Positions 1 through 35,164 of a stretch of DNA of 35,164 nucleotides are shown in pieces. The position numbers and the translations under genes were made by a program. The notes under the pieces are model-generated. The model ran no database searches and had not been told where the DNA came from. It saw nothing but the letters and a program-made list of their open reading frames with translations. This DNA comes from a virus: positions 1 to 35,164 of the IMG/VR virus record IMGVR_UViG_3300022847_000012; one strand, given 5' to 3'. Numbering within the stretch: the stretch's first letter is position 1; every line of letters starts with the position of its first letter.

Positions 1-1
1 A

Positions 2-634
2 ATTGCTGGTACCTGGATTAAAGTAGGCGATGAGACGGCGGCTAATGTCGCTGCTTCGATTGCCGGGCAGGGTGGCCTGGCGACTGTTAACAGTGCTGAT
101 TGGTCCAGCCAGATATCCGGAACCGGAAAGCCGGCCGACAACGCTACGGCTAACACACAAGACCTGCAAATCGATAGCTTTGTTCCGTCCGGGAACCTGA
201 CAAACCCATCATTAATATCGAATTGGACTCAGGCTTATAACGGGGCGGCTCCGATAACTTTAGTGTCGGGAAGTTATTTTGAGTTCGACGAAGCAGGGCT
301 CTACCTCGTAAACGTGGTTTTAGAATTTCAGCTGACAATAGGATCAGTGTCGAGCGGGGCTCTTGCGTACAATCAGTTCGCCCGGCTCGGATATGCAGAT
401 AATGGAGTTAGCTATAACAGTTATTGGGATTGTAATGCCAGCGGCATGAAGCCTTACTCAAGCAGCTTAACGTTTGCGAGTATTGATAAGACGGTCAGTT
501 TCAGCAAGATAATAGCCGCATCTGTAAATTCACGGTGCAGAGTTATTACCAGCTCTTTAAACGTTCAATCAGCGTCACTTTCAGCCGGATCGTCTTACTG
601 TGATATTACGCGCCTCAAACAAGTTCCAGATTAA
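2..634 (+). CDS. C-terminal part of large tail/receptor-binding protein (partial, wraps from window end)
   Basis: An open frame runs from base 2 to the TAA at 632-634 (210 residues) with no start. Its first ~50 residues repeat the protein encoded at 34820-34960, including the GTGKPADNAT module, so this is the end of the protein that starts at 31664. The rest has alternating hydrophobic strands and the stretch YFEFDEAGLYLV, which resembles the first strands of C1q/TNF-like jelly rolls often found at phage fibre tips. A receptor-binding tip is therefore likely but inferred. The nearest possible internal start, GTG at 263, has no obvious ribosome-binding site. Confidence 0.8.
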   Translation: MAGTWIKVGDETAANVAASIAGQGGLATVNSADWSSQISGTGKPADNATANTQDLQIDSFVPSGNLTNPSLISNWTQAYNGAAPITLVSGSYFEFDEAGLYLVNVVLEFQLTIGSVSSGALAYNQFARLGYADNGVSYNSYWDCNASGMKPYSSSLTFASIDKTVSFSKIIAASVNSRCRVITSSLNVQSASLSAGSSYCDITRLKQVPD

Positions 635-672
635 TTTTTAGCCTGAAAAGAAAGGCAGACCAGATTGATCAG

Positions 673-801
673 TTAATATACAAATGACGCACGCTTGGTC
701 GATCTAATGACGATGCCAGGCAGCCGTCCGTCCAGCAGCATAGCTCTTATCGTCTTATTCGACACATCAAGCAATTCAGCGGCGACCCGGGTGTTTATCA
801 T
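673..801 (-). CDS. Small excisionase/MerR-like HTH protein
   Basis: This 42-residue ORF has its ATG overlapping the TGA of the upstream Zn-ribbon gene (ATGA), which suggests translational coupling. The N-terminal INTRVAAELLDVSNKTIRAM followed by LLDGRLPG matches the winged-helix pattern of HTH_17/excisionase proteins (helix, turn, recognition helix, then a short wing). It is the last gene of the leftward operon, where lambdoid phages keep xis, but no integrase is found next to it. It may instead be a small regulator or recombination directionality factor. Confidence 0.7.
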   Translation of the reverse strand: MINTRVAAELLDVSNKTIRAMLLDGRLPGIVIRSTKRASFVY

Positions 802-1004
802 GGCGATGCATCCATCCTGCCCGGGGGCGGTCTCCACGGCTTACTGAGTAGGTTGAGGTGATCGATCTGCGCATCGATATCGCGACAGCGCGGCAGCCGG
901 TTCTCGAAGGACCATTCCATATCTGCGCAATGCTTGCTGCAGTACTTCAGCTTCTTCGCGGTCAACGGCTTCGCGCAGTGCTGGCAGTTCCTAATCACCT
1001 CCAT
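798..1004 (-). CDS. Small Zn-ribbon protein with LLSKPW motif
   Basis: This 68-residue protein carries CQHC near the N-terminus and YCSKHC about 12 residues later, a four-cysteine zinc-ribbon arrangement. The C-terminal half contains LLSKPW. The same layout (CxxC, YCxxxC, LLTKPW) occurs in the protein at 9995-10243, so the two are probably paralogues. The gene overlaps the 3' end of the coiled-coil gene by 14 bases and couples to the HTH gene downstream. Function is unknown; a nucleic-acid-binding or host-takeover role is a guess. Confidence 0.7.
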   Translation of the reverse strand: MEVIRNCQHCAKPLTAKKLKYCSKHCADMEWSFENRLPRCRDIDAQIDHLNLLSKPWRPPPGRMDASP

Positions 1005-1344
1005 TAGCAGGTAACCTCATTTCATTACGCCACTTCATCATGCCGATTGCCTCTGTCAGTTGGTCTCTCTCGGCTTCGGCTTTCGATTGTTTGTCTAGCA
1101 GCGCGATCAAACTTTTACCAACGACCTTCTTGGCCGCATCCGACCTGACCTTGAGCGATTCCAGTTTATCCAAAATTGATCGACCTGTTTCTTTCGAGGC
1201 TACGAGCGATCGCAGCTCCTCGTAGATCGCAAGCAATTCGGACCCTGCATGAATGCAGGCATCAGCTTCTGCCTTGGCGCTTTTCGCAATACGCTCCAGC
1301 CGCTTGTGGTCGCGCTCTAGAGCCTTTAGAACTACGTCAGTCAC
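991..1344 (-). CDS. Coiled-coil hypothetical protein
   Basis: I chose the GTG at 1344 because AAGAGGG lies six bases upstream; another GTG at 1377 would add 11 residues but lacks a clear ribosome-binding site. The ~117-residue product is rich in Lys, Glu, Ala and Leu, with long amphipathic helices (a run of LERIAKSAKAEAD type and later KQSKAEAERDQLTEAIG), so it should form a coiled coil. I recognise no enzymatic motif. It lies in the leftward early operon and ends inside the start of the Zn-ribbon gene. Confidence 0.65.
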   Translation of the reverse strand: MTDVVLKALERDHKRLERIAKSAKAEADACIHAGSELLAIYEELRSLVASKETGRSILDKLESLKVRSDAAKKVVGKSLIALLDKQSKAEAERDQLTEAIGMMKWRNEMRLPANGGD

Positions 1345-1436
1345 GTCTATCCCTCTTCGGCTATTGCTTGCTCGCACTCGTGCTTGAACGCTTCGACGAT
1401 GATAGTCACGATCTCGGTTAGGTTACAGTTAATAAG

Positions 1437-1637
1437 TTAATTAGTCGTCAACAGCATCATTTTTATGTTGTCGTGATCATTACATTCATCGACGGGGAAT
1501 CCCTCACTATCTAATAGCTGGCTAGTCCCGTCGATATTGATGCATAAACCGTACGATTCGCCATCCACGTGATACCAATCAGTTTTGGTTTGATTTTGTA
1601 CATCATGAGTTGTTTCTATAAATTTTGGAATGTTCAT
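1437..1637 (-). CDS. Small acidic hypothetical protein
   Basis: This 66-residue acidic protein begins MNIPKFIETTHDV and contains many Asp, Asn and Glu residues. AGGAG of the preceding gene's last codons serves as its ribosome-binding site, and its ATG follows the previous TAG by four bases, so the two are probably co-translated. I recognise no family. It belongs to the leftward early operon downstream of the ParB-like gene. Confidence 0.6.
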   Translation of the reverse strand: MNIPKFIETTHDVQNQTKTDWYHVDGESYGLCINIDGTSQLLDSEGFPVDECNDHDNIKMMLLTTN

Positions 1638-1641
1638 GGTT

Positions 1642-1773
1642 CTAATCTCCTAATCTTAAAAAGTGCGGGCAGATTTCCCCGTCTGATTCGGCAAACAATG
1701 CCAGCAAATCCTCATCTTTTGGATCTTGAAAAACATTATGGCCTTGCGCGATAAATGGCGTAGAACACACCAT
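1642..1773 (-). CDS. Small acidic hypothetical protein (43 aa)
   Basis: Its ATG overlaps the TGA stop of the ParB-like gene by one base (TGATG), and the frame stays open for 43 codons, ending at TAG just before the next gene. The product is acidic (FQDPKDEDLLALFAESDGE) with two cysteines (residues 3 and 36). The stop-start overlap and good spacing to the following gene argue that it is real. Function is not recognised; an acidic partner of the ParB-like protein is possible only by position. Confidence 0.6.
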   Translation of the reverse strand: MVCSTPFIAQGHNVFQDPKDEDLLALFAESDGEICPHFLRLGD

Positions 1774-2435
1774 CAACTGAGTGTGATTTCTGATTTAGTC
1801 AGCGTGCTCCGAATACGGTTGGCATTGTTGCGCCAGTGCACACTCATCGACTTAAACGCCGCTAACTGTTTCTCTTGGTCAGGATCTACTGTGTAGGCTG
1901 ACACCGCCGAGAGACTCAAGTCGCCAGCAAGAAAACCTTTTAAGATTGCTGGATGCACCTTGGCCAGTGCCAGGCGCTGACGAACGTATTGAGGGCCGAC
2001 ACCAAACTCTTCGGAAATCTGTTTAGTCGTCATGCCGTCGCGATCGGCGAGGCGTTTAAATGCTTTGCACTCGTCTAGTGGATGCGGCGCGAGTCGGTGA
2101 TAGTTCTCTGCGATCGTAGCGGAGAGTGCGTCGTCGATCGAAACCACCTTGCAGTTGATCGGCATCTTCTTAGGTACGACTCCCTCGTCGGCCAGCTCCT
2201 GCAGCAGACGCAAGCGTCGGCCGCCACCGGCCACTCCAAACTTCTTACCATCCGCATGCACGATAAAGTTTTGAAGCGGCCCAAAGGCTTTCAGGCTCGC
2301 TTTAAGTTGCTTGTCGGCTTTCGTATCGCTCGGCGACTCCTGCCGCATGTTGATCTCGCTGACGACCAACTTGTTAAGAGCGATCTGCTCCAGTTGGTGC
2401 GGGACTTCTTTCTTAACTGTTGCTGCCTTCGGCAT
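1773..2435 (-). CDS. ParB-like N-terminal domain/HTH protein
   Basis: This 220-residue protein has the ParB/Spo0J/KorB-type layout. The N-terminal nucleotide-binding domain has the AGGGRR box at about residues 69-74, in the form common to plasmid and integrative-element ParB-like proteins, and ENYHR at 110-114. A helix-turn-helix follows at about 136-157 (MTTKQISEEFGVGPQYVRQR), and the C-terminus is short. The family binds centromere-like sites and slides as a CTP clamp; some members instead act as nucleases or regulators. No ParA ATPase is in the window. A parS-like site lies at 3644-3659 and a 14-bp palindrome at 2456-2469, 20 bases before this start. GAGAGG precedes the ATG. Confidence 0.85.
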   Translation of the reverse strand: MPKAATVKKEVPHQLEQIALNKLVVSEINMRQESPSDTKADKQLKASLKAFGPLQNFIVHADGKKFGVAGGGRRLRLLQELADEGVVPKKMPINCKVVSIDDALSATIAENYHRLAPHPLDECKAFKRLADRDGMTTKQISEEFGVGPQYVRQRLALAKVHPAILKGFLAGDLSLSAVSAYTVDPDQEKQLAAFKSMSVHWRNNANRIRSTLTKSEITLS

Positions 2436-2455
2436 ATTGCTGTCCTCTCGTTTTA

Positions 2456-2469
2456 ATGTGTTAACACAT
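2456..2469. promoter_or_regulatory. 14-bp perfect palindrome upstream of the ParB-like gene
   Basis: ATGTGTTAACACAT is a perfect inverted repeat in the 47-base gap between the 77-aa gene and the ParB-like start at 2435. It has no T-tract, so it is not a terminator. It may be an operator or binding site for the ParB-like protein or a host regulator (inference). Confidence 0.4.
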
Positions 2470-2482
2470 AGCGTTAAAGCGT

Positions 2483-2716
2483 TTAGTTGATGATTCGGCC
2501 GTAGTATTGGTACACAAAATCTTTAATCACTGGTGCTGGGTCTCGGCTCCATGACTCGTATATCCGCTGTGCGAATGTTTGAGCATTGGTGGCCGGAATT
2601 GCTGCTCTAGATAGATGAACCTTTCGGCGAGTTAACTCCTCGATCAGTTCCTCGTCCGTCCATTCGTCAAGATCAATATCGACATCGACATCTACATTTA
2701 TCGATTTGCTGCTCAT
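2483..2716 (-). CDS. Small hypothetical protein with SKSI-VDVDxD N-terminus
   Basis: This gives 77 residues from the ATG at 2716, chosen over the adjacent ATG at 2719 because AAGGAG is then six bases upstream. The N-terminus SSKSINVDVDVDIDLDEW is followed by an acidic helix (TDEELIEELTRR) and a basic/aromatic C-terminus. The neighbouring gene at 2793-3131 begins with a closely similar stretch, which suggests a shared N-terminal targeting or oligomerisation module. No known function. Confidence 0.65.
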   Translation of the reverse strand: MSSKSINVDVDVDIDLDEWTDEELIEELTRRKVHLSRAAIPATNAQTFAQRIYESWSRDPAPVIKDFVYQYYGRIIN

Positions 2717-2792
2717 CATGTTCTCCTTGTTAAATTTAAAGGGCAGTTTTAAGTCATGCCGAGGACCGGCTCGGGGTTATTCGAGTTTGGGA

Positions 2793-3131
2793 TTAATGGA
2801 TGCCTTCCCGATCATTGGGCTCCCAATTAGCCGCACCGTCGTAAGCGTTACCACCTACCGCAATGCCCCTCAGTTTTCCTTGATTGTCAAAAGCTATGCA
2901 GCCTGGTCGCCAGCCTCGAGGTTCCAGCAGGTCTCTGGTATAGCCACAAATCTCGGTGCCATTCACAACAATGAACCCAGCAGAGAATCCATGCTCGCGC
3001 CGCCATTTGGTTAGGCTTGTCCGTAGTTGCATATCTGGACACGTGGCGCGCACTTTTGCCTCGGCCATTTTGTTTGCGGCGTAAGCCGAGCCGTCGATGT
3101 CTACTTCTACCTCGATTGATTTGGATACCAT
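2793..3131 (-). CDS. Hypothetical protein with SKSI-VEVDID N-terminus
   Basis: This 112-residue protein has an N-terminus (MVSKSIEVEVDIDG) that resembles that of the gene immediately downstream. The remainder contains three Cys residues and the stretch GFIVVNGTEICGYTRDLLEPRGW but no motif I recognise. GAGG lies six bases before the ATG. It is the second gene of the leftward operon. Confidence 0.65.
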   Translation of the reverse strand: MVSKSIEVEVDIDGSAYAANKMAEAKVRATCPDMQLRTSLTKWRREHGFSAGFIVVNGTEICGYTRDLLEPRGWRPGCIAFDNQGKLRGIAVGGNAYDGAANWEPNDREGIH

Positions 3132-3177
3132 GTGCTGCCTCGCGTTCTGTTGTTAATGGGTAAAGGTTTGCGGCTAT

Positions 3178-3618
3178 CTATTCCAGCCAGTTCGCTCTCA
3201 GAAATTCACTGACCTCGTGGAGGTTGGTGCTAAAGCAATCCTCGTTACCGACGAGGCAGTAGTAGCCGGCCTTCTGAACCTCTATATAACCGTCAGTGTC
3301 GTCAGTCCGGTAAAAGAGCGCAGATACTGCGTCGGGATAATCTGCGGCGTCTGTGCCGGTACGCTCGGCGAGCTGGGCGATCGATATCGCTTCGCAGTTC
3401 ATTGGGTGCTTGAAGTATTCGCCGTATGCGAAGTCGTCTAGATCGTCGACCAGCTTCCAGTTGTAGTAGAGCTGCCAGTGGTTGCCTTGGTTGTAATAGA
3501 TATCGCCGTTAGCGTGGGTGCGGAAGAAATGGATCTTGCTGGGGTTATGGAGGTCGACCGTATTTTGGCGGTCGGGGAGTGGCTCGATGTAGGTCTCTAC
3601 TGCTGCTGAATTGGTCAT
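3178..3618 (-). CDS. Hypothetical protein, first gene of the leftward early operon
   Basis: The ATG at 3618 gives 146 residues. A longer frame to 3675 would run through the parS-like site and is less likely. The protein is rich in Tyr, Asp and Asn (NGDIYYNQGNHWQLYYNW) and ends in an acidic helix; no family is recognised. As first gene behind operators at 3679-3692 and 3714-3727, it should be among the earliest expressed and repressor-controlled genes. Confidence 0.7.
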   Translation of the reverse strand: MTNSAAVETYIEPLPDRQNTVDLHNPSKIHFFRTHANGDIYYNQGNHWQLYYNWKLVDDLDDFAYGEYFKHPMNCEAISIAQLAERTGTDAADYPDAVSALFYRTDDTDGYIEVQKAGYYCLVGNEDCFSTNLHEVSEFLRANWLE

Positions 3619-3643
3619 TTTCTGCCTTCGCCCTTTTCGTTGT

Positions 3644-3659
3644 TGTTTCACGTGGAACA
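3644..3659. other. parS-like centromere site
   Basis: TGTTTCACGTGGAACA differs by one base from the broadly conserved chromosomal parS (TGTTTCACGTGAAACA) and fits the degenerate form TGTTYCACGTGRAACA. It lies in the leader of the leftward operon, between the operators and the first ATG. A ParB-like gene follows in the same operon, so the site could be read by that protein or by host chromosomal ParB. Confidence 0.7.
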
Positions 3660-3675
3660 GATATCTTCGGAACAC

Positions 3676-3704
3676 AACTTAAGATACCTTAAGGCATAGG
3701 TCAA
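3676..3704 (-). promoter_or_regulatory. Candidate leftward early promoter (pL-like)
   Basis: On the minus strand TTGACC (3704-3699) is followed after 17 bases by TAAGTT (3681-3676), a good -35 and a weak -10. The -10 overlaps the operator at 3679-3692, as expected for a repressed early promoter. Confidence 0.4.
3679..3692. promoter_or_regulatory. Repressor operator OL1
   Basis: TTAAGATACCTTAA is an inverted repeat of the form TTAAG-N4-CTTAA. The same form occurs at 3714-3727 and 4422-4435 in the two intergenic regions flanking the repressor gene. Confidence 0.65.
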
Positions 3705-3713
3705 GCAGAATCT

Positions 3714-3727
3714 TTAAGAAAACTTAA
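3714..3727. promoter_or_regulatory. Repressor operator OL2
   Basis: TTAAGAAAACTTAA has the same TTAAG-N4-CTTAA pattern and is centred 35 bases from OL1. It lies between the repressor stop and the leftward promoter candidate. Confidence 0.65.
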
Positions 3728-3753
3728 GGAGGGGGTTTGTGGGTGGTTTCTGG

Positions 3754-4395
3754 CTAGTCTGCGCGGTTTAGTAGTTCGATCTCGGAGCCGGACCAGGTTC
3801 GCTCGGCGATCCCGACAACGTGTCCAAGCACTTTGCACTCTGCTGCAGTAATGGTTCGATGGTCGCCATTGGTGGCGATGTAAACAATCTTTCCAAAGTC
3901 ATCGTGCCGCTCTCGGAGTGCGTGGCGATTCCGGACTTTGATCAAGGAGATCATCATCACGGCGTCGAAAGCAGGGTTATTTATATCTAGGTCCGGATCT
4001 ATGAACACGGTACTGCCTTCCGGGATCACACTTTGCAGCGAATCGTCCGGAACCAGCCAGCAGAAGGTGTTAGCGGGGTAGTTGCGCAATGAGCGAACGT
4101 ACTGATCGGCCTTGAGTGGACCTTCATTGCTTAGGTACTCGTCGATGGTCTGTGGATTTACCACAGGGTAGCCAGTCTTATCTCGATTGTTATCGATACC
4201 AGTAAGGATGTGCTCGGGTGTGACGCCTAGTTTGTGGCAAAGGGCAATCAGCTTTCTCCCGGTCGGCTCGGTGCTGTCGCTCTCCCATTGACTCACGCCG
4301 GAACCGGCCACACCAACGGCTTTGCCGAGCTGTGATTGGGATAGGTTGGCCGCTTTTCTAGCCGTTCTTATTCTGTCGCCGATTGTGTTTTTCAT
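3754..4395 (-). CDS. CI-like repressor (XRE HTH plus S24-like C-terminal domain)
   Basis: This 213-residue protein should maintain lysogeny by repressing both early promoters. An XRE helix-turn-helix spans about residues 5-65 (LSQSQLGKAVGVAGSGVSQW), and the C-terminal half matches LexA/CI peptidase folds (WLVPDDSL, then IPEGSTVFIDP). Ser119 aligns with the nucleophile. The catalytic Lys position, 42 residues on, appears to be Arg161 (ALRER where CI has TFKKL), and I see no Ala-Gly cleavage site in the linker. Self-cleavage in the SOS response is therefore doubtful. No Shine-Dalgarno precedes the ATG. It is transcribed away from the Cro-like gene, as in lambdoid switches. Confidence 0.9.
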   Translation of the reverse strand: MKNTIGDRIRTARKAANLSQSQLGKAVGVAGSGVSQWESDSTEPTGRKLIALCHKLGVTPEHILTGIDNNRDKTGYPVVNPQTIDEYLSNEGPLKADQYVRSLRNYPANTFCWLVPDDSLQSVIPEGSTVFIDPDLDINNPAFDAVMMISLIKVRNRHALRERHDDFGKIVYIATNGDHRTITAAECKVLGHVVGIAERTWSGSEIELLNRAD

Positions 4396-4403
4396 GGGCT
4401 GGG

Positions 4404-4409
4404 ATAATA
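4404..4409 (-). promoter_or_regulatory. -10 box of repressor promoter, leaderless transcript likely
   Basis: On the minus strand TATTAT lies so that transcription would start about at or just before the repressor ATG (4395). No ribosome-binding site exists in the gap. Lambda cI is leaderless from pRM in the same way. The -35 is not clear and would fall in operator OR1. Confidence 0.4.
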
Positions 4410-4416
4410 CCGCCTC

Positions 4417-4445
4417 TTGTATTAAGAAATCTTAAGAGGTAGATT
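4417..4445 (+). promoter_or_regulatory. Candidate rightward early promoter (pR-like)
   Basis: TTGTAT (4417-4422) and TAGATT (4440-4445) are 17 bases apart on the plus strand, upstream of the Cro-like gene. The operator at 4422-4435 fills the spacer, so repressor binding would block the polymerase. Box scores are only fair. Confidence 0.4.
4422..4435. promoter_or_regulatory. Repressor operator OR1
   Basis: TTAAGAAATCTTAA matches the TTAAG-N4-CTTAA dyad seen twice on the other side of the repressor gene. It lies between the divergent repressor and Cro-like genes. Confidence 0.65.
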
Positions 4446-4455
4446 GCTTGCTATC

Positions 4456-4469
4456 TTAAGATGAGTTCA
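4456..4469. promoter_or_regulatory. Degenerate repressor/Cro operator OR2
   Basis: TTAAGATGAGTTCA keeps one perfect half-site and a 3/5 second half. It starts 34 bases from OR1, close to the 35-base OL1-OL2 spacing. It overlaps the 10-bp palindrome ATCTTAAGAT (4453-4462). Confidence 0.45.
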
Positions 4470-4477
4470 GATTTTCT

Positions 4478-4660
4478 ATGAAGAAATCACACGCAATATC
4501 CCTCTTTAAGTCAGCGTCCGGACTAGCAACCGCTCTACATATTAGTGAGCCAGCCGTATCGCAGTGGCCGGAGGAAGCAATCCCCAAGCTGCGCGAGTAC
4601 GAGATCTTAGAACTGGTAGCCGCTCGTGATAATTCCAATGAGGAGACAGTAACGCCATGA
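4478..4660 (+). CDS. Cro-like DNA-binding protein
   Basis: This 60-residue protein is divergent from the repressor gene. The helix-turn-helix ATALHISEPAVSQWPEEAIPKLREYE has the AVSQW and IPxLRxYE pattern of small Cro proteins. It should compete with the repressor for the operators and commit the phage to the lytic path. No strong ribosome-binding site is visible before the ATG. The gene overlaps the next one by four bases (ATGA). Confidence 0.8.
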   Translation: MKKSHAISLFKSASGLATALHISEPAVSQWPEEAIPKLREYEILELVAARDNSNEETVTP

Positions 4661-5157
4661 AGCAAGCAAAACATCGTCAGATCTTACAAGGGCCTCAAAT
4701 TGAGATAGGCGATAGCAGTTACCTCACTGGTCGACAGAATGAGACGCTCTACTACATCGCGGAAGGTTGTACTGCCTACGACGCTGGAGATGCGATGGGT
4801 ATTACGGAACGAACCATCAATGCTCATGCCGATAACGCCATGGGGAAGTTGAACGCCACCAATCGTGCCAACCTGGTCAGTAAAGCATTCTCGTTAGGCA
4901 TCCTCCGAGTATCAATTGAGCAACGCGGCTTCGCTTCTATTAGGGCGCTCTGGCTCATGTTTTGTTTGACGATCTCCACATTGTTTTTCACCGCACTGCC
5001 CGACGATGCCACCGGAGATCTGGTGCGGGGTCTGCGAACGAAACCATCGAGAGCACGCAGCTCCTCGTACAAAAACGTCAAGGGCGGTCGCCGCGAGACG
5101 ATCGCCGAACAACTTGAACCTCTCGACGCGAATGAAATGTTCGGAGCGGAGGATTAA
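4657..5157 (+). CDS. LuxR/GerE-type HTH protein with a transmembrane segment
   Basis: In this 166-residue protein, residues ~24-85 match a GerE/LuxR DNA-binding domain: LTGRQNETLYYIAEG, then AGDAMGITERTINAHADNAM as the scaffold and recognition helices. A hydrophobic stretch at about 96-114 (ALWLMFCLTISTLFFTAL) looks like a membrane helix, followed by a basic then acidic tail. A membrane-anchored early regulator is inferred. It directly follows the Cro-like gene and overlaps the next ORF by one base (TAATG). Confidence 0.7.
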   Translation: MKQAKHRQILQGPQIEIGDSSYLTGRQNETLYYIAEGCTAYDAGDAMGITERTINAHADNAMGKLNATNRANLVSKAFSLGILRVSIEQRGFASIRALWLMFCLTISTLFFTALPDDATGDLVRGLRTKPSRARSSSYKNVKGGRRETIAEQLEPLDANEMFGAED

Positions 5158-5474
5158 TGACAGATCGATTACCAGTTCCAGGAGAAGAGGGGTGGCAGGT
5201 TCACAATCACAAGAAACGATTGTGGGTAGACGCAGAGGTTTTAATGGGTCCGATCTATTCGGAGATTGAATACTGCAACGCTACTGGCCGCATGCCTTCG
5301 ATGAATGTGACCGAAGACAAGTTCCCCATCTACCGGATCCGCGTCGACGGCAACTTCTACTGCACTGCCCGAACCAATATGCGCCGCAAGCCAGAGCAAC
5401 ACGACGACCAAGCTGCAGACGAATCCTTCCACAACCTGATTGAAAAGTTAAACCAAGAGAGCGTGAGCGCATGA
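5157..5474 (+). CDS. Hypothetical early protein
   Basis: This 105-residue protein is coupled by TAATG to the upstream LuxR-like gene, with GGAG upstream. It contains the stretch FPIYRIRVDGNFYCTARTN and an acidic, Gln-rich C-terminus. No family is recognised. It lies in the rightward early operon and overlaps the next gene by four bases. Confidence 0.65.
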   Translation: MTDRLPVPGEEGWQVHNHKKRLWVDAEVLMGPIYSEIEYCNATGRMPSMNVTEDKFPIYRIRVDGNFYCTARTNMRRKPEQHDDQAADESFHNLIEKLNQESVSA

Positions 5475-5893
5475 GTTCGCTCCGTGTAAGCCACGCTGGA
5501 CCGTTACCCGATCGCTGGGGACTAGATCACATTGAATTGAATCCCCCTACAGTCGACACAAGAGCGTGCTCTGACCTGCCTGCTTCCTGGGAGATAAAGA
5601 AGCTGGCGCCAGTCATCAAAAGACCACCGAAAAGAACGCAGCCGCCGATGCCAGATCTAGACACGCTTGTACGCGTCATTCCGGATCAGCGCCGGACTTT
5701 TGCGAGCTGCTGTCCATGGAGAAAAATGGAAGTCGGCGACGGCTTCTACATTGCGGAAAAGGATCCGATCCAACGTAACCGTCTCGCCTGCAGCATCAAC
5801 AGCAAAGCCGTCAACGAGAAACGGAATGGCTATGGCGAATATTCAAAACACATATACGACGAGCTTCATATCGTCGTGATGAGGATCCAATGA
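5471..5893 (+). CDS. Hypothetical early protein with WRKMEVGDGF motif
   Basis: In this 140-residue protein, residues ~75-138 follow a pattern recurrent in small phage proteins: a (Y/C)PWxxMxVGDxF core, then a basic helix and a Gly-Tyr loop, ending in a hydrophobic strand (ELHIVVMRIQ). That domain is usually annotated only as a DUF, and a DNA-binding role is inferred from the basic residues. Start and stop overlap its neighbours by four bases each. Confidence 0.65.
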   Translation: MSSLRVSHAGPLPDRWGLDHIELNPPTVDTRACSDLPASWEIKKLAPVIKRPPKRTQPPMPDLDTLVRVIPDQRRTFASCCPWRKMEVGDGFYIAEKDPIQRNRLACSINSKAVNEKRNGYGEYSKHIYDELHIVVMRIQ

Positions 5894-6327
5894 TGGACCC
5901 AATGACGACAGACTTGCCAATCTACCGCCAAGAGGTTTATCGTGCCCCTGTGCTGGTAAAACCCAGTGCCGAGATTAGAGTCTCGCAAGTCAGAGTGCCA
6001 CAAGGCGCTCCAGGTGCCTTTTTTTACGCCCATAGTTTTATGGTGGGTGTGGTGGGGGAACTTCGGTGCGCCGTCTCTCTGAGCGGTAACTCTAACTCCA
6101 CTACATCCGCCACCCAATTGATTAGAGTCAATCGTGGCGGTTCTCGAACATCAGAGGATCTAAGCCATGCATTCGCCTGTGCGCGTCATACAGACGCCGA
6201 CCCATACCATCACCATCCAGCTACTTTGCACCCTCACGATCAATCTAGTGCCTTCTGGCGCCGGTTTCGTGTGGGCATCGTGCGAAGACCCAACCTATCT
6301 GCTTACGTTCAAGGAGCATGCCGATGA
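5890..6327 (+). CDS. ORF over the immunity-RNA region, Ash-like (doubtful coding)
   Basis: This 145-codon frame starts in an ATGA overlap with the previous gene. Its middle (GAFFYAHSFMVGVVGEL) resembles ORFs annotated as phage Ash-family proteins, as I recall them. Nearly all of the frame covers the structured RNA at 5970-6140, and its 3' half is overlapped in another frame by the 54-aa ORF at 6167-6331. Conservation of Ash-type ORFs may reflect the RNA rather than a protein. Confidence 0.35.
   Translation: MMDPMTTDLPIYRQEVYRAPVLVKPSAEIRVSQVRVPQGAPGAFFYAHSFMVGVVGELRCAVSLSGNSNSTTSATQLIRVNRGGSRTSEDLSHAFACARHTDADPYHHHPATLHPHDQSSAFWRRFRVGIVRRPNLSAYVQGACR
5970..5985 (+). ncRNA. Hairpin exposing a TTAGAG loop (seqA-like)
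   Basis: CGAGA-TTAGAG-TCTCG is a 5-bp stem with a six-base loop. The loop plus the next base (TTAGAGT) is complementary to ACTCTAA at 6089-6095. An identical loop is exposed at 6117-6132. Confidence 0.6.
5993..6010 (+). promoter_or_regulatory. Candidate antiterminator hairpin
   Basis: GAGTGCC-ACAA-GGCGCTC forms a 7-bp stem with one G-U pair. It shares bases 6004-6010 with the terminator hairpin that follows, so the two are mutually exclusive. Confidence 0.5.
6004..6025 (+). terminator. Intrinsic terminator/attenuator before the replication genes
   Basis: GGCGC-TCCAG-GTGCC forms a five-pair stem (one G-U), extendable by two A-U pairs, followed directly by seven T residues. It lies inside the rightward early operon, upstream of the replication initiator. 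The overlapping hairpin at 5993-6010 would prevent its formation. Confidence 0.6.
6027..6106 (+). ncRNA. Putative P4 CI/P1 C4-type antisense immunity RNA
   Basis: The segment can fold into a branched RNA. CCATA-GTTT-TATGG forms a small 5' hairpin. TGTGGTGG (6048-6055) pairs with CCACTACA (6098-6105) as the closing stem. CCG-T-CTC-TCT-GAG-CGG (6071-6086) forms an inner hairpin. The single-stranded ACTCTAA (6089-6095) lies beside it and is complementary to the loops of the hairpins at 5970-5985 and 6117-6132. This is the arrangement of the P4 immunity locus, where seqB in the CI RNA pairs with seqA and seqC. The family assignment is inference. Confidence 0.5.
6107..6140 (+). ncRNA. Long hairpin exposing a second TTAGAG loop (seqC-like)
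   Basis: CCGCCAC (6107-6113) pairs with GTGGCGG (6134-6140), and inside them ATTGA-TTAGAG-TCAAT forms a second stem. The decamer GATTAGAGTC at 6120-6129 repeats that at 5973-5982, while the stems differ and keep pairing, which argues for selected RNA structure. Confidence 0.6.
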
Positions 6328-6331
6328 GTAG
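6167..6331 (+). CDS. Small hypothetical protein (54 aa) before the replication gene
   Basis: The ATG has AGAGGA eight bases upstream, and the frame is open for 54 residues. Its stop overlaps the start of the replication gene (ATGAGTAG), which suggests coupling. The sequence is rich in Thr and hydrophobic residues (PTHTITIQLLCTLTINLVPSG). I recognise no family. It competes with the Ash-like frame, and its better ribosome-binding site makes it the likelier protein. Confidence 0.55.
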   Translation: MHSPVRVIQTPTHTITIQLLCTLTINLVPSGAGFVWASCEDPTYLLTFKEHADE

Positions 6332-7115
6332 GTTGCTGCTCGATGAGCCACCCCTTGTTCTACAGAAATCCCTAGCCGTGGTGCTGGGTCTAAATGAAGC
6401 AATTTTGATCCAACAAATCCACTACTGGACAACTATTTCTGAGCCGGATGAAGAGGGAAATGTTTGGGTAGTTAAGAGCCAAGATGACCTCGAAAAAGCA
6501 TTCCCATTTTGGTCAAAAAAGACGATATCAAGGATCACTACCGCGCTCAAAAACCGCGAAATATTGACTGCTGTTCAGGCGAAGAACTGGAATCGCACTT
6601 ACAAATATATGATCAATTACGGCCAATTAGAGGCCGATACTGTCCGCATGCATGCGGACAAGTTGTCCGCTTGGAAGGAGACAGATTGTCCGGATGCAAG
6701 TGGACAACCTGTCCGCATCAGATGCGGACAACTTGTCCCCTTGTTCAATAGAGATAAGAATACTACTGCTGCTACTGGTGACCATCCCCAAGGTGCAAGT
6801 GGACAGTATGAGGGATTTGATTACCTCAATTGGGAACCTGACGACCGACAAGTCCAATATTTGAAACGGACGACCGGCCTCGATATCGATGAAAATGTTT
6901 TGGTCAAGTTTCGGATGTACGCCATGGAGACTGAGCAGAATCCGCGCACCCTCGGAACGCGATTAACAGGCTGGCTGCAAAGCGAGAAATTGACCGACTC
7001 CAAAGCCACCCGACCGAACTCTAAAAAATCTGTCACCCAGTCAAACCAAAACGTTGTCGACGAGCTCATGTCTCGGATGGACGAAGACGGCAATTTAACC
7101 GGAGCGAAAACATGA
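6324..7115 (+). CDS. Phage replication initiator (winged-helix, DnaT-like C-terminal domain)
   Basis: The ATG at 6324 has AAGGAG seven bases upstream, better than the ATG at 6318. The 263-residue protein begins with the replisome-organiser pattern LLLDEPPLVLQKSLAVVLGLNEA, with a winged-helix region up to about residue 100 (YWT, FWSKKTISRITTALKNR). A variable linker (~106-140) is encoded by iteron-like repeats. The C-terminal domain ~170-222 (NWEPDDRQVQYLKR, FRMYAMET, RTLGTRLTGWLQSEK) resembles the DNA-binding part of DnaT-like proteins. It should bind the origin within its own gene, as lambda O does, and pass DNA to the helicase loader encoded next. Confidence 0.8.
   Translation: MSRLLLDEPPLVLQKSLAVVLGLNEAILIQQIHYWTTISEPDEEGNVWVVKSQDDLEKAFPFWSKKTISRITTALKNREILTAVQAKNWNRTYKYMINYGQLEADTVRMHADKLSAWKETDCPDASGQPVRIRCGQLVPLFNRDKNTTAATGDHPQGASGQYEGFDYLNWEPDDRQVQYLKRTTGLDIDENVLVKFRMYAMETEQNPRTLGTRLTGWLQSEKLTDSKATRPNSKKSVTQSNQNVVDELMSRMDEDGNLTGAKT
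6641..6742. repeat. Iteron cluster, probable replication origin
   Basis: Eight copies of a ~10-bp motif, TTGTCCGCAT or its complement, lie in about 100 bases: 6641, 6652 (rev), 6663, 6687, 6698 (rev), 6709, 6722 (rev) and 6733. A ninth, weaker copy is at 6797-6806. They form dyads, including the perfect 20-bp palindrome at 6641-6660, GCGGACAA-G-TTGTCCGC, and TGTCCGCAT-CAG-ATGCGGACA. The position inside the initiator gene, between its two domains, matches lambda ori within O. Confidence 0.75.
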
Positions 7116-7678
7116 AACAGGGAACTAGAGATCGAGAATTGGTGCCGTTCTTGAACGAGACCGCTGAGTATTACCAACGCAACATTTCTGGCGGTCAGCT
7201 CGAAACCTACTGCACCGCATTGCGGCGATGGCCGTTGGACCGATTGCTGAAAGCCAGGTCGATGCACTACGAGGATCCCAATGGCGGTCAGTTCTTCCCG
7301 AAGATTGCCGACTTCATTCGATGCATCCAGCTGTCCAAACCAGCGAACGACGAGACCTTTCAGAAAATATTTGGGGTCCACCCGGATACCCCATATCAAA
7401 ACACCAGACGGTTTGCTTCCGCGCTTTACTGCAAACGGGTCTGCGGCTTCGCGGTTAAATCAGCGCTGGCGCTAACCTACGAGGGGCCCATGCCGCTCAT
7501 GGAATACATCGCCGATTGTTCGACACCGAATTCGGCGACCCTGCACAGCATCACCGGAGACGAGCAAACACAAAAGCCATCCGGTTTAGATCTCACTCAC
7601 GACATGTGCTGGAAGGAGTTTTTCTCGGGGTTTGATCAACTCTGGACGGAACACCACGGTCGAGAGTCGATGGCATGA
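7112..7678 (+). CDS. Putative helicase loader/replication protein (P-like)
   Basis: This 188-residue protein overlaps the initiator gene by four bases. Its N-terminus (EYYQRNISGGQLETYCTALRRWPLDRLLKA, then FFPKIADFI) matches a pattern common in proteins next to phage initiators that replace lambda P. Helicase loading is inferred from position and pattern only; no ATPase motif is visible. It overlaps the following gene by four bases. Confidence 0.55.
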   Translation: MKQGTRDRELVPFLNETAEYYQRNISGGQLETYCTALRRWPLDRLLKARSMHYEDPNGGQFFPKIADFIRCIQLSKPANDETFQKIFGVHPDTPYQNTRRFASALYCKRVCGFAVKSALALTYEGPMPLMEYIADCSTPNSATLHSITGDEQTQKPSGLDLTHDMCWKEFFSGFDQLWTEHHGRESMA

Positions 7679-7905
7679 CTCGCGCTGCCGTTAGAGCAAA
7701 GATTTATAGCTTGTATTTACGACGCATCTCATCCGGCACGCCAAGCGAGCCGCCTGCTGGTTACTCTTTCCCGATCGCCAAGCTGGTGAATGATTTCCGA
7801 CTACCGACAGGCAACACAGCCAGGGAACGCGAGGAGGCGCACCGCGAGCTAGACCGGCTCTTCGAAGCCGAGTGGACGAAACACCAACAAGGGGCCACGG
7901 CATGA
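7675..7905 (+). CDS. Small hypothetical early protein
   Basis: This 76-residue protein overlaps both neighbours by four bases. It contains EPPAGYSFPIAKLVNDFRLP and an Arg/Glu-rich helix (AREREEAHRELDRLFEAEW). It has no recognised function, and the tight coupling suggests an accessory role in the replication cluster. Confidence 0.6.
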   Translation: MTRAAVRAKIYSLYLRRISSGTPSEPPAGYSFPIAKLVNDFRLPTGNTAREREEAHRELDRLFEAEWTKHQQGATA

Positions 7906-8351
7906 GCAACGATTTCCACGTTCCAGATCGCGAGGCTGATCTCGAACTCGTTGGATACCTGCGTCGCTGGTGCCTGACCGATCGCGACGCGGAAGGCAAG
8001 CAGGGTCGATATTACCTGCATAATATTCAAGGGCCGGACGAACCTTGTTTCCATGACCATCCCTGGTCGTTTCGTTCTGTCGTCCTGTCGGGTGGCTATA
8101 AGGAAATGCGACCGGGCTTCGGCGATCAACGCATTGTCACCGATCGAATGGCTGGCACTACCCGCGAAATGAACGCCACGGATCCGCATTACATTTCGGA
8201 GGTACTACCGAACACCTGGACGCGAATTATCACCGGCCCGGTGGTGCGGCATTGGGGCTTCTACGACGCGGCTGGCCAGTGGGTCTTGCACAGCGATTAT
8301 GAGGGAAACCGAAAAGTTAAAGTGATCCGGCGCAATGGGTACCAGTCATGA
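7902..8351 (+). CDS. Cupin-like beta-barrel protein
   Basis: The ATG at 7902 (149 aa) overlaps the previous stop (ATGA), so the upstream in-frame ATG at 7872 is less likely. FHDHPWSFRSVVLSGGYKE has the HxHPW and GGYxE features of cupin-like metal-binding barrels, with a second histidine cluster near RHWGFYDAAGQW. Small proteins of this kind occur in many phages with no assigned role. A metal-dependent enzyme or a sugar/nucleotide-modifying activity is conceivable but not shown. Confidence 0.6.
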   Translation: MSNDFHVPDREADLELVGYLRRWCLTDRDAEGKQGRYYLHNIQGPDEPCFHDHPWSFRSVVLSGGYKEMRPGFGDQRIVTDRMAGTTREMNATDPHYISEVLPNTWTRIITGPVVRHWGFYDAAGQWVLHSDYEGNRKVKVIRRNGYQS

Positions 8352-8656
8352 GCCTGCTGGATTTAATCGGGATACTCACCTTGTCGACAATCTGGTGCTT
8401 GACTGGCATGCACTTCGCCGATCGCCAACGGTCAAGCCGACACTCGGGATTCTGCCAATGCCGGTCCCGGCGCGTCGTATCGATTACCCATGAAAATCTC
8501 CACATCTGCCACCGCTGTATCAAGCCGCTTGATAGGAATCGCGTAAAGGAAAAGGCAACCGGCTCAGGAGTATCCGAACCGGCTGCACCGCAGAAGCGTC
8601 CGGAGACGTGTACCACGAGCGCCAACGTTATCAATTTTAAACGGGATGGGGAGTAG
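8348..8656 (+). CDS. Membrane-anchored Cys-rich small protein
   Basis: This 102-residue protein overlaps its predecessor by four bases. The N-terminal hydrophobic segment LLDLIGILTLSTIWCLTGM is a likely membrane helix. CQCR and CHRC pairs follow, about 18 residues apart, suggesting a zinc-binding ribbon, then a Pro/Ala-rich tail. Function unknown. Confidence 0.5.
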   Translation: MSLLDLIGILTLSTIWCLTGMHFADRQRSSRHSGFCQCRSRRVVSITHENLHICHRCIKPLDRNRVKEKATGSGVSEPAAPQKRPETCTTSANVINFKRDGE

Positions 8657-8659
8657 AAC

Positions 8660-9118
8660 ATGGCTCGAATCCTTGTAAGCCTTTTGCTCTTGACCACATT
8701 GCCATGCCTGGCATCCACGCTCGTCGGTTATAGCCAACCGTTTTACATCGACACAGGTTTAGACGGTGGCGACGTGGGCGGTTATGGGATCCACCTCGAG
8801 TACTCGCCCCATGAGCGATGGTTTATCGCTTACGACCGACTACAACGCGTCAAGCGGCGCGACGATGGTGAGGTAAACAATCAAGATTTCATCACCGGCG
8901 GTTATCGGTACACCGTCGCCAACGGTTTCCAAACCCACGCCGGCATCGCCATCAACGAACGCTCTGACGTGCTCGGTAGTCCTACCAGTTTCAATATCGG
9001 AGTCGGCTACCAATTCGATCGGATCCGCGTGTCCTGGAATCACTGGTCGAACGCCAACACCAACGAGGTCAATCACGGATTCGATGTGCTAACGATCGCA
9101 TGGAGGTTAAAGCTATGA
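8660..9118 (+). CDS. Outer-membrane beta-barrel protein, PagL/acyloxyacyl-hydrolase-like
   Basis: This 152-residue protein has a Sec signal peptide at residues 1-19 (cleavage near CLA-ST), followed by alternating short strands with aromatic girdle residues, consistent with a small outer-membrane barrel. Near the C-terminus, NHWSNANTNE carries an H-x-S-N-A pattern (His128, Ser130) like the HYSNA segment with the catalytic His and Ser of the lipid A deacylase PagL. The third catalytic residue is not certain. It may alter LPS or the surface of the lysogen (inference). It sits among early genes without an obvious link to replication. Confidence 0.6.
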   Translation: MARILVSLLLLTTLPCLASTLVGYSQPFYIDTGLDGGDVGGYGIHLEYSPHERWFIAYDRLQRVKRRDDGEVNNQDFITGGYRYTVANGFQTHAGIAINERSDVLGSPTSFNIGVGYQFDRIRVSWNHWSNANTNEVNHGFDVLTIAWRLKL

Positions 9119-9612
9119 GCGAGAACGTCTTAAATCTTCTCACGGATGAATTAATTAAGCGGGGGTATCACGTCAGCAAGGCTTATCCGGATTTCTTGTT
9201 TGCCGGTCTCACGAACTTTTTAAGTGACCATGATTCGATCGCAACAGAGATGGAAGGTCTGCGGGTACTAAAACAAACAATGATCGATGGGATTGAGCCG
9301 CAGGAGTCCGGACCCTATTACATCGATGTGGTCGACGAAGTTGCGGTCGCTCTATGGGGTCAGCCTGTAGTCGAAGCTGCGCGACCGGATAGAGTCCGGC
9401 CGCAGATCAACCTCGATGTGGATTGTATGCAGGCCGTCGCGATCGATTTAGTGGTGCGAGAGCAAGTTGTGAGCGTGAGTTTCGTACAGCGGAGCCTAGA
9501 TATTGCTTATGGCAGGGCTCGCGACATCGTTGATCAGATGGAGGCGTTAAACATCATCAGCGGCATGGACTCACATGGCCGCCGAAAAGTACTCCACAAG
9601 GCAGAAGGCTGA
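9115..9612 (+). CDS. FtsK gamma-domain-like DNA-binding protein
   Basis: The ATG at 9115 (165 aa) has GGAGG eight bases upstream and overlaps the previous stop. Residues ~104-160 (VQRSLDIAYGRARDIVDQME, then a wing and SHGRRKVL) closely follow the FtsK gamma winged helix (VQRxFxIGYNRAxRIIEQME, GNREVL). That domain reads KOPS sequences and activates XerD. The N-terminal 100 residues are unrecognised, and no ATPase motor is present. A role in Xer-linked recombination, segregation or interference with host FtsK is inferred. Confidence 0.75.
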   Translation: MSENVLNLLTDELIKRGYHVSKAYPDFLFAGLTNFLSDHDSIATEMEGLRVLKQTMIDGIEPQESGPYYIDVVDEVAVALWGQPVVEAARPDRVRPQINLDVDCMQAVAIDLVVREQVVSVSFVQRSLDIAYGRARDIVDQMEALNIISGMDSHGRRKVLHKAEG

Positions 9613-9998
9613 TGTCTTACTGCAGATGGTCTAGCGATTTCTTTGAGTGCGATGTGTATGTCTACGAGTCGCTAGAGGGCTGGGAGACTCACGTCGCTGG
9701 CCGAAGATTGCGAGAGCAGGTACCAGCAGACATCAAGGCGATGCCAACCGATACAACAGACGAATGGATTGAGCAGCACCTGGCTGAGGCGAAGTGGCGC
9801 CACGAGTTGGTTTCTAACGACGAGGACTATATCGAGTTATCCACGATTAGTAATTACGCCGGGAAATATTTCTGCGATGCGTCCCCGGGACTCTGTGCCG
9901 ATCGGTTAGAGGCAATCAAGTCCTCTGGACTAAACGTGCCGCAGTACGCGATCGATGAATTACGTGACGAGGAAAAGAGCGTGAGGTTTAAGCAATGA
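9612..9998 (+). CDS. Conserved phage hypothetical protein (MSYCRWSS family)
   Basis: This 128-residue protein begins MSYCRWSSDFFECDVYVYES, a pattern seen at the start of many small siphophage proteins of unknown function. The middle is acidic with a helical EWIEQHLAEAKW segment. It overlaps the upstream stop by one base and the next ORF by four. Confidence 0.65.
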   Translation: MSYCRWSSDFFECDVYVYESLEGWETHVAGRRLREQVPADIKAMPTDTTDEWIEQHLAEAKWRHELVSNDEDYIELSTISNYAGKYFCDASPGLCADRLEAIKSSGLNVPQYAIDELRDEEKSVRFKQ

Positions 9999-10243
9999 CC
10001 AATGTTATGCATGGCTGCGAAGAGTGCGGAACGCTTTATCTGCCAAAGCGCACGGACCAGAGGTACTGCACGACTCGATGTAATCACAGAGTTTTACAGC
10101 GCGAACTACGAGCCAGGCGAAAAGCTGCGCGGCTTGAAAATAGCGAGCCAGCAACCGAGAGCATTGATACGTTCTCGCTACTGACTAAACCCTGGACGCT
10201 GCTGGGTATCGGACTGCAAATAACGGAGAGGACTTCACCATGA
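9995..10243 (+). CDS. Small Zn-ribbon protein with LLTKPW motif
   Basis: This 82-residue protein has CEEC followed by YCTTRC, a four-Cys zinc ribbon, then an Arg-rich helix and LLTKPW near the C-terminus. It shares this plan with the leftward gene at 798-1004. HNH-like proteins often begin with a similar CxxC...YCSxxC finger, but no HNH core is present. Probable nucleic-acid-binding accessory protein. Confidence 0.65.
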   Translation: MTNVMHGCEECGTLYLPKRTDQRYCTTRCNHRVLQRELRARRKAARLENSEPATESIDTFSLLTKPWTLLGIGLQITERTSP

Positions 10244-10572
10244 TCAGAGATTTAGAAGAGCGAAAAATGATGGCGGCGTTCGCACTTGAAAAGATGTTCA
10301 AGGGCGACAGTTTTAGCATTTGCAAGATCGACGATGCATGCAAATTAATGGGGCGCTCCGGTAGCGGTCCTTCTTATGACAAGTTGCACGCACTCCACTG
10401 CGTCAAGTTCGGCGAGATACCCGCAAACATCATGCAGCTGATTCCTACTTGGATAAACGAGGTGCTGGGCGGCCCGCGATTGTCTGTGGTCCAGATACCA
10501 GCACTCCATGAAGGCAATAAGAGTCTGCTGTCGATCGAGGACTACGACATTCAACCAAAGCAAATCAAATAA
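10240..10572 (+). CDS. Hypothetical early protein
   Basis: This 110-residue protein overlaps the preceding stop by four bases. The sequence contains LHALHCVKFGEIPANIMQLIPTWINEVLG; no family is recognised. Its coding frame continues to 10572, overlapping the frame that later becomes the next gene. Confidence 0.6.
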   Translation: MIRDLEERKMMAAFALEKMFKGDSFSICKIDDACKLMGRSGSGPSYDKLHALHCVKFGEIPANIMQLIPTWINEVLGGPRLSVVQIPALHEGNKSLLSIEDYDIQPKQIK

Positions 10573-10585
10573 AGGAGCCTGGTGC

Positions 10586-11002
10586 GTGACTGACAACCTG
10601 ACCGAGAAAATGAAGGAAATTGTGGTGCGGAGGTTTCTGACCGGCGATACAGCATTCCGTATATCGGACAGCTTTGGCGTCGAGGTGGTGGAGGTCGATG
10701 ATGCCATCCGGGATCATTTAGATCAGCGAAGTGATGTGGTGCCGAGAACAGCAGCCATGCTCGCCACACTGATCATTATGGAGCTTCGCGCCGTGTCGGA
10801 ATACAACTGCGCTGGTCTCCACTTTCCGGACTTCAAGCATCTGCCGAACCTTCCCGGATACATCGAGCAGCCTTCGGAATTGAAGTGCATAGAGACTGAG
10901 TGGGTGCGTCAGCAGGGTGGCATGACGCCAGGACAGTACTACGGCACGACCGCTTATCCATTAGGTGGCGAACACTACCTGGTCGTGGACTTCACAGATT
11001 GA
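10586..11002 (+). CDS. Hypothetical protein with HTH-like N-terminus
   Basis: The GTG at 10586 is preferred (138 aa) because AAGGAG lies eight bases upstream; the frame extends back to 10508 inside the previous gene. Residues ~10-40 (VVRRFLTGDTAFRISDSFGVEVVEVDDAIRDHL) look like a helix-turn-helix. The C-terminal half has Cys, His and Tyr residues but no known motif. Confidence 0.55.
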   Translation: MTDNLTEKMKEIVVRRFLTGDTAFRISDSFGVEVVEVDDAIRDHLDQRSDVVPRTAAMLATLIIMELRAVSEYNCAGLHFPDFKHLPNLPGYIEQPSELKCIETEWVRQQGGMTPGQYYGTTAYPLGGEHYLVVDFTD

Positions 11003-11220
11003 AAATAAGGTGTCGATTTTGCAAAGCACGATTGATCTGGTTGAAGCACCCAACGCTACCGGCAGGAGTACTCACCCGATTCAATCACAAGTCGGAAGCG
11101 TCGCATCGCGCACAGTTGCCGTTCGACCCGACCCACCACAGCATACATACGGCGATCGAATGTCCAGAGTCGCCACCATGGGCTCGGAAGAAAGCCCGTA
11201 AAGCAGCAGGAGAATCCTAA
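10999..11220 (+). CDS. CxxC zinc-finger protein, tandem paralogue with TTG start
   Basis: The frame begins at TTG in a TTGA overlap with the previous stop and encodes 73 residues starting LKIRCRFCKARLIWLK. The next gene begins MAQCRSCKQQIVWLK, and both end their core with a His-rich segment and CP (HSIHTAIECP versus HVSHFKTCP), a C-C-H-C zinc site. The match to the neighbour supports this frame over the other frames open here. The ribosome-binding site is weak. Confidence 0.55.
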   Translation: MKIRCRFCKARLIWLKHPTLPAGVLTRFNHKSEASHRAQLPFDPTHHSIHTAIECPESPPWARKKARKAAGES

Positions 11221-11411
11221 TGGCGCAATGCAGAAGCTGTAAACAACAGATCGTGTGGCTGAAGACGGCTAAAGGTAAAAGCATGCCGGTCGACTATAGC
11301 GCCCAAAGAGGCAACGACGACGCTCGGGACCATGTGCTTTTTGATATCGATCGTCATGTGTCTCATTTTAAGACGTGTCCGGATGCCGCTCAACATCGAG
11401 GCAAGGGCTAA
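11220..11411 (+). CDS. Small C-C-H-C zinc-finger protein
   Basis: This 63-residue protein overlaps the upstream stop by one base (TAATG). CRSC near the N-terminus and HVSHFKTCP near the C-terminus make a probable zinc site, with the conserved stretch WLKTAKGKSMPVD between. Proteins of this form are widespread in phages just upstream of resolvase-like nucleases. Function unknown. Confidence 0.65.
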   Translation: MAQCRSCKQQIVWLKTAKGKSMPVDYSAQRGNDDARDHVLFDIDRHVSHFKTCPDAAQHRGKG

Positions 11412-11414
11412 AGC

Positions 11415-11951
11415 ATGACCGAGACGTGGTCGCTCGAAAAGTATCGCCATGAGATGGGACTCCCGCAGTTAGCCGGCAAGCCTGCAGCAGCGAAGCAGCA
11501 GGAAGTCGTTACCACTGCGCCGGTAATCCCTAAACCATCCAAGATGCGGAATGTTCCGACCTACATCGACACAATCCGTTTCGACAGCCGGATCGAGGGA
11601 GCCTATTACCTGCAGCTTCTGAGCGAAACCAACACAGGCATCGTGTCCCACTTCTTTCGTCAGGTCCGCATGGAGTGTGGTGCTGGAGTCGGTTACGTCC
11701 TGGACTTCCTAGTGGTCTACACCGATGGGTCGCTGCAATACGTCGACGTTAAAGGCCACGTGACCCGAACCTACAAAAACAAGAAGAAGCAGATCGAGGA
11801 TCGTTACCCGATCCAGATCAAAGAGGTTTATCGAAAAGACATATCAGCGTTTTACATCGCGTCAGCTAAGGCAATCAGTGAGATGGCGTTTTATCAAAAG
11901 CAAAAAGACTTAAAGGAACACCAGGCGATTACTCAACCTTACACTCAATGA
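11415..11951 (+). CDS. DUF1064-type PD-(D/E)xK nuclease (putative resolvase)
   Basis: This 178-residue protein contains FDSRIEGAYYLQLL (~55-68), then RQVRMEC, GYVLDFLVVYTDG and YVDVKGH, and a basic KNKKKQ. The order E...D...D-x-K (Glu61, DFLV Asp, VDVKG) fits the PD-(D/E)xK nuclease core of DUF1064 proteins. In this position phages often carry Holliday-junction resolvases (lambda Rap, Rus), so trimming of replication or recombination intermediates is likely. It overlaps the next gene by four bases. Confidence 0.7.
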   Translation: MTETWSLEKYRHEMGLPQLAGKPAAAKQQEVVTTAPVIPKPSKMRNVPTYIDTIRFDSRIEGAYYLQLLSETNTGIVSHFFRQVRMECGAGVGYVLDFLVVYTDGSLQYVDVKGHVTRTYKNKKKQIEDRYPIQIKEVYRKDISAFYIASAKAISEMAFYQKQKDLKEHQAITQPYTQ

Positions 11952-12418
11952 GGGATGAATCTTTGAACGACGTGCCGACACCACTCGAGCAGACCACTGA
12001 TCGTCTCATCCAGCAATGGCTGCGAGAGATTAACTACTCGGACGACTCCTATGGGGCCAATGGCTATGCCGGCGAAGCGCTGGCGATTACCGAGACGCGT
12101 AACCATCGATCGCGTTCACGATCGGGTAGAGACGAGGTTGGGAGTACTCGCGTTCATGCAACCGAGACCAGGGGAGGCCGGTCCAGCAAGATTTCTATAA
12201 GCATGTCGTCTATCCGCATGGAGGCAACGATGTCCAAGCTGCTGCGAGTTAATTCGCCAGCCTATACAGCGGTCTGTTTGCATTATGCGGGTGTCAGCTA
12301 TCGCAACATCGCGCTTGAGTTACGCTGCAGTCATGAGTACGCACGTCGCTACAAGCAATCCGGATTCGATATGGTCTTGATGGACGTGGCTGAATTTCCT
12401 AGCGAATTCACAACATGA
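11948..12418 (+). CDS. Q-like late gene regulator (sigma-70 region 4-like HTH)
   Basis: This 156-residue protein is the last gene of the early operon, just before a terminator and the lysis genes. Residues ~97-140 (NSPAYTAVCLHYAGVSYRNIALELRCSHEYARRYKQSGF) match the HTH found in phage late regulators annotated as antiterminator-like. The N-terminal WLREINYSDDSYGANGY also fits that group. An Arg/Ser-rich central segment is unusual. Its expected role is to let RNA polymerase pass the terminator at 12481. Confidence 0.65.
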   Translation: MRDESLNDVPTPLEQTTDRLIQQWLREINYSDDSYGANGYAGEALAITETRNHRSRSRSGRDEVGSTRVHATETRGGRSSKISISMSSIRMEATMSKLLRVNSPAYTAVCLHYAGVSYRNIALELRCSHEYARRYKQSGFDMVLMDVAEFPSEFTT

Positions 12419-12422
12419 CCCC

Positions 12423-12434
12423 TTGACGTGTCAA
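12423..12434. promoter_or_regulatory. Inverted repeat upstream of the lysis terminator
   Basis: TTGAC-GT-GTCAA lies directly after the Q-like gene, followed by a TTGCCA direct repeat (12452-12468). It is a possible recognition site for the late regulator; no clear -35/-10 pair is seen. Confidence 0.3.
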
Positions 12435-12480
12435 CAGGTTTTATGCAAAAGTTGCCACAATTGCCAAAGCTAACAATCCG

Positions 12481-12505
12481 AAACCCGCTTCCTGCGGGTT
12501 TTTTT
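12481..12505 (+). terminator. Intrinsic terminator between late regulator and lysis genes
   Basis: CCCGC-TTCCT-GCGGG with flanking AAA/TTT pairs is followed by seven T residues. It sits where lambda has tR', the target of Q antitermination, and would stop early transcripts before the holin gene. Confidence 0.85.
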
Positions 12506-12521
12506 ATGCCTGGGATAAAAG

Positions 12522-12863
12522 ATGAGCGATGCTCTAAGAGAGATGTGGGTGCAAATAAGCGCCTATATTTGGTTCATCATGCTTGCCTGTTTCGGCGGAC
12601 TGGCTAACTACCTCAGCAAAGTAAGAGCAAACAATCAGAAGTCTTTTAGTTTAGTCGAGCTGCTCGGCGAGTTTGTTCTGTCCGGATTCGCTGGTCTGAT
12701 GACGGCTTTCTTCTGCATAGACGTGGGTTTCTCTTTTGAAATGACAGCAGCAGCTGCAGGCGTCGCTGGTCACATGGGCGGCAGAGGCGTGTATCTCATG
12801 GAGCAAGCATTGTTGTCGCGGCTACAACAGCAACCAAAACCCCGAAAAGACGAGGAAAGTTGA
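12522..12863 (+). CDS. Holin (LydA-like)
   Basis: This 113-residue protein has three hydrophobic segments: YIWFIMLACFGGLANYL (~15-31), LLGEFVLSGFAGLMTAFFC (~47-65) and MTAAAAGVAGHMGG (~75-88). A short charged tail (KPRKDEES) follows. This is the shape of phage holins of the LydA/Phage_holin_3 type. It would form the inner-membrane hole or pinhole that triggers lysis. It is followed one base later by the endolysin gene. Confidence 0.8.
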   Translation: MSDALREMWVQISAYIWFIMLACFGGLANYLSKVRANNQKSFSLVELLGEFVLSGFAGLMTAFFCIDVGFSFEMTAAAAGVAGHMGGRGVYLMEQALLSRLQQQPKPRKDEES

Positions 12864-12864
12864 A

Positions 12865-13470
12865 ATGAGACCCATTTATTTACTGTTAATGCTTGTTGCA
12901 TTCGCTCTACCGACACAGGCACAGGAGTCCGATGTGTTTAATCCGATTCAGTTTAAGAACCACATCGTCGTGCCTACCCTGGACGCGATGAATGAAGTAT
13001 TTCCAGGATCTAACAATCCTGCCGCCGTAAACCTGATGATCGGTATTGCCTACCACGAATCAAAGGGCGGCACGTATCTGCGCCAGGTTGGTAACAGCGG
13101 AGGCGTGGTGCTGGATGGTGGATTAGGCATCTATCAAGTCGAAGCCGAGACGCACACCAGTATCTATGAGCACTATTTGCGCTATGACGAGAACCGGATG
13201 GCATACGCCAAGTCGCTGCTGCCTGTTGGCGCTGTCAAACGAATAACGGTCGATGCGTATGAGCTAGACCACGAAGCGCTCGTGCGTGACCTTCAATACG
13301 CCACATTCGTCGCTAGAGTGCTGATCTATAAAAGCTCGTTCCATTGGCCAGAGGATCCCCGCGACGTTAGAGCCCTTGCCAAGATATGGGACGAAAAGTA
13401 CAACCGCAATCCGAGGGCCGGACACGTCCACCAATACGTGAACGACTTTCCTCGCTCGGTGCTGGGATGA
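12865..13470 (+). CDS. Secreted endolysin, lytic-transglycosylase-like
   Basis: This 201-residue protein starts with a Sec signal (LLLMLVAFALPTQA, likely cut after residue 19). IAYHESKGGTYLRQVG places Glu65 as the probable catalytic acid, and LGIYQVEAETH matches the Gly-(Leu/Ile)-(Tyr/Phe)-Gln-x-Glu motif of SLT-like phage lysins. The C-terminal AKIWDEKYNRN also fits that group. It would cleave peptidoglycan glycan strands. Sec export means the holin may only depolarise the membrane. AGGAAAG precedes the ATG, and the gene overlaps the next by four bases. Confidence 0.75.
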   Translation: MRPIYLLLMLVAFALPTQAQESDVFNPIQFKNHIVVPTLDAMNEVFPGSNNPAAVNLMIGIAYHESKGGTYLRQVGNSGGVVLDGGLGIYQVEAETHTSIYEHYLRYDENRMAYAKSLLPVGAVKRITVDAYELDHEALVRDLQYATFVARVLIYKSSFHWPEDPRDVRALAKIWDEKYNRNPRAGHVHQYVNDFPRSVLG

Positions 13471-14003
13471 GCATATCCCTTGCCTTGGGGCTGCTGCAGT
13501 TCGCCCCTAAACTCGTCAGCCTGTTTGGTTCTGATAGCGGATCGAAAGTATCCGCTCTGGCTGAAACAGTCGCAAACGTCGCGAGGACGGTCACTGGCAA
13601 GGATGACCTGAGCGACGCGACTGAAGCACTAAAGGCGGATCCACAGCTCGCCTACCAGTTTCAAATAGCCGTCATGGAGAACGAGACGGTGCTCGAGCGG
13701 CTTGATGAGCAATCACGCCAGCGTGCCTCTGACCAGTATCAAAAGACCGGCCACAAGCAAGCAGACAAGATTGCTGATCATGTTGTTAAGTACAACCTCC
13801 CAACGATCGTGGGGCTTGTGGTGGCCAATGCTGGCGCTGTTTGGTTTCTCGGTGAGAAGGGTACGCTGATCGCTATTGTCTCCAACCTAATCGGTGTCGT
13901 TATAGGACAGCTGCTGCAGGAGCGGCAGTCGGTGATCTCGTTCTTCTTCGGCTCTAGCCTCGGCAGTAAGCAGAAGGGTGTGCAGCTAAAAGGTAAGGAG
14001 TAA
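13467..14003 (+). CDS. 3TM-type holin/membrane protein
   Basis: The ATG at 13467 (178 aa) overlaps the endolysin stop (ATGA). A weak N-terminal hydrophobic stretch is followed by a soluble helical region. Two strong membrane segments come next, at about 114-128 (LPTIVGLVVANAGAVWFL) and 134-148 (LIAIVSNLIGVVIGQLL). This fits the 3TM_holin family described for gene-transfer-agent and phage release. It may be a second holin or an antiholin. No spanin-like gene is visible nearby. Confidence 0.7.
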   Translation: MSISLALGLLQFAPKLVSLFGSDSGSKVSALAETVANVARTVTGKDDLSDATEALKADPQLAYQFQIAVMENETVLERLDEQSRQRASDQYQKTGHKQADKIADHVVKYNLPTIVGLVVANAGAVWFLGEKGTLIAIVSNLIGVVIGQLLQERQSVISFFFGSSLGSKQKGVQLKGKE

Positions 14004-14007
14004 TCCG

Positions 14008-14595
14008 GTGACGTTCTCTGTTAAGCATGACCTCGATCGATTAGAGCGAAAGCTTTATGGCTTTGAGAAAACGCTGATGAAGAAGGCCGCACCGCAGGCG
14101 CTTAACCGCACGATGAAGACGGTCAACAGCAGGGTGGTTAAGGCTATCTCGTCGGAGACAAACATCAAGCAGAAGGATGTCAGGGCTAGCCTGGATATCA
14201 GTAAGGCGTCTGTCAGATCACTCCGGTCGATACTTAACTCTCGGCGAGGCAAGGCGAGGAACCTTATTCACTTTGTTAGTCCATCACAGCGTAACGTGCA
14301 CACATTCCGTAAGCGTGTGAAGAAGGGCTTTAAGTACCCAGGCGTTAAGGCCAAAGCCTGGGGTAAGTCCAAGGTATATGAAGGCACGTTCATTGGTGTA
14401 GGTCGAGGCGGTAACATGCGCGTGTTCAGACGTACCAGCGCAGCCAGGCTACCGATCGAGAGTGTGTATGGCCCATCGCCGCGCCGGATGTTTGACTCAC
14501 CAAAGATCGTTCGAGTGATGAAAATTGCGGTGGCAGAAAGGTTTCCAATTGAGCTCAATGCCGCAATTAACAACCAAATCAGACGAATGAAATGA
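14008..14595 (+). CDS. Minor tail protein Z-like (GPZ)
   Basis: This 195-residue protein starts at GTG with AAGGAG seven bases upstream. The very basic sequence with KAAPQALNRTMKTVNSRVVK, SETNIKQKDVRASL and FIGVGRGGNMRVFRR resembles the prophage minor tail protein Z family, which takes part in tail completion. In lambda, Z sits between FII and U. Here it lies between lysis and fibre genes, far from the FII- and U-like genes at 26560-27325. Confidence 0.7.
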   Translation: MTFSVKHDLDRLERKLYGFEKTLMKKAAPQALNRTMKTVNSRVVKAISSETNIKQKDVRASLDISKASVRSLRSILNSRRGKARNLIHFVSPSQRNVHTFRKRVKKGFKYPGVKAKAWGKSKVYEGTFIGVGRGGNMRVFRRTSAARLPIESVYGPSPRRMFDSPKIVRVMKIAVAERFPIELNAAINNQIRRMK

Positions 14596-14617
14596 CCACT
14601 GTCACGAGCACTATCAA

Positions 14618-15439
14618 ATGACTGCTAGGACACTGACAGTTGCATTGGCGGATCTTGCATTGGCGGACGCTGAAGGGTTAAACGTCGAGGTCGCGCTAGT
14701 CTCTGCCGACCACACTGCTTCGAAAACCATCGTCGCGAGCATTGTCACCGCCACCACTAATGCCAGTGGTATCGCGACATTCCAGCTCCAGCCTAATTCG
14801 ACTGGCACCCAGGACTCGCGGTATCGCGTTCGAGTTCACTCAAAGCGAGGCGAGGTGGTCGTTGATGAACTGATTCAGATGCAGGATCAGGATGCCACTT
14901 TAAATTCATTGGTGTCGGCGGTCGCGGTCGAGACACCAGGCGCATCTGCGATCAATGCGGCTGCTGCTGCTACCAGTGCAAGTGAGGCGAGCGCGTCTGC
15001 TGCATTAACAGAGGCTGACGCTGCCGCCACCGCCGCTGACGTTCTTCTGACTAACGCAGACGCAGCATCAACCGCTGCCGATGTGATTACAACAAACGCG
15101 GATGTGGTGCTGACTAACGCAGACGCAGCGTCAACTGCGGCCGATGTGATTACGACCAATGCGGATGCCATTGCTACCGCAGCAGACGCAGTATCAACCG
15201 CGGCGGATCTTGCGCTGACTAACGCTGACGTCGTGGAGACAAATGCGGATGTCTTGCTGACTAACGCAGACGCGGTATCAACCGCAGCGGATGTTGTTCT
15301 AGCGGCTGAGTCCGAAGCTGCAGCAGCTGCTTCATGGGCCAATATCGAAGCGCAGGTGACGATACCCTTTGTTCAAATGGCAACGTCGTTGCTGAATCAA
15401 AATGAGCGATTCGTCGCAGAACACGGGTTTGAAGAATGA
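14618..15439 (+). CDS. Tail fibre protein with heptad-repeat stalk
   Basis: In this 273-residue protein, residues 1-90 form a beta-rich domain (a GIATFQLQPNSTG-like Ig/collar region). Residues 110-240 are Ala-rich, including 14 consecutive heptads of the form (A/N)AD-xxx-T at 132-229, which should make a long trimeric coiled coil. The C-terminus is short and helical. It overlaps the next fibre gene by four bases. No good ribosome-binding site precedes the ATG. Likely a side-fibre or adaptor subunit. Confidence 0.7.
   Translation: MTARTLTVALADLALADAEGLNVEVALVSADHTASKTIVASIVTATTNASGIATFQLQPNSTGTQDSRYRVRVHSKRGEVVVDELIQMQDQDATLNSLVSAVAVETPGASAINAAAAATSASEASASAALTEADAAATAADVLLTNADAASTAADVITTNADVVLTNADAASTAADVITTNADAIATAADAVSTAADLALTNADVVETNADVLLTNADAVSTAADVVLAAESEAAAAASWANIEAQVTIPFVQMATSLLNQNERFVAEHGFEE
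15011..15304 (+). repeat. 21-bp (heptad) tandem repeats in the fibre gene
   Basis: Fourteen in-frame 21-bp units encode EADAAAT, AADVLLT, NADAAST, AADVITT and variants. Units such as those encoding NADAAST-AADVITT recur almost unchanged at the DNA level, which points to slippage or duplication. Confidence 0.8.
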
Positions 15440-18036
15440 CTATAGAAACAGAGGTAGCAGCACTAACAACAGCCGCCGATGCGCTGACTGAATCGGTTAA
15501 CGAGAAGAAGGCCACTCTGGATGCGTCCACGACTGCGGCATCAAACTCTGCGTCTGCTTCGGCAACGTCAGCGGCTGAGGCCCTGGCTAGTAAGAATTTA
15601 GCCGATACCGCAAAGTCGGCTGCTGAGACTGCACAGTCTGGCGCTGAGACTGCTGAATCGAACGCAGTAGCAGTCGTTACCGGTGGCACGGCTACGCTCA
15701 CCCCTGAAGCTGGCAAGATCCCTCTGGCTGGTGCTGACGGCAAGATTGCCAACGCTTGGCTTAAACAAGAACTTGATGCGATTGATGCGTCTATTGCCGA
15801 TACTGCGGTTGACGTTTTTATTTACGACACAACCAAAGACTCAGACGGCGGTGCATGGAGAAAACGATGCCAGGGTAAGAGTTGGTACAACGAGACTCTG
15901 GGTACTGCAACTCGCGGCAGTCGTCGGGAGTTTCCTGCGGTGGCAATTATTGTAGTAGAGGCTGCCAGGGTAACTATCTACGACGGTGACGATGAAACTA
16001 TGCCGATGTGGCTGGTATTTGTGGCAGGTGCTGGAGCATCATTATCAAGGGCTGCATACCATCTAGATGGTTACGCCCTACCAGTAAAGTGTGCCGCGAT
16101 GCTTAATGGAAAGCTCGCTGTAGGCCTCACTAATACGGTTCCTTACAGCAAGCCACTGTCAGTTATTGATTTCCTCTCCGACAGCCATTTAGGGTACTCA
16201 GTAGTTTCGGACAGTGTGCATAATATTGCCAACCGACACACATGGAACTCAAGTGATAATTTTAAGTCCACTAGCCATGATCTAATGGTCGCCGCACCTT
16301 CCACAGTCAACGATGTAGCCATGACCGTCTTACCCAATGCGCCTATTGATAACGAAACAGGTTTGCCTATTCCCACGATTGCGGTTGCTACCAATGGTGG
16401 TGTATCGATAATCAAACATGATGGCAGTGTTGTTGACATTGTGCATACCGCAGGGGGGCAAGATGACGCCACACATGTATGGTTTGTAGGTGAGGATATT
16501 GGGTATGTACAGGACACTTTCGGCGCTCGTTTTGCCTTGATATCCGCTATGCCTGATGCAGACCTCGCCCTATCCGCCGCCTACTATGGGACAGTGTTTA
16601 CTAGAGCTAGGAACTATTTTACCGCCTACCATTGGGCATACGGAGGAAACCTTTGGCTACACGATGGTTTAGGTAAAACTATAGAAGCAGTCGCTTTTCC
16701 TGCATTTGGTTTATCAGATGGTGTATCGATAGTTGATGAAAATATAGAAGCGCCCTCGGAGGGCATGGCTGTTCAAATTAATACAGACTACAACACCGGC
16801 TGGATGGTAGGCGACATCAAACTCGCAGCACTATCAAGCAACGTAGCTGAGTCGTTGGTCGGTGGCGAACTGGTTACTAACGGTGATTTTGCTGATGACA
16901 TTATTGGCTGGACGGATATAAGTGAGGGTACAGGGTCTACGTCATGGGGCGCGACAGGTATCATAAAACTGACCACAGGGGTAGACACTGCTAATGAAGG
17001 TATGACCTACCAGGAAGTTCCTACAGTTATTGGTAAGTCTTACACCATTACAGTTTCCGGTAAGGTTGGAGTTAGTATTGTTCAAGTCGGGACTGCTAGC
17101 ACTAATAACTCATATTTCCAGAGCGCTAACGACGATGATGATGTTAGCTACACATTTACAGCCGCTGCCGCTTCTGTTTTTGTAACCCTAAGAAACTTAA
17201 GCAATACGAACAATACATCAAGCATCTCATTTTTATCTGTCCGCCTTGTCGACCCTGACCGCTCAGTCAACGCCAATGGCCTAGCAGTACACGGCACGAT
17301 CACGAAAGCTGCTGTGGCTACTGGTGCTGATCTGATGGGTTACTCTGGTTTCAGTGCAAGCAACTACCTTGAGCAGCCTTACAATAGTGATCTTGATTTT
17401 GGGACGGGTGATTTCTGTTACATGGGGTGGTTTGTTGATTTTGGTGGAGCAAGCGCAGTCTCTGGTACAGGGTTTATCAGCAGAGGTATTACTGATGCTG
17501 GTGGCGCTAGATTCATGCCCCGATTGAATAGTGATGAAACGATAACCTTGTATACAGAAAGCGGTTCCACTGCATGGGCATCACCCATTCCTCTTGGCAA
17601 CACATTTATCTGCTTCGTGAGAAAAGATGGTGTGATGTACCAGTATATTAATGGGGTTCTTAAGCAGACTACGGCGTTGGCTGATAGCTTTACTCTCGAT
17701 TCTGCTGTACTCCGAGTCGGTAAAGCTCTAACTGGCTGGGCTGAGTTTCCTGATGGTTTGGCGCTTTGGCGGGCTAGTGCTACAGCCCCCTCAGCAGATC
17801 AGATCGCCAAGATATATCGCGATGAGCTACCACTCTTTCAAGAAAACGCACAAGCAACCTTGTACGGTTCATCTGATTCTGTAACAGCACTGGCTTATGA
17901 CGAGGACACTGAATTGCTTCATGTAGGTACGTCAGCAGGCCGCTCAGTGTTTGATGGTTTACAGCGAGTAGACAATACAACGGTCGCTGTGACGACAGCT
18001 ATAGCAGCCAGTGATGGCATGGTGGTGGAGCAATAA
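15436..18036 (+). CDS. Large tail fibre/adhesin with carbohydrate-binding and LamG-like domains
   Basis: In this 866-residue protein, residues 1-85 are Ala/Ser-rich coiled coil that continues the stalk of the preceding gene, and 90-470 is a beta-rich domain. A region from about 480 (LVGGELVTNGDFADDIIGWTDIS) matches the start of CBM4/9-like carbohydrate-binding modules. The region from ~650 (YLEQPYNSDLDFGTGDF, then FICFVRKDGVMYQYINGV) matches a LamG/concanavalin-type domain. It probably binds host surface sugars. TAA at 18034-18036 overlaps the leader of the next gene. Confidence 0.75.
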   Translation: MTIETEVAALTTAADALTESVNEKKATLDASTTAASNSASASATSAAEALASKNLADTAKSAAETAQSGAETAESNAVAVVTGGTATLTPEAGKIPLAGADGKIANAWLKQELDAIDASIADTAVDVFIYDTTKDSDGGAWRKRCQGKSWYNETLGTATRGSRREFPAVAIIVVEAARVTIYDGDDETMPMWLVFVAGAGASLSRAAYHLDGYALPVKCAAMLNGKLAVGLTNTVPYSKPLSVIDFLSDSHLGYSVVSDSVHNIANRHTWNSSDNFKSTSHDLMVAAPSTVNDVAMTVLPNAPIDNETGLPIPTIAVATNGGVSIIKHDGSVVDIVHTAGGQDDATHVWFVGEDIGYVQDTFGARFALISAMPDADLALSAAYYGTVFTRARNYFTAYHWAYGGNLWLHDGLGKTIEAVAFPAFGLSDGVSIVDENIEAPSEGMAVQINTDYNTGWMVGDIKLAALSSNVAESLVGGELVTNGDFADDIIGWTDISEGTGSTSWGATGIIKLTTGVDTANEGMTYQEVPTVIGKSYTITVSGKVGVSIVQVGTASTNNSYFQSANDDDDVSYTFTAAAASVFVTLRNLSNTNNTSSISFLSVRLVDPDRSVNANGLAVHGTITKAAVATGADLMGYSGFSASNYLEQPYNSDLDFGTGDFCYMGWFVDFGGASAVSGTGFISRGITDAGGARFMPRLNSDETITLYTESGSTAWASPIPLGNTFICFVRKDGVMYQYINGVLKQTTALADSFTLDSAVLRVGKALTGWAEFPDGLALWRASATAPSADQIAKIYRDELPLFQENAQATLYGSSDSVTALAYDEDTELLHVGTSAGRSVFDGLQRVDNTTVAVTTAIAASDGMVVEQ

Positions 18037-18037
18037 T

Positions 18038-18673
18038 ATGACTGTCTTGGTAAGCAAACCAGTAATCAATATCCGTGAGAAGTTAACTGCTCTTAAAGCC
18101 CAATGTGGTTATGAGGAGCAGCAGTTTTACTTTGATAACCTACTAACAAATGGGGGTTTTGATTCAGACACGATCTGGACAAAGGGTACAGATTGGACTA
18201 TTGCGTCAGGCGTGGCGACAAAGGCAGCGGGTGCTGTAGCGCAACTGACTCAACCAAGTGTCGCTATTATTGGGGTTAATTACCGATCTACCTACACGCT
18301 ATCAAATTATACTGGGTCTGGTTCATTCAGGGCGCGTCTAGGATCTGGCTCAGTCGGTCAAAGTGTGGCAGCGAATGGCACTTATATTGATGAGATACCT
18401 GCGGCTCATGTTGATTATGCCATTCAAGCAGTGAACAGCAGCTGTGGCGCAAACATAGATGACACGTCGCTATTTTTGTCAGATGGTACCGATGTCGTTC
18501 ACTACCTCCCGAGAGGCTGGCTACCAACTCAAGTATTCGTCGATGGCCTGCTCCTTCGAGAGGGTGTCAGCGACGATTACACCGTCCATAGCAATGGCTT
18601 CGATACTTGGATTAAACCCGCTGTAGCACCTACCGCTGCAACACAGACCTGCATCATTGGAGTACGCGCATGA
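18038..18673 (+). CDS. Tail-associated protein with CBM-like module
   Basis: The ATG at 18038 (211 aa) has GGAG at good distance; the frame extends upstream to 18011 inside the previous gene. NLLTNGGFDSDTIWTKGTDW at about residues 34-53 resembles the CBM4/9-like start in the preceding fibre protein. The C-terminus has TQVFVDGLLLREGVSDDYTV, a pattern common in phage fibre-tip proteins. It overlaps the next gene by four bases. Confidence 0.65.
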   Translation: MTVLVSKPVINIREKLTALKAQCGYEEQQFYFDNLLTNGGFDSDTIWTKGTDWTIASGVATKAAGAVAQLTQPSVAIIGVNYRSTYTLSNYTGSGSFRARLGSGSVGQSVAANGTYIDEIPAAHVDYAIQAVNSSCGANIDDTSLFLSDGTDVVHYLPRGWLPTQVFVDGLLLREGVSDDYTVHSNGFDTWIKPAVAPTAATQTCIIGVRA

Positions 18674-19209
18674 ACTTTATAGCGAAGGGTGATGTGCCTA
18701 TGTCCGGTGAGCAATTGAACCGGCGTACTCAGGCTTATATCAATCGTGATTGGCCAGAGTGGAAGCGCGAGCGATCTATTAGACTGGCTGATGGTAAATT
18801 CGATACCTACATGGTTGGCATCAGTGCTAACGATGATGCTAATAGAGCAGCCAACTCATTCAATGGGAGTCTCGTTGCCTACAAGAACGCAGTCGCTCGC
18901 CTTGAGCGCTATGTGTTGGCTGAGGGTCAGGATGAACTGATCGAGGACATCCCGACTGGTGAGCAAGAGTTTGATGAGGTGTCAGGGCAGATGGTCGATG
19001 TAACTCTCGCCACTGTCACCAAACAATTCATTGAACCGCTGCCGGCCACTGTCGAGGACACCACCTACGACGAGAACGGTGATCCCGTTGTATCTACTAT
19101 TTATAAACGACTCATTGTCCAGGACGCCGCTGAGCGTCTGAGCGCACAAGCGACTATCAATTCGACAAACCAAGAGGTTATTGACTGGGTTGCGGCTGAG
19201 AGTGCGTAA
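18670..19209 (+). CDS. Hypothetical tail-region protein
   Basis: This 179-residue protein starts in an ATGA overlap; an internal ATG at 18700 is the alternative. Helical and acidic (ERYVLAEGQDELIEDIPTGEQ), it ends in an Ala/Asn-rich helix. It may be a fibre-associated or assembly protein by position. No family recognised. Confidence 0.6.
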   Translation: MNFIAKGDVPMSGEQLNRRTQAYINRDWPEWKRERSIRLADGKFDTYMVGISANDDANRAANSFNGSLVAYKNAVARLERYVLAEGQDELIEDIPTGEQEFDEVSGQMVDVTLATVTKQFIEPLPATVEDTTYDENGDPVVSTIYKRLIVQDAAERLSAQATINSTNQEVIDWVAAESA

Positions 19210-19226
19210 ACAGCTAGGAGAGAATA

Positions 19227-19664
19227 ATGTCGCTATCTGTTGCTAACATCACGAGCTATCCGCGCATCACTCCACTGAAGGCTCTGGTTTATATTGGTAA
19301 GACGAACACCATCGAGCTGTCTGTTGACCGAGTTTATCCGGCGTCTCTCGCTGCAGTACAGGAGAAGTGGGCAGGGGTAACGCGAATGGTTCTTCATGTT
19401 GTGAGTCTAAGCAATGCAGGAGCCGCATCAGAGCTAATAGCGACAGCGGATACCGACGCTGACCCAGCGCTGATTGACTATAGTGAGGATGGTTTGTTGG
19501 GCTTGAATCTAGGCGGACTATTAACACTGGCCGGAGGAGTGATTCCAGAGGGTGAGTATCTAATGCGGCTCACCAAGTACAGCGGCTCAGTTCAGCATCA
19601 GATACTCCACGAGCAGACTCAGATCGCCAGGCTTCAATTCGTGAACGTAGATGAAGTCGGTTAA
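19227..19664 (+). CDS. Hypothetical protein, last gene before cos
   Basis: This 145-residue protein has GGAG upstream of the ATG. It has beta-rich sequence with GEYLMRLTKYSGSVQHQIL near the end. Unrecognised. It ends the fibre cluster and is followed by the non-coding cos region (19665-19806). Confidence 0.6.
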   Translation: MSLSVANITSYPRITPLKALVYIGKTNTIELSVDRVYPASLAAVQEKWAGVTRMVLHVVSLSNAGAASELIATADTDADPALIDYSEDGLLGLNLGGLLTLAGGVIPEGEYLMRLTKYSGSVQHQILHEQTQIARLQFVNVDEVG

Positions 19665-19686
19665 GCAAGCGATGCATGCCCTAAAA

Positions 19687-19752
19687 GGTACTCCCGGCGG
19701 GGTCTCCTTACGGGTGCGCGGCAGCGCAGAGTCTCGCTATTTATGAGAATTC
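19687..19752. other. Lambda-type cos site
   Basis: The 142-base gap before the small terminase gene aligns with the lambda cos region as I recall it. GGTACTCCCGGC resembles lambda cosQ (GGTCCTTTCCGG). TTACG at 19708-19712 precedes a GC-rich cosN core, and TCGCTATTTATGA follows at exactly the lambda spacing (21 bases after TTACG), then AATT and TTAAGG. By analogy the top strand is cut after 19712, leaving a 12-base overhang GGTGCGCGGCAG (19713-19724). cosB repeats were not identified. Confidence 0.75.
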
Positions 19753-19806
19753 TGTAGTTAAGGTTGTACTGTACGATTATCCCGAGAGCAATTTGTTGTA
19801 ACGCCA

Positions 19807-20349
19807 ATGCCAAAAAAGCCAGCCAAGCCAGAGAAACACTGGATAAACCGCAAGACTATGGTTGCCTCGTTAGGGATTTCTGGCGCAGCTTTTGATAAAT
19901 GGAAGGTACAACCAATAGAGCGGATAGGCCGAGAGGCATTTTTTACAGTTCAGGACGTTTTAAAGAACCGAATGGACCACAAATTGGCGCAGCTCGAATC
20001 CCGGAAAACCCCGATTGACGACGCTGACGGCGAAAAAATCAATCCTCTTTTGGAAAAGTCAAAGCTCGACCGTGAGAAGAGAATCGGGCAAGAACTTAAA
20101 AACGACACGACGAAAGGGAATCTTTTCCCATTGTCTGCCGGTCGCTATGTCTTCTCTCGGATCGGCGCGGAGATGGCGGCAGTACTAGAGTCGCTACCGG
20201 CCAAGATAAAGAGAGTCATGCCCAAAGTGACAGCGACTCAAATCAACGAGGTTAAAAAGGAAATTGCTAAAGCAAGAAACTCATGTGTCGACATTCCCGA
20301 TCGGCTCGATGAGTTCCTTGAAGAGTATTACGCCGAGACAGAGAAATAA
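19807..20349 (+). CDS. Terminase small subunit (Nu1-like)
   Basis: In this 180-residue protein, an N-terminal winged-helix region (NRKTMVASLGISGAAFDKW) binds cos, and a helical middle (LLEKSKLDREKRIGQELKN) precedes GRYVFSRIGAEMAAVLESLPAKI, typical of Nu1/terminase small subunits. It starts just after the cos site and overlaps the large-subunit gene. It would recognise cos and recruit the large subunit. Confidence 0.85.
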   Translation: MPKKPAKPEKHWINRKTMVASLGISGAAFDKWKVQPIERIGREAFFTVQDVLKNRMDHKLAQLESRKTPIDDADGEKINPLLEKSKLDREKRIGQELKNDTTKGNLFPLSAGRYVFSRIGAEMAAVLESLPAKIKRVMPKVTATQINEVKKEIAKARNSCVDIPDRLDEFLEEYYAETEK

Positions 20350-22276
20350 TTTAAAGGAGTTCGTCAAAAGCGCGTTAGTAGCGACGCTTAGAACACCGGA
20401 ACCACTGACTGTGTCGGAGTGGGCAGACAAGAACTTTTATCTCTCTGCTGAGTCCGCGTACATCGAAGGCGATTGGGAGACGATGCCTTATCAGGTTGCC
20501 CCTTTAAATTCGATGGGAAACGACGACATCAAGGTTGTGAACCTTGTTAAGTCGGCTCGTGTTGGTTACACGAAAATGATTTTGGCGTTCATCGCTTATG
20601 CCATAGAACACAAGAAGCGGAACGGGATGGTCTGGCAGCCCTCTGATGATGCTAGAGATGATTTCACGAAGCAGCATGTGGATCCAATGATTCGCGATGT
20701 CTCTTGCATGCGTCGTCTTTTCCCGTACATCGACAAGAAAAGTAAATTCAATACACTTGACTACAAGCTGTTCAGGAATAGCAGACAGCTGTTTTTGAAG
20801 GGTGGTAAGTCTGGGAAAAACTATCGTGAGAAGTCTGTAGATTTCGGCATCTATGACGAGCTATCGAGCTTCGACGCCGATATCGACCGAGAAGGCGACG
20901 CGGTAACGCTTGGAGATGTTCGGATGTCAGGGGCCGCGTTTCCAAAATCGATACGAGGATCTACACCAAAAGAAGCTGGTACCTGCCAGATCACGAAGGC
21001 GGCAGACGACGCGGATGAGCATTTCCACCGCTACTACCCTTGTCCTCACTGTGGGGAAAAGCAGGTACTACGCTGGGGTGGTCCAAATGCAAGCTTTGGC
21101 ATTAAGTACGACGACGATGATCCGGATTCAGCGGCTTATCTTTGCGAGCACTGCGGCTCGCTGATTGATAACGACGCGATGCCAGCAATGGACCGCGAGG
21201 CAGTTTGGATATCAGACAACGGTGTAAGCACGATCGATGGCATCGTGTTCTATGACGCAGCGGGGAAGCACGTAACAGCTCCTGAGTCGGTAGCCTGGCA
21301 CATGTGGGCAGCCTTCTGCGCTCCCGGCGGAAAGAACTGGCGACAGATAGTCGCTGATTTCATTAGAGCAAAAAAAGACCCGATCAAACTTAAAGCGTGG
21401 GTGAACACATGCTTAGGTGAGGTATGGGAAGAAGAATCAGACAAAACGGATCCACATCACCTCTATATGCGACGAGAACACTACCCGAACGGCAAGGTGC
21501 CAGCGAAATGCGGACTCCTTCTTTTTGGTGGTGACACGCAAGACGATCGTGTCGAGATAAGTGTTTGGGGATTCGGTATCGAGCGCGAGTCATGGCTGAT
21601 CGAGCACGAGATATTTTACGGCGACCCCGGACGTCCCGAATTATGGAATCAGGTCGAGCAGTACATAACGCTCGGCAGCTGGGAGCATGAGTCCGGAGCG
21701 ATGCTGCGGGTACGAGGCGGTGGTCTAGATACCGGCGGTCACTTTACCGGCATGGCTTATAAATTCTGCAAGAAAAATCAGACCAGAAACTTCCTCGCGC
21801 TGAAAGGCTCGAATCAGTTGTCGGCGCCTCTGACGAGCCGGCCAAGTCGGAACAACGCGGAGCGGGTGCGGCTTTTCTCGATCGGAACCAACGAAGCGAA
21901 AGACCTCATCTATGGTTGCTTAAAAATCGAAGAGCCTGGTCCTGGATACGTTCACTTTCCAGTAGCGGTCGAAGCGGAAGAGTACTCCGCTGATGACGAG
22001 TACTTCGCACAGTTGACCGGCGAGAAGAAGGTCACCGAATACAGGTCAGGCCGACCCATTAAAAAATACAAAGCATTCAGACCCCGAGTGGAGGCTCTGG
22101 ATTGCTACGTTTATGCGCTAGCGGCGCACGAGATTTTGAAATTTAACGTAAGGGTTCTGCTCCGCGACCTAACTCCTGGTCCCGACGGATCACCACCGCC
22201 AGCCTCAAGGCCGGCGAGAAAGAAAGCCACTATCCAACGCGATAACAGCGGCTGGATGGATCGTTACAAGAAATAA
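20309..22276 (+). CDS. Terminase large subunit (lambda GpA family)
   Basis: The ATG at 20309 (655 aa) places the start close to that of lambda gpA; TTG at 20318 and upstream ATG 20264 are alternatives. EWADKNFYLSAESAYIEGDW (~37-56), the Walker A-like KSARVGYTK (81-89) and the Walker B-like FGIYDE (179-184) match gpA. CPHCGEKQ/CEHCG form a zinc ribbon, and LDTGG lies in the nuclease domain. It packages DNA and cuts cos. It overlaps the small-subunit gene by 41 bases. Confidence 0.93.
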   Translation: MSSLKSITPRQRNNLKEFVKSALVATLRTPEPLTVSEWADKNFYLSAESAYIEGDWETMPYQVAPLNSMGNDDIKVVNLVKSARVGYTKMILAFIAYAIEHKKRNGMVWQPSDDARDDFTKQHVDPMIRDVSCMRRLFPYIDKKSKFNTLDYKLFRNSRQLFLKGGKSGKNYREKSVDFGIYDELSSFDADIDREGDAVTLGDVRMSGAAFPKSIRGSTPKEAGTCQITKAADDADEHFHRYYPCPHCGEKQVLRWGGPNASFGIKYDDDDPDSAAYLCEHCGSLIDNDAMPAMDREAVWISDNGVSTIDGIVFYDAAGKHVTAPESVAWHMWAAFCAPGGKNWRQIVADFIRAKKDPIKLKAWVNTCLGEVWEEESDKTDPHHLYMRREHYPNGKVPAKCGLLLFGGDTQDDRVEISVWGFGIERESWLIEHEIFYGDPGRPELWNQVEQYITLGSWEHESGAMLRVRGGGLDTGGHFTGMAYKFCKKNQTRNFLALKGSNQLSAPLTSRPSRNNAERVRLFSIGTNEAKDLIYGCLKIEEPGPGYVHFPVAVEAEEYSADDEYFAQLTGEKKVTEYRSGRPIKKYKAFRPRVEALDCYVYALAAHEILKFNVRVLLRDLTPGPDGSPPPASRPARKKATIQRDNSGWMDRYKK

Positions 22277-22291
22277 CCGAAGGGATATCCA

Positions 22292-22531
22292 ATGTCAGCG
22301 ACTATTACTCTTGCCTCGGTACAAGCCGAGCTGCAGGTATGGCTCGATGCCCGTACTAAAGCAGCGAAAGGCCAGTCTATTTCGATCGGCGGTCGAAGCC
22401 TATCAACGCAGGATCTGAAAGAGATCGACGCAATGGTTAATAAATTGTCGCGTCAGGAAACAAAACTGCTAACACAACAGCAGTCCGGCAGTACTCGTAA
22501 AACGCTCGGGTCACTGGCGCGGTTTAGCTGA
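22292..22531 (+). CDS. Head-tail connector gpW-like
   Basis: This 79-residue protein, between terminase and portal, has SVQAELQVWLDARTKAAKG followed by ISIGGRSLSTQDL. This is the alpha/beta pattern of lambda gpW (68 aa), which joins the portal to the connector after packaging. It overlaps the portal gene by one base. Confidence 0.85.
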   Translation: MSATITLASVQAELQVWLDARTKAAKGQSISIGGRSLSTQDLKEIDAMVNKLSRQETKLLTQQQSGSTRKTLGSLARFS

Positions 22532-23988
22532 TGGTCTCTTACTCAAAACTGCTGGCGATGGTTGCGCCGGAATATGCGATGCGTCGCGTCCAAGCGCTGC
22601 GAGTCACGGCTGCTTATGAGAGTGCCAAGCCTGGACGGACGCATAAAGTAAAACGCGAATCGCGTGGCGCTAATGCTGCGTCAACCGAGTCCGGAGATTC
22701 ACTCCGCCAGCAAGGGCGTTACCTCGAGCAGAACAACGATATCGCAAAAGGCGCTCTCGACATTCTGGTCAACAGAACGGTCGGCATGGGCATCATTCCA
22801 GAGTTCATGGTCGAGAAAAAGAACGGGGATCTGTACGACGAAGTCAACGAGCAACTCGCTGAGCTTTACGAGGATTGGACGCGCCGCTCCGAAGTTACAT
22901 GGCGCGATGACGAGACGTCCGCTCAGAGACTCGGCGCTCGGACATTCTTCCGCGATGGCGAAGTATTCGCTCAGCATCTAATAGGGCCGACACGTGGCTT
23001 AACTCATGGCACCGAGGTTCCTTACAGCTACGAGCTGATCGAACCAGACATGCTGCCTATGCATAACCACAACGAATCGAAACGGATTGTGTCGTCGATC
23101 GAGATGAATGGATGGGGCAGACCTGTCCGTTATCACGTACTAAAAACACAGCCCGAGAGCATTGCGCGAGTCGGGCGCCTGGTACCGTCGTCCGATGAGA
23201 CGCGAGCGATCGCATCGGCTCGTATGAGTCACCTCTCTATCCGTAATCGGATCCGACAGGTACGTGGCGTCTCTGTATTCGCATCTGTATTGAAACGACT
23301 CTCGGACATTGACGAGATTGATGAGACAGAACGAGTCGCTGCCAGAATCGCGGCTGCGGTGGCGCTGATTATCACAAAAGGTGATCCGTCGCTTTACCAG
23401 GCTCCGGATCCTGATGACGAAAATGCAAACCAGCGTGAGCTGGATATTAATCCGGGAACCATTGTCGACGACTTACTGCCTGGTGAAGATGTTAAGTCGT
23501 TCGTTTCTAACCGACCCAACAATCAGCTGATCCCATTCAAAGAGTCGCAGTTTAAATCTGCGGCGGCAGGTCTTGGTGTCGGCGCGAGCTCGCTCGGCAA
23601 GAATTACAACGGCAATTATTCAAGCCAGCGTCAGGAGCTGGTTGAGCAGCACGACCACTATGGCGTGATGTGGAAATACATCGTCGAAAGAATGGAGCGG
23701 GACAAGGTCGAGAATTTTGTCCGAGCCGCAATGATGATGCGCAACGGTGTGGTCTTGCCTGACGATGCCAATGCTGCGTCGTTGTATCGGATCCATTTTA
23801 GCCGACCAGCGATGCCATGGATTCAGCCGCTTCAAGAAGCCAAAGCCTGGGCGACGCTGACCGAAAACAAATTCGAAAGCACCAGCGGGATTATCCGAAG
23901 TCGTGGTGCAAGTCCGCGACAAGTTAGAAAGCAAATTGAACGCGAAGAACGGCAATCACAGGAGCCTAAGACAAATGAAGAAGATTAA
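22531..23988 (+). CDS. Portal protein (lambda gpB-like)
   Basis: In this 485-residue protein, the N-terminus SAKPGRTHKVKRESRGANA followed by LRQQGRYLEQNNDIAKGALD matches lambda-type portals. SYELIEPDMLP, a helical bundle and YNGNYSSQRQEL follow in the family's usual order. It forms the dodecameric DNA channel at one head vertex. The last 14 bases overlap the protease/capsid gene. Confidence 0.92.
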   Translation: MVSYSKLLAMVAPEYAMRRVQALRVTAAYESAKPGRTHKVKRESRGANAASTESGDSLRQQGRYLEQNNDIAKGALDILVNRTVGMGIIPEFMVEKKNGDLYDEVNEQLAELYEDWTRRSEVTWRDDETSAQRLGARTFFRDGEVFAQHLIGPTRGLTHGTEVPYSYELIEPDMLPMHNHNESKRIVSSIEMNGWGRPVRYHVLKTQPESIARVGRLVPSSDETRAIASARMSHLSIRNRIRQVRGVSVFASVLKRLSDIDEIDETERVAARIAAAVALIITKGDPSLYQAPDPDDENANQRELDINPGTIVDDLLPGEDVKSFVSNRPNNQLIPFKESQFKSAAAGLGVGASSLGKNYNGNYSSQRQELVEQHDHYGVMWKYIVERMERDKVENFVRAAMMMRNGVVLPDDANAASLYRIHFSRPAMPWIQPLQEAKAWATLTENKFESTSGIIRSRGASPRQVRKQIEREERQSQEPKTNEED

Positions 23989-26101
23989 AGTCACCAACCT
24001 AGCCAAGTCGCGCGAGATCAAGAGCGGCTGGTTTTCCATGGTAGCGACCAAAGCTACTGCCGAGGCACAGGGATTCGATCACGTCGCGCTGCACATATTC
24101 GGCGAGATTGGCTGGGAAGTAACGGCCGCGGAATTCATCCAGCAATTGGAAGCACTCGGCGACGTTGAAACGATCGAAGTCGAAGTCGGTTCGGTTGGCG
24201 GTAACGTGTGGGAAGGTCTCGCGATTTATAACGCGCTGATCACTCACAAAGCAAAAATCTCCATGCTGGTCACATCGCTGGCTGCCTCTATGGCATCTGT
24301 CATTGTGCAAGCAGCTGCGCCAGGCGAATTGAGAATGATGCAGTCATCGATGCAGATGATTCATAACCCGGCGACTGGTGTGTGGGGTGATCAGCACGAC
24401 CACGAGAAAGCTGCTGAGGCGCTCGGCAAGATCCGAGAAGCATTGGTCGGTGCCTATATGCGGCGTTTCACTGGTACCGAAGAAGAACTCATCACGATGC
24501 TGGACCAAGAGACCTGGCTTACCGCAGAGGATTGCGTGGCTAATGGTCTGGCTGACGAGGTCGTTGACGTCGAACTGGAGATTGCCGCCTGTTTAACAAC
24601 AGAGGCGATCACCAAGGTTTACGACAATGCGCCCAAGGAATTTCTTGCATTGATTGAAGGCTCAGCGCCGGAAGGTCAGGACGAGGATAACGCTGCTTCG
24701 GCAGTTCGAATGCAACTGGTGCACGACACCATTGCAAAACACAAACAGTCGGCAGCCGCCGACGACAATTCACAGGATGATTTAGATATGACTGAAGAAG
24801 AAAAAGCGGCGGCTGCGAAAGCCGAGCGACAGGTAGAAGCCAAGCGTCAGAGCGATATTCGCGCTGCCTTCAAGCTTCATAATATCAATGGCACGATGGA
24901 TGTCTTGATGGAATCATGCATCGCTGATATCGATTGTGCGATCGCTGATGTAAATGCAAAAATCCTAGCCGAATTGGGAAAAGGCAGTCTGCCAGCCGGC
25001 GGCGCCGCTCATGTGGTTGAGGATTCAATCGATAACTTTCGCGCAGGTGTTGGCGAAGCAATCGAGATGCGAATGGGCGTCAAGAAAGTCGATCATTCCA
25101 ACGAGTTCGTCAGCACGTCTCTAATCGAAATGTGCAAGCGAAGTGCCACCATGCGCGGCATTGATATCGCTGGATTGAATCGGGACAAGATTGTAGCCGT
25201 TGGTTTGCAGCCTGGTTCTGACTTTCCCGGAATCCTTGAGAACATCGTAGGCAAAGAAGTGCTGCGTGGATACCAGGAAACTCCGGAGATCTATTCGACT
25301 CTCGCGCGTATCGGCACACTGCCCGACTTCAAAGCATCCAGCCGAACAGGTTTGGGAGCCGCGCCTTCGCTACCCGCGAATAGTGAGCTGCAGGAGGTTG
25401 AAACGATCACCGTTGCCGACCGGAAGCAGTCCATTCAACTGGCTACCTATGCGGCTCGCATTGGTCTTAGTCGTCAGGCGATCATTAATGATGATTTGGG
25501 AGAGTTCTCTCGAATGATTATGAAGGTCGGTCAAGCGGCTCGCCGCACTGTTGGTGACCAGTTCGCCAATGTGTTTACACAGCACGCTGACGGCCAGCTG
25601 CTAGATGAAGGCGCTGCTCGTATCTTTGATGCGGCTCGTACTAATACCGGCACCGGTGGCGTACCAACCACTGCCTCGTTCGCGCAAATGCGAACCTTAA
25701 TGATGACTCAGTCGGATGTAGGCGGTAACGCGACCAACCTGAACATCAATCCTCGCTACATTCTTTGCCCCGTCGCATTAGAAGGTCAGTGCCAGGTCGT
25801 TGCTCAGAGCGAGAAAGAAGTGCTCGCGGCTAAAACAGCAACGACGCCAAACACTGAGCGAGGTCGTTGGGAGATTCTCATGGACTCTCGTTTGGATACG
25901 GCGAACGCTGCTCGTTATTACGCACTCGGCGATCCTAACGTCTATGACACGATCGAGGTCGCGTTCTTGGATGGTCTGGACGAGCCGCAGATACAAGAAG
26001 TTGATATCTACGATCCAATGGGCGTGTATTGGGTTGGCTGGATTGACTGTGTCGCACAGGCATTGGACTTCCGAGCAATGGCAATAAACGACGGCTCTTA
26101 A
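23975..26101 (+). CDS. ClpP-like prohead protease - major capsid protein fusion
   Basis: The ATG at 23975 (708 aa) has AGGAG upstream. Residues ~20-200 are an S14/ClpP-like protease: VGSVGGNVWEG, nucleophile Ser105 in SLAASMAS, His130 in MIHNP, and acidic Asp177 before ETWLTAEDCV. A charged scaffold-like region (~205-310, with DMTEEEKAAAAKAE) follows. The capsid domain from ~370 (SLIEMCKRSATMRG, ARIGTLPDFKASSR, FANVFTQHADG) is of a Mu-like/HK97-fold type. Fused protease and capsid imply processing after assembly. No separate scaffold gene is seen. Confidence 0.9.
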   Translation: MKKIKVTNLAKSREIKSGWFSMVATKATAEAQGFDHVALHIFGEIGWEVTAAEFIQQLEALGDVETIEVEVGSVGGNVWEGLAIYNALITHKAKISMLVTSLAASMASVIVQAAAPGELRMMQSSMQMIHNPATGVWGDQHDHEKAAEALGKIREALVGAYMRRFTGTEEELITMLDQETWLTAEDCVANGLADEVVDVELEIAACLTTEAITKVYDNAPKEFLALIEGSAPEGQDEDNAASAVRMQLVHDTIAKHKQSAAADDNSQDDLDMTEEEKAAAAKAERQVEAKRQSDIRAAFKLHNINGTMDVLMESCIADIDCAIADVNAKILAELGKGSLPAGGAAHVVEDSIDNFRAGVGEAIEMRMGVKKVDHSNEFVSTSLIEMCKRSATMRGIDIAGLNRDKIVAVGLQPGSDFPGILENIVGKEVLRGYQETPEIYSTLARIGTLPDFKASSRTGLGAAPSLPANSELQEVETITVADRKQSIQLATYAARIGLSRQAIINDDLGEFSRMIMKVGQAARRTVGDQFANVFTQHADGQLLDEGAARIFDAARTNTGTGGVPTTASFAQMRTLMMTQSDVGGNATNLNINPRYILCPVALEGQCQVVAQSEKEVLAAKTATTPNTERGRWEILMDSRLDTANAARYYALGDPNVYDTIEVAFLDGLDEPQIQEVDIYDPMGVYWVGWIDCVAQALDFRAMAINDGS

Positions 26102-26142
26102 TAGCGAGCAGCCAAAAAACTTAACCCCCCCCAACGTATCAA

Positions 26143-26183
26143 GTGCGAGTCGCTAATGGCTCGCACCGCTGATCGTTTTTTTT
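26143..26183 (+). terminator. Hairpin with downstream T-tract after the capsid gene
   Basis: GTGCGAG and CTCGCAC (26143-26149, 26160-26166) form a perfect 7-bp stem with a 10-base loop; eight T residues follow nine bases later. The spacing to the T-tract is too long for a textbook terminator, so it may be a weak terminator or an mRNA-stabilising structure between the capsid and decoration genes. A C8 run precedes it at 26125-26132. Confidence 0.4.
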
Positions 26184-26197
26184 AGGATATTGAAGTC

Positions 26198-26557
26198 ATG
26201 ACTAAGATTCGTGAAGGCAATAGCATCGTTCATACTGCTGGTGGTTCTGCCATCGCTAAAAACGATGTGGTTGTCATAGGTAACTTAATCGGCATCGCAG
26301 CCGAGGCTATTGCAGCCAACGGGACTGGTGTGGTGCATCTTGAAGGTGTATTCGCTGGTGTACCTAAAGTGTCGGCAGCTGTGTTTGTTGTTGGTGAAAA
26401 ACTGATCTACGACGTCTCTGCAAGTGCGTTCGACGATAGTTCAGCAACTCCGGCAACCGGCGACGTGACCGGCGGAGCAGTCGCTATGGTGGCTGGTTTA
26501 AATGCGGTGACAACTTGCACCATTAAGTTGACTCCTGGCAATACGGTCGTCACCTAA
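26198..26557 (+). CDS. Capsid decoration/cement protein (DUF2190-like)
   Basis: In this 119-residue, Ala/Gly/Val-rich, beta-strand protein, VHTAGGSAIAKNDVVVIGNLIGIA and VHLEGVFAGVPK follow the pattern of DUF2190 proteins, found after capsid genes and thought to stabilise the head. GGATATTGAAGTC precedes the ATG. The position directly after the capsid gene matches lambda D. Confidence 0.85.
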   Translation: MTKIREGNSIVHTAGGSAIAKNDVVVIGNLIGIAAEAIAANGTGVVHLEGVFAGVPKVSAAVFVVGEKLIYDVSASAFDDSSATPATGDVTGGAVAMVAGLNAVTTCTIKLTPGNTVVT

Positions 26558-26559
26558 AA

Positions 26560-26865
26560 GTGACGTTTCGTAGCGATGCAATTCTGGCCACCGAGGACAT
26601 CATCGATGCCCTTGGTGAGCCAGTATTATTTCAATCGAAGTCCGGCACATCAAAGACGATCACCGCTGTATTCGAGCGAGAATACTTTGATCTAGCGTAT
26701 GGCAGCGGAGTATCAAGTTCGCAACCAGTGTTGAGTGCGAAGTCCTCGGACGGTCCTTTTAAAGAATACGATTTGTTCCTGGTCGACAATCAAGAGTATC
26801 GAGCTGTAAACCTCGACCGAGATGCGGACGGACAGACAAGGATAGGTCTCGAAAAGAATGGGTAA
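26560..26865 (+). CDS. Head-tail joining protein gpFII-like
   Basis: This 101-residue protein starts at GTG. DIIDALGEPVLFQSKSGTSKTITAVFERE, then YDLFLVDNQEYRAVNLDRDADGQTRIGLEK, follows the beta-sandwich pattern of gpFII-type stoppers. It would sit on the connector and receive the tail. It overlaps the next gene by eight bases. Confidence 0.8.
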   Translation: MTFRSDAILATEDIIDALGEPVLFQSKSGTSKTITAVFEREYFDLAYGSGVSSSQPVLSAKSSDGPFKEYDLFLVDNQEYRAVNLDRDADGQTRIGLEKNG

Positions 26866-27325
26866 TAAACACCGAGCAGAGCAATTGATCGACGCGATCA
26901 TAGACAATATCGGCACAACCACCGCAGCAGGCGAACACGTCTACTCATGGGCTGCCAGATCATTACCCAACGAGCCATATTTAATTGAAATTCAATCCGG
27001 TGCTGACGACATTGAGTCGATTGCGATAAACACGATTGACTCCTGGTTGACGGTCTTTGTTGATCTGCACACCAATGGACAGCAGCCAGTTCCCAGGGAA
27101 CGTGGTGCGCTTCCTGCTTACAAAGAAAACCTGTTTCTCCTGAGGAAAGATGTGCACATAGAGATTATGCGCGATATCACTCAGGGTCTTGGCTTCGTTA
27201 TCGACACGAAACCCGCAGGAGCTTTAGAGCCACAACTTAACGGCGACGGTGAAAGTGTCGCAGCATTTATGCGAACTGTATGGCAAATAAAATACAGAAG
27301 TTCAATCAATGATCCCAGTCAGTAA
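26858..27325 (+). CDS. Tail terminator (gpU-like)
   Basis: In this 155-residue protein, the order of an N-terminal helix with AEQLIDAIIDNI, VYSWAARSLPNEPYLIEIQSG, and alternating strands ending in TVWQIKYRSS resembles gpU-type tail terminators, which cap the growing tail tube. The position between FII-like and tail-tube genes supports this. Confidence 0.65.
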   Translation: MGNKHRAEQLIDAIIDNIGTTTAAGEHVYSWAARSLPNEPYLIEIQSGADDIESIAINTIDSWLTVFVDLHTNGQQPVPRERGALPAYKENLFLLRKDVHIEIMRDITQGLGFVIDTKPAGALEPQLNGDGESVAAFMRTVWQIKYRSSINDPSQ

Positions 27326-27340
27326 ACAGGAGTTCCAATC

Positions 27341-27655
27341 ATGCAAAACAAATTAACTTTCCTATCGCGGAAGGGTGGAACTCGCGTGTTCGAAAACGAT
27401 CACGATCGCCTGGTAGACGATATCGTCAATGCTATTTCATCAGTCTCGATGACGAGATACACCACCAGCGATAAGCCGCGAGTGGACGACCTTGAGCAGC
27501 TGCTCGGCGAACAAATCACGGAAGGCCAGCGCGATGAGGCGCTAAAAATATTCCACATCAGGAACGGTGACGGCGAGAAGATCCGCTCGATAGATCCTGA
27601 GCCGGCTCTATCACCATCGACTGATTCAACAGGGGATCAAAATGAAACTGACTAA
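27341..27655 (+). CDS. Hypothetical protein between tail terminator and tail tube
   Basis: This 104-residue, acidic, charged protein has a C-terminal tail rich in Pro, Ser and Asp (SIDPEPALSPSTDSTGD). AGGAG precedes the ATG. It overlaps the tail-tube gene by 14 bases. No family recognised; possibly a tail-assembly accessory factor. Confidence 0.6.
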   Translation: MQNKLTFLSRKGGTRVFENDHDRLVDDIVNAISSVSMTRYTTSDKPRVDDLEQLLGEQITEGQRDEALKIFHIRNGDGEKIRSIDPEPALSPSTDSTGDQNETD

Positions 27656-28565
27656 GCAAGAAGGCATTCTCGTCAAACTGGAAACCACACCAGGCACTGA
27701 CCCCACACCCACCGCGGCTGATGATTCGGTGATGGTTGAAGATATCGGCTGGTCGTTTGCTGGCGCACGTATGGTCGATCGCAGCGCTGTCAAAAGCACT
27801 CTAGGTCAACTGAAACCAGTCTTTGCCGGCACACTTATGGAAATGACCTTCAAGTGTGAGTTAAAAGGATCCGGCACGGCTGGCACAGCGCCAGAGGTTG
27901 GCGCTCTTCTGCAGGCTTGCGGTTGTGGCGAGACGATCGTTGCAAGTACCAGCGTGACCTATGCAGGGGTCTCCACCGGACACAAGTATGTGACCATCTA
28001 TTACTACGAGGATGGCAGCATTTACGAAATGAACGGTTGCCAGGGCGATATGGAGATTACTTACGAGGCTGGCGGCATTCCAATGCTGAACTTCACAATG
28101 ACCGGTCACCTGGTTGGTCCGATCGATGGTTCTCTGGTGACGTTCGTCTTTGACTCAACCGTCCCAGTGCCGTTCATAGACGCATCATTCGCCACCGGCG
28201 GCTTTGCCTCAGTGATCGAGAATCTTTCATTCTCGCTAGGCAACAAGATCGTGACACCGTCGGATCCGAACAATGCCGACGGCTATGGCCAATTGGCTAT
28301 TGTCGATCGCGAGTACACCGGTTCTTTCGATCCACAGGCGACACTGATCGCTACTGATGATCCTATCGGTGACTGGAAGGGCGGCGTGTCTAAGGCGATC
28401 GCAACGGGAGCGCTGGGATCTACCGGAGGCAACATATCATCCCTATCCCTCCCGACTTGTTATTACCGAGAACTCGGCCCAGGCGATCGGGACGGCATTC
28501 GAACATTCGACATCGGCTTTATGGCCGCCGGTGACGACTCCGCATTTTCACTCGCATTCACATAA
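27642..28565 (+). CDS. Major tail tube protein
   Basis: In this 307-residue protein, LTKQEGILVKLETTPGTDPTPTAADDSV at the N-terminus is characteristic of phage tail tube proteins. Beta-rich sequence and GALLQACGCGET, FTMTGHLVGP, IENLSFSLGNK support it. It forms the hexameric rings of the flexible tail. It is followed by the G/GT frameshift pair, as in lambda V-G-T. Confidence 0.88.
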   Translation: MKLTKQEGILVKLETTPGTDPTPTAADDSVMVEDIGWSFAGARMVDRSAVKSTLGQLKPVFAGTLMEMTFKCELKGSGTAGTAPEVGALLQACGCGETIVASTSVTYAGVSTGHKYVTIYYYEDGSIYEMNGCQGDMEITYEAGGIPMLNFTMTGHLVGPIDGSLVTFVFDSTVPVPFIDASFATGGFASVIENLSFSLGNKIVTPSDPNNADGYGQLAIVDREYTGSFDPQATLIATDDPIGDWKGGVSKAIATGALGSTGGNISSLSLPTCYYRELGPGDRDGIRTFDIGFMAAGDDSAFSLAFT

Positions 28566-28577
28566 GAGACACCCGGT

Positions 28578-28943
28578 ATGGCAATGAAGTTAGCAGGAGG
28601 GCTGGTTGAAGGTTGGTACACGCTGAGAGCCGAGCAAGACTCAGAAAACCCCGACGAAAAGCCCACTCGTTTCAAATTGAAGCCACTGACACAGATCGAA
28701 CTGCTAGAAGTTATGAGCGAGGGCGATTCTCTTTCAGATGGATCCTTTGTTCCTAACCACACCGGCCGCTTAATATTGTTGCGTCGCGGCCTGGTTGGTT
28801 GGGATGAGGTCTATGACTCAAACGGCGAAAAGAAAGAATTCTCGAAGTCCGAAGCCAACAACTTGCCGGCACAGGTACTGGGCGAGATAGCCAACGAGAT
28901 CATCCTTCGATCAGTTCTGACCGAAGAAGAAAAAAAAAGCTAG
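28578..28943 (+). CDS. Tail assembly chaperone G
   Basis: This 121-residue acidic protein includes FKLKPLTQIELLEVMSEGDS and ends TEEEKKS. It lies between the tail tube and tape measure genes, the place of lambda G. It ends just after an A9 run (28930-28938) that provides a slippery site for making the longer GT protein. A chaperone role for the tape measure is known for this gene position. Confidence 0.85.
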   Translation: MAMKLAGGLVEGWYTLRAEQDSENPDEKPTRFKLKPLTQIELLEVMSEGDSLSDGSFVPNHTGRLILLRRGLVGWDEVYDSNGEKKEFSKSEANNLPAQVLGEIANEIILRSVLTEEEKKS

Positions 28944-29245
28944 GCATCACTTACACGGTTGTCGCTAACCGTAACGACTTCGATTGCAAACGATGCAAGT
29001 GGAATCGTCATTGCGACAGCAGTAATCCGGCTCCTATGAAACAGTGGAAGATACCGGCTCTCAACATTGAGTCGGATATCTGTCTACTGCCAATGGTGGA
29101 CGAGCAGTCCGCATTCTTTTTGCGTTTACACGTTCACTACCGAAACCGAATCCTGTTCACCGAAGGCGGACTCACGTCCCAGCCTAATCGCTATCTTGAG
29201 GCGATGGAGCAGGTCGAGCAACTGATAGGCATGAATCATGGCTGA
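28578..29245 (+). CDS. Tail assembly chaperone GT (programmed -1 frameshift product)
   Basis: Slipping back one base on A-AAA-AAA continues translation in the -1 frame from 28937 (AAG CTA GGC ATC) with no stop until 29245. The fusion is about 222 residues. The T part has FDCKRCKWNRHC, a cysteine cluster, and ends EQVEQLIGMNHG, overlapping the tape-measure start by eight bases. The only ATG in the T frame (29036) has no good ribosome-binding site, so frameshifting is the better explanation, as in lambda G-GT. Confidence 0.8.
28931..28937 (+). other. Slippery heptamer for -1 frameshift
   Basis: A-AAA-AAA in the zero frame of G, within an A9 run, six codons upstream of nothing but the TAG at 28941-28943. 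The -1 frame is open for 102 further codons. Confidence 0.75.
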
Positions 29246-31274
29246 CGAGTACAAGTTCATAATCACCGGCAAAGACGCCACTAAGCGCGCGTTTGCCTCG
29301 ATTAGACAGAACCTCGGCAGTGTTCGCGCTGGCGTCAACTCCACACAACTGAAAGTCGCTGCGCTTGCCGGGGCTGCAGGACTGGGTGCGTTAATTAACA
29401 ATTCCCTAAAGGGCGGTGACGCGCTGGGCAAGTTTGCCGATCGCGTGGGCGCAACCACCGAAGGTCTAGCCGGCCTGCAGTTGATTACTGAATTAAATGG
29501 CGAGTCGTCCGAGTCGCTATCCAAATCCCTCGAGAAGATGAACCGTGGCGTCGGTGAGGCGCAGCGTGGAATCGGTACTGCTCTCCCAGCATTCGAGCAA
29601 CTTGGCCTCAGCGTCGACGAACTCGCCAAAATGCCAGCAGACGAGCGATTCATCAAGATCGGTGACGCCATCGGCAGACTAGACGACGAAACGCTCCAAG
29701 CGTCCCTATCAGCTGACATCTTCGGCCGTTCCGGTGTTCGGTTAATCAACACCTTCGAGCAGGGTGAAGAAGCAATGCGTGGTGCTACCCAGCAGGCTAT
29801 CGACCTGGGTATAGCCATGAGCCGAACTGATGCTGCAAAGATTGAAGCCGCCAACGATGCCATGCTGCTCGCCAGCAAGCGCGTCGAGGGTATCGGCAAC
29901 CAAGTCACTGTCGCTGTCGCGCCTATCATTGCTGAATTGGCTGATCAGTTCACTGCAGCCGGATTCTCGGCTGACGAAATGACGGACATCATCAACCGTG
30001 GTCTCGATATAAGTACCGGTGTGGTTGGCACCTTTGCGGACGGCATACATGGCATCAATGTACTGTTCAAGCTCGGCGAAGTAGCTGGACGTGGATTAGG
30101 TACCGCTGTGGTCGGTAGTCTTAACTTCGCGCAGAACAAAGCCTTCGAATTCTATAACTCCATCAAGAGTTTCATCCTCGAGCCGCTGCAGGACGTCCTA
30201 GAACTGGCCGCACCTTTCTCCGATCGCGCAGCTAATGCGCTGCAAAGCGTCAATGCTGCGCTGGTGGACATAAAGCCACCGGCTGGACTTGGCGAAATGT
30301 TCGATGAGATGAATGCTGGCTTTCAACAGGCCAAGCAAGAATTAAACGACCTGGTGCTGGAACAGATACCGAGCCAGATCATCGGGGAGAAGCTGCAAGC
30401 GGTTCTCGACGGAGCCCAGGCTAAAGCAGAAGAGATTGCCGCCAAGGCACAACTCCGACTCGATAAACCTGATCTTGGTGAAGATACTGGCGGCATCGAT
30501 GTTACCGAGCAAGAGCGCACCCAGGCGAAGTTGGACCGTCTGAATGAAAACTACGCCACCGAGCTCGAGCTGCTTCGCGGAAAGCTACTAACTGAGCAGA
30601 CTATCCTGGCCGAATCCCATCAGCAGAACCTGCTTACCGAAGACCGTTTTAATGCGCTGAATCTACGCGCCGCCAAAAAATACGAACTGGCCAAGACTAA
30701 CCTTGAAGAGAAGAGCGCTGCCGATCGTCGCAGTAAGCTGTTTGGCAGTCTGACAACGATCTCTGGAGCTTTCGGCGGTCAAAGCAAGAAGATGTTCAAG
30801 CTGCAGAAGAACCTGGCACTTGCTGAGGCTGCCGTGTCGCTCCCATCTGCAGTGTTGAGTTCGTACAAAAATGCCGGCGGCTTTCCGTTGGGCATTCCTG
30901 CGGCCGCGGCTATGGCGGCAACTGGTCTCGCACAGATCGCACAGATTAAAAGCTCATCCCTCGGATCTGGTGGCGGTGGTTCGATATCGGTCGGTGGCAG
31001 CGGCGCTGTGGGCGGTAATGTTGGCACCGCGGCGGGTGTTGTGGCTGCAGGGACGTCTCTCGTCGACAGTCTTTCAGGCTTTCAATCCGACAGTGGTCAA
31101 AAACAGGAATCTAAACCAGATATCCATTTTCACTTCCCTGACGGCTTGGTGGTCGGATCCGATGCCGAGCGTAACCTGGCAGACATGCGTCGGCTCATTG
31201 TGGAAGAAGACTTTCAGCTGATACCTCCAGGCTCTCGTAACGGCATCGATCTGGCTGCAGGCGGAGTTGCCTAA
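29238..31274 (+). CDS. Tape measure protein
   Basis: This 678-residue protein begins YKFIITGKDATKRAFASIRQNL, the usual start of siphophage tape measures, and the long helical body includes LTITELNGESSESLSKSL-like segments. A Gly-rich hydrophobic stretch (GSGGGGSISVGGSGAVGG) comes before the C-terminus. At about 1.5 angstrom per residue it predicts a tail near 100 nm. It is short compared with lambda gpH (853 aa). It overlaps the T frame and the next gene by one to eight bases. Confidence 0.9.
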   Translation: MADEYKFIITGKDATKRAFASIRQNLGSVRAGVNSTQLKVAALAGAAGLGALINNSLKGGDALGKFADRVGATTEGLAGLQLITELNGESSESLSKSLEKMNRGVGEAQRGIGTALPAFEQLGLSVDELAKMPADERFIKIGDAIGRLDDETLQASLSADIFGRSGVRLINTFEQGEEAMRGATQQAIDLGIAMSRTDAAKIEAANDAMLLASKRVEGIGNQVTVAVAPIIAELADQFTAAGFSADEMTDIINRGLDISTGVVGTFADGIHGINVLFKLGEVAGRGLGTAVVGSLNFAQNKAFEFYNSIKSFILEPLQDVLELAAPFSDRAANALQSVNAALVDIKPPAGLGEMFDEMNAGFQQAKQELNDLVLEQIPSQIIGEKLQAVLDGAQAKAEEIAAKAQLRLDKPDLGEDTGGIDVTEQERTQAKLDRLNENYATELELLRGKLLTEQTILAESHQQNLLTEDRFNALNLRAAKKYELAKTNLEEKSAADRRSKLFGSLTTISGAFGGQSKKMFKLQKNLALAEAAVSLPSAVLSSYKNAGGFPLGIPAAAAMAATGLAQIAQIKSSSLGSGGGGSISVGGSGAVGGNVGTAAGVVAAGTSLVDSLSGFQSDSGQKQESKPDIHFHFPDGLVVGSDAERNLADMRRLIVEEDFQLIPPGSRNGIDLAAGGVA

Positions 31275-31660
31275 TGGGCTATATCAATTACACACCGACC
31301 CGATCGTTGATCGGTAGTAGCGACGGCAAGCTGCATCCAGTATTCCAGCGGTACGCCACCAAGCATCGCGATAAAGTCGAGACCAGCGAATCTTTGAATG
31401 GCGCCAGTGTTGAAACCAGTTACCTGGGTCGTGTGAAACGATACGAGCTCATCACTGACCCTATCGATCTAAGTGACTGGCCTATGTGGGAAGAGTTCTG
31501 GCATTCCGTCGCCGGTGGCGCGAGCTTTACCCTGGACGCTGCCGGCACCGAGGGATCTCCGAATAATGCCATCACCGTGAAGTTTGTTCCGAATACGTGG
31601 AAAGAGAACGACCCTGGACCCAGGCACCGGGTTTATCAGTTCGAAGTGAGGGTCGTATAA
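31274..31660 (+). CDS. Minor tail protein (distal tail-like)
   Basis: This 128-residue protein overlaps the tape-measure stop (TAATG) with GGCGGAG upstream. It contains DPIDLSDWPMWEEFWHSVAGGASFTLD and ends HRVYQFEVRVV, a pattern shared by small distal-tail proteins that follow tape-measure genes. Role in forming the tail tip is inferred from position. Confidence 0.7.
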   Translation: MGYINYTPTRSLIGSSDGKLHPVFQRYATKHRDKVETSESLNGASVETSYLGRVKRYELITDPIDLSDWPMWEEFWHSVAGGASFTLDAAGTEGSPNNAITVKFVPNTWKENDPGPRHRVYQFEVRVV

Positions 31661-31663
31661 CTC

Positions 31664-34600
31664 GTGAGACAGAATAGCGACAACTACAACAACTATGCCC
31701 TGAAGTCGGAGCGAGAGCTCCGCCTGGTTGTATCGATCGAGTTTAGTGGGACCACGTACTACTTCACATCGCACGACGATATCGATACACCTGAAGCTTC
31801 AACGATTCACGAGTCGTTGAAGAACGTGAACGCCAAGACGCAGCGGTATCTACCTGAACAAGCACGCTCGGAGATCGGCCGGTTAAAGTTTAGCCTGCTC
31901 GATGTGGGTGAGGCTGTCTCAGATCTGTTGAACGACGAGCAATACAACAATGACGAGGGACCACTGCACAGAAAAGTCGTTCTATATCGTGGTTTCTACA
32001 ATCTGGCCTGGTCCGATTACCGGGTAGAGATGACTCAGCTGATCGATTCGAAAATCAGTTTCGAGAAAAACGTCTATGACTTCTCCTGTTCTGACAAGCA
32101 AAGCCAGCTTAAGAAAAATATATTTAACTTCCCCTCTACGCGCCTGAGTGCCGGTGTAACGGCCGAAGCAACAACCTTAAGCGTCTACACCACGGAAGGC
32201 TTTGACGTCGTGCCCCAGGGGACTAGCTATTCTTATCTGCCGTCCACCAGCGTCATCATGTTGCGTATCAAGTACCAGGACAACTGGGAGATCTGCAGCG
32301 CCACCGGGAAAACAGCCACAACATTTACTGGTGTGGTGCGGGGATTGTTCGGAACCGTCGCCCGGGCTCACCAACTGCCAGAGGACGCGAATTCGGATAA
32401 CGGTGTCGAGGTCGAGTACTACCCTTACCTCGAGTTGCCTGTAGCGAAATTAGTCTATGCCCTGCTAACAGGTGTTCTTCTTAATCAGGGTGGTGCTGAG
32501 TTACCCAGTGCTTACCACCTGGCCATTCCAGAAGCGGATATCATTTCGGCGAGCTTTGAAAGCTATCCAGACTGGTATTTGACGACAGACGATACTCGAG
32601 GGCTCATTCTCGCATTCGAGGGTGGCGCAATGTCCGAGGGCGATGGCAAGGCATTCATCGAGAAAGAGATCCTATCGCTAATCAATGCGTTTCTCCTGGT
32701 AGAGCCCGATGGCAGATTATCGCTGCGGCGCAAGGTTCCGGTTCTATCCAGCTCTGATTATGTTGGTGTGCTGAATGAAAACTTGATATCTAGCGTCAAT
32801 GCCCTCGAGCATGATCTCGATGCTGTTTCGTCAAGGTTTCGAATCCGGTGGGGATACCGGGAGTTCGGGCCCAACAACAAAGGATTTTATCGCGAGCGTG
32901 TGATTACCGACACCATCGCCGCGGCCCGGTTTCCAGATGCGAAAACGAAGGAGCTCGCCTTCAAAGGTCTGACGCCAGCCAGGCACACAACTACCATCCT
33001 GCGAAACATATTCGAGAGCCAGCGAGATGCAGTAGCGTCTCCGCCATTACACCTGTCTGGTGTTCGGCTGATGCCTTCCATTGGATTCGATGTTGAACTT
33101 GCAGATGTGTTTCGAGTTGATCTCTCGCACGTTCGGGATTACCAATCATTAGTCGACGTCAGCAGTCTGGACCGCCCATTCGAAGTCCAACGAATCACGA
33201 TTGATCAAATCAAGGACTCCGTGATCGTCGACTTTGTAGGATCGGGGAATAGCGCGACGCAGATCGGTGATGATGATAGTGGCGATTCCGTTATACCTGA
33301 CGGCGCGTACACCGACACCGGGACCAATCTCACTTCTGTGCTCTCAATCGATGGCAGCGGATTCACGACGGCAGACGGCACTCTCACCGGGGGCACCACG
33401 ACCAGGACGCGCTACTACTACGACGGTGACCTGACAATCAGTGCCGGCGACACAATAGACTTCACCGGCAACATCGAGATCTGGGTTAAAGGCCATTTTT
33501 CTATTCTCGGCAAGCTTGATGGGGCCGGAGGTGGCTACACCTTTTCGGAAGCTGGATATATTGGAACCACGATGGCCCAGGGCCTTGCATACGCAGTGAC
33601 TGGCTTTTTTGGGAACATCATATCGTTCAGCAACGGGCAAACTCTGTTCCCCCAGGTCACAGCGATACCAGCACTAATGATCGTTAATGATGCCGGTGTC
33701 CTGAGCGGGTACCCAGACGACATGCGCGGTTCCGGTGGACCGAGTGGCGGCATATCAACTGCCGGAGATGACTCACCAGTTGTTGGTGGAGTCGGCGGTC
33801 TTGGTGGCGGATCCGTTGTGATCGTATCCCGGGGCAGCAGCTTCGGTGTGGATGGCGAGATCGACGTCTCCGGCACGGATGGCAACCTGGGAAGTACAGG
33901 CGATTATGTTGTCGGTGGTGCTGGAGGCGGTGGATCCGCCGGCAGTGTTCTGATTTTAATTGATGGCTCCGGGAACTCAGTGCCGATAGCGAACGGCAAG
34001 ATAACTGCATTCCGTGGAGCAAGCCCCGAGCAGGCTAACGTCCCTGTCCGTGGTGTAGATACTAAAGCACCTAAAGAATCCCCGACAACTAGATGGGGTG
34101 GATGGCCTGGGCTTCCATCTGTCAGCCAGTACGATTCAAACGTGCGGATCCAGTACCTGCCGGTATCACGGATACCCTACGAGAACGATCAAGCCAGCCT
34201 CGAGCCACCCAGCGGGGTAACAGTAAGTCCAATTCCAGGCGGCAATGATATCGATTGGGATAATCCTATAAACCCAGGCAGCTGGGATCTGATTGAGATA
34301 CATGCCTCAACAACGAACGACGTTGCTACCGCCAGCAAGACATTCGAAGGTCGTAATAGCCGGGCCAATCATCTTACTGGCAATGTAACACCACAGTTTT
34401 ACTGGTTGAGATCGAGGCAGGGAACGCGGTTCTCGGACTTCATTCCGAACACTACGACAACCACCTACACCGGCACTCCCGAGATCGATGCGAATGTCGC
34501 TGCTACCAGATCGAATTGGAGCGGTATTGTTGATGACGATTCCAACAAGCCAGACAACAACGCGACCGTCGGTGCAATATGGGGAACTAATGTCACGTCC

Positions 34601-35164
34601 CAGCCTGCTGATGCCGCGATACTCAACTCGTTCTTATTGATAGGTTCCGATGGTACGTTATCTGGCGGCGGCGGTGGTTCGGTAACCATTGTGGGGCTGG
34701 GTTACAACGGTTCGCTGGATGCGACAGACAACACGATCACTCAGTCCGCAAGTAATCCCAGCGGGGGTATCAATGGGAGCTTGCATTACAATACTGCTAC
34801 CAAATCGTGGTGGTCTAAGATCGCTGGTACCTGGATTAAAGTAGGCGATGAGACGGCGGCTAATGTCGCTGCTTCGATTGCCGGGCAGGGTGGCCTGGCG
34901 ACTGTTAACAGTGCTGATTGGTCCAGCCAGGTATCCGGAACCGGAAAGCCGGCCGACAATGCGACAGTTGGTGCTGTATGGGGAGTTAATGTCACGTCCC
35001 AGCCTGCTGATGCCGCGATACTCAACTCGTTCTTATCGATAGGTTCCGATGGTACGTTATCTGGCGGCGGCGGTGGTTCGGTAACCATTGTGGGGCTGGG
35101 TTACAACGGTTCGCTGGATGCGACAGACAACACGATCACTCAGTCCGCAAGTAATCCCAGCGGG
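31664..35164 (+). CDS. Large tail tip/host-specificity protein (5' part, open at window end)
   Basis: A GTG at 31664 opens a frame of exactly 1167 codons to the last base with no stop; it resumes at base 2. Residues ~1-530 are a baseplate-hub-like region (KSERELRLVVSIEFSGTTYY, LVEPDGRLSLRRKVPVL). Residues ~619-762 are a Gly-rich region (GGAGGGG-type, polyglycine-sandwich-like) typical of receptor-binding adhesins. From ~960 there are 133-residue repeats with NATVGAxWGxNVTSQPAD and AGTWIKVGDETAANVA. The likely function is receptor recognition and DNA-injection tip, in place of lambda J. With the part at 2-634 the protein would be roughly 1,395 residues or more. Confidence 0.85.
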   Translation, partial: MRQNSDNYNNYALKSERELRLVVSIEFSGTTYYFTSHDDIDTPEASTIHESLKNVNAKTQRYLPEQARSEIGRLKFSLLDVGEAVSDLLNDEQYNNDEGPLHRKVVLYRGFYNLAWSDYRVEMTQLIDSKISFEKNVYDFSCSDKQSQLKKNIFNFPSTRLSAGVTAEATTLSVYTTEGFDVVPQGTSYSYLPSTSVIMLRIKYQDNWEICSATGKTATTFTGVVRGLFGTVARAHQLPEDANSDNGVEVEYYPYLELPVAKLVYALLTGVLLNQGGAELPSAYHLAIPEADIISASFESYPDWYLTTDDTRGLILAFEGGAMSEGDGKAFIEKEILSLINAFLLVEPDGRLSLRRKVPVLSSSDYVGVLNENLISSVNALEHDLDAVSSRFRIRWGYREFGPNNKGFYRERVITDTIAAARFPDAKTKELAFKGLTPARHTTTILRNIFESQRDAVASPPLHLSGVRLMPSIGFDVELADVFRVDLSHVRDYQSLVDVSSLDRPFEVQRITIDQIKDSVIVDFVGSGNSATQIGDDDSGDSVIPDGAYTDTGTNLTSVLSIDGSGFTTADGTLTGGTTTRTRYYYDGDLTISAGDTIDFTGNIEIWVKGHFSILGKLDGAGGGYTFSEAGYIGTTMAQGLAYAVTGFFGNIISFSNGQTLFPQVTAIPALMIVNDAGVLSGYPDDMRGSGGPSGGISTAGDDSPVVGGVGGLGGGSVVIVSRGSSFGVDGEIDVSGTDGNLGSTGDYVVGGAGGGGSAGSVLILIDGSGNSVPIANGKITAFRGASPEQANVPVRGVDTKAPKESPTTRWGGWPGLPSVSQYDSNVRIQYLPVSRIPYENDQASLEPPSGVTVSPIPGGNDIDWDNPINPGSWDLIEIHASTTNDVATASKTFEGRNSRANHLTGNVTPQFYWLRSRQGTRFSDFIPNTTTTTYTGTPEIDANVAATRSNWSGIVDDDSNKPDNNATVGAIWGTNVTSQPADAAILNSFLLIGSDGTLSGGGGGSVTIVGLGYNGSLDATDNTITQSASNPSGGINGSLHYNTATKSWWSKIAGTWIKVGDETAANVAASIAGQGGLATVNSADWSSQVSGTGKPADNATVGAVWGVNVTSQPADAAILNSFLSIGSDGTLSGGGGGSVTIVGLGYNGSLDATDNTITQSASNPSG
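34591..35164 (+). repeat. 399-bp tandem repeat in the tail protein gene
   Basis: Bases 34591-34765 recur at 34990-35164 with one difference (34638 T, 35037 C), giving a period of 399 bases (133 codons). Bases 34823-34930 recur at 5-112, the start of the next unit. The window ends exactly 127 identical bases after the mismatch. Confidence 0.95.

Follow-up and report, generated by a model that had tools for sequence, protein, structure and literature searches.

The C4/CI antisense-RNA switch is the device by which phages P1 and P4 stay dormant. The present locus raises the question of whether an uncultured siphophage carries such a switch directly in front of its replication gene, and at which steps of gene expression it would act. 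We use the window for the whole stretch of DNA analysed, i.e., the 35,164 nucleotides of IMG/VR record IMGVR_UViG_3300022847_000012. An earlier note, made from these letters alone, had placed a P4 CI- or P1 C4-like antisense immunity RNA at positions 5970-6140.

Identity and parts of the locus

Scanning the 35-kb window by cmscan with curated cut-offs, we obtained matches to two Rfam families, both at this locus. The C4 model (RF01695) matched positions 6036-6117 over its full length (1-87) with 56.7 bits vs. a gathering score of 45, and the isrK model (RF01394) matched positions 5950-6024, likewise over its full length (1-77), with 51.3 bits, barely above its gathering score of 50. No match of the c4-a1b1 model (RF03163) to the window was listed up to an E value of 5, despite the presence of both an a1 and a b1 site. 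The positive controls in the same scan yielded C4 in P1, P4 and Gifsy-1, isrK in P4 and Gifsy-1, and c4-a1b1 in P1 and Gifsy-1; the C4 and c4-a1b1 motifs are both listed by Weinberg et al. (PMC2864571). Because a single C4 model matches P1 C4, P4 and Gifsy-1, the terms "P1 C4-like" and "P4 CI-like" of the earlier note denote one family, to which the window element belongs. The parts of the locus are as follows.

5914-5943, + strand: predicted sigma-70 promoter TTGCCA-N18-TATCGT (9/12 consensus match)
5950-6024, + strand: isrK/seqA-type leader RNA (RF01394)
5975-5981, + strand: a1 target site TTAGAGT, in the loop of hairpin 5970-5985, complementary to a'
5990-5995, + strand: b1 target site TCAGAG, sharing bases with the 5' arm of the antiterminator
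5993-6010, + strand: antiterminator hairpin GAGTGCC-ACAA-GGCGCTC (arms 5993-5999 with 6004-6010; −12.0 kcal/mol)
6002-6025, + strand: intrinsic terminator AAGGCGCT-CCA-GGTGCCTT plus T run (arms 6002-6009 with 6013-6020; −9.9 kcal/mol)
6036-6117, + strand: C4 antisense RNA (RF01695; covariance-model match), with a 17-bp closing stem
6077-6082, + strand: b' (CTCTGA), in the loop of C4 hairpin 2, complementary to b1 and b2
6089-6095, + strand: a' (ACTCTAA), the C4 segment preceding the closing stem, complementary to a1 and a2
6122-6128, + strand: a2 target site TTAGAGT, in the loop of hairpin 6107-6140
6151-6156, + strand: b2 target site TCAGAG, overlapping the Shine-Dalgarno sequence AGAGGA (6153-6158)
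6167-6331, + strand: 54-codon leader ORF in the icd/orf45 position, with coding-like GC by codon position
6324-7115, + strand: DnaD-like helicase loader/replication initiation protein (phrog_6493, E 6e-24; alternative start at 6318)

All features named in the earlier note were recovered at the positions it gave, as part of a larger element. The window contains exactly two copies of the decamer GATTAGAGTC (5973-5982 and 6120-6129), exposed on two different stems, of which the hairpin at 5970-5985 (−5.3 kcal/mol, z −2.15) is moderately more stable than its shuffles and that at 6107-6140 reaches −16.2 kcal/mol with a z of about −5.0. The complementary ACTCTAA lies at 6089-6095, as stated before, and the proposed closing stem of 6048-6055 with 6098-6105 is contained in a longer one of 17 bp (6041-6057 with 6096-6112). 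The C4 body folds with −38.7 kcal/mol (z −5.05), and none of 200 shuffled sequences was as stable. Because the arm at 6107-6113 overlaps the 3' arm of the closing stem, the downstream hairpin and the closing stem are mutually exclusive. What the note had missed were b', b1 and b2, the promoter, the 54-codon ORF and the identity of the upstream half as isrK. The order a1b1-C4-a2b2-DnaD-like gene agrees with the seqA-seqB-seqC logic in front of a replication gene that it had proposed.

The start codon of the 54-codon ORF (ATG at 6167) lies 10 nt past the end of b2, and its end overlaps the start of the replication gene by 8 nt (6331 vs. 6324). No family match was obtained for this ORF, and the replication protein additionally gave a weak match to DnaT in Pfam. 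The same order of promoter, a1, b1, c4, a2, b2, icd and ant is found in the immI region of P1, where a1 (48255-48261), b1 (48269-48276), c4 (48343-48419), a2 (48423-48429), b2 (48452-48459) and the icd start (48470) are annotated and ant1 overlaps icd by 4 nt. P1 and the window share the distances from a2 to b2 (29 nt) and from b2 to the ATG (10 nt) as well as the overlap of the leader ORF with the next gene. In contrast to P1, the window matches isrK instead of c4-a1b1, and the gene controlled by C4 in P1 and P7 (c4-icd-ant) is an antirepressor, whereas here it is a replication initiator; no antirepressor was recognised downstream among the ORFs scanned, the next genes being DnaD-like and unknown.

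An unbroken reading frame of 145 codons (5890-6327), which begins at the stop of the previous gene, spans the leader and the C4 RNA, and the region might be read as simply coding. We give this reading almost no credence: the frame runs across both the terminator and C4, has no Pfam or PHROG match, and differs from the neighbouring genes in GC by codon position. On the missing homology and the codon-position composition, it was rejected as a gene.

Pairing and covariation across the family

The a'/b' segments pair with a1b1 and with a2b2 over 7+6 nt on either side. As these matches are short, the window alone lends them only modest significance: a two-part match as good was present in 54 of 2000 shuffled windows for the upstream and in 19 of 2000 for the downstream sites. 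Despite these modest statistics, the Rfam matches together with the covariation across loci are decisive for the element. Because a blastn search of the region against phage records gave no match, relatives were sought by sequence pattern, covariance model and protein. Scans of viral contigs with two neighbouring proteins returned only IMGVR_UViG_3300022842_000078 (L012, L172), which matches the window at 100% identity along 12,564 bases; since the sole near relative is identical, it is apparently the same virus assembled twice and adds no independent variation. A covariance model built from 21 elements gave 66 matches in the fetched loci. The pattern scan of genome contigs produced many unrelated chance matches, so that we kept a match only if the covariance model confirmed it.

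In the resulting alignment, 98.4% of the cells of the C4 stem were paired, and 20 of the 24 pairs contained changes on both sides. Among 42 non-redundant elements, the sites paired with their own partners over a mean of 14.4 and 13.6 nt, vs. 9.7 and 9.0 nt with those of other elements, and the summed own-partner pairing was equalled in none of 20,000 permutations, upstream as well as downstream. The a and b sequences drift together, reading TTAGAGT/TCAGAG in the window, TTGACAG/GTTAGTG in P1, GTGAGAA/TTCACAGG in P4 and TTGACCT/CCACGAG in a viral contig. The earlier note had made its reading depend on covariation in homologues, and it survived this comparison. At the level of sequence, the predicted parts, their pairings, the family-wide covariation and the thermodynamic switch described below can be taken as shown, and the window element genuinely belongs to the C4/CI family, its target being a replication initiator.

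The position of the promoter is also shared. In the window, a gap of 31 nt separates the end of its −10 box from a1, and the gap is the same in P1 (where the promoter is annotated), P4, Gifsy-1 and Hafnia phage yong2 and in most of 35 elements. The promoter itself is weak, and chance alone should yield one or two sites of this quality in the scanned region. This weakness, a C4 score (56.7 bits) among the lower ones of the family set and a relative whose complete identity allows no test of selection would fit a degenerate, inherited C4 remnant without function in this phage. We regard such decay as very improbable, as the locus preserves, all together, the six a/b elements, both pairs of mutually exclusive hairpins, the overlap with the Shine-Dalgarno sequence and the register of the promoter.

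The leader and two predicted points of control

As the earlier note had proposed, the terminator ending at 6025 (−9.9 kcal/mol) faces an antiterminator at 5993-6010 (−12.0 kcal/mol), and folding shows the two to be mutually exclusive. By partition-function folding, the probability of the terminator in the window leader was 0.001 in the free state and 0.836 when b1 was held unpaired, which served as a stand-in for C4-bound b1; the terminator forms on blocking b1 because b1 overlaps the antiterminator arm. Blocking a1 alone left the terminator probability of the window leader unchanged. The trigger proposed earlier is incomplete in that b'·b1 pairing explains termination better than the pairing of TTAGAG with ACTCTAA alone.

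Among the 23 elements with a terminator, blocking b1 raised the mean terminator probability from 0.51 to 0.80, vs. 0.50 with equal stretches blocked elsewhere (Wilcoxon, 7e-5 vs. the free leader and 6e-5 vs. the block elsewhere). The increase exceeded 0.1 in 11 of the 23, while most of the others already form the terminator; an apparent decrease in one element (L010) is an artefact of a wrong, automatically chosen terminator. P4 and Gifsy-1 showed no effect of the b1 block, their terminators folding without it, and some elements have no recognisable terminator. Antiterminators with other stem sequences occur in the P1, Xanthomonas and viral-contig elements, and in many elements the antiterminator shares bases with b1. 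The antiterminator arms pair better with their own than with foreign partners, only 13 of 20,000 permutations being as good. As this test was anchored on the loop and some elements were mis-anchored (0-1 pairs), it is conservative.

We therefore consider it probable that the locus is a full C4/CI antisense-RNA cassette, which controls the replication operon of the phage by both termination and a translation block. Transcription from the promoter at 5914-5943 would first yield a short leader with a1 and b1. Without C4 RNA, the antiterminator would fold, polymerase would pass 6025 and go on to transcribe C4, the 54-codon ORF and the replication gene, and the C4 RNA would be excised from this read-through transcript. 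With C4 RNA already in the cell, as in a lysogen or at a late stage of infection, a' and b' would bind a1 and b1, and the b'·b1 duplex would remove part of the antiterminator 5' arm, allowing the terminator to form and transcription to stop ahead of C4 and the replication gene. On transcripts that escape, a' and b' would bind a2 and b2 and cover the Shine-Dalgarno sequence of the 54-codon ORF, which would also silence the replication gene coupled to it. This second action, a translation block predicted from the overlap of b2 with the ribosome site, was absent from the earlier note. The model supposes that C4 RNA is made, processed and active in trans, as its family membership suggests; that termination at 6025 responds to it, as the folding model predicts; and that translation of the replication gene is coupled to that of the 54-codon ORF. 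By analogy with known C4 systems, the outcome would be superinfection immunity or control of replication.

A rival scheme would have C4 act on translation only, as described for P1, with transcription dropping secondarily through Rho and the terminator at 6025 merely making a stable leader RNA. In its a2/b2 spacing and its Shine-Dalgarno overlap the window agrees exactly with P1, several elements form the terminator whatever the state of b1, and some have no recognisable one. The free window leader, however, avoids the terminator (probability 0.001) and regains it on b1 occupancy (0.836), and the antiterminator arms of the family favour their own partners, so that we consider a purely translational action possible but doubtful.

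The leader RNA could also work in the opposite sense, as proposed for Gifsy-1, by opening the ribosome site of the leader ORF in trans as an induction switch and not as an immunity device. The isrK match above its cut-off and a layout in common with Gifsy-1 isrK-orf45-anrP, in which translation of orf45 drives the next gene (PMC4825925), speak for such an activator. The identical pairing equally predicts titration of C4 by the leader RNA, however, and because no antirepressor was recognised in the window, the Gifsy-1 readout via anrP and then antQ is not available here. This makes an isrK-like activator unlikely in this phage. The window and Gifsy-1 share isrK, C4 and a leader ORF that extends into the next gene, but in Gifsy-1 the controlled gene is an antirepressor, and the published model puts its emphasis on a trans action of IsrK. 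The C4 RNA of Gifsy-1, STnc1160, was observed as a processed RNA of ~80 nt on northern blots (PMC4825925). Its constitutive production failed to relieve the growth arrest mediated by IsrK (PMC4825925), which counts against our preferred account of a C4 cassette with two control points.

To the wider proposal that the family leader is an antisense-RNA attenuator working through b1 and a conserved antiterminator, with the same RNA blocking b2 as a double lock that in this phage acts on lytic replication directly, instead of on an antirepressor, beside the protein repressor, we give even chances. We found no earlier description of a b1-linked antiterminator in a search that left the P4 termination literature aside, and the mechanism may be partly known.

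Targets of the cassette and phage context

In P4, the CI RNA pairs with seqA and seqC and terminates transcription of the replication genes (Hershko-Shalev et al., PMC4825925), and its seqA has been named a structural homologue of IsrK (PMC4825925). Both the C4 and isrK models match P4, and there as in the window, where the order is a1b1-C4-a2b2-replication gene, the RNA is located between seqA/seqC-type sites upstream of replication genes. The P4 primase (alpha) is several genes downstream, whereas the replication gene of the window directly follows the leader ORF, and the window phage differs further in having a CI-like protein repressor and virion genes of its own. Closer in layout is the cultured Hafnia phage yong2 (MZ516527), with isrK (80.9 bits), C4 (77.3 bits), a 77-codon ORF that has b2 at the ribosome site and overlaps a DnaD-like gene by 4 nt, and CI/CII genes upstream; its replication protein is 34% identical, and its a/b sequences differ. 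The biology of the window element is thus of a known kind, with replication as the target already in P4 and yong2, and its novelty is modest. The annotated 'Ash family protein' of yong2 (30304-30987; positions 2815-3498 of locus L175) is over-long and crosses isrK and C4; its true start is probably at L175 position 3265, and other 'ash family' annotations may be affected by the same start error.

The genes that follow other C4 elements of the set code for BRO-N antirepressors (L003, L011), Toprim-domain, primase-type proteins (L005, L008) or a DUF3987 protein (L039), or for alpha in P4. Related replication proteins are encoded without C4 in seven viral contigs and in 11 of 12 cultured phages examined, yong2 being the exception. 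Because most related replication genes have no C4, the pairing of C4 with a DnaD-like gene is not general. Judged by gene neighbourhoods, the replication-targeting arrangement is recurrent and not tied to the DnaD-like gene family.

By blast, 2822 of the 5426 complete E. coli genomes contained matches to the cassette region of yong2, and the top-scoring ones carry the annotation of Rha family regulators. Some Pseudomonas and Stenotrophomonas genomes (L139-L141; G024, G030, G035, G036) contain 17 to 38 C4 model matches each, far exceeding the count suggested by their number of prophages, and several of these many-copy matches keep the a/b pairing to a downstream start codon. The C4 family may have spread beyond phage immunity.

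The protein repressor that the earlier note had placed alongside the RNA, which would form the other immunity layer, is present upstream of the cassette; together with a P22 Cro-like gene it adjoins the early rightward genes.

3754-4395, − strand: CI-like protein repressor (HTH_3; peptidase S24 score slightly below the cut-off)
4478-4660: P22 Cro-like gene

A LuxR/GerE-type regulator (4657-5157, + strand) directly follows the P22 Cro-like gene, a position usually taken by cII in lambdoid phages. A ParB-like gene is located at 1773-2435 (− strand), and the ORFs scanned in the window included no recognisable integrase, although the record may be incomplete. P1 and P4 are C4 carriers with plasmid prophages, and the ParB-like gene, the C4 cassette and the lack of a recognised integrase make a plasmid prophage a possibility. 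The protein at the right end of the window breaks off within a repeated unit and is resumed at the left end (IAGTWIKVGDETAANVAAS...; 1-634 and 31664-35164), which gives the record the look of a circularly permuted genome that was cut within a repetitive tail gene.

One RNA family model covers P1 C4, P4 CI and Gifsy-1 isrK/STnc1160, and its leader-ORF module serves different genes, namely antirepressors, primases and DnaD-like replication initiators, which also explains why C4 loci can be mis-annotated as 'Ash family' proteins or over-long ORFs. For the uncultured siphophage, the cassette likely adds an RNA-based layer of immunity or replication control. It gives a concrete, testable account in which one small RNA could govern termination as well as translation, and the proposed b1-linked attenuator is its most interesting and most testable addition.
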